From the NCBI GenBank assembly GCA_025526935.1, contig JAHLKD010000023.1, positions 1-64,000 on the forward strand: a DNA stretch of 64,000 bases, given 5' to 3'. Shown here in pieces: positions 1 to 64,000 of this stretch. Position 1 is the first letter of the stretch; every line of letters begins with the position of its first letter. The DNA comes from Cladochytrium replicatum. Its lineage: Eukaryota; Chytridiomycota; Chytridiomycetes; Cladochytriales; Cladochytriaceae. The translations under genes and the position numbers were made by a program. The notes under the pieces are model-generated. The model saw only the letters and a program-made list of their open reading frames with translations. It had not been told where the DNA came from and did no database searches.

Positions 1-136
1 CCTAACTAACCCAACTAACCCTAACTAACCCTAACTAACCCTAACTAACCCTAACTAACCCTAACTAACCCTAACTAACCCTAACTAACCCTAACTAACC
101 CTAACTAACCCTAACTAACCCTAACTAACCCTAACT
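1..136. repeat. Telomeric repeat array, 10-bp unit CCCTAACTAA
   Basis: About 13.5 head-to-tail copies of CCCTAACTAA (G strand TTAGTTAGGG). The first full unit is a 9-bp variant lacking one T; the rest are perfect. The C-rich strand reads 5' to 3' at the left edge, the orientation expected of a true left chromosome end. The unit looks like the common TTAGGG repeat with an extra TTAG. The array abuts coding sequence at 136/137 with no spacer. Confidence 0.93.
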
Positions 137-1963
137 GCACCCACTCATAGTCTGACGCTGTCTCACATGTAACATCGGGAGCATTTTCTATGAGCCACGA
201 TAGAGTTAACCATGTCTCTTGATCTGGCTGGAGAGGATAAGCGATCTTCTTCATGAGTAGACTGAGGTCCCTGATTAAGGTACTGTAAGCATGCCCTATG
301 ATGGTCATATTGAAGTATGTATCCTTCGCCAGCAGGTACGCACATGCCTGGGAGTCAAACTGCATGCGATTGGTGGCAATTGTCTGGCTGGCAACCTTTT
401 TGATCCAAGCTAACGTTACCCGATCCTCCCTGACATTGTGTGCCTATTGAAGCGAGAGGTAAAGTGTCCAATCTGCATTAAACGTTCTGGCTCCACACTT
501 CCAGTTACTTTGCAATCCTGCCAAAACCGGTGCAGACCTGTGACATACGCCCATCTGAGTAATGCAGCTCCGGTTCTGGACACGCTGTTGGCAGGTCTCC
601 AGGCCCCCAGCACATCTCTCGAATCAATCACCCACCAGGTGAAAAGGGGATTGTTGAACACCTTTTCGGGGATGGTTGATATGACAGTTTCTGCTTGGAA
701 GAGAGACTCTGTAACAGCAAGCAGAGCTGCAAAAAGTTCTTCTCCTGTCTCTGCCGCAGATCCAACAGGGAGAAGATGTGTTGGCCCCACCGGACTTTCC
801 TGATCCTCGTCGCCTGACTCACTGGAGCTTTCTTCAGAGTCCACCTCGTCCTCATGATTGGTGTCGCCAGACAGCAGCTGTGCCATGTCTAGCCCCTGAT
901 CCCCTACTGGATCAAACAGTGGTATTCCTGTTGGTTCTTGAGGTCCAGAGTTTCCAACCTTCTGCTTCAACATTCTTGCAAACTGCTCCAAAGATGCTCC
1001 CAATGAGCTGCTGATCTGCACAAAGGGTGTCTCTATAATGCGCTTCCACACCAAGATCGTCAGCCACAGAACACAGGTCCATGTCTGTGCATAGCGTGAC
1101 AGTGTTGCGTCCCGAAGCTGTCGGAATTTCTGCTTCTCGTTGACTTGCTGCTCCTGATCAACCCTGGGCTTCATGATTTCCTGCCTGACCATGAAGGGCA
1201 TTCGCATGATCCGTGATTGCAGTGCCTTGTGGTAGGCAACCATAGTCTTCCCCAGCTCCTTGCGGTTGAACCCCAGGCCAATGTCCTGGTTTTGTTCCCC
1301 GACAACATCTTTCCACGTGATGCGCTCGTTGATCTTTTGGCCGCTCCTGTGCCTAGGATCCACATGGTGAAAGTCGCAACCAAGAATCCAGGGAGGAAGC
1401 TCTTCAGATAGCTTCAAGGCAGGGTCAGAGGTGAATGCGTCAGCAAGCAGCATCTGCAGGCTTGCCTTCTGCATTTCAGTGAGCTGCAAGGATGGATCAG
1501 GGGAATAGGGTGCCAGAGGAGCCATTTGCACGACCCAGTAACCGTGAAGTCCATAGTACGGCATGACAATACTCTGGACTTTGACCTGCTTTGGAGAGGT
1601 ACCTCTTGCTGCTGGATTGGACTTGCAACAATGCTTTTGAAAGGTAGATAAGGTGCCACACACATAGCCGCAGCCTCGGCACTGAAAACCATCCTGTACA
1701 CAGACTCCTGGGATTGGGGTAAATGAGGCAAGCTTGTTGTTGTCTCTGTCTATACGCTCCAGAATGACCTTGTTGTTCCACAGCGGTATAAGCTGGTTAA
1801 CCACGGTTAGATTCAAAAGTGCTCTTGAAGCAATCAGGCGGGTGCTCCTGTCGACCTGACTGTGGTACTTTTGGACATGGGCCACGCATGAAGACGCGTC
1901 CACGAGAATGCCACAGCTGATACAAACCAGCACACCAAACTCTTCTGCTATGAAGAAATCCAA
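137..1963 (-). pseudogene. OrsD-domain zinc-finger gene truncated by the telomere
   Basis: Main reading frame 1963-416 (515 aa) from an ATG. It begins with a C2H2-like motif (C14, C17, H29, H34; local text VCISCGILV and HVQKYH) and has a second Cys/His cluster near residue 95 (CRGCGYVC, FQKHC). This fits the OrsD-like domain (Pfam PF12013) found in fungal subtelomeric genes, often N-terminal to RecQ-type helicases; that family assignment is by eye. An acidic Ser/Glu stretch follows near residue 385. A second open segment, 365-137, can be joined by a 60-nt intron (donor next to 417, acceptor next to 358); it runs straight into the telomere, so its last residues are telomere-encoded. The 3' part, possibly including a helicase, is missing. 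It could still be transcribed but is not a complete gene. Confidence 0.6.
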
Positions 1964-1969
1964 GGCTAT

Positions 1970-2743
1970 GCCTGGAGGATAGGAAATGATAGAGGTGAGA
2001 TGCTTTCAGCAGTCCTGATGAAGGAAGCTTATGCCTAAGGTTTCCTGTAGCTATGGCGCTCTGAATCAGAGGGTTGTTCACAGGGTTCTCATTGTGAAGG
2101 GGTGCTACACGTACGTTGGCGAGGTCCTCTTCGTAACTGTCATTGTTGAGGCTGTTCTTATCTCTCTTGACAGTGCCTTGCAGAATGCGAAGAACCATGT
2201 CAACCCCTTCTTGGCCAGCAGCCGGGAGGCCCGCAACCTCGAACGCGTCGCGTAGGAACTCCTCGGTATGAACTCTAGGATTGGTGCCCAACCCTTCCTT
2301 TAGGCGGGATGGGAAGCTCGACAATGCTTCCTCAAAGCATCTCTCTCCTTGTATTCCCTGTGGTCCTTGCCAGTGCAAAGCGTGCACACGAGCATGCCAT
2401 CTTCCCTGGTGATCCACTCCATCCTGGGTTCCTTGATGCGGTTGCTCAGCTGGTCTAACATGGATATGATCGAGATTGGCCCAGCTACTCAAAAAACATG
2501 AGCCCTTTAGTTGAGAAAGGTCGAGATTGGGTATGTTCACATGTAGTGAGAAGCTCACCAGGGGCAGATTTAGGAGTGGTTTCAGTGATACCTGGTTGAA
2601 CAAACTCATTGCAGTCCATTGCAGAAACATCACTGCTGCTAGATTGCATCTAACGGTAGGATCATGAGCACCTAGTGTATACTGTACCGTGTGAGAGCAT
2701 ACTTCAGATTGTTGACTAGCTTTGACGAGAGTGGAAGTTGCAC
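1970..2743. repeat. Subtelomeric duplicated segment, copy 1 (uninterrupted)
   Basis: From about 2083 to 2743 this matches 4396-4626 plus 5102-5521 at very high identity in the same orientation. It has an open minus frame (roughly 2633-1970, with text VHTEEFLRDAFEVAGLP) that is shared with copy 2 and looks like a gene fragment of unknown function. It carries the intact target site GGAAG at 2312-2316, where copy 2 has a transposon insertion. Confidence 0.75.
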
Positions 2744-3519
2744 TAATAGCAGCGGTGGAAGCTGTGGTATGGACGGAGAGGAAGTTGGGATCTACTATCT
2801 ATAGCAGGAAGACCCTGTGGCCAGGTCTTGCCCTCTAGTTTCCTAAAAAGGATAACCCCCGGCGTGGCAGAGAAGCTTGTTATCAAGGTGTATGGTTGGT
2901 GGAGATTTTGGACAAACAAATACAAAGAATCAGTTCTCTACTCCAGTAGCATGCTCTAGCCCACGAAATCAAAGGAGTCTCTCCCAACAGCATCATCGCT
3001 GGGCCAATGAAATGGAAAGACTTAGTGAAAAATCCACCTACAAGAGAGATTGAGATAGCATGAATTACAGTTGAAGCAGAATAAATTGCATCTGGAAGGT
3101 CCGTCCATGGTTAATAAAATGGGTGTTATCACTGTGTAAGATTGGTGGAGATTTTGGCAAATCAAATACAAAGAATCAGTTCTTTACTCTAGTACCATGC
3201 TCTTGCCCACAAAATGAAAGGACTCTCGCCCAACAGCAGCATCGCTCGGCCCATGAAATGAAAAGACTTAGTGAAAAAACCAGCTACAAGAGAGATTGAG
3301 GTAGCATGAATTACAGTTGAAGCAGAATAAATTGCATCTGGAAGGTCCGTCCATGGTTAATATAATGGGTTGGACGGTCCGTCCATGGCTAATAAAAACG
3401 CGCTGGATGGTCCGTCTGTGGCTAATAAATTCGAGGTGGACGGTCCGTCCGCATTTAATAAATTCGCGTCAGACGGTCTGTCCAAATGTTATTAACATTC
3501 CGGCTTGGAATAACTGTTA
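2744..3519. repeat. Subtelomeric mosaic repeat: ~200-bp unit, two copies
   Basis: A unit of about 200 bp (start text CAAAGAATCAGTTCT, end text TTGCATCTGGAAGGTCC) occurs at about 2918-3110 and 3165-3355, and again at about 4036-4235 and 5535-5735. Each copy leads into the 33-bp GGTCCGTCC satellite. No convincing gene is seen; short open frames here are repeat-encoded. Confidence 0.75.
3341..3505. repeat. 33-bp satellite with GGACGG-T-CCGTCC core, array 1
   Basis: About five units of 32-33 bp, each with the near-palindrome GGACGGTCCGTCC (arms GGACGG and CCGTCC around one base) followed by a TAATAAA box. Units vary at a few positions (for example GGATGGTCCGTCT). Related arrays lie at 4205-4370 and 5708-5785. 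The array ends with TAACATTCCGGCTTGG at about 3494, also seen after array 2. Confidence 0.85.
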
Positions 3520-4029
3520 GGGTACGGATTCTTACCTGCTCGCCAGACTCGGTATGCCCCCATCAATGTGTTTCTATTCCGCTTGTATGAGGCGCTACTC
3601 GCATGCGGGTATGGTATCACGTAACCTTTGGATCGAGGTACAGATCTGGACCTCGAGTAGCTAAAATCACGTGACCCCCGGGTTAGGATCGGGTACGGAT
3701 TCTTACCTGCTCGCCAGACTCAGTATACCAACATTGATGTACTTCTATTCCGCTTGTATGAGGCGCTACTCGCATACGGTTGTGGTATCACGTAACCCCT
3801 GGGATCGAGGTACAGATCTGGACCTCGAGTAGCTAAACTCACTGCCCCTGGGGTGGGACCGGGTACGGATTCTTACCTGCTCGCCAGACTTGGTATGCCC
3901 CCATCGATGTGCTTCTATTCCGCTTGTATGAGGCGCTACTCGCATGCGGGTATGGTATCATGTAACCCTTGGGATCGAGGTACAGATCTGGACCTCGAGT
4001 AGCTAAAATCACGCGACCCCTGGGGTAGG
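3520..4029. repeat. 170-bp tandem satellite, three copies
   Basis: Three direct copies at 3520-3690, 3691-3860 and 3861-4029, each opening GGGTACGGATTCTTACCTG. Each contains a 22-bp imperfect palindrome centred on AGATCT (CGAGGTACAGATCT, then the mirrored arm) and a CACGTGA, CACTGCC or CACGCGA variant near the end. Copies differ by scattered substitutions. No coding potential is apparent; an open minus frame across 3839-4042 is repeat-derived. Confidence 0.9.
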
Positions 4030-4204
4030 ACAAACAAATCAAAGAATCAGTTCTCTACTCCAGTAGCATGCTCTATACCCACGAAATCAAAGGACTCTCG
4101 CCCTACAGCAGCATCGCTGGCCCATGAAATGAAAAGACTTAGTGAAAAACCGGCTAGCCACAAGAGAGATTGAGGTAGCATGAATTACAGTTGAAGGAGA
4201 ATAA

Positions 4205-4370
4205 ATTGCATCTGGAAGGTCCGTCCATGGTTAATAAAAATGGGTTGGACGGTCCGTCCGCGTATAACAAAAACGTGTTGGACGGTCCGTCCGTGGCTAA
4301 TAAATTCGTGTTGGACGGTCTGTCCGCATTTAATAAATTCGCGTCGGACGGTCTGTCCAAATGTTATTAA
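4205..4370. repeat. 33-bp satellite with GGACGG-T-CCGTCC core, array 2
   Basis: Five units, same design as array 1. Because the period is 33 bp, the minus strand reads as 11-residue repeats of the type DGPSN-FLL. I regard that as a by-product of the period rather than proof of a gene. It is followed by the same TAACATTCCGGCTTGG end block and by TTAGGG at 4391-4397, where it joins duplicate copy 2. Confidence 0.85.
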
Positions 4371-4395
4371 CATTCCGGCTTGGAATAACTGTTAG

Positions 4396-5521
4396 GGTCC
4401 TCACTGTGAAGGGGTGCTACACGTACGTTGGCGAGGTCCTCTTCGTAACTGTCATTGTTGAGGCTGTTCTTATCTCTCTTGACAGTGCCTTGCAGAATGC
4501 GAAGAACCATGTCAACCCCTTCTTGGCCAGCAGCTGGGAGGCCCGCAACCTCGAACGCGTCGCGTAGGAACTCCTCGGTATGAACTCTAGGATTGGTGCC
4601 CAACCATTCCTTGGCGGGATGGGAAGTGTTAAAAACCAAGGGCTTCTCCTGGCAGCGGTAGGGCGTCTTTAGCTGTACTGTAGCTAGCACAACAGCTCCA
4701 GGTTCTGTCTCTTGGCCCAGTACCTGTTCTCCCAGGTGCGTATATGCCTAATACTCCGACAGGCTGTACACTACACCCAAGCTGGTCAGGCAACCAGGGA
4801 ATGCTGTGGTCAAAGACATTGGTCACATCAACTCCTATATTCAAGTGAACAGTGCGTGTGGGCATACCTGTGGTCAAAGACATTGGTCACATCAACTCAA
4901 AGGACCAAGCCACACCACATTCCCCACTAAATGCCAAGATCACTCCACACAGGACCTGCCAAACATGGATATAAATACATGAAATACAAGTCCATAAATA
5001 AGAATGAAGAGGGATTGACAAAAAAACTCTCAGGTCAAAGAGAAAAAAGACAACCTAGGATAATCCATATAGCAAACAGTCTGATATGCTAGTTTTTAAC
5101 AGGAAGCTCGACAATGCTTCCTCAACGCATCTCTCTCCTTGTATTCCCTGTGGTCCATGCCAGTGCAAAGCGTGCACACGAGCATGCCATCTTCCCTGGT
5201 GATCCACTCCATCCTGGGTTCCTTGATGCGGTTGCTCAGCTGGTCTAACATGGACGTGATCGAGATTGGCCCAGCTACTCAAAAAACATGAGCCCTTTAG
5301 TTGAGAAAGGTCGAGATTGGGTATGTTCACATGTAGTGAGAAGCTCACCAGGGGCAGATTTAGGAGTGGTTTCAGTGATACCTGGTTGAACAAACTCATT
5401 GCAGTCCATTGCAGAAACGTCACTGCTGCTAGATTGCATCTAACAGTAGGACCATGAGCACCTAGTATATACTGTACTGTGTGAGAGCATACTTCAGATT
5501 GTTGACTAGCTTTGACTAGAT
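4396..5521. repeat. Subtelomeric duplicated segment, copy 2 (interrupted by a MITE)
   Basis: Copy of 2083-2743, split between 4626 and 5102 by a 475-bp insertion. Left part 4396-4626, right part 5102-5521; together they reconstruct copy 1 with few substitutions and a small indel near 4613. It joins satellite sequence at both ends. Confidence 0.85.
4627..5101. mobile_element. MITE copy 1 (TIR TGTTAAAAAC, 5-bp target duplication GGAAG)
   Basis: 475 bp bounded by perfect 10-bp terminal inverted repeats TGTTAAAAAC / GTTTTTAACA and flanked by the direct repeat GGAAG (4622-4626, 5102-5106). Copy 1 of the host duplication (2312-2316) retains one GGAAG and no insertion, so it is the empty site. A 29-bp internal motif (GTGGTCAAAGACATTGG...) is duplicated about 62 bp apart. 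No transposase is encoded, so mobility must come from elsewhere. The superfamily is uncertain. Confidence 0.93.
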
Positions 5522-5524
5522 TTG

Positions 5525-5785
5525 GACAATCAAAATACAAAGAATCAGTTCTCTACTCCAGTAGCATGCTCTAGCCCACAAAATCAAAGGAGTCTCTCCC
5601 AACAGCATCATCGCTGGGCCTATGTAATGAAAAGACTTAGTGAAAAATCCACCTACTAGAGAGATTGAGGTAGCATGAATTACAGTTGAAGCAGAATAAA
5701 TTGCATCTGGAAGGTCCGTCCATGGTTAATAAAAACAGGTTGGACGGTCCGTCCGCGCCTAATAAAAACGGCGTTGGACGGTATG
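5525..5785. repeat. Terminal subtelomeric unit and satellite array 3
   Basis: One ~200-bp unit (5535-5735) followed by a short run of the GGACGG-T-CCGTCC satellite (5708-5785). The last unit breaks off within GCGTTGGACGGTATG, which marks the border between subtelomeric repeats and unique chromosome sequence. Confidence 0.75.
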
Positions 5786-6297
5786 AATACAAAATTGTAG
5801 TGCCCGGAAGTGACATTTGCTGTGGGAGCGGGAGGAAGAATGTTCCCGGGGTACAACCACAGGTTCTTCCCACTGTGAACTGCCCTGCTCAGCGTTGAAG
5901 AAAGTGTCAGATGTTGCCGTACTGCTTAGCGGTGTATTGGCCCGTGCGCGCACTGATTGATTAGTTTTTACCAGGCAAGCATTGGGGAACGATATGCACT
6001 CGTGTGGTTACAATTTTCGGTGAATGAACATTGAACCAAACACAAGCAAACATAGCAATAGTCGTAAACAAAGTTTTGTTTGAATTCAACTTCATTTCTA
6101 TCAAGATCGAAAGTGGTTTCCTAGTGTTCTGTTCCATGGCGTTGCCCTCCCACCTTCCTCGGCTGCTGGCGTGGCTTGGGTAACCCAGACCCCGAACCGG
6201 CAAGTCATAGATACGTGCGTTGATCGGCGCAGGCGGCGAAATCAAGGCATAGAAACAAGCAATTGGCAATCGCTGTGCATCTGCACAAGCTAAAGAG
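5786..6297. other. Intergenic, upstream of the KMT5 gene
   Basis: Single-copy sequence between the subtelomere and the first core gene. Open frames here are antisense or too short to support. It presumably holds the KMT5 promoter; no clear motif was identified. Confidence 0.5.
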
Positions 6298-9200
6298 ATG
6301 GCGTCAGCTGGGAGGCCATCCTCTTCTGCCTCGATTGCTAATTTGGATGCCGTTTCCTTTCGCGACCTCTCCGAATGTGAGTGTATATTTCGTTTGATTG
6401 ATTGATTCATTGTACAAAATATTCTCCAGTTGACGATGTGCTCTGTGATATCCTGCTCGACTCGCTTTTTTTGGGGTTTCAAACCCACAAAATGAACTTT
6501 GCAGAGTGTATCCAATCCAGCGTTCCCCTCTCACGTTCCGGATCTGATAGTGGACTGACCGCTAAAGAAGACGAGGTTTCAATCCAGGCTCTTACCGATG
6601 TGCCTGCTTCGAATCAAGAAATCCGTACGATATACTCGCATTCCTCATCAAGTGACGATAGTCGAACACTCTCCGCTGGTTCGACCTTTGTTGAAGATGA
6701 GGAAGAGCGGGAACTCCTAGGCCATGTCGTACTCCAGATTATTCACCTTTTTGTTCTCAACAAAAATGATATCAACGCAGCAGCGGAGGTGCTTTACCAA
6801 TATCTGAGTTTGCCAATGAATATGGCGTCGTAAGTACTTTGCGTTATATTTAACGTCTTTCTCAAAATTGCTTCACATTGAACAATATAGCATCCAAAAG
6901 AATCCCTTTGACATGTTCAGAACCACTTTCATATCCCGCACAATCGAGCAAAGGGAGATTTTCAAAATGTATAGAAATGAATACCCGCCCAATGTGCAGC
7001 AACTAAATCATCATTACCATTCCAGGCATTCAAAACTGTACTTTTCAATGTATCATCGCAACGCTGGATATGAAATTGCTCGGACAGATCGCTACAAATG
7101 TACTGGAAAGGTCGAAGCGTGCTTATTGGCAACAAAAAGTTGGAAAAGAGGGGATGAAATCAACCTTTGCTGTGGATACATTGCTGAGTTAACCTCAGAG
7201 GAGGAACATCAGCTTGAGCAACATGACTTCAGTGTTATGTACTCCCAGAAGCGTGGTCGGAACTGTTTATTCTTGGGTCCGGCGCGATTCATTAATCATG
7301 ATTGCAACCCCACTTGTCATGTAAGTGGATTGCATCTTCTTTTTACGGTTTATTTATTTCCTGGTTACTCTTTACAGTTTAAGACGGATGGAAGCTTCAA
7401 AGTGAGCTTTAAAGTTATCAGAGACATTGATCCTGGTCAGGAAATTACAGCTTTCTACGGAAAAGATTACTTTGGGTCCAATAACGAAGAATGCCTCTGC
7501 GAAACATGTGAAAGGTATTCATCGTTCGCAGATTACCGACAAGAAGACTCATAAATTCCTTTAGGCTGGAGCAAAATGGCTTCAGAAAAGAGCACCCAAA
7601 TTCCCCCGAGCAGTATGGATTACGCAGAGTCAGTGCACGACGCAAGCAATTCAACTACTTTGTTGATCCATTAGTGTCGCTCGGTTCTTCAGTTAACGGT
7701 CTGCGTCCATCGACTGACGTAGATCAAATTAACCATATTCCGGAGGATTCGGTAGAATCGGAGTGCACCATGTGCAGATTCTCTGGGCAGGTTGAATCAT
7801 CTGGTCTTTGTGCCCGGTGTATCCGCCATTGGAGAATATTCAGCACGCGCTGGCCGGAAAGGAGAAAAGATGTGGAGAATTTTAACTTCGATGGAATGTC
7901 TGACATTCAAGTAAGTGGTATACAGGCATCATGGATGGTTTATTGATGGAGTTAACGTGAAAATTTAGATCATGGAGGTTTTGGTTGAACGGGCTATACA
8001 AGCACAATCCAACCCAGTTCGGTTCCCTTCCCCAATACCCCCGAGTCCAACTTCACGACATATGCAAATCGATGACCTCTCGCTCGATACCGACGATCCC
8101 TCCGAAGCTGAGCATTTTCATGTTGGACAAAATTTGGATGATGATGGGCCATCAACAAACCGTGGACTTCCGCATTCTCCGCGGACACACGCAAGGTTAG
8201 CCATTCGTGCTTTTGGTCGTCGAGGAGAGGATGATGAGTGGACCCCTGCCTCGAAACTTCGGCGCTCTGACGCACCTCGAGGGCGTGGACGAGGACGGCC
8301 GAGTACCCGTTCATTGCTCAGACCAGAGTTTGAAGAGACTAGCGTTGGTGTCCAGGCGTGCACCGTTAATGATGATCCCGAACTTGCAGCTATGCTCTCC
8401 TTTAATTTGGGTTGTCCGTTCTGGTTGCTACCTCAGAATCTGATGGTTACCAAGCCGAAAGAAGTTGAGCAACCAACGTTGGAAAAGAACCGCCCTTCAC
8501 AACAAACGGGAAAAGGTTTCCGGAAGTCACTCCCACACGCAAATGACCAAAATATTCAAGGACTTAGGAAGCAGAAATCAGCTGATTGTAAGTATTTCCA
8601 GCGCACATCCATCACGCATAATATGTTTTTGTCCGAGCAGTGATTCCCGGCCACATCAGTACAACTGCTCGAAAGTCGGGAATGTCAGAGCCCTCAATCA
8701 ACCATTCGAAGCATTATTTAGACCCTCGCTCTAAGAGACCGCGTGGGGAAGTCCCAGCAACTGACTTACCCCAAATGAAGAAAACGAGGAAAGGCGGGGA
8801 TCTTTCAAGCCCATCCATGCCAGATAGTGTCAAGGCTGCAAAGGGAAGGAAAAGTCTTGGAACCAAGTTGTCCGATGCTCGGCCAAGGAGTATTTCCACA
8901 TTACGATCGTTGGATTCAATACCCGGTGTCATACCAACTTGCCGTGGGTCGCATCGATCTTTCTTTTGTTTTCTCTAACGTTTTTCTAGGCGATCACATT
9001 GTTCCAGTGTTTTGCTACCCTGGAAGCAAAAAGGGATATTGGTGGGCAGGACTGGTTAGGAACAGAATGCCTTCCTTGCTTGGTTGTTTACCGTTATGTT
9101 TCCTACTGTAGCTTGTTCCGTACGCGTACTGCAACGCTAAGCAGTTTGAGCCGAAAGGCTTCGGCAAAAACGGCGACGTCGTTGTTCTTTTTGCGGAATT

Positions 9201-11302
9201 CGGGACCAAGAATCTTCAATGGTAATTCAAAGCGGAGGTGGATGCTGGACAAAACCAATGAACTTCCTTAGGATCAACCGGAGAATGGACGAGCTGCGCA
9301 TTTTTGACCCGAAGTCAGAGCCTTACCGTACTTATCACAAAATGAAAGGTTTCACGGAAGATCCCCTTGTTAAGACGATAACGGCGGTAGCAGCAGCTTC
9401 ATCTGTTGATCGCATGACGTGGCTTGATCTGCTGGGTGCCTTCCTACTCGATGATATTGCAGTAGAGAAGGTAGCAAAGGCTTCAAAATTCGTTAAAAAG
9501 AAATTCGCTGAGCGAACATTTTTTAGTGTGGCTGCCCAGTTGTCCAGCAAACTGTGGAGGGCAATGATGTGAAAGGGGAAGAGTTTGTGCAACAAGTGCA
9601 GGATCACCTGGCCGGCGTCGACGAATCCTTGGGGCAGGATGAGGGTTTACAAGGATCGGTAAGTCGGAATGAAGGCCTCCAGAACAGATACGCTCGATCT
9701 CGTTCGTTCTTCGTTGAAGTACCGAACTCCAATCAGGTTCGAATGACAAATATGCCGATACCGAGATCCGGAACGCTTCGTTCACCAACCAGACGTCATA
9801 CGGTGTACTTCTCTGTGCAACGATCCAGCATTTACGACAGTGCAACGTTACGCGATATCAGACAATTCTCTAATCTTTTCCGAGGGCGAGAACCTCCCAG
9901 CCAGATTGCATCTTACAGCGTTGATGAGCGAGCCAAAAGTTTACCCGCAACACCTGTCACAGGACGAAGACACACTGTAGCGAAGATGATTCTATCCGCA
10001 GGAGGATCCCCACTTCAGTTGAACATTGTCGCAAGCGCTGCGGAACAGATTGCCCCCTTGGTGCCATTAAAGAATGCTGCCGAAATAGTCCAGCGTTCGA
10101 CGTCAGCCTCTGGTGAATTGCTCGAAGAGCACCCAGTATCTGGTGGAATAATCGAGGAGCAGCGGAGTACAGTCTCCGGTGGAGCAATCGAGGACCATGT
10201 GATGGGCAGCCCGAAAGCTTTGGGTGGTCGGCGGTGGATAGAGACAGTCACAAATGATTTTGGACAGAATGTTGACGAAACCGAAAGTTATGAGTCCCAG
10301 AAAGACAGTAGAATATCTGGAGTGAAGGATCCAGAGCACACTACGGGCAATGGCAAGTTGAGAGACCATAACGAGTCGATTTCGATTCCTGAGAATGCAG
10401 AAATTGATGTGTCAACAGCTTCCCAGCAAGTTTCATTGCTGAATCATCCGGAAGTCTTAACCGGCTCAAAGCATGCGATGCCTTGTCGCGGCAGCGCGTC
10501 GCACGAGAAACTATCAACGAGCACCGAAAAGTTTAGGAACAAGAAGCGTCGTAAACATGCTTCCGGCGATCGACTCAAATCAGAGCGAAAATATCTGTCG
10601 GTTGCGTCAACAGCGAAGAAGAGGTCATATCAGCGCAGGCCTGTGGAAGTTGGCACGATTGGTCTGGTTCCCTGGAAAGGTTATGACGGACACTATCTAG
10701 GAAAGATTTTAGAGAATAACGGGGGCCAATATCTGGTGCAAATGTTGACCCATGCTGGCGTGAAGCACAAGGTTGCAGCAAGCTACTTTGTTCCTCTTCC
10801 TCGGCGGATTGCGGATCTTCTTCAGAATGGATTGCCTGCAGAGTTAAAACAACGCTATGTCTGCGGTGAGATCAATGTTTGGTTTTTAACTTTCGACCAA
10901 ATCTTTAACAACCTGATAGGAATTACAAAGCCGAGGGTAGATGTTGTTTCGGCAGGTAAACTTCTTGTGATAAACAATTTGTTCGATCTAACCATAAGTC
11001 ACTGTTTTGAAGAGATACTGCATCATTTTGGCTTGATTTTGGACGACGAGGCGGATCTTTTTGAACGATATTCTCCGGGTGCAGTTGTAAATTTGTCAAC
11101 TGCTGGGGATGAAGTCCAGCAGCAAAGGGACACTACGCCAAGGATCGCCAAAAGACCGTCTGAAGGGTTCTACTCCGAATCGAAGAGAAAGAAGACAAAG
11201 CGCCTCTCTGCACTGCACGACACGGGATCCCCGGCGGTGGATGAGCAGACAATTGAACCTCAACCGTCGATTGCAACTTCCAATGGCGTTGAGTCGTTAT
11301 GA
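6298..11302 (+). CDS. SET9: Suv4-20/Set9-type histone H4K20 methyltransferase with C-terminal PWWP/Tudor-like region
   Basis: SAM-dependent methyltransferase of the KMT5B/C-Set9 family, expected to methylate histone H4 Lys20. Eleven exons are inferred: 6298-6376, 6430-6829, 6891-7320, 7378-7514, 7565-7910, 7969-8587, 8641-8925, 8990-9054, 9112-9221, 9272-9470, 9527-11302. All junctions are GT-AG and phase is preserved, giving about 1481 aa. The family-specific segment GFQTHKMN is near residue 45. The SET core (about 208-348) shows GYIAELT, DFSVMYS, FINHDCNPTC, AFYGKDYFG and a post-SET CLCETCE. Residues about 765-830 (YWWAG, VVVLFAEFGTKNLQW) and 1263-1315 (GLVPWKGYDGHYLGKIL) resemble PWWP/Tudor-type folds. 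Joining the last two exons is the least certain step; the 3' part could be a separate gene. It is much longer than usual fungal Set9. Confidence 0.85.
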
Positions 11303-11757
11303 GCACCGTTCTTTTTGATCTGTTTTTGAGAATCGTTTTACGTTTGTGCAGCCTTTTCAAGGCACAGTAACATTATTTGTATAGATTTTTTTAACAATTC
11401 TTGCCACACACCAGCCACTCGACCCCGTCAACCAAGCAGCAGGTAGGGCAGCGATGCAGCGGTTGGAATGGGAGGATCGGCGGGCGGAGCAGGAGGTTGC
11501 GGAAGTGAGCCATGCGGAGATCTGGGAATGGGCTATTCCAGAACGAGCGGTTACTTGGTCCGGCGTGGATTGGTGTGGGAGCACTCAGCGGGGAGCTATT
11601 AGTGTTGAGCGTTGGCGTTGAGTTCTGAGCTTCATCTGCGGAGACACTTGAACGTTTATAATGACGAATCGCTCATAATTTAGGTTGCGAAACTGTAACA
11701 ACTTGTACGGCAGCACGCGGTTTCAACAAACTCTCTCGCACCCACGACTATCATATA
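11303..11757. other. Intergenic between KMT5 and VMA16
   Basis: 455 bp without a supportable gene. It contains the 3' end of KMT5 and the VMA16 promoter; no strong motif was recognised. Confidence 0.5.
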
Positions 11758-12526
11758 ATGGCACTATACGGCTCAATATATGCAGGTTATGGCTTCGGAA
11801 CACTCGTAACCGTCGTCATCGCTTACGGAATATTGGATCTGATTGTCAACAACCGCTGGTTCAACATAGCATACTTGATTGAAACTCCATCCCCATATTT
11901 CTGGGCTTCAATGGGGATTGGGTTGTGCATTGGACTCAGCGTCATAGGAGCAGCATGGTTGATTTTCCGATTGACAAACTCAACAATATTGATGCTTTTC
12001 CAATAGGGGAATTCTTCTAACTGGTGTCAGTATTGTTGGTGCTGCCGTCAAAACACCAAGGATCCGAACCAAAAACCTGATCAGGTATGAAGTGCATGAT
12101 ATTTGATTGCTCTGTATTGACATGCAATGTGTTTAGTATCATTTTCTGTGAGGTTGTGGCTATTTACGGTCTGATAGTTGCAATCGTCTTCTCGTCAAAG
12201 CTGTCGAATGCTATACCCGTGTCCGGGTGGTCTCGGGAAGCCCTTTACGCTGGTACTATGCTCATAGAACTCATTTTCCGAAAGTCTGAAGTTGGTTTCC
12301 CACATTAGGTTACGCGATGTTTTGGGCTGGTTTCACGGTCGGCATGGCGAACCTTGCATGTGGTATCTGTGTGGGAGTCGTTGGTTCTAGCTGTGCTCTC
12401 GCAGATGCTGCCGACCCACAGCTATTCGTGAAAGTTCTGGTGATCGAGATCTTTGGTAGCATTATCGGGCTATTTGGGCTTATTGTCGGGCTACTGATGA
12501 CCGGTCGCGTTACGCCATTCAAATGA
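11758..12526 (+). CDS. VMA16: V-type H+-ATPase proteolipid subunit c'' (Vma16)
   Basis: Membrane-embedded proteolipid of the V0 rotor that helps carry protons into vacuoles and endosomes. Four exons (11758-11957, 12007-12084, 12137-12252, 12309-12526) give 203 aa, the usual size for c''. Introns are about 50 nt; the first has a GTTGAT donor. Diagnostic text: [30 protein letters not shown] (with the conserved membrane Glu), [33 protein letters not shown] and [18 protein letters not shown]. Four to five hydrophobic segments are visible. The ATG is the only good start and precedes the first helix. Downstream, a short duplicated tract repeats the stop region at 12510-12530 and 12557-12577. Confidence 0.95.
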
Positions 12527-12806
12527 GAAACTTTATGGCTGGCAGTATTGTAATTATTACGCCATTCAAATGAGAAATTATTGTAATTATCTCGCCGTTT
12601 CATGATATCCATTTATTTTCTCTACAATTATCGTTCATGGAAAACCCAACACGAGAGCTATTGTTTTCGTTAAAATGATACACAGACGACCGCTGATTGG
12701 CGTCGGTCCAGCTCAAGATTTGTTGCCCTCAACATGATAATATCCCTACAACTCCCAATCATATCGAGGTCCCAGCGTTTGTTTTAACATAGTATCTCCA
12801 TCCGCT
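12527..12806. other. Intergenic with a small direct repeat
   Basis: TTACGCCATTCAAATGAGAAA occurs at 12510-12530 and 12557-12577, so the 3' end of VMA16 is partly duplicated in its UTR. Nothing else is recognised. Confidence 0.5.
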
Positions 12807-13815
12807 ATGAACCCCCTAAGCGTTGCTCTTTCAAATCCTCATAATCCACGAATATCGTATGAGCTACATCTTGGCGCACCAGTACTCAACTTCGAAGCTT
12901 CCTCTGCACCTCCCCAAACAGACGATGATGACCTCACACCACGTGTATCTGCTGTAGCGGGTTTATCATCCGACGGAGATCTCGGGAAAGTTGAAAAACC
13001 AAGGGCAAGTGTTCAAGCTGACAAACCAAAACGGAAGATCGTTGTTGCTATGGACGGCGAGCGGAAGGCGATGGACGGCTTCTTATGGACGCTGGACAAT
13101 GTTGCCAGGTGAGAAACAACATTGATCAAAGTTTGCTTGCCTAAGCGATCTGAAGGGATCGAGAGTAAGGCAATACTGACTAAAATCCAGACCAGGTGAT
13201 GAGATTATTGGGTTGAAGGTCGTTCGAATTGATGATGCCTCGAAGTTCAAGATCAGTAAGGGGAAGCTGGAATTCCTAATGGAATGAACTGAACGTGGGT
13301 TCACAGGGCCGGAATTTAGTCAGCCAAAAGTTCTCACTACCGACCTCTCACACTTGGTTTGATGCTGGTAGTTGGAACCGAAGGAACTAAAACAAATACC
13401 TTTACTATTTCAGGCAAATGAGTTGCTCCACGAATACCAAGCTGCAGCTGAAGAGCATCAACCCAAGCTGGCGAAACAGCTACAGTACCGTATTGATGTA
13501 CATCTGGGACAGCCAAAAGAAATTATATGCAGCATGGTGGGAGGCAACACTATTTTGTCCTTAATCATGTTCAGATGGTGCAAACAGGCAAAGAACAAGA
13601 AGGCGAATCTCATAGTGCTTGTTTCTCGTGAGAAAAGCATTACGAACCGGTCAGTTGTAGTTTTTTGCTCCCATCTCCTTTCCGCTTCTCTTTGGATCTA
13701 ATATTAGCGACTTGCTCTCTTCGTCTTCAATAGGATGCTCGTGGGATCCGTTAGCGATTTCGTGACTCAACATTCGGGAGGGATTCCGGTGCTTGTCGTT
13801 AAACCTACCCACTAG
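12807..13815 (+). CDS. Universal stress protein (UspA) domain protein
   Basis: Small alpha/beta USP-fold protein, probably nucleotide-binding and cytosolic; substrate unknown. Six exons (12807-13108, 13191-13255, 13324-13367, 13414-13536, 13588-13649, 13734-13815) preserve frame and give 225 aa. A disordered N-terminal region of about 70 aa precedes the domain. USP landmarks: KRKIVVAMDGERKAMDGFLW (strand 1 and helix 1), DEIIGLKVVRI, ANLIVLVSREK and the C-terminal pair MLVGSVSDFVTQHSGGIPVLVV, where G-S-V-S and IPVLVV are typical of the ATP-binding type. The third exon (44 nt) and the 51-nt intron 4 were chosen because they restore phase, so they are less certain than the ends. Confidence 0.8.
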
Positions 13816-13945
13816 AAAGTTGCACATGTTTCATGGTTCCAAGAATGTCTTGCGTACATACACCATATTTTTAATGAAAAGTCCTATTAATATTTGCTAA
13901 CGAAGCGCCGCCACATGGGGCCATCTTAGCCTTCATAGTTTCACG

Positions 13946-15539
13946 ATGAACAGTCTAGGTATGTCCGAACTGCGTGTTCTTTGTTGGACATGACCACTGA
14001 CCAGGAATCTCTTGTCTAGACTCGCTCCTTAAGGAGCTCGAAACTACCACTTCTCGTCCGACCTCCGTCGCCACCACAACCGGTGCGGGCGGTTCACCTA
14101 GCTCCAAAACTCGTGCGTCTACCTTCGCATCCACACGCTCCAACGCCGCCTCACGTCGCTTCCCATCCATGGCTCCTCCTCGCGACTCCGCCATCCCCAG
14201 CACGAACAATTCATCCAGCCCACCGCGCAAGTCCGAAGACCCGAACCCGAGCGGAAGCCCGGGGTCATCATGGCAACAGCAGCAACAACAACAGTCATCA
14301 CCTGCGTTTTCACCACCGCAAGCAAAACAAACTCATCCACCACCCCCTGGTGCGTCGACGACGCCGCCCGCTCCGCCAAGCGGTGACACAATGAGGGACG
14401 TATTGCAGTTGCAGCAAGATTTATTCATGAGTCAGCCAGTCCCAGGTCGTCCCCAGGGACCTCAGGGACCGCAGTCACCTCAAGGATATCAGAATCAGCA
14501 GCCCCAGCAGCAACAGCAAAACCAATGGATGGGGCCAAATGGACCATCTGGGATGGTTGGAGGGGAGATGCAAGGAGGTTATCATCCTCCTTTCAAAGGA
14601 CCGGCGAAACCGAATGCTCCAGCTTGCGCCTACTGCGGGGATCCAGTCCTAGATGTATGGTTCCCTTGTCCAATAGTAAAGTTTAACTCTTAGCAGTTGA
14701 CTATCTTCTTTTGCCCTAGCGCTGCATCAAGGCTGTGGAGTCGACGTGGCATCCGGAACACTTTTTCTGTGCGCAGTGCGGACAGCTTTTTGCACCGGGG
14801 GCTGGATTCTTGGAGAAGGATGGACTGCCGTACTGTGAAACTGACTATTTCCAGCTTTTTGGAATGAAGTGCGCGGGATGCGGGAAGGTAATTCTTGGGG
14901 AATACGTGACAGCGCTCGAAAAGAACTGGCATACGGGTTGTTTCTCGTGCATGGTGAGTAGAAGAACCAGTGCGTTTGTTTGTACGAATTAATAAGTGGT
15001 TGAACTTTTTTTTTGTGTACTTACAGGACTGTAAGAAACCGTTTGACAATGCGACGTACTTTGATCTGGATGGGTACGCATACTGCGAGCACCACTACCA
15101 CCTTCGACGGGGCAGCATCTGCGCAGCATGTACGCACCCAATCCAGGGACAGGCATGCGTGGTAGCATCATCGGGGACGGACGACGTAACTCCGTCACCA
15201 GTGTATCGGTTCCATCCTGAGCACTTCCGGTGCAACTTGTGCGGAGATCAGCTGTCTACCGTGACTGAGGGTGGAATGCTCCGAGCGGACGAGGAAGGAG
15301 TGAGAGAGCGCGATGGCAAGGTCTACTGCATGAACTGCTTCTCGCGGGTATTTGGAGGCAGCGGAGGTCGAGGCGGAGGGATGGGATATGGCGGTGGTGG
15401 GTATGGATATGGCATGCAGCAACAGAATCAACAACAACAACAACAGCAACAACAACAACAGGGCATGGGCATGAGTATGGGGATGGGGATGGGAATGGGG
15501 CTGGGCAACGGAGCACGACAGCCGGTAGGGATGTACTAA
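13946..15539 (+). CDS. Paxillin-like protein: N-terminal LD motif and three LIM domains
   Basis: Adaptor expected at actin-linked cortical sites. The first exon is only 13 nt (13946-13958); others are 14020-14654, 14720-14953 and 15027-15539, giving 464 aa. Exon 1 plus exon 2 encode MNSLDSLLKELETT, a good match to the paxillin LD motif (LDxLLxxL), right at the N terminus. A long disordered Pro/Gln/Ser linker follows. Three LIM zinc-binding modules follow: CAYCGDPVLD to YCETDY, CAGCGKVILGEY to YCEHHYH, and CAACTHPI to YCMNCF, the last with an insertion. A Gln run (about 15418-15460) and a Gly/Met-rich tail end the protein. Animal paxillin has four LIM domains and several LD motifs, so this is a compact fungal form (compare yeast Pxl1). 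Confidence 0.88.
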
Positions 15540-15850
15540 GCGGATTGAAAGCTATGACAATATGTTGCAAAGAGTCTTCTGTGATGATTTGAAGAGAGTA
15601 TTAGACAACACTGAAGAGCCAGCCCTTGCCACAAATCACTGTGACACATATTCATATACAGTGAATCATTCAGGAGAGTTTTCCAGAACAGATATGCTTA
15701 CATGCAATGCATTGTTCCACCCGCTGCCAGTCTCGAACCCGTGCCAGATTTCCTGATATTTAACCCAATCTGATCTGATGAAAGGAGTCCAACCCCACAA
15801 AAGCTACACCCACAAAGCGTCACAACTTGTGCTCAAACTATCAGAGAACT
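15540..15850. other. Intergenic upstream of hexokinase
   Basis: About 310 bp with no gene. A tRNA-B-box-like string on the minus strand near 15735 was checked and rejected. Confidence 0.5.
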
Positions 15851-17576
15851 ATGGCAGAGTGGACTGACTCAAAGACCCCGCTGTTCCTGTTCGGGCTGAC
15901 TACCGGAATCGCTGTCTCGGCCGCTACTCAGTTCCTGTTCAACGCTCTCGCGCAGCAGAAGAAACCGGCTCAACGACCAGTCCCCACCATCGCAAATGCG
16001 CCCAGCCCAAACTCTGTGCCGTACACCCCGATCTCAATCGGATTCAACTCGTCGAGCCAGCAGTTTGGTCTCTTCTCGGAGTCGGAGAACCTCTCAAAGC
16101 TAGAGAAGGACTTTTCCATCTCTGCTGCATCTCTCAACCGCATTGTCAAGCACTTCATTGCAGAAATGAAAAAGGGTCTTCAGGCTGACGGAAACACCCT
16201 CAAGATGATTCCCTCTTTTGTCGAGAACAGGCCCGACGGAACCGAAACTGGTGCCGTACTTGCCCTTGACATGGGGGGCACAAACTTTAGGGTTTGCGAA
16301 GTCATCCTCGAAGGCCAGGGCCGCGTCAGAATGCGCCAGCGCAAGTTTGCAATCAGCGAACAACTCAAGACCGGCACCGCTGACAAGCTCTTTGACTTTT
16401 TCGTCGACTGCATCCAAAAGTTCTTGGACGAAGTCCAGGCTGACCTCAACGAGGAGAGGCGCCTCGGGTTCACCTTCTCTTTCCCCGTCCAGCAAACTGC
16501 CATCAACAAGGGTGAGTATGGATGATAATTGCCCGGATCAGTTGCTATGTTCTAACACTCTCTGCAGGCTACCTCATGCACTGGAACAAGGGATTTACGG
16601 CAACTGGGGTTGAAGGCACAGACGTGGTTGATCTTCTCACTGCTGCCATCCGCCGCAAGAAGCTTCACATCCACGTGTCCGCTCTCGTCAACGACACCGT
16701 CGGTACTCTTATGGCCCATGCTTACTCGGACCCTCAGACACACGTCGGTGTTATTCTCGGCACCGGTACCAACGCTGCCTACTTTGAGTCCATCGATCGT
16801 GTCCCGAAATGGGCTGGAGGACCTGTTCACTCTGGCGAGATGGTTATCAACACCGAATGGTATGGGAATATCCCCTGATGTTTTAACTTTCAAGCTGATA
16901 CAGCTGTGCCCAACAGGGGAGCATTCGACAATGAACAAGTGGTTTTGCCCGTTACCAAGTACGACCAGCAGCTCGACCGTGCATCGGCCAACTCTGGTAT
17001 CCAAATCTTTGAAAAGATGATTTCCGGCATGTACCTCGGCGAGCTCGTTCGTCTTGCTCTCGTCGACCTGATTTCAATCGGTGAGCTCTTCCGTGGAAAG
17101 TCCTCTACCGAGCTTGCTCGGCCTTACTCCTTCGAAACTGCCTACATGTCCCGTATCGAGCGGTAAACCTTGGATAGAAGCTCTCAGTCGCATTATTTTC
17201 TTATCATATCTTTGCTAGTGACCATACTCTCGAGTTGTCGGACACCAAGGCTGTTCTCGAGGATCTCTTCCAGATTCCCGCCACCTCGACCCGCGATCGA
17301 CGAATTGTCAAGCGCGTTTGCGAACTCGTTGGAATCCGATCTGCGCGTCTCGCTGCTGCTGGTGTTGCCGCTGTCGTCACAAAGATCAACCGTCTCGACG
17401 GTTGCACGGTGGCCATTGACGGCAGTTTGTTCGAACAGTACCCCCACTACGCCAACCGTATGCGTGACGCGTTGAGGGAGGTTCTGGGCTTGAGCAGCGA
17501 GAACATCGTTCTTGACCAGGCTAGGGACGGCAGTGGACAAGGTGCTGCTCTGATCGCCGCCACCGCGCGATTCTAA
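15851..17576 (+). CDS. HXK: Hexokinase with N-terminal membrane anchor
   Basis: ATP-dependent hexose 6-phosphorylation, the entry step of glycolysis. Exons 15851-16511, 16568-16859, 16917-17162 and 17219-17576 give 518 aa. The ATG at 15851 is preferred over an upstream in-frame non-ATG. Motifs: phosphate-1 loop LALDMGGTNFRVCEV, substrate signature GFTFSFPVQQ, HWNKGF, catalytic Asp in VNDTVGTLMAHAY, phosphate-2/adenosine region VILGTGTNAAY and WGAFDNE. Residues about 9-32 (PLFLFGLTTGIAVSAATQFL) are a likely transmembrane or outer-mitochondrial anchor followed by a short Pro-rich linker. This anchor is absent from yeast cytosolic hexokinases but found in some plant and other hexokinases. Confidence 0.95.
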
Positions 17577-18024
17577 AGACCCATTTATTAATCCCATTTG
17601 AATTTATGGCTGTTGGACTTTGTTAGCTTTTGTGTTTTTTGCGGACCGGTGATCTCCAAAAAGTGCCCTCTTAAGAATGTTTTTGTTTCTTCCTTCCGGA
17701 CTCTTTTCTCTATCAAATTTTGTGAGTTGCGGCTTCGTACTCCCTGATGAACGAAAACTTCTCCGGTACCTTATCCAAGTTATGGTGTTTCTGTTATCCT
17801 GCACCGAATATGGTGGAACAGAATCGCTCCAAAAACCTCGTTGCCATGTCAGCTGGAAGTTTCCAGCGAGTTGTTTTTGCTTTTCGACCTGCTCTTGTCT
17901 ATTGCTTAGTTGGATTATTGTTAGCCTATGGGCTCGACAGACTGGATGGATTGCAATAGCAATATTCGATAAAAAATAAAAAAATACCTTCTAGTTGGGG
18001 AGTTGGATCACCGTGGGAACAGAC
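17577..18024. other. Intergenic between hexokinase and the ADCK gene
   Basis: About 450 bp, T-rich at the start (likely the hexokinase 3' UTR). No supportable gene. Confidence 0.5.
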
Positions 18025-19859
18025 ATGCGCCTCTTGCTGTGCAAACTCAAATTCAAATTCGTTTCTTTCCGTCCGCTGGCCACGGCGGTCCCACATGGCA
18101 GAGTCTCAGGCAACCCGCGGCGCTGGCTCTACGCTTCCTCGGCTGTGATTTTTGCTGCTGGTGTCCCGCTGTCCCTCCTCTACTTTGCGCCGTCGTTTAT
18201 CCCGCATGCTAAACCCGCAATCGCTCAATCCCAATCCCAATCATCACCGACTTTGCAAATTGTAGCACAAGATCCTCAACCTTCTTCAATCAATTATGAA
18301 AATTTTGAAGCCAAATCTGAACCTGGAACTTTTACTGTGGTCTTACGAGCTCTACGGCTCGTCATTCTTTTTGCTCCCGCCGCGTTCCTGTTTCCACTCG
18401 CGAGGTTCTGGGCATGGTTTGAAGGAAAGGATTCTGGTGGATACCCGCGTTGGTGGATCCGCTTGTTCGTTTGGACCTTAGAAAGCGCTGGCCCAACTTT
18501 CGTCAAGGTAAGCCTTCTGCATCCACCTATTCTATTCCGTCGTTGACATAATCATACGCAAGTTGGGCCAATATCTCAGCACCCGACGAGATTACCTTCC
18601 CCAGCATGCAACTGCCCTACTGGCCACCCTCCAATCAAATGCCCCAATCTCACCATTGCCCCTTTCTCGAGCAACGTCGCTCGTTCAATCGGCTTTCCCC
18701 GAACTCCCTCCCCTTGAACTTTCTCCGACTCCAATCGGCGCCGGTGCCATCGCCCAAGTGTACGTCTCCACAGATCGCGAGCTTGCTCTGAAACTCCTTC
18801 GACCGAACGTCCGCGAGCAGATTCGCTCGGATCTCGTTGTCCTCGGCGTCGTCGCGCGTTTTGTTGATGACCTGCGTCCAAGCTGGGGCGTTAGAGAAGA
18901 GTTCAACATGTTCAAGGGAATGATGATGGCGCAGACAAACTTGAAAACTGAGGCGAAAGCGTTGATTACCTTCAGGGACGGAGTTGTGTGCTCATTGAGA
19001 GGCGTGCGAGTCCCGAAGGTGATTGCGTCCGCCCAAGGGGTGCTAGCGGAGGAGTTTGTTGAGGGAGTTCCGGTCGAAAGATTCTGGGGGCGAGAAGAGA
19101 CTGAAATGGGTAGAGAGATTGTCGAACTTTGTCTCGATGCGTTTGTAGTGAGTATTGGAACTTGAACGAACCACATGCTCTGATTCGGACTTAATATTTA
19201 GGCAATGGTCCTCGACAACTTTGTGCATGTGGACATGCATCCAGGTACTGTACTTTTGGAAGCACAAACTTCTTCATGGTGCCTAAAATAATGTCTCAAA
19301 TCAAGGCAACGTCCTGGTGACCTTTGAAAAGCCCAACCCCGCTGGGAGAAACAAACCTCCCATCAGCCCACCGCGGGACCTAACCCGCGCGCTCTGCGAC
19401 CCTACGGTCTCCCCCGAGCTCTTCACCACGGCCATCACAACTATCCGCGCAGCAGGCTACAAACCCGTCCTAACTCTCCTCGATGCCGGCCTCACCTCCA
19501 CACTCTCCCCCTCCAACCACTCCAAGCTCCTCGACCTCGTCTCTTCCCTTGCGCGCTCAGACCCCCGAGGCGTCGCGCAGGTCTTCGAAGCCTGCTCGCA
19601 CGGCGGCGAAACGAAAGCTTTCGGCGAGGACGTTGGTGTTCTGGTTGAGGGGCTGATGAGGGGCGGTTGGGACGCGCGTGGTGCGCAGGGTGCGAGTGTG
19701 TTGATGGAGGTGTTTGAGATGGCTAGACGGAGGGGTGTAAGACTGGATGGAGGGTTTGCAAACATCGTGGTTGGGGCCCTGGTGCTTGAGGGGACCGTGT
19801 CGGGATTATGCGATAGAGTGGATTTGGTGCAGGCTTTGAGGCAGAGGGTGCTTGGTTAG
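18025..19859 (+). CDS. ABC1/ADCK (UbiB) family atypical kinase, ADCK2-like, mitochondrial
   Basis: UbiB-family kinase-like protein, likely in the mitochondrial inner membrane and linked to coenzyme Q or lipid metabolism. Exons 18025-18507, 18563-19147, 19202-19244 and 19306-19859 give 554 aa. The N terminus is basic and hydroxylated, as in a mitochondrial presequence, followed by two hydrophobic segments (ASSAVIFAAGVPLSLLYFA and RLVILFAPAAFLFPLARF). The family KxGQ element is present (VKLGQYLSTRRDYLP), as is the Ala-rich nucleotide loop GAGAIAQVY, the lysine ALKLLRP and the catalytic loop HVDMHPGN (HADPHPGN is usual). The metal-binding DFG is DAG (LTLLDAGL), which I recall as typical of ADCK2. 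Exon 3 is only 43 nt but encodes most of the catalytic loop, which supports the splice model. Confidence 0.9.
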
Positions 19860-20105
19860 CACTGCTGATAGTAACACACTCTTTAAAGTAAATCAAGAAA
19901 AGCGCTCCTTAAAGATGGAAACTATGACAGATAAACAAAGCAGCGATAATTAAGTTGTGAGAGGTTCGCCAGTTGTTACAGTGACCGGAAACAACAATGC
20001 GGAACTGACAGAATTGTGCGAACAAGCCAAGAATTAGAATACATCAAATACCAACCAGGATAGAACTCATTCACTATGCTTTCGTCGTAGTTGACCAAGT
20101 TCTCC

Positions 20106-20573
20106 TTATCGAGCAAGTGTAAACCAGCGAGCGTCTCTGAAAAGGTTTCTGATCATACCCCACTTCGGAACAAGATCTGCGAAACCGAGGAGTCCACCAG
20201 ACAAGAACACCGCCTTATCCGCCATCTCTGCTCCAAGGACGTCGGTCATGATCTCATGGGCAAAGAACAGCGAAGGGTTATGGGTTCCTTTCTTGAGGAC
20301 GATGGGGACGTGGGAGGCGAAGGAGGTGGGGTAGGATGGACTCGAGATGAGAGCGCATGCCATCCTCGAAATCACTGGGATATTCAGGGCCGTTGAGATC
20401 GTCAAAAGCAGCGGTGGTGGACTTTTCAACGCGGATGTCTTTGATTGTTTCTTCAAGTAGTAGGGTCGATCAATAACGACAATAATAGGAAACATGCGAG
20501 TTAATAATTCATCCGCAGATTCTAGAAAGACTGACAACGTCAACACTCCGAGTCTCTCCTCCGACACTCCCAA
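20106..20573 (-). pseudogene. Uncharacterised fragment, perhaps glycerol-3-phosphate dehydrogenase-like
   Basis: One open frame of 155 codons without a clear start context. The text SHVPIVLKKG, IMTDVLGAEMADKAVFLSGG faintly recalls the segment of NAD-dependent glycerol-3-phosphate dehydrogenases that runs from P-IV---KG through a helix to LSGP. The Rossmann nucleotide loop and the C-terminal substrate domain are not visible, so if the likeness is real this is a remnant. It could equally be a chance open frame or a lineage-specific gene. Confidence 0.25.
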
Positions 20574-21699
20574 TATCCCCCATGATTAGCTCACTCCTGC
20601 AGACGGGGTCACCCACTCCCCAAAGCTACAATAACCAGAATATATAATATGAAGTAATATTGGGGGTTGCTTCTTAACAACAATTCAGTTGACACGACTA
20701 ATGGATTGAAATGAAGCAGTGAGATACCTGATCACATAATTGTGAGGTCATCGATGCAAGTGGTTCATCACTACCTGTGAGGTCATAGCTAATTATAGCG
20801 ACATATTCTCCAAGCGGGTGCCACAGTTGATCTCATGGAGGGGATGTGTTCCAGAGTAAAAGGAGAGGGGGAGAATTTTGGATTGCCGCACACCCGAATG
20901 GTTATTTTTCACGTCAGAAAATAGATTTTTACGGTTTTGGTTTTTGGGGGACATTTTGCACTTGGGCCTGCGGGTGTGGGTGGGGTGTGCAGGGCAGCAT
21001 TAATACTATTATGCAAAAGCATGTGCGACTGACTGGTCGGAAATTGCGGGACTCGGATGGGGCGCAACTACGGCTCGGCTTGTCCGTCTGGGCATCGGGG
21101 ACACGTATTAGCGGACATCGGAGCATCGTCGGTCCGTCGGTTTCAAGTTGGCCAGCCCGCCAGACTTTGAGCACCTCCTCCGGTTCCCACGATGAAATAT
21201 GAAATGATAAAAATAAAAATCAAATAAAAATTGTACTGCCTCCGCCAGCAATGAACTGTTCACACTGACCCGTTCACACCATCATATATCATCACATCAC
21301 ATTCCCATCACCGCCAGAAGGGGCAGCACCGGAACTCGTCATCGTATCGTCGCTGCTGAAAGGGTTCTCGCTTGCGAACTTTACCTACCCATTCTAACTC
21401 GCTGTCGGTCGCTTTGGAGGGTCAAACCCTGCACAAGCTCACCCACACGCTCGGACCCTTACCCTTAGCCACGCCAGTTAGTGTCGCCTTCGGCTGTTCC
21501 GCAAACTTGCCCTCCCTGCTGGCGTTGTGTCCACAATCGCTTATTTCTCGGCTTTTACTCTACCAGAAACTCTCGCACGCTGGCCACTCACGCCGCTCTC
21601 ATCTCGTCCGCTTTCCAGAAGCTTCCTCCCGATCTCATCCAAACTACCCTGGATTATCACCACGCCCAACACAACCACCAGCACGCCTACAATCACAAC
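20574..21699. other. Intergenic upstream of the zinc-finger gene
   Basis: 1.1 kb. No gene is supportable. The distal part (about 21400-21699) is CT-rich and lies just before the ATG, as in long 5' UTRs of regulatory genes. Confidence 0.45.
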
Positions 21700-23511
21700 A
21701 TGCATCGCATGCCTCCTCTACCTTCCCTTGACATTTCGGCACCAGTGTCGATGTCAATGGCTGTCTCGCCCGGTCCAGTCAACCCGGGGAGCTTCTCGTA
21801 CCGCAGGCGAATGTACTTTGGCTCAATGGGTCGCTCGTTCGGAAACAGTCTCGGTCGCTCAATGAACATGAACCCCTCCCTCTCAGAGTATGTCCTTAAC
21901 CCATCGGTTGAATTGGAGGGAATGTGTGAGAACACCACTTTGTTTGAATGGTGCGGTGGGAAAGTGACAGGCTGTATCACACCAAAGTCAACAGCATTTC
22001 TCTCTGTGTTCGTTTGTGAGAATGGTTGCGGAAAAGCGACAGGTGCTTGTCACATATGAGTCAATTGCACCACCTCTATTCGCTTGTGAGGAGTGTTGTC
22101 GGAGGTCAACTGCGTTTGTTTTTTTATGTTGGCCTGACTCCATTCTTCAGCCTTCAGCAGTACGGCTTCTTCTCTCGATCCCCCGCTTCGAATTACTATG
22201 CTGGAATGGTATCGCCAGGACGGGACCTAGCCCACTTTGCTGTCCTGGAAGATCGTTTCTGCAAGGACTTCAACTGCTGTGGTCTCAACCTCGAGAACCT
22301 CCACGACCTGTTGCAGCACTTCGAAGAGAACCACGTCCACGTCGAATCCGACGTCGAGGACGAAGACGAGCTTCTTCCCTTCCAGTTTGAACCCGTGGAC
22401 GATATGGATATGGACATGGACATGGACGGGGATGCCGACCAACAGCCCCACCACCTCCACTTTCTCAAGAACCACCTGCGTTCCATGGCCGTCGCCGCTG
22501 CACAGTCCTCTGCTGTTTCTGGTGGCGGCGAATTCCCTGCCATTGCTCTCTCAGACATCTATAGCGAGGACTACAGAATCGTCAACCGTCCAGCTGCAAC
22601 CCAAAGCGCCGCATTCGATACATCCGTGGTCCGAAAATCCCGTGTGGGTGGTACAACCTCATCCAACCCCTCTAACAGAGTACGCAAATCCAAACCCGCC
22701 GCAGCAGCTCAACAGAACGGTAACTCGACAACAGTCCCATACCACTTCGACGGCCCCACTCAAGTCATCTCTGACATTGAAATGGATGAGGACTCTGCGC
22801 CAATGCAACCAAGCGTTATCGTCACTCCTCCGCAGCCTGACTCAGACCATGGCCTCCCACCTCTCCCCCTCGAAGCTCTTCCCCGCGCTCCAGCCCACAC
22901 AGCTCAGCAACAGAACCAACAGCAACCCCAAACACAGCAGAAGGAGCAGGCGGCGCAAGGACAGCAGCCTCAGGAGGAGAAGGACGACCGTCCTTACAAG
23001 TGCAAGATGCCCGGATGCGTCAAAGCATACAAAAACCCTGGAGGACTAAAGTACCACATGCAGCACGGACACTGCGAGGACACGGGCGACCCAGAGATGA
23101 ACAACATTATCCACAAGCCCTACCAATGGTGAGGAGTCCAACAAGTTATTTAGCTGTTGTCATAGTTCTCATACCTTTCCTTTCGTTAGCCCTGTGCCCG
23201 ATTGCGGCAAACGCTATAAGAACCTTAACGGTCTGAAATACCACATCGAACACTCACACATCTCACTGGTCAACGGCGGAGTCTCACCTCCTTCGAACGA
23301 CCTGGCCGCCACCACCGCACCGCAAGCCATGGCTGCTCCGCCGCTTCCCGCAGGACTCCCGATGGTCCCGCCTCTCCCGATGATGGGAGTGCTCGGGCTG
23401 CAGATGCTCCAGCAACAGCACGCGGCACAGCAACAGCAGCACCAGCAGCAGCAGCAACAACGCTTTGGTCATCACATGATGGACGAGGGTGCGATTGAGA
23501 TCATGATGTGA
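21700..23511 (+). CDS. C2H2 zinc-finger regulator, Sfp1/JAZF1-like
   Basis: Nuclear regulator resembling fungal Sfp1 (ribosome biogenesis and growth control) and animal JAZF1. Exons 21700-21887, 22151-23128 and 23190-23511 give 495 aa; the first intron (263 nt) is unusually long for this window. The first atypical finger lies in FCKDFNCCGLNLENLHDLL and QHFEENH. Two closely spaced C-terminal fingers follow: YKCKMPGCVKAYKNPGGLKY with HMQHGH, and CPVPDCGKRYKNLNGLKYH with IEHSH, the second pair split by an intron. The middle is disordered, with acidic MD repeats and Gln runs. The finger spacing and the KNLNGLKYH text are the basis for the family call. Confidence 0.85.
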
Positions 23512-24164
23512 ATGTTCGACATGGTTTTTTCGGGGCGCCATCTTTTTTTTTTATGAAAAGGGACTCTTTTATTAGTTCTCGTTAGTTTTGGTGTTTTGGG
23601 GACATCTTTTCTTCACAGCTCCCAATAGTTTTTTTTAATTTTTGATCCGTGTTGACCTCGCGATCAAACATATTTCAACCCATTCTTTCAATATTGGAAT
23701 CCCCTACCCTTTTTTTTAAGGAAAGATGTTCCATTTTTTCCATCATGTGTGAGTTTTAGTAGTTTCATCGTCAAGCATTCATTTTTATATTGGGGAGCGG
23801 AAGACCCATACCTTATTTTCAAATTTTTCATTTCAACTTGCTCTTTCTTTTGAGATGTGTCCGTTGTTTTTCCCGCAACACTTGCCACATTTTATATAAT
23901 TTCTTATTGATGTGAGCCAAGGAGAGAGCACCTCCACATTTATACTCCCAGTCATTTCTTTTACCTTTGTGCCATGTTTGTCGTCCGACAAAATGGATCC
24001 AGTTTTTTCAACATCGTGGGACATCTGTTTTTATCGCTCCGTCCCCAACCACTTTTTCGTTTCCTCACGCAAGAACACACCGCAGAATTGCAGTCGAAAA
24101 TACACTCTTACTTCATTCCTTTCATTTTGTGTCGGGGATTTTTCCTTTCCCGGGCCATGTTTCC

Positions 24165-24199
<35 letters not shown>

Positions 24200-24648
24200 T
24201 TTTTGCCACTGAGCTCTGTTGTTCAATCCCCTCTTTCCTTTTTGTTCTACAAAGGTGTAGTGCCCTTGACCTCACACACTTGTGGGGAGAATTACTTTAC
24301 TTACAAAACAGAACTTATCTTATTCCATATTACGATGCAGGTCAAAGTAATTTTTGGGGTTTCTTGCGAGAGGTTTGGCGTGGCGTGCTTTGGGATCATT
24401 TTGTTTTGCATCTTTTCCGGTGGTTTTCTTTCTCACCCGTTTTTTATGTTTACATGTGTTGAGGTACTCCAACTCCCCCTTTTCGATGTTCAGTGGGATA
24501 AAACTGGACAAATCACCCGTGCCCATTTTATAGACTGATGGAAAAACATTATCTTTTTCCGTCCTTTGGTTTTTCGTTATTACTTCATTGAATTCAACTG
24601 TTTCTCACCGGAAAGCGGGGTTTGGGGCAAAGGCAAAGAATGAGAACG

Positions 24649-24701
<53 letters not shown>

Positions 24702-25797
24702 AGCTTATGTGGTTAAAATGGGGTGGTTGATGGTGCGAGGGGGTGTTTCATCTTCCTTTCTTCTTGAGGAGGGTTTAAATATCTGACACAATTTTGTTTT
24801 CTTCATTGTTTATCATGTCGGTGTCTCTTCTCGTTCTGTGTGTGCATTTGAGTTGTGAGTGATTGCTTTTATTCCTCTTTCCCGGTCCACTCCTTGTTTA
24901 ATTCTTCCGTCCGTTTTGTGTGCTGTTTTTTCGGATTTTTTGTGAGAAACAGCGTTTGTACTTTGTACTAGCTATTGTAATACGTAGTAGGTTCCATTTG
25001 CTTTTCCAATCATTAGTTCCGCCGATAGCGTACCACCTACAAAGAAAGAATCCTTCTCTGTTCGCACCTCCCTCTTTTTAATCATTCCTTTGTCCGACTT
25101 TTCCGGCTGGTTCGGAAAGTATGCATGTTCAACCCTCTGAAAAGTTTGCCACAGAACACGAACTGTTGGTGGGGTGTCGGGGTGGGCGACAAAATGGACA
25201 AATTAGGTTTCTTTCGTTTTTGTTTTTATTGAGTCGGAACCAGATTCGAATAATGGGTATCGGAACCATTTTTCTTTTTCAAGTTGTTTCAAAACAGAAT
25301 CGTATTTTGCTAGTCAGTATTTGGTCTAACCTTATGATGTGTTTGTAGTTTTCTTTGGGGCTTTGTAAAGTACAAAAGACATCACCATTCTTCCTTAACT
25401 AGCGTTTTAACGCCGAAGCCTCATGTTCAACAGTAATAAATCGTAGTACAAAAGTGATGCCGGTCGGTCAGCAAGAAGTTCCTCGGCGTTTTTGTCACCA
25501 CTCCACTTTTTTTTCTCTTCTAGCCAGCGATAACTAATAATACAGAGAATTCTCAAAACAACGAGTGAATCGAATCACATTGGAGTGTTTAGAGTTGCGA
25601 CAGGCAATCCAAAGAAGCAATCAAGGGGGGAGAAAAAGAGAAGCACCAGGTAAAAAACGATGCAGCATAAAGGAAAGAAGGGGAAAGGCTTTCGACAACT
25701 CGAGACATTGGCCCCACTTCATAGCACCCCGCATCAAGCAGCACAGAGGTCTTTTATTTTTGCCTAGTCCAGTCACAGAAACACTCGTCTCCAATAC
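23512..25797. other. 2.3-kb T-rich non-coding stretch with homopolymer and microsatellite tracts
   Basis: No supportable gene. The plus strand is strongly T-rich. It includes a run of 31 C (24166-24196), an (AG)n tract of about 38 nt ending in about ten G (about 24652-24700) and many T runs. It lies between two convergent genes, so it may hold long 3' UTRs or an unannotated non-coding RNA. The longest open frame (208 codons) crosses the poly-C run and has no protein-like composition. Confidence 0.5.
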
Positions 25798-27914
25798 CTA
25801 TTTCGACTGTCGCTCCTGCTGATGTCGCGCCATGATCGCATAAGCTTGGCTCAACTCGCTCGAACCAATGTTGACCATCGTCGGCGCATTGCTGTGCTCG
25901 CTGCTTCTGCGAGACACCGACCCCGATCGTGTCACCGTCACGCTCGGCTGTTGGTATTGGTTCGGGATAGGTGGGACAGGGGGATACGCCCTAGTTGTTG
26001 CGGGTGTTTGGATACTACCTGGGTGGTACGGCGATCGGCCGGGTCCTACTTCCCAAATTGCATCGTAGTCCGTCCTTGGTGCGATTGCAGGGTTCGCGTA
26101 CAAGCTCTGGATCTGAGTGTGGGGTTTCTGCGATTCCGCAGTGTAAAGGGGATGCTGTCGAAGCAAGGGGTGCGCCGGTTATAAGAACAAATGAAAAGGA
26201 AAAGCTTCAAAAATGCCTACTCACCAAACCTGGGGCGTCGGGTTTCGCGTGGGGATTCACCAGGATCCCAGCGAACGAAGGCACTTGTCCCCAACTTGCA
26301 GTATCCAGCGGCATATCAGCTCTGTACCTCTGGACACCAATGCTGCTGCTTCCTTCTGGCATTGTCGATGAGGGAAAGTAAGAGGTAGATTGTTCATCGC
26401 GGGACTTTGCCATCCTTCCAATTCCTTCGTTGAGGATGAGCGCTGTTGCGTTCACGACGCCCCCGAGATTGATTGAAATGATTGCCATGATGTACAATAC
26501 AAAGGGTTGGCTGGGGAACAGAAATGATATTGCGTCTGCCCAAACGGAAAAACAGGCAAAAAAGGAAGAGGTGAGAACAACCTTTTCAAGAGCCAGTTTG
26601 GCGGCGTGTTTTAACTCACATGGAGTTCCGGGCGAGTACTTTTTCAAAGATGAGGAAGGAAAAGAGTAAGAGCCAAGCTGAACTGATTTTGGCAATTTGC
26701 ATTACCTGGAAGAAACATCCGAGCATATACATACAGATCTTGGTGATGAGCTGCCTCTCGATCATGCTAATCTGGCTGCTCCCAGACCGCACGTTCTCCG
26801 AACCGTCAGACTCCACTTGAACAGTCTGATTCGAATCATGTCCAGGTCCCTGTCCCGGTCCTTGTGCTTGTGCTTGTTCCTGTTGGTTTGCGCGCAGACC
26901 AGACTTGGAATTGGAGCTTGTCGCGCGATATGAGATGATGGTAGCGAGGAAGGAGCCACGAGAGACCTTGAAGATCTCGATCATGATCCAGACATAGAAG
27001 AACCAGAGTGCAATCATGCTAGATAGAACACTAGGAATAAAAAACAGCATATCCTAGGTCAATGCGACCGACAAGCATGCCCAAATTCAAAAGGGATATA
27101 CCAAATAGCAAGGAAAACCGCCACGCCGCTCGCCGACTTCTTGACAAAGCAGCTGAAAGCGAAACGCCAATGTTGTTTTCTCAGCCTCAGTTTCTTATCA
27201 TGATTTGGCGCTTAAAATCTTACACGTAGTTGTTTGCACCAAGCGCGCCGATCGACGCGAAGACCGTGACCACAGTGGCAGCAACAGCTACCGCAGGTGC
27301 CAAAAGCTTGACATCATACGGACCGTGATCGATCGGCTTCTTTCGGACGACTCGATTCCAGCTGAAGAACGCGGCCTGCGTCACCAACACGAAATTGCAC
27401 ACAATCACAAACTAACAACAGAAAGGTGAGGAATGCCACAGAGGCGAAAGCCCAGCACGACCCACTGCTCATACCGTCAGACTCGCACCCAACACGGAAG
27501 ATAGAGGTTGTTCAGGTGGTTGTCGCGTCTGGTACAGATGCACCATCTCTGAAGCAAACGTGAATGAGCACAACAAGTCGATGAACACAATATCTGCACG
27601 GGAGTCATGATTTCAGTCGATGGGAAAGAGCATAAAGTGGCATGATACCATACAGAAGGGTAGCCGAAGACTCGCAGGGATGGACCGCTGCTGGTTCCGG
27701 AAGGTTACGGAGAGGACTCTGTACAGCACGTAGAAACTGCCGGCCATGTTCAACGGGATAATGATCATTGAGCTACGTTGCGATGATCAGGCATGGAAGA
27801 GAAGAGAATACACAAAATTGAAAGATCTCCATACATGAGAAGGATTGTGTTGATTCCACTGTCGAATTCCTCAGGTGTGAACCCGACGATCCCCTCGTCG
27901 GCTGGTCCTGCCAT
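25798..27914 (-). CDS. Seven-transmembrane receptor-like protein (putative GPCR)
   Basis: Plasma-membrane receptor candidate. Eight exons (27914-27835, 27772-27654, 27593-27475, 27411-27224, 27152-27102, 27030-26706, 26638-26225, 26154-25798) keep frame and give 550 aa. Seven hydrophobic helices are visible: MIIIPLNMAGSFYVLY, IVFIDLLCSFTFASEM, VIVCNFVLVTQAAFFSW, LLAPAVAVAATVVTVFA, VLSSMIALWFFYVWIMI, VVLTSSFFACFSVW and PFVLYIMAIISINLGGVV. A long Gln/Ser-rich third cytoplasmic loop lies between helices 5 and 6, and the cytosolic tail (about 180 aa) is Ser/Pro-rich, as in many GPCRs. The short extracellular N terminus lacks a signal peptide. Topology resembles the Dicty_CAR/Git3-type families, but no diagnostic motif fixes the family or ligand. 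Confidence 0.7.
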
Positions 27915-28173
27915 TTTTGCAACCCACAGATCCAGATCCGTAGAGCAAAGTAAATAAACGACCACCACCGCCCACCTCAGCCAAGGAATCAGAGTAATAG
28001 CAAAAACCACAAAACCATGGCCAGCCAGCCGAAGCAAAACAAATTTGTTTGAAGCCGAACAATTTGTTGGTGTGGGTGGAGGACCGGCAAAATTAGCAAA
28101 CACCGACTCACAGACACTATTATTCACTTGGAGGTGGGCACGTCTCCAATTACAGCACTACAAACACAATTGC

Positions 28174-29537
<1,364 letters not shown>

Positions 29538-29723
29538 TTTGGAGTTTTAGGAGATTAGATTTCAGTAGGGAGGAAATCAAAATTTAAAGGAATCTTTGGG
29601 GCGAATGAATCATGTTGAAATAGAGAAAAAGAAGAGACGGAAGGAGGTAGTAGTAGAGTATATTGATATTTAGCAGGATGACCGTCCATTGGAAATAAGA
29701 GCACCATTGTTGCAGTTGCCTGC

Positions 29724-30351
29724 TTATGTTGCCAGCAACGCAAAGAGTCCGACAAAGCTCAGCGCACTTCGCACAAGATGCAACCGGTTCCACCGCACCA
29801 ACATCCCTGTCGCCTCGTCGTCACTCACAACGTCTGATCGCTTTGCTTGCGGGCTGGCCGGGTCGATCATCAACTTTTCTGCATTTTCGGCGGCGCTGAT
29901 CATACGAAGGTTAAGAGGCATCATGAACGATAGTGTGTACACGACCTTCAGGCGCAAGATGATCATGATCAGCATAACTCGATAAAACCATACATGCTGT
30001 ATTTTACCACTGTGGAGAAGGTGGTCACCGGAATCCAATAGATGGAGTTTCCAGTAACGTACACCAGGGCACCGGATGCGCCGGCTGCCACAGCAGCCAG
30101 AAACGACTGCATCCTAGCCGCCCTCCAGAATGATACCTGTTATCCATTGGATACATGGTCAGTTCTGCAATTGATGGATTTCTGACAGGAGGTGGTTCAG
30201 TTGTTCTCACCCTGAACTGCTGCAATGCCAGCTGTGGGACGAGATCCATTCTCGCAGGGTGATCTACCACATTGATGTAGATGCTTGCCCCGGTGAATAG
30301 CGCTGCCGCGGTCTGTCCCAAAAGTCGGAGAGACGTCTCCAGCGAGTCCAT
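29724..30351 (-). CDS. DUF1772 family membrane protein
   Basis: Small four-helix membrane protein of the DUF1772 (anthrone-oxygenase-like) family. Exons 30351-30211, 30136-30008 and 29945-29724 give 163 aa in frame. Family text: LLGQTAAALFTGASIYINVV then DHPARMD, SFLAAVAAGASGALVY and near the C terminus RWNRLHLVRSALSFVGLFAL. Conserved His and Arg residues in HPAR and WNRLHLVR match the family pattern. An ATG seven codons upstream (30372) is also possible. In other fungi, members act in polyketide tailoring or are uncharacterised; nothing nearby shows a biosynthetic cluster. Confidence 0.75.
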
Positions 30352-30434
30352 CCCTAAAACAGCCACAACCACAGCAGCTCAAAGAGATCATTTTAAAAAA
30401 AATCTGTAACCAGCAGTCCATGATTCACAGCTAT

Positions 30435-31709
30435 TTACAGTTTGGACTTTCCAAGGACATGCGTCCTGTACTCCTCCCCTTCCAATACCCCCCTCTCACA
30501 AGCCTCGAAGAAATCCAGCGCTCTCCACACAACTTCCCTCCCCGCATCCTCCTGCACAAAGTGCCGTGTCCCCGGCATCTCCACAATCGCAATCCGCCGT
30601 CCTTTCACACTCAGCAGCATCGAAACGAGCCGACGCATCATCTGCGGATTGATAACGGGATCATCAAGACCGACGCCAACGAAAATCTGGAGGTGCGCGG
30701 AAGCAGGTGATGTCAGGAACGCTGCCGCTGCACGGCCATGTTGCACACCATCGTAAGTCGGATCGGCTGGAACGATGTTGACGAACGCGCGAATCCCGGC
30801 CTTGTAGGATACGTCTGGGTACGGCGCGAGGTACGCTGCAGCTTCCTGGAATGGAGATTAAGCATGGCTTGTTTCCACAAAGACCCCGCTCGTTGTCAAA
30901 ATCACCTCCTTGGAAAGATTCACGACAGACCGAGACATGAGTGCAGCGACATCCATGTCCGGCGTACGGTTGTTGTAATCCTTCCACGCCTGGAACCCAG
31001 GGGAGACCACCCCCTCTTTTGGTGCCAGTGGCAACGATGTGTCCATGATGACAATTCGCTTGAACCTGTCCGGAAACTCGTGCGGTAAAGTCAACCCAAG
31101 CAGTCCTCCCCAGTCCTACACCGTGGGTTCTCATATGTCATGCGTTTACTAATCGTTACCATAATTTACCTGACAGACGAGAGTGATATTGGTCAGGTTG
31201 AGCGAGAGCACGAAGTGCCTCAGAGAGTCACGATGGAAAGTGTAGGTGTACGGCGAAGTGTCCTTAGCGTAGCGGTTCCCGACGTCGCACGGCTTGTCCG
31301 AGCGTCCGAACCCAAATAGGTCTGGCGCAACGATTCGTCGACGGACTGCAGACCCAGGCGTGACTTCCGAGGGTCGTCCGGTGTTCCCAGAGAGGAGTTC
31401 CGGAATCATTTTGCGATAGAGGTACGACCAAGTCTTGCATGGGCAACAGTTCAGCACGGAAAGGATTATTTATCGGGTGCTTACGGGATTGCCATGTAAC
31501 AAAAGCCAAGTCTCCTCGATGACAGGCTTGGTTTTGGCTTCGGCCGGAGTTATCAACGGGCCATGCTCGTCAACGTACGCCATTCGCAGCGATCCCCATT
31601 GCAGATACTTTGGCGAGTAAGGAAACTCCTTTGCTACACGTTGAAATCGCTCCTCGGGCGTCCTCAGAACACGTTCGAAGGTGGGAGGTGCAACGGTGCT
31701 GGCAGCCAT
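30435..31709 (-). CDS. Haloalkane dehalogenase-like alpha/beta hydrolase
   Basis: Alpha/beta hydrolase whose active-site text resembles haloalkane dehalogenases and related epoxide hydrolases. Exons 31709-31485, 31433-31170, 31115-30906 and 30845-30435 are all phase 0, giving 369 aa. Oxyanion and halide-stabilising segment HGNPTWSYLYR; VAPDLFGFGRSDKP; nucleophile elbow VCQDWGG (Asp followed by Trp, as in dehalogenases); catalytic His in PGTRHFVQEDAG. The HGNP and QDWGG motifs are both split by introns, so the spliced model is needed to see them. Substrate cannot be inferred; acyl-hydrolase or epoxide-hydrolase activity is possible. It lies beside the DUF1772 gene on the same strand. Confidence 0.8.
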
Positions 31710-31924
31710 GTTACGTCCACACACACGTTGGGGAAGTCAGGGTCTGGAAAAAACAACGACATACAAAGACTTGTGTAACTCAGAAATTAAAGGGTTGGGT
31801 CGACCTGCTGTTGCTTGTTGTTGAGTATATCACCTTTATTAAGTGGTAAAGCTGTTGGCATTACGTACTGCTTGTCGAGTAGAGTTGGATGTTGCACACT
31901 TTGACTGTTTCCTTTTATTCTTCT

Positions 31925-34591
31925 TTACGGTGTGTAGACAACAGAAACCTCCTTGGAACTCAACCCAGCCTGGATCGTCGTAACTGGAACCTTCCACAAC
32001 CCTGCCAAAACACTCGCCCCCATCGCCGCAGGTTCAGACGCGACAGTCTTGCCGCCCGTAACCCCCTTGACGCTCTTCGGCTCGATCCCAACCAGCACAA
32101 CAGACCACCCGTTCCCGCGCAACGACCCCTCCACAATCGAAACCCCCACCTTCCCAGCCGCAAACTCGACCTTGAGGGTTGCCTTGTCGTCCTTGTCCTC
32201 TCCGCAAACCTGGACTGTCTTGCTCAACGTTCCCTGGATCGCCGTGGCTCCGTACACCCGCAGCTCGAGTTCGGATTTGTAATCGTACAGCGCCGTTTCG
32301 GGATCTCTCGACGACACCGGTATGACCGCTCCAGGACGCACGAGGACGGGCAGCGACATGAACCCGTGCTTCTCACTCGCCCACGCGCCGGCTTTCACAC
32401 CAACACCCGTGAACAAGTGTGACCACTCCGTCGCGTCCACGTCGTCGGGCGTCGGCACATAATACCTCACGTCTCGGGACAAGTCCGACGAGAACACCGG
32501 GGCGACCATGAGATCGTCGCCGAGCATGTACTGCAGATCGATCTGATGCGTACCGGGGTCGTTCTGGAACTCCACGACGAGCGACCGCATCATCGGCACG
32601 CCCGTCTCGTGCGTCTGCACAGCCTGCGCCCAGAGATACGGCATCAGCGCCGCCTTGGCCTTTGTAAAGAACCGGAGTACGTCCGTCGCCTCGGGGTCCT
32701 CGTACTGCCACGGAACGCGGTACGATCCTGACCCGTGGAGCCGCGAGTGTGTCGAGAAGAGCCCAAACGCCACCCAGCGCTTGTAAAGGTTCACGTCGGG
32801 CTTGCCTTCGAACCCGCCAATATCGTGCGACCAGAATCCAAAACCTGAGGACGTGAGCGACAACCCACCACGCACAGACTCGGCCATCGCCTGGAACGTC
32901 GACTCGCAGTCGCCACCCCAGTGTACAGGGAACCGCTGTCCTCCCGCCGTCGCCGACCGGGCAAAAAGCACCGCGTTATGCTTGCCGTTGTTCTTTTCGA
33001 GGAGATTGAAGACAGCTTGGTTGTAGAGCTGGGTGTAGTAGTTGTGCATGACCTCCGGGTCGATGTTGGGGTCGTACCACTCCACGCCCTCGGACGGGAT
33101 GCGCTCGCCGAAATCGGTCTTGAAGTAATCCACGCCCATGTCAAGCAGAGTCTGCAGCTTGCCGTTGTACCATTCTGTCGCGGCGGGGTTGGTGAAATCG
33201 ACAATGGCCATCCCGGGCTGCCACAGGTCCCATTGCCACACGCCGCCGCCAGCCTCCTTGGTGCGTTTGAGGAAGATACCTTTCTCGCGCCCTTCGCGGA
33301 AGATGGACGAGTGCTGGGAAATGTACGGGTTGATCCAGAGACACACTTTCAGGTTCTTGTTGTTGGATTTCAGACGCTTGATGAAACCGGCTGGGTCTGG
33401 GAAGGCCTTGGAGTCAAACTTGAAGTCGCACCAGTGGAAGCCTTCCATCCAGAAACAGTCAAAGTGGAACACGCTCAGCGGGATCTGGCGCTCGCGCATG
33501 CCATCCACAAAGTGCGACACGGTCTTTTCGTCGTAGTCGGTCGTGAAGGATGTACTGAGCCAGAGTCCCATGGTGATAGGCGGAGGAAGCGCAGGTTTGC
33601 CGGTCAACAGGCAGTACTTTGCAATGACCTTAAAAATGCAATGTTAGCACACATGATGCATGCATACTTGTAAATCAATTTGCGCATACCTCCTTCAGAG
33701 AGGGGCCATAGATAATGTAGTATTTGAGTCGTTGTCCGGGGAGAGCAAACTGCACTCTTGACGCTTTTTCGGTTCCAATTTCAAACTCGACTTTCCCGGG
33801 AGAGTCCACGAACACACCGTAGCCTTCCGAGCTGAGATAGAATGGGACGCACTTGTACGCTTGCTCCGAGCCTGTTCCTCCGTCCTCGTTCCAAGTGACG
33901 ACCGACTGACCGTTCTTGACAAATGGAGTGAAGCGCTCTCCAAGACCGTAGATGCGTTCACCGACCGCAAGAGAAGTCTGCGCAATCATGACTGGCTTGG
34001 TGCCAAAGACACCGAAGGGGGTTTGCGGGTTTGAAGGAGCGTTGGTCTGAACATAGGCCATGGAGCGCCAGCCTTGCGAAGTAACGATATCGGTGGGCTC
34101 AGCGTCCCTGAAGTTCGCACCACCGGCAGGCTTGCGCACATAGTCGATCTTGAAGGATTCGCGCTCCAAGTGGACGCGCGCAGCAAACGTGCCCGAGCTG
34201 ACGACGGCAACTTTGGGCGAGTCCGAGATGGACACGGACGAGCCGTGCGCGAGATTTGAGGCATGCTTGTCAGGGAAGAGCTCGAAAGTGGGACCGAGGC
34301 GTGGACCTCCGTCAAAGTGCACGATTTCGACCTCGATGGTTTCAGGAGCAGGGGCACGGATTGTGTAGGTGAGCGTAGGGCCCTGGAGGGTGTCGCCCTT
34401 GTGACGGATTGGTTGGGTAGCGACGACGCAGGACAGAGCGGAAGGATCGCCCGGCAGTTGCTCCGCCGACCATGCCTCGGAAGCGTAGCTGATTAAGCAA
34501 AGTCAGTAATAAACCGGGTAGAGCCGATAGTTTCCACATACGCTATTTTGACTCCCTCCCTGACCAGCCAAGCACCGTCGGTGTACTTCAT
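31925..34591 (-). CDS. Glycoside hydrolase family 31, alpha-xylosidase/alpha-glucosidase type
   Basis: Retaining GH31 enzyme, probably releasing alpha-linked xylose or glucose. Exons 34591-34542, 34488-33690 and 33628-31925 give about 850 aa. An N-terminal beta-sandwich is followed by YGLGERFTPFVKNGQ, then the (beta/alpha)8 barrel with HFDCFWMEGFHWCDF, KVCLWINPYI, nucleophile YFKTDFGERIP and acid/base RFPVHWGGDC; KTDFGE is the form seen in YicI-like alpha-xylosidases. The substrate loop GFGFWSHDIGGF and the MVAPV segment are also present. No signal peptide is seen, so it is likely intracellular, consistent with xyloglucan-oligosaccharide catabolism, but specificity is inferred from motif similarity only. 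Confidence 0.92.
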
Positions 34592-34826
34592 ACTTGTTAC
34601 AAATTTGAATGTCTCGAATTCCAATTCTCCCTTTTATTTAATGCACGGCTGCACAGCCATCGAGCAATGCACCGCACTGTGGCACAGCGTGTGCACGCGG
34701 AGAAGAATTTGAGGAAAATTTTAGAGAACGTGACTTGACTCGGCTGACCAGGGCGTTTGGTTGCTTGGAGAGGCAATAAAGAAATTAATGCAATTCATAA
34801 ACATTCATACATTCATATTGCTCTAA
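34592..34826. other. Intergenic, GH31 promoter region
   Basis: No gene. Likely includes the GH31 promoter. Confidence 0.4.
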
Positions 34827-36068
34827 CTACCTTTCTCCTGAAGTGCTGTTGAAGCGACGAATCCGTATCTTGATACTGTTTCCGGCAAATTTTCTTGATG
34901 CTTGCTTCCTATGCTGCTCAAGGGTCACTCCGAACTTATCTTGACCTATTGCATTCTGGACACTCGTTGAGCTAGCAGCTGCTTTTAAAACAGGCTTTAT
35001 GTGCATACCAAACCTGATCCTGATTTGAAGATATACTCTGCGCACATTTGGTCGCAGATTCGTGCTCTGATTTCATTCTCCATGTTTGTCTCGCATTTCA
35101 TTGATTAGCAATTTGCTTTCAAGAGAGACATCAATAATTACAGTAAAATTCTTTGTCACTTCAAACCACTCTGCTGCAAGCACCCCATCTTCAATGACGG
35201 GCAATCTCTATTCAATGGACTTACATGTTTTGCGCATCTCGCGGCAATGAAACGTGATCAACCAGGAAAACAAGCTGCTGGCCTTGGTTGAGCTGAACGA
35301 AATCATTGAATCAACTGCATTTCGTGGCCAGTTCTTCAGAAACTGTCGAAAAGCCTGAGCAACGCGAAGGCATTCTGCGCACAGAAGCTCCATGTTAAAA
35401 ACTAGCATATCTGTTCGCTATATGGGTTATCCTTTGGGTTGTCTTTTTTCTCTTTGATCTGAGAGTTTTTTTGTCAATCCCTCTTCGTTTATATTTATGG
35501 ACTAGTATTCCATGTATTTATTTCCATGTTTGGCAGGTTCTGTCTGGAGTGATGGTGGCATTTAGTGGGGGGATGTAGTGTGGCTTGGTCCTTTGAGTTG
35601 ATGTGACCATTGTCTTTCACCACAAGTATGCCCACACGCACTGTTCACTTGAATATAGGAGTTGATGTGACCAATGTCTTTGACCACAGCATTCCCTCCT
35701 TGCCTGACCAGCTTTGGTGGTGTACAGCCTGCCTGATTATTAGGCATATACACACACCTGGGAGAACAGGTACTGGGCCAAGAGATGGAACGTGGAGCTG
35801 TTGTGCTAGCTACAGTACAGCTAAAACGCCCTACCGCTGCCAGGAGAAGCCCTTGGTTTTTAACACTCCACTGAAGATGAATAGCTTGCAGGCGGTGAGT
35901 GTCCACGGTCCTGGAAGTCATGCAGCGACAAAAGATCTCTTCTTGTTGCTCGTCCTGGATACTGCAGCTGGCCATTTTGAGTTCACCAAGATTTGAGAGC
36001 GGCTCAATTTTTGCAGTTCCCCTCAATTCAGAATGTGGATTGTCCCCTTTGACCGTTAATGAAAGCAA
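34827..36068 (-). pseudogene. Decayed gene interrupted by a MITE
   Basis: Several minus-strand protein-like segments (36068-35866, about 35390-35208, and 35200-34827) line up in order but in different frames, with a 473-bp MITE between the first two. When the insertion and one target duplicate are ignored, open text continues across the site (for example SVELLCAECLRVAQAF downstream of the insertion). The protein is not recognised. It looks like the wreck of a repeat-associated or lineage-specific gene. Confidence 0.45.
35393..35865. mobile_element. MITE copy 2 (same family, inverted; target duplication CTCCA)
   Basis: 473 bp with the same 10-bp terminal inverted repeats (TGTTAAAAAC at the left, GTTTTTAACA at the right) and high internal identity to the reverse complement of 4627-5101. 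Flanking direct repeats CTCCA lie at 35388-35392 and 35866-35870. The internal duplicated block of copy 1 is present too. No coding capacity. Confidence 0.93.
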
Positions 36069-36996
36069 AGGGCAGTGGGGTGCGTGATGATTTTCATCTG
36101 CAGATTTTGCACAAGTGGTTTCCTTGGCTGCCAGCAGGGATTAAACTGCGAGTTCCTAAATTGCTGGCATGCTAGCGCCTACCGGAATTGCGAAGAGTTG
36201 TGATTGTCAAAAAGCAGGAAGGCATTGTGGTTGCCCCTGAGTTGTGAGGAGTTGTGCTTGTCCCAGAGAAGCGTTGTTTGTGTCATAGAATTGGTGGGTG
36301 TTGCTCCAGCAATGGAGCTCCCTGGAGTTGAGCGAGCACCTAAGCTTCCAGGCAGTCGTCAACCACAAATTTGTTTGGCATTCCCTGAGCCCCTATGTTG
36401 TTCCCTATACTGCTGATGAGTTGTGGTGAATTGCCGTTGTGGGAGTAGGGTATACTCCGTTACTTTGTGGTTGAGTAGAGTCGATCCTGAGACTCAAATA
36501 CTCCATTCAACCATCAAACATACCTTTTATACAGATACAGTTTGATTACTAAACTACTGTTCACAATAAGTAAGCATTACTCTGACTACTAAATAGTGCT
36601 TCAATCAAACAATGGATTCCTTATTCCCAATTGCAAACAAAGAGTACACTTGGATTGATATGATACGTAATATAAGTAACATTTACTGTAACATCATAGA
36701 AGACACATAAGTACTCGTTCTCACCATCATAGATACATATTACTCTTCTGAGTAAATGATTGTGATCGCCTTAACAATTATTATAACCAACAGGTCTCTC
36801 TGCATCCCGCATTGAGAACTCCTGGACGTCTGCAGTCTATCGGTTATGTCGTAGCATGCTTTGTGTATGGTTGTTAAAGTGACTGTAGTAATAGAGTCCT
36901 ATACGTACTCAACCCGACAAGCGCAACCTCCAGAGGCACTAGAGTTTGCCAGAGTCCCAAATTGGTCACTTTGCCTGAAATTGCTACACCGGCGGG
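36069..36996. other. Accessory intergenic sequence
   Basis: No supportable gene. It contains a 7-bp-stem inverted repeat (GCCAGCA ... TGCTGGC, 36131-36169) and AT-rich sequence leading into the next mobile element. Confidence 0.35.
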
Positions 36997-38118
36997 CAGG
37001 GTCTGCCACGAGTCAAATCAAGTCAAATATTTTGCTATATTTTACTTGTGACCATTTGTGGCTCCCTTTGATTTGACTTGCCAGTCAAATGCCAGACACC
37101 CTATTTGACTCGCCAAATATTTGATGTACCATTCTGTAGGACCACTCATCAAACACTTTACAAATATTTGATTTGCCCAAATCTATTTAACAGATATTTG
37201 CCTATTTGATTTGTCAAGTATTTGCAGAATGTTTGCTATTCACCAAATATTTGGCAAATAGATATCATTTGGCAAATTACCTGCTAGATTTGCTCCTTTT
37301 GCACCTACCTACCCACATGCGCCAGAAGCAGTGTTGACACTGTCGTGCTGCAGACTTACCCTCTGATTTGTTGTCGAACTACTGATAAACCATGTTCTTC
37401 ATTTGTTCGCATTTGAATGCAAATGCTGTACTCAACCTCAACAACGCCCTCCATTTGCTTTTCTCGTTTATGTGGCTGTGGATACTCGATGAAAATCTTG
37501 TGTCAGTCACGACTCTGGCAGCATCTTGGGCCATGCCGAGTTCAGAAGTTGGTTCTGCTGCAGCAAAAGAGCCATGGTTATCAGCCTCCCCGTCACCCTC
37601 AACTGCTTGTGCTGGGCTTGACAACGATCTGCATGAAGTATTCGACTTGCGCCATTTACGATTGCGGGAGTTCTGGGTTTCCCTCTCACTGTCAAACAGT
37701 GAAGATGTTGATGAACTTTCATCAATATCCTCTGGTTCTTGTTCATTGTAGAGGTTGCCCTTAGGTTGTTGTTGTTTCGATCTCTTTGACCTGTATCCTA
37801 GGTAAGTCAAGTATCATTAGAAGCCTGAAATTCCTACTCACCTCCTTTTTAATTTTGGCTGTGCTTGATGTCTACCTCAAATTGCAAGAACAATCAATGA
37901 AGGTCCAAATTACAGCACAAACTGTTTAAGGGGGAATCTTTTGTGTGTAACAGTATTAATGTTGGGTGGGGGAGTCTGGAAACATATCACGACACACAAT
38001 ACTCGACAAATATTTGCCCAAGCCTTGCGGCCTATTTGGTACCATTTGTATTTGACTCGTGCAAAGAAGAAATAAAATTTGACAAATCAATAAACAATTT
38101 GACTCGTGGCAGACCCTG
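36997..38118. mobile_element. 1.1-kb element with 22-bp terminal inverted repeats (hAT-like, non-autonomous)
   Basis: Ends are perfect inverted repeats of 22 bp beginning CAGGGTCTGCCACGAG. The left end is followed by many CAAATATTTG-type palindromic motifs (37100-37280); related TTTG motifs precede the right end, the kind of subterminal repeats transposases bind. A CAGGG start is typical of hAT elements. No matching 8-bp target duplication is visible. One internal minus frame (37810-37379, 143 codons, Ser/Arg/Glu-rich) may be a transposase remnant. Superfamily is an inference. Confidence 0.75.
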
Positions 38119-39530
38119 GAAGTCGGAGTGAATGGATGCACGAAGGTTCTTGACCTATACGTCCATGTGTGAGCGCAATTCAATGAGGAATTTGTTATAG
38201 CTTTAGTTCTACATAGGATAGGGTGACGCCGTGGTAGTCCTTGTAACTGCGGAAGTTGGTGCAGCAGCCTGTCTTTACGTAGGAGCCAAAGTACCAGCGA
38301 CTGTTTTCGTCATGGTTGTGCTCAAACCAGCAGCTGCAAGCACTTTGCAATTTAAAACAAACAATCATCCTATCCCAAACAGCTTTATTTTACATTTTTC
38401 CAACACTCCATGTTTACCTGCGAGTACTGCTTGTTGATGAACATGCACGACCATTCGCTAGGACAATTCATTTCTCCCGTCTACCCCTACTGGCCCCACA
38501 CCACCGCGGACCTCTGGGCAGCTGATGCACCCATAACAGACAAAGCGAAGTAGTCAGCAACAACTGGCGCATTGAAGTGTGAATGCACTTTGGTCGTGAA
38601 CGATTGCTGTATATAAAGCTTGCACTGGTGCAAGCGTGGTGCTGTTTGACCTCGTGATAAAGCAAATATAGAGAGATACCTTGGTTTACTGAGCTTTTGG
38701 AGGGCAGCATTATGAGACTGGCTAAGTGATGAACACAAAAGTTGCTGGATTTCAGAGCTGGTCTGATATTCTTCTGAGGCAATACTTGGATTTGTTGCCT
38801 CCACACAGCACACGGTAATCAGCATGCACATGGGCAACTTTATCCATGAATCATGAGTAACCCTTTGAAATATCTTGGGATGAACTAACAGGAATCCTCT
38901 TTAATAAACATTACAGTGCTTTCCTAGAATAAAATAAGGTAGGAGTAGTAGAGAGATACTGGTCAATAGGGTGACAAATATGGAAACACCAAAATTGTGA
39001 GGGACATAAGGATTCAACTGGGTGATTTTTCAATGTCTATTTCTTCTCATTCTTTCCCTTTTTCTCCTTCCCGCCTTAATCCTAAGTTTGGATCATGCTA
39101 GGAAATTGTGGGTACTCCATTCCCACCATAATGCACCATTTGGTTCTTGATGTCCTTGCGGACTCTGAAGCCCCTCCATAACGAGAGAGTGTGATGGTGA
39201 CTTTTGGTTACATTTGAGCCGGACATGGAAGAAATGTGAACTTTCACAATTTTAACAAAACATAAATAAAATATAAGAAAAGGCCTTTAATAATAACGGA
39301 TGGACTCATGCTCCAATATCAGTTAGTTGCAACCACCATCATCAACATAACATTTGTGTATGTAATAATTCGCATTGATTCTATTCAATTCATTTTCAAT
39401 ATTTCATATCATTTCATTTCAATTCATTTTCGTTTCTTTTCTTTCTTTCGACTTGATTCGCTTTCTCGGTGTTTTCTTTCTCCAATTATCTCTCCTCCAC
39501 CTCCATTGTACCATTAGGTGCCCAATCGAC
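38119..39530. other. Accessory intergenic region before the sterol-transporter gene
   Basis: 1.4 kb. A minus frame at 38837-38487 (116 codons) has some protein-like composition but no recognisable family and no introns or context to support it. The last about 250 bp is a pyrimidine-rich leader of the downstream gene. Confidence 0.4.
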
Positions 39531-42500
39531 ATGTCCGACGACGCAGATGCGTGCATCTCCCGCTCACTGAATGCCGACGACCTCCCGTCCGCAAATCATC
39601 TCCCCTCGCCTGAATCGAATCCCGATTCTGCCATGAGTGGCACGGTCGCCCTGCCTTCTGCTCCCGTCGCTTGCCGGCCCCCATCTGTACATGCAAATCG
39701 CTCTGAATCAATGCCCGAAAGCAATCTGTCGTCGACTTCTGATCCCTCCTCTGCCCCTTCCGACCGCACCGTCCCAATCCGTCGCTCCTCGCTCCGTACC
39801 CACGTCGATTCACCTCACCAACCCACCTCTTCCTCCTTCCGCTCATCGTTACTCTCGACAGCCCCAATCCTTTCTATTCCGCTCGACGACGTCCACCACC
39901 ACCCTCTCCAACTGGACACCGATTCAGACGAAAACTCGGATGCAATCACCGCAATCCCTGTCTCTCGACTCCGATCCACCTCAGACGCATCAGCTCCAAC
40001 TTCCCCTCCCATCCCCGTCCCTTCTCGTCGTCAATCTCACGCTGTCTACGACACAATCGCGTCTGATCGTCACATCCGTCGCGCTTCGTCTCTCAATACA
40101 ATCACTCCAAACAGCACCCTGTCTCGACACTTCAAAGCACTTTCTGATGCTTCTACTATTCCCCCACCGTCACCACAAGATTCAAATATGCCTACTGTTG
40201 TGTCACCCTCTTCTTCCCATCTGCCACCTCTCGACCTTTCTCGTCCATTAACGCTCTTATCTACCTCGCGCGGTGACGCATTCTCTCCTGAAAGATCAAC
40301 CATATCAGAGTTTCCGAATCCAGCCCTTTTCAAACCGAGATCCATGAGCTCGGCTTCCAGAGATGACCATGTGGATAACCCGGTCACTGAATCGGAGAAT
40401 GATGCAAAGGACAATGTACCCAGCAATGGAACACCCCCGGCAGAAAATCAAAATTGGACCTTCGCACACAAGAGGAGAAATGCCGAATTTCACGAAATCT
40501 TTTCGAAATTGCCCAAGGAAGATCACTTGATCGATGGTTAGTTGGGAAGGAATGAGAGAAGGTGAAAGCAATATGAAATGGTTCAGAGATCCATAAATAT
40601 TTGAAGAGGGGTGAATCGTCAGAAATCGATATCTTGACGATTTTTGCTAATCTGGAGTCATATTTCTAGACTTTGCATGCAATCTGCAGAAAGAACCGCC
40701 GGCGCAGGGAAGATTGTACGTATCTGAACGACATATCAGTTTCTCGACGAAAATCTTGTGGGTTCAGGCGGTGAGTTTCGGATATTTGCAGGGCATTCCC
40801 ATGATCTAATTTTGTGCTTGAATAGCACCAAGTTTCTATTCCCTTTCCCGAAGTCTTGACATTGGAAAAGCGGAACGGGCCATCTGGGACAATCGAAATA
40901 TCCACAATCGCCACCAAGGTACTAGTTGTCGAAACCTTTATCTTTATATTCTCTAATCAGTTGTTTCTACTTTAGTTTACATTTTCTGGCTTTGTCAACA
41001 GTGACAGCGTCGTAGGTTCCAACCCAGCTCTGAAAATTGGAATTTAAAGACTCATTTGCCGTATCTTAATAGTATGACATGCTCCGGACGATATGGACTC
41101 AGATGGGGCCAAAGCAAAACATTAAACTTACAACATTCCGCAAATCCGTCGTCCCTTCGAAAAGATCGACATCTCCCGTTCCATCCATAACTCGAGGCGG
41201 CTCCGCAACCCCTGCACCAAGCATTGGCAGCACCACTTTTAGCACAAAAAGCAAATCCAGCTCCAAAAAATGCCCCCACATCGAAGATGCACAGTGTGAT
41301 GTATGTGCTTCGGCTAGCGGAACCGAAGAGGATGGAATGGTTTCGGAATCGTCGGTGCTGGTGGACAGTACGAGCTTGTCGGACACCAGTAGTAGCCTGG
41401 ATACCACCGAAATCCGTGATGATGACTTGGACGATGATGACGACACAAAGAACGAAGTGGAAGCCTATATTTACGAGGCTGTGAAGAATGAGCTGACGCA
41501 GGCTGCGAAACTCGAGGAGGAGGAGCAGATGCGGGAGATGAGCGTCGAGGTCGTGAAGAGCGTTGTTGTCGAAGAGGAAAAATCTGAGGAGACCGAGGTT
41601 ATGAAAATGCAGGACGAGGTGGTGAAAGTCGAGGATGATGAGGACGTGCACAGGGACACGCAAAGCGAACAGCAGTTGACTGTGACAGCAGCATCCGTGG
41701 ACCGCGTGAAAGCGGCTGAAAAGAAGCTTACAAACCGACTTTCGGCGGGTTCGCTTGCGTCGCTGTTCACTGGGATGTCGACGAACTCCTTGCTTTCTAA
41801 CACGTCAAGCGGTTCCAGTGGCATCGCTCGAAATGTTGGCGGTTTAGTCGGAGATGCGATCGAGGGGCCGAGCGCAGGTGCGAGTCCGGCGAGCGTGACG
41901 AAACCGGATCCGAGCGGGGCTGTGCGAAATTTCCTTGCGTCGTTGGGGATGCAGCAAGTTAGCGGGAGTGGGAATGGCAGTGCGGAAGACGGCAAGGCGA
42001 CACCACCAAAATCGCCGGCGACCACCAAAATGCCGACCCTCGCAATCGACTCACCCATGTCCAAAACGCCGAACGTGAGTCAGCCGAATTCGAATACAGG
42101 TTCCGCGACGACAACAAGCGCCAGCGGAGGCGAGGAAGGGACGCCCGAGCGGGCACGGAGCATGGCAGCTGCTGAAGCGCCCCCGCTTGGACTTGCAGAG
42201 ATCGCAGCAGCGGTTGCGGCAGGGAGCGGAGCTCTTTCTCCTGTTGGGATCGCGAACCCGAGTGACGGAGGGTACGACACGGACAACTCGCTCGTGATAA
42301 CGACAACCGTGACCTCGCACCCGCACATTATCCACCAGCCGCACCAAGTTCGACGTGGATCCGCGGCGTCAGTCTTTGGTTCCCTGACTCACGTGGGTAC
42401 GAAGCACGGCGCTGGTGAAGACGATGCAGAGGCAAAGCAGAAGCGGAGGAAGAAGAGGAGGGCAAAAGTCGGGAGGATTGTTGCTACTGGGAAGTGTGGG

Positions 42501-43875
42501 TGTGAGGACACGCATAAGAAGATGGTTGGGGTTATGGATGTGACTGTGCCGGGGTCGATGGAGGCGGTTTGGGCGTTGCTGTATGGAGACCGGCCGCTCG
42601 TCGGGAGCTTTTACAGGAGCTTTTTGGAGAAGCGCAAGATCAAAGGTGAGCTTTGGGGTGTCATAGCCATTTTGCTTTTTAAAGTTGACAATGATTGTTT
42701 TTTAGACACTAGGTCGACTTCATGGGCTGACCCATCTCCTGGTCCCCAGGACAGCGATATCACCGACATCCCCGAGGGTCCCGAGAAGGATCACAAGTAC
42801 CTCGGCAGTCTTGCCGTAGGCACTGTCCGACGGCAGGAGTACCTAATGCCGGTAAGCAACCCCATCGGCCCGAAAGCAGTGATGTGCAAGGTGCGTGAAG
42901 AGCTTCTCAAGTACATGCCGGGCAACAATGTGTGTGTTCGCTCGACGAGCCAGACGCCCGACGCGCCGAGCGGGTCGAGTTTCGCGACAAACTTGCGGTG
43001 CTGTATGATTTCGGACCCTGGGTCGAATGGGAAGGCGACTCGGCTGCGGGTTTCTTGCGAGGTTGAGTGGTTCAAGGGCTCTTGGCTAAAAAGTAAGCCA
43101 ACAAAGCACATAAAGAATTGGTGTAGTTGGGATAGCTTATATTGGGTGCTTGCTGTTTAAAGTGGCGATCGACCAGGCTGCACCGCAAGGGATCCGATCT
43201 CACCAACACGATCTGCTCAACGTTCTGAAAGCATATCTGACGACCCAGGGCTCGGCGGTCGAATCCCGAGTCGCGAAGCATCTCCCCGCGATCGCCGAGG
43301 AGGACGAGACCGACGATGACGAAGACGACGACGGCACGGGTCTCGGCGTGTCCGACCCTAGCGCGAGTCTCCGTGTCGGCGCGACGCAGCTGCAGAGGAC
43401 CAAAGACCCGTTGTTCCACCCCCTCGCGGAGGAAGTCGAGCGACTCGGGAAGCACGGGCGACGGAACGAGGACGACGTGGGTGTTGAAGACGAGGTAGAG
43501 GCGTTGTTGCAGAACGGGGTGATAAGGCGGGGACGGTGGGGTTTGCGGAGGGGGAATACCGGGAAAGGGTCGAACGCGCCGACGCGGTCGTCGTCGCTCG
43601 GGAGGCCGAACACACCGACGTCGCCGACAATTGGAAGGGTTGGAGTTGGGGGTGGTGGAGGAGGGTGGGGCTGGGAAGCTGTTGGGGTGTGGGTGGTGAT
43701 TGTGGTTGTGATTGTGGTTTTGTGCGGGGTGATGTGGATGATGGTGTGGATGGGGATGCTGGTTGTGAAGATGGAGGAACGGATGAGGGTGCTTGAGGGA
43801 CTTGTTAGGGAGCAGACGGGGTTGATGAGGGGGATGGTGGGTGGTCGGGGATTGTGGAGGGGGGAGTTTGAGTGA
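39531..43875 (+). CDS. LAM/Ysp2-type sterol transporter: GRAM and VASt domains, C-terminal TM
   Basis: Lipid-transfer protein anchored in the ER at membrane contact sites, predicted to move sterols via the VASt (StART-like) domain. Exons 39531-40536, 40670-40770, 40826-40918, 40976-41011, 41073-42645, 42706-43092 and 43163-43875 give 1302 aa in frame. A long Ser/Pro-rich N-terminal region precedes a GRAM domain built across four exons: FHEIFSKLPKEDHLID, DFACNLQKEPPAQGRLYVSE, HISFSTKILW, FTFSGFVNSDS, YDMLRTIW. An acidic disordered linker follows, then VASt (KMVGVMDVTVPGSMEAVW, LLYGDRPLVGSFYRSFLE, RCCMISD, RLRVSCEVEWFKGSWLK). One strong hydrophobic helix near the C terminus (VWVVIVVVIVVLCGVMWMMV) is the ER anchor. 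The GRAM domain is visible only after splicing, which supports the model. Paralogs: GRAMD1/Aster in animals, Lam/Ysp2 in yeast. Confidence 0.9.
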
Positions 43876-44573
43876 GAAAGAAGAATATTGTTAGTAAAAG
43901 GAAGAGAAACCCTTGCAGTTGATTCTCGCTTATTGTGGTTGCTTTTTGTTTTTGTTTTGGTGTAAAGTTGTTATTAAAAAAATAAGCTTTCATGTGTTGT
44001 TGCGCAGGTCATGGTTGTGAGAAAGCCGAGTTCTGTTACAGCCCCCAGAAAGGTTTTATGGTGGGTAAACTCCGTTCGGCATTGATGATAATCCCCGGGC
44101 ACACAAATGGGATCTGAAAAAACAATCAGGTTGCGTTCAATTGCTTCTTTGTCACTGAAACTTTGATTTTGTCCTGTTCTGGTCAGGTGATTGATTTTCC
44201 ACCGAAAGGTGGCGCTTGGTGAAGCAATATGATATTTTGGGTCGAGGTTCGCCTTTTCTGCAGCTTGAGAAAGAATATACCATATACCACATCTAGTGAA
44301 GGAATTGTTTGTGGAGACTGGAACTGTTTTGCTGGGTTAGATTGATCACCACAGCCCCAGCGATGAGCCATGTCCCTTTACCCTGTAGTTCACTTGGATA
44401 TAGAATTTAGAATGTTCACAATAGTTGCCAAGACGGGCCTCATTCCTTTATTGCCAAGACATCGCACACCCAAAAAAATTTGTGCCAGCAAAATATTGTC
44501 GCCATCCACCAAAAGTCGCCGTCACATTTAAACGTCCAAGATCGCTCGGTCAGTTCATCACAATCCGTCCATA
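43876..44573. other. Intergenic
   Basis: About 700 bp; no supportable gene. Confidence 0.45.
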
Positions 44574-45050
44574 ATGGAAGCGAAAACCAGCGCTCCTCAG
44601 TATCATTCCGACCCTCACATCCCCATGCAACCATTTCAATCGTCTGCACCACCACCCACATACAACCCAGCGGATCCCTACTTTCCCACTGCCAACCCCA
44701 ACCCCACAGTGCCCGCACCAGTCCCCCAGTCCCACTACTGGGACAACGCCGTCTTCTCCGCGGCCATATTCCTCGGCCTCATCTTTGGCTTTGTCGCCCG
44801 TTTCGGTGCCTACACCTTCAAAAGCTCCAAAATCATCAGCTACTTTGGCGGCGTGGCGATCGGGAGCGCGATTGCGGGTGTCGCACTCACGACCTATGGA
44901 ATATATGCGAGAGTCACGACTCTGTATTGGAGGTACTACTACTATCCCATTGCAATCGGGGTTCTGGATTTGATCACGGCAGCGTTCTGTGCCTCAAAGT
45001 ATTTTGGCATGAAGAACGGGTGGCTGAAGGGAAACGGTGCGGCTACATGA
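44574..45050 (+). CDS. Small tetraspan-like membrane protein, paralog 1 of 3
   Basis: 158 aa in a single exon. The N-terminal half is Pro/Tyr/Gln-rich and cytosolic-looking; the rest has three or four hydrophobic helices (AAIFLGLIFGFVARFG, ISYFGGVAIGSAIAGVAL, PIAIGVLDLITAAFCASKYF). It shares with the two downstream paralogs the order FGF-type helix 1, a KIISY/KISY turn, a glycine-rich helix 2 (AIGS/AIGL) and a GVLD/GVID motif in the last helix. Function unknown; no domain family recognised. Plasma-membrane or vacuolar location is a guess. Confidence 0.7.
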   Translation: MEAKTSAPQYHSDPHIPMQPFQSSAPPPTYNPADPYFPTANPNPTVPAPVPQSHYWDNAVFSAAIFLGLIFGFVARFGAYTFKSSKIISYFGGVAIGSAIAGVALTTYGIYARVTTLYWRYYYYPIAIGVLDLITAAFCASKYFGMKNGWLKGNGAAT

Positions 45051-47135
45051 GGTCGTCTTCAACTCGCGATGAGGGATTTGGTTGAAAGAAACTTTGATAT
45101 GTTTTTCTGCTCAAACAAGATGTTGAAGAAACGATCTATCATTCCGAAGGTTATTTGATTCAGTGAGGACTTTTCTTCTTGGTTGTGCAAGTTAAAGGAT
45201 CTTACACCATTATTTGCTCTCATTGTATACCATTGATGCATCTTTCCGTTGTTCCAACATGCTTAACATCCCAAAGGAAAGAGCTGAGTTTTGTTGAATA
45301 GATGGTTCTGAATTGATGATAGTCTGCTGACGTTTTGGTCTCTCTGCGCTATATAGTATATACACTACAAATCCTTTTTCTGCACTCTCTGCCGTACAAA
45401 CCCGCAATGAAACTGCGAGCTCCAGCATTTTGGTATTTATTTTAGGCTGGAGAGTTATTGTTGCATTGGTCAAGCCAATAGATTTGAACCCAAAATCAAA
45501 TCCGCAAGTAGGCCTGAGTCTATCTCAAGTTTCACTCATAATTAATAAGCTGTGTATTGCTTTCGCCTCTTACAGGTTGTTGCAAGCTGAAAGCACCTTT
45601 GAGCTAATCCAAGAACACGTTGGACTTTCAACCAGGCTGCGACAAGGCAGAGCAAAAGTAGGTGATCATCGGCATTGTCTTTGAAACAATAGCGTTCATT
45701 AGGTTCCTCAAGCATCGCATGGCACACAGCGTAGTGCATGAGTGGGCTGTGGAACAAGTGTCCAAACTCGTTTTTGCAGTTTGGTTGCAAGGAATGGCTT
45801 TCACAAAATATGCCAGGGGGAACAAAAGAACACAGTTGACAGATGCACAAGAAGTCCCTGAAACCAAGTCCATAAAAAAGACCCATCTCAAGAACATTGA
45901 AACACACAAAAACATTGAAATATACAAAAACAAGCTCAAGTTAAACAAAATGAATACACAAAGAATGAAAACATTTGACAGACACTATAAACACAAGTTT
46001 CCTACAAGAAAACGCTGAAACCGATCTAAATCTCAACACGCAGCCATTTGCATATTTACTATATTGTTTGTTTTCTTAATCAAAGGATTCTGTTTTGAGC
46101 ATAAACATGTTGATGCTGGCCAAAAACTCTGCAAACAGCAAGCTTTGTGTGACATATTTTGGGACAAAGCTTCATTATTGCATAGCTATATTATCTTGAA
46201 GAACAAAGAGGTCTGAAAGAAGAAAGAAAACATAAAAGTGGACAAAGAGATGTTTGTCCTCCATGTGGAACTTCACCTGCAGCACAAAGTTGTTGATGGT
46301 GAAATTCTGTCAAGGTCAAAAAGACTTGGTTATGCATTTATTAACTGCTTGGAAGCATTTATATTTTTCAATTCAAAGATCTTGAAGAAGAAAGAAGCAG
46401 AAAAGAAAAATGTAGAAGTAGACAAAAAGAATTGATGTGAAGTTCAAACTGATATGTAAGTAAAGCAGTTTAGAAATTGTACTGTTACAGACTTCATAAA
46501 GAGCAAAATTTGTAAAGGTCAAGACTACTATGCAGTATGTCACCCTACAAAACAACCACAGACTCAAAGTGACCAAACAAACATTGTTCCACATTTTTTA
46601 AGTAAGAATGGAGCAAAGCCAAACAAAGAATAGAGGGCATGGTGATGTGCCAGACAACTGGGAAAGAAGGAAGAAGACGACCATGATGAGCATGCACATG
46701 CCAGCAATGCCAAGCAAGCAGACCGAGGGACCTGGACAATGGTCATCCAATTATTTACAAATGGAAAGCAAATTTTTGCCTTAATTACATCAACATTCAA
46801 ACAAGGAAGATACAGAAGGAACAGATGGAGATAAAAGTACAATTTAGGGCCGCTGAGACTGGGATAGGTAGATCAGTCAAAAAATGCCGTGCAATGATTG
46901 TAGCTGGGCTAGTCACTAATTAAGCCTACAAAAACATTTAGAAATTATTTAAACAGTCCATTCCCAGGTGACAGAGTCCCGTCCCCAAGTCGGAGGTGGG
47001 TGGTAACATTCGTTGAGGTTACAGCCCGAATCACCGCCCCAAACCCAGCAACACACGTCGTTGACTTTCCCACGTCAAATTTTCATTCAAATGATGAGTT
47101 GAGCGCCGCCTTTGTGTTGTTTATGTTGTATTGCA
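45051..47135. other. 2-kb AT-rich insertion-like stretch between paralogs
   Basis: Plus frame 45662-46018 (118 codons) starts in a modest context and has a basic C-terminal half; minus frame 45907-45542 covers the same DNA. Neither matches a family I recognise. Many A/T runs and lack of splice-site context suggest decayed repeat sequence. Confidence 0.4.
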
Positions 47136-47723
47136 ATGGCCTCCAACGGCTCTGCTGGACGGCCCGGAAAGAACTTCTATCACGAACAGGAACACCACCA
47201 CCACACCTCCTTCCTTTCAACACCCAGCAAAACAGATGACACTGCCTATTCCGGAGAGCACCACCCAGCGTCGTCGTACAATGAGACACTCCCCCACTAC
47301 CCTCCGGAACCCACTCCCCATGTCGTCGACATTCCCGATAACAGGAAAAAACGCAGGCCCGCGCCGCCCAACAAAAACCTCTTCTCGCTCTCCCTCCCCG
47401 ACGCTCCCAAAGTCGCCCACGACACTCGCATCGTCACAATGGCTGCAGTATGCTCAGCAATTTTTGGATTCTCCACGCTGTTTGGCTGCTTTGCGTTCAC
47501 AAGGACGAAAAAGATCAGTTTCGCTGCAGGCTTGTCGATCGGACTTCCCCTCTCGGGCTTGCTGAATTTGGGAATCTTTGCACTCTTATATGTGGTCAAA
47601 CATACGACTTTGAAAGGGTGGGCGTTCTTTTTCGTAGTGAAAGGAGTGATTGATATCGTGGTGGGCGCGTGCACGGCAGGAGAGTACCTGCGATTGAAGA
47701 CTATGCCCCGGGAGGGAACGTAA
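47136..47723 (+). CDS. Small tetraspan-like membrane protein, paralog 2 of 3
   Basis: 195 aa, one exon from the ATG at 47136 (an upstream non-ATG extension was not used). Disordered N-terminal region with His and Pro runs (EQEHHHHTS), then SAIFGFSTLFGCFAF, KISFAAGLSIGLPLSGLL and GVIDIVVGACTAGEYLRLK. The same three-motif pattern identifies it as a paralog of the genes at 44574 and 48235. Function unknown. Confidence 0.75.
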   Translation: MASNGSAGRPGKNFYHEQEHHHHTSFLSTPSKTDDTAYSGEHHPASSYNETLPHYPPEPTPHVVDIPDNRKKRRPAPPNKNLFSLSLPDAPKVAHDTRIVTMAAVCSAIFGFSTLFGCFAFTRTKKISFAAGLSIGLPLSGLLNLGIFALLYVVKHTTLKGWAFFFVVKGVIDIVVGACTAGEYLRLKTMPREGT

Positions 47724-48234
47724 GTGGGATTTTGGACACTTTGTGTGTTGACCGACATGAATGAACTGAATTGTACATCATTTAGGGGAAGAGGGTCACG
47801 AGGAAGATCTGGTCGCGCTCATCGGGGTATAGACCCACCTGGTGAGTCAGATGATAAAATAGTTACTTTGAAGTGTGCTGAACACTTGTACAGAAGGTGG
47901 TGGATCATGCTGCTTGTGTTGTAGTTTCTGGTGTACAGAGTGCTGTTACTACTGAGCTGCTTTGGATTCCATTAATTTTTTTTGATTGTTCATGACGAAA
48001 TGTGTGTCGTTTACGTTAGGTTTAATTTTTGGTGGCATTATTATTCTTTTTTTCCGGTATATCATAAAATTGATAATTGCCATTTGCCGGTTTTGGTTTG
48101 TTTTCGTTGAATCTGTTGTATCGACAGCTTTTTTGTCATTTTACACTGCCATTTTTCGTAGACTATTGTTTCACATATCCTCCACCCAAACGCCACTAAA
48201 AACCCTCCCAAAGTCCAACTCGAACAACTTCAGC
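47724..48234. other. Intergenic between paralogs 2 and 3
   Basis: About 510 bp, T-rich in the second half; no gene. Translation upstream of 48235 is hydrophobic but only from a non-AUG frame and was not used. Confidence 0.45.
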
Positions 48235-48876
48235 ATGAGCAACCAGTACATCCCGCCGCCAAACCCGGTTGTCTCTGCGCAACCTGCTAGCCCAGCTCAA
48301 GCGGGCGTTCCACCGCAGCCTTACATGCCCGTTGCACCAGCTGCTGGAGCTGAAGCAGCGTACACGCCTCCTGCTCCAGCTCCAGGCTATGTCCCTTACC
48401 CAGCTTACCAGCCTCCTCCGGCCAGCGGTGAAGTCCCTCCCGCATACTACGAATCCAAACCCAACTTCGCGGCGCCCCCTCAGCCTTACTTCCCGCCTCA
48501 ACCCGGTCCATATGTCGTCGGCGTGCCGCCTGTGCCAGCCAACAAAGAAGCGTACAAAGATCCGTGCCTGACCGCGATGGGCATCATCTTTTCAATCCTT
48601 TTCGGGTTCATTTCTTTCTTGGGATACTGCTGCATTGATGGACCTCGCAAAATCAGTTACACACTCGGGCTTGCTATTGGCCTGCCGATCCTTGGAATCA
48701 GTTCAGTTGTGCTGTATTTGACTCTCGGGTCGAACTACTATTCGTTCTACTACTTGTCTCCCACATATTATATCGTCTACGGCGTCATTGATGTGCTCGC
48801 AGGTGTTTTTGCGGGGTACAATTATCTGCAGATGAAGAAGCAGTTCCTCTCCGCTTTCCCTGCTGGATCTGCTTAA
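48235..48876 (+). CDS. Small tetraspan-like membrane protein, paralog 3 of 3
   Basis: 213 aa, one exon. N-terminal half is a Pro/Ala/Tyr-rich low-complexity tail of about 115 aa; then FSILFGFISFLGYCC, KISYTLGLAIGLPILGI, VVLYLTLGSNYYSFYYL and YIVYGVIDVLAGVFAGYNYL. Closest to paralog 2 in the KISYTLGLAIGLP and GVID segments. The Pro-rich tails resemble those of cortical adaptor or secretory-carrier proteins, but I recognise no named family. Confidence 0.78.
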   Translation: MSNQYIPPPNPVVSAQPASPAQAGVPPQPYMPVAPAAGAEAAYTPPAPAPGYVPYPAYQPPPASGEVPPAYYESKPNFAAPPQPYFPPQPGPYVVGVPPVPANKEAYKDPCLTAMGIIFSILFGFISFLGYCCIDGPRKISYTLGLAIGLPILGISSVVLYLTLGSNYYSFYYLSPTYYIVYGVIDVLAGVFAGYNYLQMKKQFLSAFPAGSA

Positions 48877-49401
48877 GAAGAGTAACATTGCTTCGGAGCT
48901 GCACTATCATCTCCTAGTCTATTCTGCTGTTGGTGATTATGAGTTCCTATTTTATGTCTCTTTTTTTGTATGTTAAAATTAGTACTAGTCTTATTCTTAA
49001 ATATTAGTAGTAGCTCAGCGATCCTTGACTCTACCTGTGTGTGATCCGCCGAGCGATTCTCCAGTTCTATCCCTCCCGATTTCCAAACACACAAAAAGCC
49101 ATTTGCACCCTTTACCACGGATTGCCCGCTCAGCCACCCTCCAAAACGTCTTCTTTCCGCGGCAAATCGGCTCAGACCGCCATCCACCTCTTCCGGTGCT
49201 CGGCCTTACGAACGAAAACCACTGACCTCCATTCGTTCACCGCTGGCCCAGTAGGACCACGCCGTCCCCGGGGGACCCCAAACAAACACAAAAGACACTG
49301 AAGTGCCTTTTTCCAATCACAAGCACCGCCCTGCTCCAAACGCTGCAGCTTGCCGCACAAAAGAACACAAGGACGACCCCCTGCCGGTGAATGTGGAAGA
49401 C
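48877..49401. other. Intergenic upstream of the velvet gene
   Basis: About 525 bp; CT-rich from 49030. In-frame sequence continues upstream of the chosen velvet ATG to 49226 without another ATG, so a longer 5' exon cannot be excluded. Confidence 0.4.
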
Positions 49402-50964
49402 ATGGCCGTCATCGAACTTCCCACATCAAACGAAGGACCTTTAATACTCCTCAGCACCCCACAACTCAACCCTTCGGACACTGTGTATGCCGGTCAGCTG
49501 GCTATGGTCAGTTGTTCGGAAGCCAAGCCTTATATTGAGCCAAGCGAACCCTTTGGCGTGACTTACACCGGAAATGGCGAAACAAACATGGGGAGAAACG
49601 TCGAAATGATTTTGAGCGGTCCAGATTCTGAGGATTCGGTGCTGTCGCAAACAAGATTGTACTTTAATGGACGTTCGATGGGTTGCGGTTCATCGACAAA
49701 TCTTTTGCATACAAAACCCGGTCAAAGAGATCCAGAACCAACGGACGGAGATGCGGAACGCGGGCGATCCACGAAAGCGTTCGCTGGTGGTGCGGGTTCA
49801 TCGTCAACATCGGCTTCCGCGTCGTCCTCGTCCATGACATCTGCAGATCCGACTACGAATGATCAAAGCGATCCGCAAATTTTCATATCGAACGACTGGA
49901 ATGATGTGGAGAATGCGCGATCTCGGTAAGCACCGATGGGATTGGATTGTCTGGCTGAATACTTACATTCCAGCGCACACCGGAATCATAACCAGATTCG
50001 TGATGCATATAGTACAGCAGCCTAGACAATCGCGGATGTGCGGGTCCGGAGATATGGACAGACGAATGGTCGATCCGGTACGCTCTCCTTCTTTCAATTG
50101 TTTGAACTGGTCTGATTGATCTCGATCTTTTTCGAATAAAAGACGCCAGTGATTGAAGTCATGGTCAAGAATGTGGAGACTGGAGAAGAAACGTAAACTT
50201 TAAATCCCCCCATTTCAGTTCGGTTGTTCTGAGTGCCCTCTTCTTTGCGTTTAGTGTCCCCGACGAGTCGGACCCCAGAGTTCACATGCTGTCAGTAACA
50301 GCAGTCCTGATGGACGAGAACAGGCAACCGATTCCAAGCACCAACGAACCACCGTATCGAAATCTTTTGGTAGGCAACTGCATTGCCTCGCCCATGTTTT
50401 TGCACGCGAATGAGATCGTGGATGAAGAAGGATTTGCGCCGCTAGATACTTCTTCTAGCGATCCAAATCTGAAACGATGCCTCTTCGTGTTTGCCGACCT
50501 GTCCATCCGAAACGCCGGGCGGTATACCATCCAGTTTGCCTTGACCTCCATCAACCAGTGAGCACAACCCCTGGTGCATTTCGTCTCCTCCATTCTTACC
50601 GAGGTTTTATTAATTAAGATCACTTGGTTTCACACCTGGCTATACCGGGCCTGTTGGGAGAATCCTGATGTCGGAATTCTCTGAGCTCATTGTCGTGTAT
50701 AGGCCCAAGGACTTCCCTGGTGTGTACAAGACCTCACCTCTATCCCGTGCGCTTCGTCAGCACGGCTTCAGAATACCCATCAGTCCGGGCTTTCGACGGA
50801 CCGACATCCCGACAACGCACACGACTCCGGGAAGTTCTTCTCTTGCGTCAGGGAGTGTGAATGCGCCAGATTCGGAGCAGGATGCAGATACGCCTGGTGA
50901 TAACAGGGTGACGAGAAGCAACAGCGGCAGAAAGAGTCGCGCCAGAAACGAAGAAAGGATGTAG
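49402..50964 (+). CDS. Velvet-domain transcriptional regulator
   Basis: Fungal nuclear regulator with an NF-kappa-B-like DNA-binding velvet fold that links development and secondary metabolism. Exons 49402-49925, 49996-50077, 50143-50192, 50255-50557 and 50619-50964 give about 434 aa in frame. Velvet hallmarks: HIVQQPRQSRMCGSGDMDRR with MVDPTP, then PRVHMLSVTAVLMDEN, LLVGNCIASPM, FVFADLSIRNAGRYTIQFAL and VVYRPKDFPGVY with SPLSRALRQHGFRIPI. A Ser-rich disordered region precedes the domain and another tail follows. The ATG at 49402 is the first in frame after a stop. VeA, VelB, VosA and VelC types cannot be separated by eye. Confidence 0.9.
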
Positions 50965-53162
50965 GGAAGGCCTGTGGCGGAGGGGTTTGCAACCCGAAGG
51001 TGTGTAAGGTGTTGGATTGAGGGTTACACGGTTTCAGTGCGGTTTGGGATCGGCTGGGAGGCGGGTTGGACCATCGATGTGGGACCCGAGATTGTCACCC
51101 TCTCGGTTTCCGACGCTTGCAAATTTGAGATATTCCACGTTCGGTTGGGGTCCTTTCTTCCTTGGACCACCTATCGGCGTAAGTTGGGTGTTCGGTTGTC
51201 TGTAGTCGCTTCTTCAGCTTTGTGCACTCCATATTCGTTCTGGGTAATTTGTCTCCGTTTAAAGACCATTTAAGTTGGGCTCCATTTTTTCTTCTTTTTC
51301 TCTCTGGATTCGTCATCCTGCAATATTACATTTGGCAAAACAAAATCTTCCCGGTGTAATCGATTGCGAGTGAGAATAGATGCCCGACTCGTGTGTTTCA
51401 GTTAACATCGTTTTCAAGTTCATTTTTCTTGGTTTGTTTATCTGCATGTAACCCACAACTTTGAAACTTCTAGTCGCAACATTTGTATCCCCCTGCGAGA
51501 GCCATTTAGTGTACCCCCTTACCCAATTTTCTGTATTTCCTCCTTTTAGCCCAACTTTCTTTCCAACCCCATTGAACTAAGCGTGTGAAACAAATTCCCA
51601 CCTTCCATTAGGAAAGTCTCGCCACCATCGATCCACAGAGCCCTGTGCGCAGGACCGCATACCAGCTCCTGTGCTCTGGGACGAACAAGCAACAGTCTGC
51701 GTTAGCTGACGAGGTTCTCTTACGGCTAACTCGGCAGGGCTTGGCTCAGCGCACTGCTACTTGAGATCCTGCCACGATCGGAACTTCAGCGCTGGAAGGG
51801 CGTCATATGAAAAGGTTCTTCGCAGCCACAATTTCATGAGACGATTGTACTGACTCTTGTACGGCGCAACTGCAGTCGGAAAAAGACGCAAGACTAATGG
51901 TAGCGTGAGCAACGATCTAGCAGCATTCAAGTTTCTTGTAGACGAGCCTATTCGAGCGGAGGATGCCGAACAGAAACAGCACCGTCTGTGTGTCGTCGAC
52001 CAGCTTAAGAAGAAGGATAGTAAGACTCCAATGTCTAAGTGGTGCGGAGCTTTTCTGTTATTCACATTCGACAGCCTAGCGTTATACTCAACTTCACATT
52101 CGACAGCCTACCGTTATCCTCAACCTCAAACAATTAAGGAAGCGAAAATTGTCAAGCGCCCCTAGCTCCAACACAGAGAACGATATCCCTAGAAGAGCAT
52201 CACTGACACTCACTCGGCCGAAAGCGAAAGGTTTGGTATTGGACACAATGAAATGAGCTCCAACACAGTTAATGTTCGTCGCCGTCTCCAAGCCTCTCCT
52301 TCGAGCTCCAATGTTGGCTCTTTCCTCATGGTGGGCAATCTCCCCCGCTAGCTAAGACGGAACGAACATCAGACCATCGTGGCACATCTATCCCAACTGG
52401 GGGAGAAGAAGCGGCAGGAGCGCAGGGAAAAGAACAGGAAACCAGACGCAACGGGGAAGCCTACCAAAGCGCAATAAAGCAAAGCTGCATAAGCAAAGCT
52501 CGCGACTCAAGTGATGCAGGTTAGCGATCCCCCGAGATGCCCAATCTTCAATGAGTCAAATTCAAGGATTTAGAGCTTCGTCTCGCCGAATGTGACTTCT
52601 GACCAACTGAGTGTAGGGAGTGAATCGACGGCCATCGGCAAATTCTCACGATCTTCTATTCCCGCTCAAGACAGCTGGTTCAGACAAGAGACTCGGAATA
52701 TTCAACAATGGCAAGCGATCAGATTGCTGCAGGTACTTCTCAGAACGTAGTGCTTCTTTCAAACTAAGCGCGTCACTGCTTCTCTCTCATTGGAAGAAGC
52801 CGGTTTTCACGGCATCGCCCAGCCTAAACTTCTCCAAGACTCTCAAAATCCGCCAAGCATCCTCAAGACGACACGCGCAAGACTGTCGAGTTCTTTGCAT
52901 CAAAGAAGTCATCCTCTCAGCGTATGCCGTGCAAGCGACGTCGTTCGGGGAACAAAGATCAAGACGAAGAGTTTCCAGACATCTCTGCTTCTCTGGTGAA
53001 ACAGGCACTGACTATGGACGATGCTGGGGACCGTATATCCTCTACTGAGGTTGAAAAAGTCGCACACGATGCAAGAACGAAGGTTATTCCACATGCTCAT
53101 CGATGATTATTCCCATTTAATATTTCAAAACAAAAATCTGTCAATCTACTGAAGGAAAACTG
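50965..53162. other. 2.2-kb region without a resolvable gene
   Basis: Includes the velvet 3' UTR. A 32-bp tandem duplication with two mismatches lies at 52061-52092 and 52093-52124. Plus frames at 51857-52165 and 52620-53106 look mildly coding. In the latter, TVEFFASKKSSSQRMPCKRR and an acidic stretch (QDEEFPDIS) fall in one frame, but no start, splice sites or family could be fixed. Confidence 0.35.
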
Positions 53163-54309
53163 ATGGTTTCATTTTCCGATTCTGAAGAGAACGTAAGAAA
53201 AGCGAGGAGGGGCTTTGAAGGACGAGACCTCTCGGGACTGGAGATCGATGCAAATGCTGGGGACATTAAAGATATTTCGACTCTCTCGGACTCGGATAAA
53301 AGCTGAATCCCGGGAACGGCACAGGAGGGAGAGGGAAGCTCTTGGACAAAAGAAAGGGGAAGCGGAAGCCAGATGGGAAGGTGAGATGAAAGGTACACAC
53401 CTTGAGAACGTGCTGGGCCGACAGCTTTGTTTTACACAGCGCCAAAGCATGAGGTGGAGGTTGTGATTTATGTGTCGCCAGGGTCAGGTTCATTGAAGCA
53501 AAAGGTAAGGATGTTCTGGTTTATTGAGTTTGTTTAGCATCCAAGTGAGACCAGGTGAAGGTTGGGACGGAGATGGAGAAGAGGATACCGATGATAAATC
53601 ACAAGGTTCTCCACGCACAACGTACCCACCACCCGAAACGAGTCAGGTCAAGGAAATTCGACCCAGTTCGCAATGTACGCAGCATACGCAGGCCAGGGTG
53701 CGGGATGTGAGGAGCAGCATAACGAAGAATCTCTTGAGAATCCAGACCATGCACAGACAGATTACATGTCCGTTTGGGACGACTGAAGATCTTGATGTAG
53801 GCAGTGCAATGATGTTACTGAAACATACCAAGTTGGTAACTTTTAAACTTATTGTGATAACTACAGGGTAAATTTATCACAGATGGTTATCAAATGGATG
53901 GTTTGCACCCCTGTGAAGAGAATCTGGGAATGTCTTGGGGAGGAGAAGACGAATATGTCTGCGGGGATTACGAAGGATAATCATCAGATTGGAATGGTGT
54001 ATTCGGGCCAGGAGGCCTGCGATTGACTGCGGGCGATCCCTGCTCAAAAATATGTTTGAGCCAAGCAAGACTGCGTTTTTGGCAACGACTTTATACACCA
54101 ACGTTACCCTTTTGAAGAATGCGAATTGACGACGAGGTTACTATGGATGGGATGAAGGGGACGAATTTGGAAACTACGAACTGAATGAGGAGTTGGGCAA
54201 CAGGAATGCAGTTGGGATTGTGGACGATCAAGGGACCAAAGACGTAATGACCATTCGCACCCAAGTGGTCTCAATTCCCTGGGTCCCATTTGAGTCCATT
54301 AAACATTAA
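53163..54309 (+). CDS. Hypothetical multi-exon gene, acidic and disordered (model incomplete)
   Basis: Several plus-strand segments look like exons of one gene: one from the ATG at 53163 (MVSFSDSEE), a Glu/Arg-rich coiled-coil-like segment (RERHRREREALGQKKGEAEA) that needs an intron or frame change near 53300, KHEVEVVIYVSPGSGSLKQK after an intron starting at 53390, an Asp/Glu-rich segment (EGWDGDGEEDTDDKS) near 53565, and a last exon ending FESIKH at 54309. Composition is acidic and disordered. The family is not recognised and exon joins after 53500 are uncertain, so treat the span as approximate. Confidence 0.4.
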
Positions 54310-54455
54310 TTAAACAATTTCTCTGTGGCGCATTCCCACAGCCACTCAAAACTTTCCGTGGCAGTGCCAGCGAAGAATTCATCGGTGGTTTCTTGCTCTC
54401 CCAGAGACTGAGAACCTGACTCTGCCCACCCCGCACCTCTTTCTAGACCACAGTA

Positions 54456-55991
54456 ATGGACCGCAGGTCGATTTGCGGATGCCTGTTCTGGCTCAAAACC
54501 CTCCTGGCTATGGCTCTGGCCCTCGGTGCTCTCGGTGGTCAGGCCTACTTCGTCTACTACAAATATAAAGCTCGCATCGCGGAGGTGGCCGTTCAGCGCG
54601 CATTTAACAACGCTACAGGTGGTGCCGACGACCCAAACCAGGGAGTCACCGTCGTTATCGACCCCACCGTGTGCTTCGCTCCCGCTGCTTCTATCGTCCG
54701 CAATGCCACCAGCCTTCGCGCTGGTGTCAGCAATGTCATCACTCAGGGCCACCGTCTCGAGCCACCGGAAGGTGTGCGTCTTTTCGGTTTCGCTATCGAC
54801 TACTCGCAGGACACTCCCGTCCAGCTTCAGGCCCGTCTCGGTGGCCGTGAGCCTCCAGTCATTGCTGGTTTTGTGCAGATTACTCCAACCGACTTGGCTG
54901 AGAACATGGCCAACTGGTTCGCTCAGACTACTTCGGAAGTCAACGGTATCCTCGAGTTGACCGTCATGCCCAACGTCACTTTGTCCAGCTTCACCCAGGC
55001 TACCTGGGACAACCTTGCCATTCTCATGTACCGCATGAACACACGTCACGGTGTTCCCATCTTGCTCCGTTTCGCTCACGAAATGAACGGTATGACTGAC
55101 TTAATTTTCTCGCAAGTTTTTCTTGACAATTGACATTTATTAGGTAACTGGGGTCCCTACGGTCAGCGACCCGTTGCCTTCAAGGCCGCATGGCAAGCAC
55201 TGACCAAGGCTGTTCGCTTGCGTACCAACATGACCGGTACGTGTTCTGCCACTCTAAATTCTGTTGTTTTTCTCATCATTCGGAATTCCCCAGCAATGGT
55301 GTGGGGTCCCAACCCTGGTTCTGGATACCCTTACGGTGTTTCGGCGACTCAGCCCGTTCCCGCCGTCGCATCTGACGAATTCAGGGCTCTGGACACCAAC
55401 AACGACGGCAAGCTGGATGAGAACGACGATCCCTATGGGCCTTTCTGGCCCGGAGAAGAATATGTCGACTGGGTCGGTATGTCTATGTACAACTATGGCT
55501 ACAGTGCCGCCACCAGGAACTACGTTACCATCCCCGCCAACTACATCCAGACCCAGCTCTCTGGCCCCTGGACCGGCACCACCGGAGCGCCCTTCCAGGA
55601 CTTTTACAACCGCTTCGTGAACCAGTTCGCCAAGCCGTTCATCATTACCGAATCCGGCAGCCCATACGTTGTCGTTCCCGGCGCCAACACCGCGACTGCG
55701 GACGAGATTACGCAGAAGCGAGCGTGGTGGAGGCAGATGATCACGTTCCTCCAGGACCCTACGTACTACCCCAACCTCAAGGCCGTGGTGCACTTTGAGG
55801 AAGCCAAGAACGAGCTTGCGGACACGACGGTGGTGTACAAGGACTTTACGGTCACGACCAAGACTGGTTTGCGTGACCTCTTCCTTGCCGACATTGCGGC
55901 ATACGAGAGGTCGACGGCTTCGCAACCCGGTCCCATTACATGGGGAAGGAGCTTGAACTACACCTGCAACGGTCAGATCAGGCTTATCTAG
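54456..55991 (+). CDS. GH26 family glycosidase (endo-beta-1,4-mannanase-like), membrane-anchored
   Basis: Retaining glycoside hydrolase of clan GH-A, probably acting on beta-mannan or a related wall polymer. Exons 54456-55089, 55144-55236 and 55294-55991 give 474 aa. Residues about 10-33 (FWLKTLLAMALALGALGGQA) form an uncleaved-looking signal anchor, so the catalytic domain faces outside or the lumen. Proposed acid/base Glu lies in LLRFAHEMNGNWGPYGQ and the nucleophile Glu in PFIITESGS; MVWGPNPGSGYPYG is also typical of the family. An EF-hand-like loop DTNNDGKLDENDD sits between, suggesting calcium binding. Several NxS/T sites occur. Substrate specificity cannot be told from sequence. Confidence 0.85.
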
Positions 55992-57958
55992 ATGAAGAAA
56001 GAAGATCGTCTTTTTTAGAGCAGTGACGAGAAATTTCTTGGGGTTTACTTTTGCAAATTTTTTTGTGATGAGTTGGATGATTTCTTCTTTTTTGCCCTTC
56101 TTTTATCCTTGTGTTTTGGAGAGCTTCTTTAATCTTGTTCCCAATGTTTTTGTGGAATACAGCAGGTGTGGTACTCCCTACTTATTCTCTTTTTGCGTCT
56201 GTTCGTTGTGCAATCTGAGGCATTTGAGTTTCTATTGTTTGTTGCGGTTGGAGTGAGATTGCTGACATATTTAGAATTTGTATTGAGGTCCACATTCGTG
56301 TTCGCTAATTGTGTGCATATCTTTCCCAAATGCTAGAGGCCTTGCACTTTTGCTTTGAGCATGCGTCGTTGGATTGGAGGGAGAAAGAAATATAGAAAAG
56401 TTTACACAAGAACAGATTCCTGAAGTTCTCAACAACCCATGCTTCCCACCGTTCCAAAACTGCTGCAATAAAAGCTTTTAGGCCTGCTCTAAGCAAATGA
56501 TGAGTTCTTCCCTAGCTAAAACAGTGTCAGACTCTCTGACCTTGATTGGTGGTATCTTACAGGTTCGTTCTTTATCTCCAAAGACACACTGCTTTCATCG
56601 AATTCTCCATCTTCTTCCAACATGCTAATCAAGCTTTGTTGCCTGCAAACATCACCAAACTTGCAATTCACTGCTTACACTTTTTCAAAACAATTAGCAC
56701 TCTGCCAATTGCATGTCTTTTCATTCTCCCGAGAGGTAGTGATCACAGCAACTCAAATACAACTGCAAGAAAAGAAAATCCATCATTATTTTGCTGCCCC
56801 TGAATTACAAATTTGGTTCTGATCTCTCAAATGTGTCAAAGCCACCACTAGTTGGTTTTCTTAAAAACGTAGGTTCTCTATTTTTGGAATGGCCAACAAA
56901 CGCCGACAAACTTCAAGATACGACCGCAACGGCTGTTGCCCTGCAAAAGAACGTGCACATCTTCGATCTCCAGGCGGAGCTTTCGTCTCCATGTTCTTCC
57001 AAACTACCTCTCGATATCCGCTCGAATCTGTCGATCATGGCACACCCTGATTTCCTCCACAGACTCGCTCTGGAAACCCCCACGTCCCAGCTGTTTCTTC
57101 ATTCCAACCAGGCGGAGGGGATGCCGCCACGTCACTTCCCCTGCCCGAATTGAGATCCAGCAACCCAACGCACTGCGGCGACGCATCTAAGCCCAAGGAC
57201 GGAATTGCCGACCATGCCTGCATGTACGTAATTCAGACTCGCGCTATAGCTACTCGTCGCCACAAACTTGCGCTTCCTCACATCAGCGTCTATGATCCGA
57301 CTCCTCACTGTTCCATCACCTCGACACAAGCTCCTTGCCGTGACGAACCAGGAGCATTCTCGTATTTACCAAAGTTGGTGTGGCTGGTGTGGCCCAGCAG
57401 GACACTTGACGAACAAATTGTTGAAGAAATTGGTGGCTGGTGTAATGTTATTGTGGCTAACTTTGTTTGATCTCCGCAATTTCATGTGAAACGTCTTTTG
57501 GCTTGTCTTGATCATTATTTGGCTTGCTATTTGTTTCTGTTTGCAGTTCGGATCGATTGAATGTTTTCTGGTGATCTGTTATAAAAGGGCAAGTGGGTCT
57601 TGGGAAATACATCATCACAAAGGGGGCGTATTTCACTGGTCTCTTCAAACTCTCACGAGCCCCAATCACAACATTATCACTCGTCCACTCCCACACGAAT
57701 TCAGTGCACCAGCCGCAGAACAGATATCTGTGGCGCTATCAATGATGAAGATACGGGCAAAATAAAAGGATACGAAATTAATTCCAGATCGCAATCCTAG
57801 TTTTGGTTTTCATAACTAAACGAAACATAGCGGCATGTCGAGAGGCGCTCAAACCGACCAACAGAAGGCGAAAGAAATGTTGCAAGAATTTGCAAAATAG
57901 GACGAAAAGTTAAGAATCTTCGAAAAATCCACTCCGCCGGGATGGATGCACATTAAAC
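55992..57958. other. Intergenic, boundary of the right accessory block
   Basis: 2 kb. Frame 56791-57153 reads somewhat protein-like (HIFDLQAEL, HPDFLHRLALE) but ends inside the inverted repeat and is not recognised. The segment 57120-57250 is the left arm of that repeat. Confidence 0.4.
57120..57250. repeat. Left arm of a ~130-bp inverted repeat
   Basis: Matches the reverse complement of 62719-62850 at roughly 90% identity by eye, including the block GATGCCGCCACGTCACTTCC at one end and GTAATTCAGACTCGCG near the other. The arms are about 5.5 kb apart and enclose the decayed gene block. Confidence 0.8.
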
Positions 57959-58700
57959 TCAGGGCCGAAAGAAAATCACGGTCACAAGAGCAAACATCGG
58001 GAACATGAACCCACAAGCCCACACAAGGTAACCCACAAAACTTAGCATCTTGACCCCGCTTTCCACTGGAATGTTTCGCAGCATGTTCGACGCTTTCCCA
58101 ATGTAACTCAAAGCTCGGAAGAACACAGCGCCGCAGGTGATCGCTTGCAAGATGTGCGCTTTCTCTGTCATGAGCACATCGGCGTCTCCTCCTGCAACGT
58201 TAAAGAACAAGAGATACGTCGGCGCGTTGTCCAGGAATCCCAAAAGCACACATGATATCCAGAAAAAGTGCCACGCCTCCTTGACTCCTGAGACAATGAA
58301 GCCCAACACTCCAGATTCTTGAAGCTCAAACATTATCAGGATCGGAACAAGGCAGAAAAAGATGTCCACCAGCCGTGAGTACAGAGTGAAAATCAGGGTA
58401 ATGAAAGGCAAATAGCCAGGAAAAGGGAGTGGAGGAGCTCGTAAATCGCCTGCAGCACTCCGTACTCAACTGCAAACGGTATGACCTGATTGTAATGGAG
58501 AATAATTTGGATGTGGAGGATGTGGAGGATACGTGCACATACGAAAGCGACGGAGCATAGCACGCCATAGACAGTTTCTCCACAGATGCACAGATGGGGC
58601 TTGAAGAGGGGAATGATAGCAATGCGGAGCAGCACTGCGAACGGGATTGCATAGGTCAATGGCACAGCAAGCTCAGCGACGGCAGCACCATCACCACCAG
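57959..58700 (-). pseudogene. Remnant of a CitMHS_2-type Na+/H+ antiporter-like transporter
   Basis: Membrane transporter of the type annotated in bacteria as putative sodium:proton antiporter or citrate transporter-like (PF16980, recognised by eye). The C-terminal part (58411-57959) is clear: LLGFLDNAPTYLLFFNVAGG, ILQAITCGAVFF, ALSYIGKASNMLRNIPVESG and VKMLSFVGYLVWACGFMFP. An N-terminal part in another frame (about 58700-58400) holds PLTYAIPFAVLLRIAIIPL and an EYG..-type loop, then LPFITLIFTLYS. The roughly 200-residue middle of the family is missing and the two halves are out of frame, so it is almost certainly non-functional. The family is mostly bacterial, so transfer is possible but unproven. 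Confidence 0.6.
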
Positions 58701-58850
58701 CTGCAGCCAGCAGAGTGCCTTCGCCCTTAAGGTTTGTTTCTCCGTCAGGAACGTTGGGACTGGACCTTTTGGATTAAAACTTAATTCAAGAATAAATTCT
58801 TTTGTTCAGATTCAAAACTGAAATTTTTTTACAATAAAACTGTGCATTTC

Positions 58851-59640
58851 CTAAATGTCCTCTGCCTCCAAATCGTCTCCAACCTCAAACACAAGTGTAG
58901 AGCACTCGTCCAACAAAGAATGAAGTAGCTCCTGTCCACGACACACCTCTCCATGCTCATCCACAAACTTCCCATCAGAAAGCATGTTGTCGATCTCGTC
59001 AAGGCGACGCTGAAGCTCCTCAAGCTGCTTCCAAGCCGCGATTCTTGAAGCTGCCAAAGCCGTCGAGAGTGATGAAGAAGATAAAGGATCGAGTGACTCC
59101 GTGGCACGACGCAGCCTCTCGGAGTTATGCTGATTTCGGAGACCCTTGAGTGGCGCCCTGATTTCACCAAGCCCTGTGTAGAAACAGGATCCGTGAGACA
59201 TATTCACGAGTTTATTACGTTGATCCTACCTGTTGCAACATCCATTAAAGAGGAGGATCAACGGGCTCTGCTCGCTCAAGAATCCGACCGATGAATCCCA
59301 ACCCACCTCGGACCACAGATACGACGCTAGCGGAAGCGGCATCCAGTGCTGCCATAGGCATTCCAACCACTGCTCTTCTCATCGCACCAGCAGCGCCTCT
59401 GAGCATCTCGTATGCACAACTTCCGTCTCGTCCCCTTCACCTTGTTTAATCCCAACCAGTGCATCCCTTGCCTCAGCCACCTTCTCCTTCACTACCGCTG
59501 TTGTCACCGTCCCGATCCCAACAGATTGAGCAACTTCAGCAAGCTGAACCGCCGAAGCACCTTGTTGCACGACAAGGGCTTCTTGCTCGACAAGACATTG
59601 GTGAGATCATACGCCTCTGTTTTCAGTGGTCGTTGTACGC
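58851..59640 (-). pseudogene. Hypothetical coiled-coil gene, fragmented
   Basis: Three minus segments in order: about 59640-59400 (QLAEVAQSVGIGTVTTAVV), 59400-59240 in another frame (RGAAGAMRRAVVGMPMAALD, ending PVDPPL), and 59207-58851 (118 codons; WKQLEELQRRLDEIDNMLSD, a heptad-like coiled coil with an acidic C terminus). A possible donor lies near 59230, but the frames of the first two parts do not join. Not recognised; either a multi-exon gene I cannot resolve or a decayed one. Confidence 0.3.
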
Positions 59641-59899
59641 AGAAGCATCCTGAAGAAAGCTGTCCCATGCATAAACAATGAACAACATAGCATTCACCGA
59701 ATTTCTCTCAATTGTAACTGGCAGAAGTATTCTTGCCATCAATGCGGGATACATCAACGGTAAGATAGTCAATCTCACTCTTGAATCCTTCATGCAGATT
59801 CTGAGAAATAGAGTCGAAAAACATACTCTTCCAAAATTTTTTTCAGAGGCCAATGTCCATTAAAGCAGTGGCCCGCTAGTTCGAGTTTTGGCATAGCAG

Positions 59900-60180
59900 G
59901 CAGCAAACTCAGCACGTAATGTTGACTGGCAATTCGGTGTGCACAAGTACGGTGTCATTTTGAGGGCTGACTGCTGTGCCAATCGCTGATTCCATCTTGG
60001 CAGTCATGGCCGTCTTGTCCTTCAGGTTGAGCAACTTCTTTGAATGTCTTCATTTGAGAGGCCGTTTCGTGTGTGGAATGACGATCAGTGATGCGATTCT
60101 GAGACGGAGGCAGGATCATTTCTGACAGATCACAATCCGGATTGTACACTACACTAGCATTGAACATGTTTTCAGCTGAA
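59900..60180 (-). pseudogene. Duplicated relic of the NLR first exon
   Basis: The stretch 59916-60060 aligns with 62450-62600, the 5' end of the TIR-NLR relic, on the same strand (shared local text such as GGCCGTCTTG/GGCCGTCTCG, AATGTCTTCATTT/AATGGCTTCATTT, CGCTGATTCC). Start codon and frame are lost in parts. It shows a second, more decayed copy of the same gene type about 2.5 kb away. Confidence 0.55.
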
Positions 60181-60662
60181 GCTCTAATTATTCTTGCCTA
60201 GAAGATGAAGACGACGTCTTATGTTGATGTTAGTTTTGGGGAGAGTGTGAGAGTGCATGCATGTGATGCATGCATGTGGTTTGTGTTTTGTGTAAATGTG
60301 TATGTGTTGAGGTGTTATCTTGTATTCCATGTTAGTAGAACATGAACCCAAAGCCTCAAATGGGCACCTTAAAAAAGAATATGTGTTGAGGTATTCATGT
60401 ATGGTTTATGCTTTTGGGAGCCAGTGTGCCACCAGATACGTCTGGACTCTACACACCCTAAAGGAGAACAACAGTCACACATATCACACTTGTATCTGTA
60501 ACCAACTGTTCGTTTCCTGTCTGTTCCTAACGTTCAGAATGGAAAAAAGCTTCATCACATAGAACTATATTGTGGATAGTCACAAACAATAAACAGATGG
60601 GGAAAGACAAAGCATAACCTCAAGAAAGTTCATAGTGACCACAACACACCATTCCACAAAGT
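60181..60662. other. Intergenic between NLR relics
   Basis: About 480 bp; includes TG-rich sequence (GTGTGAGAGTGCATGCATG). No gene. Confidence 0.4.
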
Positions 60663-62598
60663 TTAACTAGACACATCACTCAGAAACTTAAGCAATGCTT
60701 CTATATGTGGATGATCTGGTGGAAGGCATTTCAAATATATCTGCAGTGCTTCATCTGCACACCTTTGCATTCCTTTCATGTCTACTATTTCGTATAGAGA
60801 AGCTACACTGCTGTCTTTCCATGAATGCAGCAGCTTGCTTGGCTGCAAGAGGAACCCCATCAATGTGTTCAAGAAGCTTGTGGAGAGCAGCAATCTCATT
60901 CTGACTTGAAATGAGGTACTGATATTTCTTCCTCAATCGCTGCATCAAGAATTGGTGAGATACATCACTTGACCAAGTTTCAACTTGAAAATATTTTTGA
61001 CTAGCGGATCAACCCACTTCCTCATCTTCACTTCCAAACTGCTATTGGATCGAGAAAAGGACATCTCCTCTCAATATCGCAGAACCTAAAACTTGATCAA
61101 GCACTGATTCATCATCAACATTGTCAAGGATAAGTAGGAAGCAATGAATCTTCGACAGAACCGAACTACATCTTCAGGAGCAATAGTTTCAAAGGTTGTC
61201 AGGTGAAAGTGTGAGCTAGCATAACCACGCAGAGCAGATATTGCAGTTGCAGCTGTGTTGCATGGAATCCAAAAAATTGACTCATAAGACCTTCCATGCT
61301 GTTTAGCATACTTGAGTGCAATGCTTGATTTGCCCATGCCGCCTTGTGCAACCAGAATAGCTGCACCACCATTAACTAGTTGCATCTGAACATCTGACAA
61401 TATATTGCTTCGTCCAACAAAATGCACTGGAGGCTCTGGCAATATGCTCAAATTATCTAGTGGGAGTAATAATTAGTTGGTACACTATTAATTAGCAAGA
61501 AGCAAACCTGATGCAACCTCCGACAGAGGTCTCACGAAGTCAATTACATTGTACGCAACCTCATACAGCTTTCCTTCAGTTGGAGTAAGATGAATGCAGT
61601 TGTTTTGAAAAAGCCTTGATATTATAGTGAAACAAAGAGTTTTGCCTGACCTGCTCTGATTGATAACAAATGCATCTGGAGAGAAGACACTGACAAGCTG
61701 ATCATTTGAGAATGACTGAAGTACTGGATCAAGCTTTGGAAGTTTGCTGAATGGAACAAAATTCCCGTCTCCGTCAATTGTGTCTAGGAGCACAGGACAC
61801 AGGCGAACATTGGGTGAATTTTCCGCAAGTTCAATCCCCTTTTCAATCTCTATCAGTACATTATCTTCCTTGCTGTGATTTTTCAAATAGATCAGTACAT
61901 TATACAACCTCCGCGGTTGCAACATACCCAGCAAGAAACATTCTGGTTCATTGTCGTGAAAGATTCGGCGCTGAGAAGGTAAACGATGACCAGGCTCTGC
62001 TGTAAGCCATTGATGAATCCAGTTCTGGGCATCATTAAGACATTTCTGATCCCAGAAAACGCTCATTTTGTTGCCCAAGCGCCGCTTCCCAACTTTCTCC
62101 AAGTACGGCACCAAGGTCTTCACAAGGTTGCCTTCGTTCTCGCGACGATACGAGACGAAAATATCATGACTGGCCGTCCGATGCTCTTTGCATATCCATT
62201 TAGTCGTCGTAGGAGGTACAGGTTCTGGCAAGCGGTAACGATGAATTGGCGATCTATGCGTTTATGTGATTAGTAAAATAAGCATGACAAGGGAATGCAA
62301 CTTACCTCGCGCACTCGCCATTCGACAAAAACTCGAGACTTAGACATTACAGCGTTGGCAACATCGCTATTGTCCAAAGTGGACAGCTTTTCACCAGCGG
62401 TGTTGATAAGAAAGTGCGGCGAATGTCCATCGAAGCGGCGGCAAAGTCACTGAAAGTGATGTCGAGTGGCAATTCCAACTGCACGAGCACGGTGCCATTG
62501 GTAAGAGGGCTGAGAGATTGCACTGAGATTATCGCTGATTCCTTCTTAGCTGTCTTGGCCGTCTCGTCCTTCGTGTTGAACAGCTTGAATGGCTTCAT
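60663..62598 (-). pseudogene. TIR-NB-ARC-TPR (NLR-like) gene, degenerate
   Basis: Domain order of a NOD-like receptor. Exon 1 (62598 to about 62307) encodes a beta-rich N-terminal module (TVLVQLELPLDITFSDF, then LINTAGEKLSTLDNSDVAN). After an intron a TIR domain follows: HDIFVSYRRENEG, MSVFWDQKCLNDAQNW, SLVIVYLLSAESF, DNVLIEIEKGIELAE, RLCPVLLD. NB-ARC then shows HFVGRSNILSDVQ, Walker A VAQGGMGKSSIALKYAKQ, Walker B CFLLILDNVDDESVLDQ and the GLPL-type mot HIDGVPLAAKQAAAFM. Only one TPR-like repeat remains (ADEALQIYLKCLPPDHPHI) before the stop. Frame changes are needed near 62435, 62012, 61150, 61048 and 60990, and most TPRs are deleted. In intact relatives TIR would act as an NADase or signalling domain. 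Confidence 0.8.
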
Positions 62599-62718
62599 TT
62601 TGGTGGGAGTTCGATGGGTCGAAATGAATGTGGGAAAATGAATTTGCGGTACATTGCAGAAGACCGGGTGATGAACATATCATTCTAATGTCGACAAGAA
62701 TTTAGAATATCTCGAAAA
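62599..62718. other. Upstream of the NLR relic
   Basis: Short AT-rich sequence between the NLR start and the right arm of the inverted repeat. No motif is recognised. Confidence 0.4.
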
Positions 62719-62850
62719 ATCTATGGCGCGAGTCTGAATTACGTGCATGTAGGTATGATCGGGAATTCCATTGTTGGGCTTAGTTGCGTCGCCCCGGTGC
62801 GTTGAGTTGCTGGATCTCAATTCGGGCAGGGGAAGTGACGTGGCGGCATC
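62719..62850. repeat. Right arm of the ~130-bp inverted repeat
   Basis: Reverse complement of 57120-57250. It lies just upstream of the NLR relic. Open frames crossing either arm are repeat-encoded. Confidence 0.8.
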
Positions 62851-64000
62851 GCGGTTCGCGGGCCGCGGTGTGCGGTGGATCCGAGAGTGTTGAAGAGTTG
62901 GCTATTGAGCGGTTGCGTGATACGTTTCTGATGCGCGGAAACCGATGGTTTCGGTCCATGTTGTGCCTGTGAGTGGCGGCGTGGAGATTTTGGTTGGGAA
63001 CCATGATGCGGGCGTAATTGGAGACCGCGGTGGATCAACGACACGCACCCGATGCGGAAATGCGTGAGTTTGTTTGAGATTATTGACGGTGGGAGAAGTC
63101 AGATTTTCTTAGCTGTAGCGTTTGGTTTGGACCGGCCGCCTATGGACGGGACCGAAGAGGTGTCGAGGCTTCTGGCTCGTCGGGGTTCAGAATAATTGCT
63201 GCATTCTTGGGTGGAAGGTTTCCATCTCGGCGATATGTGAGTTATCTATCAGTTTTATAATAGAATCGTCTTGTTCATGATTTCTGTTTTCAGTCTGTAC
63301 GTCCACAGCTCACCATTCCATATCTGTACGTCCACAGCTCACCATTCCATATCCTCGCACCACCCAGCGGCATTGATGGACGGCCCGCGATCCGACCACC
63401 CCACCGTTGTCGCAAGCACAAAAGGCATAGTCTCCATCTACGAATCTCCAAACCTCCCGACCACATCTTCCACCTCCTCCCACCGTCACAAGCGATTCGA
63501 CATGTCTTTCAACGATTCCATCGTGTTTATCGTGTTTGAGTTTGCTGGCGCGGTGACGAGGACGTGATGATGCTGCTGTCGAGGAACAAGGTTGCGGTTT
63601 TGGATCTTAGGGAGGGGGAGTGGGTGCTTGTAAAGGGGCCGGGGAGAGGGGAAGAAGCGGGGTATGGGTTCTATGTGGCAGTTTTGGACGATGTGTGGGT
63701 TTGTGGTGAGATTGGAGGTGGGGGATAAAGGAGAAGCGTGATGCATGTGGGATTGAAGTCTGTTCGCCGCCAGAGGGATGAATTGGAAGGAGTTGAACGA
63801 TGATGACGAGGAGGAGGAAAGGGACCATGACGATGACGAGAGTGGGAGAGGTCGAAAACGGAGACCATAATGAAGATACGACGATGAGAAAGCGTAGCTT
63901 TCAGGATCAGAATAGAATCCTGGATCTTGTACAAATACACAGGTTTCTCTTATTTTTTAGTGCACTTCTGTTGTGGCTTTCGCAGATCAAGCGACGAGAC
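62851..64000. other. Right edge: fragmentary, possibly kelch-like, coding remnants
   Basis: A perfect 29-bp tandem duplication (63294-63322 and 63323-63351) is present. Plus-strand segments such as STKGIVSIYESPN (about 63408), VMMLLSRNKVAVLDLREGEW and YGFYVAVLDDVWVCGEIGGG (about 63563-63728) have a beta-propeller or kelch-like feel but lie in different frames. No complete gene can be drawn and the window ends here. Confidence 0.35.

What the first reader, a model, noticed from the sequence alone, without database searches (positions are those of the whole stretch)
60663..62598. Fungal TIR-NB-ARC-TPR NLR-like gene
TIR fused to NB-ARC and TPR is the plan of plant, animal and bacterial immune receptors but is rare in characterised fungi. 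All hallmark motifs can be found in order, so this lineage evidently has, or had, TIR-type NLRs. An extra beta-rich module sits before the TIR.
Basis: partly seen in the sequence, partly recalled or inferred. Interest (0 to 1): 0.8.

Follow-up and report, generated by a model that had tools for sequence, protein, structure and literature searches.

The report
Decayed fungal TIR-type immune receptor gene
The locus is a broken copy of a fungal sensor gene that joins a TIR domain to an NB-ARC switch and repeats, and the same genome carries intact sister genes, so this little-studied kind of immune-type receptor appears to be kept in use in a flagellated fungus.

Summary
On the minus strand at 62598-60663 lie, in order, remnants of an N-terminal module, a TIR domain, an NB-ARC switch and the C-terminal cap of a TPR array. 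The frame breaks in all three domains, and 752 residues (end of NB-ARC, every TPR unit) are missing. The same 50.5 Mb genome holds 28 family loci by my grouping, this one included. I spliced four intact genes (1361, 1319, 1358, 1062 aa) with the same three introns. Of three proteins scanned, NB-ARC passes the Pfam cut-off in three, TPR in two, TIR_2 in one (29.0, 27.8, 23.1 against 28). Profile alignment places the E of DNVLIE at the catalytic TIR position. At deep divergence TIR has the lowest dN/dS (0.15-0.16) of three regions measured. TPR units are up to 95% identical within a gene. The N-terminal module matches no Pfam family. Chitin synthases, HET and IFT57 support a flagellated fungus. 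A second family, TIR - NACHT-like - WD40, is present. TIR-NLRs were mentioned for Chytridiomycota and other fungi before, so this is a new variant of a known kind.

The parts
62306..62598 (-). Remnant of exon 1: N-terminal module (ATG at 62598; MKPFKLFNTKDETAK...), split over two frames near 62430
   Evidence: tblastn of the intact paralog, residues 6-58 at 62586-62428 and 67-110 from 62437
62254..62305 (-). Intron 1 (GTAAGT...TAG, 52 nt)
   Evidence: read by eye; the same intron is 52-62 nt in four intact paralogs
61928..62253 (-). Exon 2: first half of the TIR domain (HDIFVSYRR... VFWDQKCLNDAQNW...), frame-shifted in its second part
   Evidence: tblastn, two frames
61873..61927 (-).
   Evidence: by eye; pattern match; 52-61 nt in four intact paralogs
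61508..61872 (-). Exon 3: second half of the TIR (KEDNVLIEIEKGIELA...PVLLD) and the linker to NB-ARC
   Evidence: one frame, 90% identical to C103A
61848..61850 (-). Codon of the Glu (VLI-E-IE) that aligns with the catalytic TIR Glu
   Evidence: profile-profile alignment of the paralogs; coordinate counted by hand
61457..61507 (-). Intron 3 (GTTTGC...TAG, 51 nt)
   Evidence: by eye; 51-55 nt in four intact paralogs
60796..61456 (-). Exon 4, first part: NB-ARC remnant with QGGMGKSS, LLILDNVDDE and GVPLAAKQ motifs in several frames
   Evidence: the P-loop frame alone gives AAA_16 E 0.033, below cut-off
60663..60794 (-). Exon 4, end: C-terminal cap behind the TPR array (YEIVDMKGMQRCADEALQIY...FLSDVSS, stop)
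   Evidence: 86% identical to C103A residues 1319-1361
59847..60037 (-). Second, more decayed remnant of the same N-terminal module, downstream of the gene

Best explanation
The window holds a dead member of a multi-copy family of NLR-type (STAND) receptors in a flagellated fungus. Proposed working of the intact members: the C-terminal array of similar TPR units binds a non-self or modified-self ligand; binding lets the NB-ARC ATPase exchange nucleotide and oligomerise; oligomerisation brings the TIR domains together; the TIRs then cleave NAD+ (using the Glu of DNVLIE) or make a nucleotide signal, leading to cell death or restriction of a parasite or foreign partner. The N-terminal module would act as a docking or regulatory domain. 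Array length and groove residues would diversify by repeat exchange, creating new specificities and also dead copies such as this one. Shown by computation here: architecture, intact copies, purifying selection, repeat similarity, which repeat positions vary. Inferred: ligand binding, oligomerisation, NADase activity, biological role.
For: Order of remnants in the window. Four intact spliced genes with shared intron positions. Pfam on three spliced proteins: NB-ARC 33.8, 35.4 and 46.1 bits (cut-off 23.5); TPR_10 and TPR_12 above cut-off in 2 of 3; TIR_2 27.8, 29.0 and 23.1 (cut-off 28). TIR against a profile of eight TIRs: hhalign probability 93.9, E 1.5e-7 for this single comparison, Glu aligned. 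dN/dS against the most distant intact copy: 0.15-0.16 in TIR, 0.19-0.20 in NB-ARC, 0.30-0.35 in the N-module; the TPR part was not measured. TPR units 94.8% identical within C103A against 78.2-87.2% to the other three genes. Mean summed entropy at the seven TPR groove positions 2.07 against 1.09 over all 43 positions, permutation p 0.04 (positions from PMC1261162, passages). Three TPR units match kinesin light chain 1 at E 4.3e-25 and kinesin light chain 2 (3edt) at 1e-14; 3EDT is the template used for a P. anserina TPR NLR in PMC4986451 (passages).
Against: No expression or biochemical data. Only 1 of 3 TIRs passes the Pfam cut-off. A TIR profile search of the PDB gave nothing convincing: best E 0.54 to an ARF exchange factor (unrelated), then 0.71 to 7uwg, listed as 'Molecular chaperone Tir', which I recall as a bacterial TIR. 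MAFFT aligned a different Glu (of KED) with the catalytic column. In the groove test the most variable unit position (15, TPR 31 in my hand-made register) and the third (11, TPR 27) are not among the seven groove positions, and groove position 33 does not vary. The recurrence of variable positions is significant in 1 of 3 gene pairs. Homogenisation is not universal: the C103C units (3 comparisons) are 82.9% alike, less than C103C against C103A (87.2%). Close pairs show weak constraint, up to dN/dS 0.79 in the N-module.
Confidence: 0.66

Rival explanations
1. NLR-like receptor whose TIR is a non-enzymatic assembly adaptor that recruits other TIR proteins, as in animal Toll signalling.
For: The genome holds many other TIR exons, some in short proteins that could be partners. 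The W of the canonical WCxxE motif (recalled) is absent and the loop before the Glu is longer than in the other TIRs.
Against: The candidate catalytic Glu is invariant in 4 of 4 aligned paralogs, and TIR has the lowest dN/dS of three regions at deep divergence.
Confidence: 0.2
2. A STAND ATPase with a housekeeping or developmental role (as in MalT-type regulators or kinesin-light-chain-like scaffolds); repeat similarity is only replication slippage.
For: The prokaryotic NB-ARC relatives found are 24-29% identical; two of three were opened and are regulator-type proteins without TIR. TPR units resemble kinesin light chain. The groove test is weak (p 0.04) and two of the three most variable positions lie outside the groove list.
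Against: TIR fusion, 28 loci of which many are broken, and more variation at groove positions than average fit recognition better than housekeeping.
Confidence: 0.1
3. Contamination or a recent transfer from a bacterium or a plant.
For: TIR and NB-ARC-TPR genes occur in bacteria; fungal TIRs are nearly absent from the data sets used in PMC13142454 (passages).
Against: Introns; copies on many contigs; contig C76 carries a family member and a chitin synthase, and C21, C26 and C45 carry family members and HET domains; the one prokaryote scan, by two short peptide patterns, found 3 distant NB-ARC relatives only. No plant genome was searched.
Confidence: 0.04

Closest known systems
HET-E / HNWD and NB-ARC-TPR NLRs of Podospora anserina
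   Same: N-terminal effector, STAND switch, C-terminal repeats with high internal conservation and variable sites on the binding face (PMC4986451, section 13 and passages)
   Different: Here a TIR stands in place of HET or SesB-like, an unnamed module precedes it, and the host appears to be a flagellated fungus
TIR-NLRs of Chytridiomycota, mentioned in one sentence of PMC9815663 with four references
   Same: TIR in NLRs of the same broad kind of fungus (passage)
   Different: I could not see the cited 2020 chapter; the passage gives no architecture, N-module or repeat behaviour
[quoted passage not shown]
   Same: TIR or TIR-like effector on a fungal NLR (passages)
   Different: No sequences were compared; the passages name neither this N-module nor TPR arrays for them
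Plant TIR-NBS-LRR receptors
   Same: TIR followed by NB-ARC (recalled, and PMC4986451 passage)
   Different: TPR units instead of LRR; extra N-terminal module
Bacterial NB-ARC-TPR proteins (loci L077, L078)
   Same: NB-ARC-type switch; TPR-like tail judged by eye
   Different: 27-29% identity, no TIR, regulator-type fusions
SARM1 / C. elegans tir-1
   Same: TIR NAD hydrolase; best PDB match (E 0.0032) of another TIR of this genome
   Different: No NB-ARC (recalled)

Membership tests
TIR domain (Pfam TIR_2) | Whole-protein score above the curated cut-off | tested here: inconclusive
   Spliced paralogs 29.0, 27.8, 23.1 against 28: 1 of 3 passes; window frame 17.2; profile-profile probability 93.9 to other TIRs
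TIR NADase | Catalytic Glu at the start of helix alpha-C | tested here: inconclusive
   Glu of DNVLIE aligned with the invariant TIR Glu by profiles, invariant in 4 of 4 paralogs, kept in the window; but MAFFT chose the Glu of KED
TIR NADase | NAD+ cleavage | not testable with these tools
   needs protein
NB-ARC (Pfam PF00931) | Score above cut-off; P-loop and hhhhDD-like motif | tested here: met
   3 of 3 spliced proteins, 33.8-46.1 bits against 23.5; GGMGKSS and YLLILDNVDDES invariant in 4 of 4
NLR / STAND receptor | Effector - NB switch - superstructure-forming repeats in one protein | tested here: met
   Four intact spliced genes; not met by the window copy, which lacks the repeats
NLR / STAND receptor | Ligand-induced oligomerisation | not testable with these tools
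   needs protein
Fungal NLRs with highly internally conserved repeats | Repeats over 85% identical over at least 100 aa (PMC4986451) | tested here: inconclusive
   Mean pairwise identity C103A 94.8% and C45A 85.4% reach it; C21E 81.4% and C103C 82.9% do not: 2 of 4. My measure, not the T-reks method of that paper
Fungal NLRs with highly internally conserved repeats | Repeat number polymorphism and positive selection between strains | not tested
   One genome only; the four paralogs have 4 to 12 pattern-matched units
HET domain | Match to PF06985 | tested here: not met
   HET is not among the 24, 19 and 11 families matched by three spliced proteins at E up to 1; HET exists elsewhere in the genome (19 matches)

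The most novel reading that the evidence does not exclude
A flagellated fungus runs a TIR-based non-self recognition system with two receptor families, [unnamed N-terminal module]-TIR-NB-ARC-TPR and TIR-NACHT-like-WD40, with homogenised, exchangeable sensor repeats. They would be TIR counterparts of the HET-containing allorecognition NLRs of other fungi, suggesting that enzymatic TIR-NLR recognition was in place early in fungal evolution, and that the N-terminal module is a new signalling domain.
Probability: 0.45. Interest if true: 0.8.

Novelty: new variant of a known kind. Interest (0 to 1): 0.6.

Why it matters
A 2026 preprint surveying eukaryotic TIRs found almost no fungal ones in its data set (which it calls poor in fungi), all from Rhizoclosmatium globosum, a chytrid, and none in the InterPro TIR clan, while noting that a very small number had been reported (PMC13142454, passages). 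Here one fungal genome gives 71 exon-level TIR_2 matches, 62 marked over the cut-off, six of these only with neighbours in the frame, and 28 loci of one NLR family by my grouping. HET domains of fungal allorecognition receptors have been proposed as remote TIR relatives whose enzymatic activity is still to be shown (PMC10197012, passages). A genome with TIR-NLRs and HET domains side by side makes that link testable, and the intact copies give concrete proteins for assays.

Tried and rejected
Reading the window frame as an intact gene: rejected, frames change in three domains and the TPR array is absent. Naming the N-terminal module: 0 of 9 members match any Pfam family at E up to 10, and the PDB search gave 4 matches, best E 1, all partial and of unrelated molecules; 'beta-rich' or 'ubiquitin-like' remains a guess from the sequence pattern. 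A bacterial source: one scan of genome contigs with the NB-ARC alignment (two short peptide patterns) found 65 candidate stretches and 3 relatives at 24-29% identity; I opened two of the three (L077, L078) and neither has a TIR. Naming the organism by 18S rRNA failed for machine reasons; the species stays unknown. dN/dS of the window copy in two blocks (72 and 90 codons) ranges from about 0.14 to 1.2 depending on block and paralog, so the age of its death is not resolved. The MAFFT alignment that put the KED Glu in the catalytic column was followed by the profile alignment; both are reported.

Full report
What is at the locus. The window is bases 1-64000 of contig C23 of a 50.5 Mb assembly in 198 contigs. 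On the minus strand, from an ATG at 62598 to a stop at 60663, lie pieces of one ancestral gene. An intact paralog on contig C103 (C103A) aligns to the window in order: residues 6-58 and 67-110 (N-terminal module) in two frames, 118 onward (TIR) with a frame change and an intron, NB-ARC to residue 566 in alternating frames with stops, then residues 1319-1361 directly after. Residues 567-1318 are absent. The copy is therefore a pseudogene, with the end of NB-ARC and the whole TPR array gone.

The family. Searches of the genome with the window's TIR, N-module and NB-ARC pieces gave 64, 28 and 46 exon-level matches. With the NB-ARC of a divergent copy (C184) there were 51 matches, which I group by eye into 28 loci, the window included, plus 2 weak ones. 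I examined 21 stretches that I held with members or pieces; in 6 of 21 each of four exon queries (the fourth ending before the TPR units) is covered by one uninterrupted hit. Of the 19 stretches with a hit to the first TIR exon, 18 also have the N-module. Four genes were read end to end as open frames after removal of three introns of 51-62 nt: C103A 1361 aa, C45A 1319 aa, C21E 1358 aa and C103C 1062 aa. A near-identical inverted twin of C45A on the same contig carries a stop in the TPR array. C184 is open into the TPR part but ends after roughly three to four units. One locus (C90:145k) has NB-ARC-TPR without a detected TIR or N-module in the stretch held. Most of the 21 stretches are interrupted or incomplete, so the window copy is one of several dead ones.

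Domains. Pfam on three spliced proteins (C103A, C21E, C184; each cut after the first TPR units) gave NB-ARC above cut-off in 3 of 3, TPR_10 and TPR_12 above cut-off in 2 of 3, and TIR_2 at 27.8, 29.0 and 23.1 bits against a cut-off of 28, so 1 of 3 passes; DUF7779, behind NB-ARC, is below its cut-off in all three. A profile of the TIR part (4 sequences) against a profile of eight other TIRs (seven from this genome and the tir-1 fragment printed) aligned over 90 columns with probability 93.9 and E 1.5e-7 for that one comparison; DNVLIE lay on DNCKFE, placing the first Glu of IEIE at the invariant TIR Glu. A plain MAFFT alignment had used the Glu of KED instead, and a PDB search with the TIR profile gave no convincing hit (best E 0.54, unrelated). 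The N-terminal module (about 110 aa) matches no Pfam family (0 of 9 members, E up to 10) and nothing in the PDB below E 1.

Evolution. Against the most distant intact copy (C21E), dN/dS is 0.15-0.16 in TIR, 0.19-0.20 in NB-ARC and 0.30-0.35 in the N-module, with dS 0.7-1.2. Among close copies it is higher: TIR 0.24-0.39, NB-ARC 0.38-0.59, N-module 0.48-0.79. The TPR part was not measured. TPR units are 43 aa; leaving out the last unit of each gene, mean pairwise identity within a gene is 94.8, 85.4, 81.4 and 82.9% (C103A, C45A, C21E, C103C; 45, 36, 55 and 3 comparisons), and between genes 73.3-87.2%. C103C does not show homogenisation. Entropy summed over four genes is highest at unit positions 15, 39, 11, 40 and 33. 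The seven variable groove positions of PMC1261162 (passages) have mean 2.07 against 1.09 overall, p 0.04 by 20,000 permutations, in a register that I assigned by hand. Against this: positions 15 and 11 (TPR 31 and 27) are not in that list, TPR 33 does not vary, and the ranks of variable positions agree significantly in only 1 of 3 gene pairs. In NLRs of other fungi most TPRs are 42 aa, 21.2% of TPR arrays are highly conserved internally, and in a P. anserina NB-ARC-TPR gene selected and variable sites lie on the concave face (PMC4986451, section 13 and passages).

Host. The genome has 22 exon matches to chitin synthase PF01644 (0 of 14 control genomes), 19 to HET (0 of 14) and matches to IFT57, a flagellar transport protein, over its cut-off (controls: 3 of 14 ring, 0 of 14 over the cut-off). 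Contig C76 carries a family member and a chitin synthase; C21, C26 and C45 carry family members and HET domains. A flagellated (chytrid-like) fungus is the simplest reading; the species is not known, and three rRNA searches did not complete.

A second TIR receptor family. Among the 71 TIR_2 matches (62 marked over the cut-off) a group on contigs such as C61, C63 and C80 is different. I read two members. The C61 frame of 1349 aa has NPHP3_N (an NTPase domain, NACHT-like in my reading) at 94.8 bits and ten WD40 stretches. TIR_2 is not among the 25 best of 49 families shown there; the TIR comes from the genome search (C61:140538-140822, 32.8 bits, at the start of this frame). The C80 frame of 2327 aa contains runs of N, so its openness is not certain. 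The WD40 units look very alike by eye; I did not measure them. The plan is that of HET-E with a TIR in place of HET.

Comparison with what is known. Dyrka 2014 found no NLR hits in chytrids (passages). Wojciechowski 2022 states that TIR was reported in NLRs of plants, bacteria and Chytridiomycota, and describes TIR-like effectors in Pezizomycotina (passages; reference list parts 1 and 3 of 4); the 2020 chapter it cites I could not see, and another cited paper, PMC7075850, holds one passage on fungi that only says TIRs occur there. [quoted passage not shown] A 2026 preprint found almost no fungal TIRs (passages). The listings of searches (12 of 46 papers listed) show, by title and start of abstract, no paper on this architecture in a chytrid; they cover only the held open-access library, and I read none of the papers whole. 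I therefore call it a new variant of a known kind.

Mechanism and confidence. Architecture, intact copies and constraint are shown by computation. Sensing by TPR, NB-ARC-driven assembly and NAD+ cleavage by TIR are inferred from the families. I put 0.66 on a TIR-NLR recognition receptor that acts through an enzymatic TIR.

Noticed in passing
G000 contigs C61:136842-140888 (L084, L087) and C80:12343-19323 (L085, L086): A second receptor family, TIR - NACHT-like (NPHP3_N) - WD40, the plan of HET-E with TIR in place of HET; WD40 units look very alike by eye.
   Followed up: partly
window 59847-60037 (-): A second, more decayed remnant of the same N-terminal module lies just downstream of the gene.
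   Followed up: partly
G000 C103:72176-72916 and C45:316056-316785: A stretch like a DNA repair metallo-beta-lactamase (DRMBL, 64.2 bits for the C103 one) ending in KQTTLFQFFKGADRT lies upstream of two family members, as if copied with them.
   Followed up: partly
G000 C45:257-261k and C45:312-316k: Two near-identical inverted copies about 55 kb apart (1 difference in the first 800 aa); one carries a stop codon in the TPR array.
   Followed up: partly
L008 (G000 C98:189144-192461): A TIR exon lies between stretches with Vint (Hint) and VIT domains, an unusual neighbourhood.
   Followed up: no
L001, L002 (G000 C62, C99): TIR frames followed, by eye, by a hydrophobic stretch like a membrane helix and a Gly/Ser-rich stretch.
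   Followed up: no
window 57120-57249 and 62721-62850: A 130-nt inverted repeat, 90% complementary, lies on either side of the region.
   Followed up: no
window 60074-60660: The 3' flank of the dead copy is 92% identical to the stretch directly behind C103A (60435-60660) and 86% to one farther behind it in inverted order (60074-60423).
   Followed up: no
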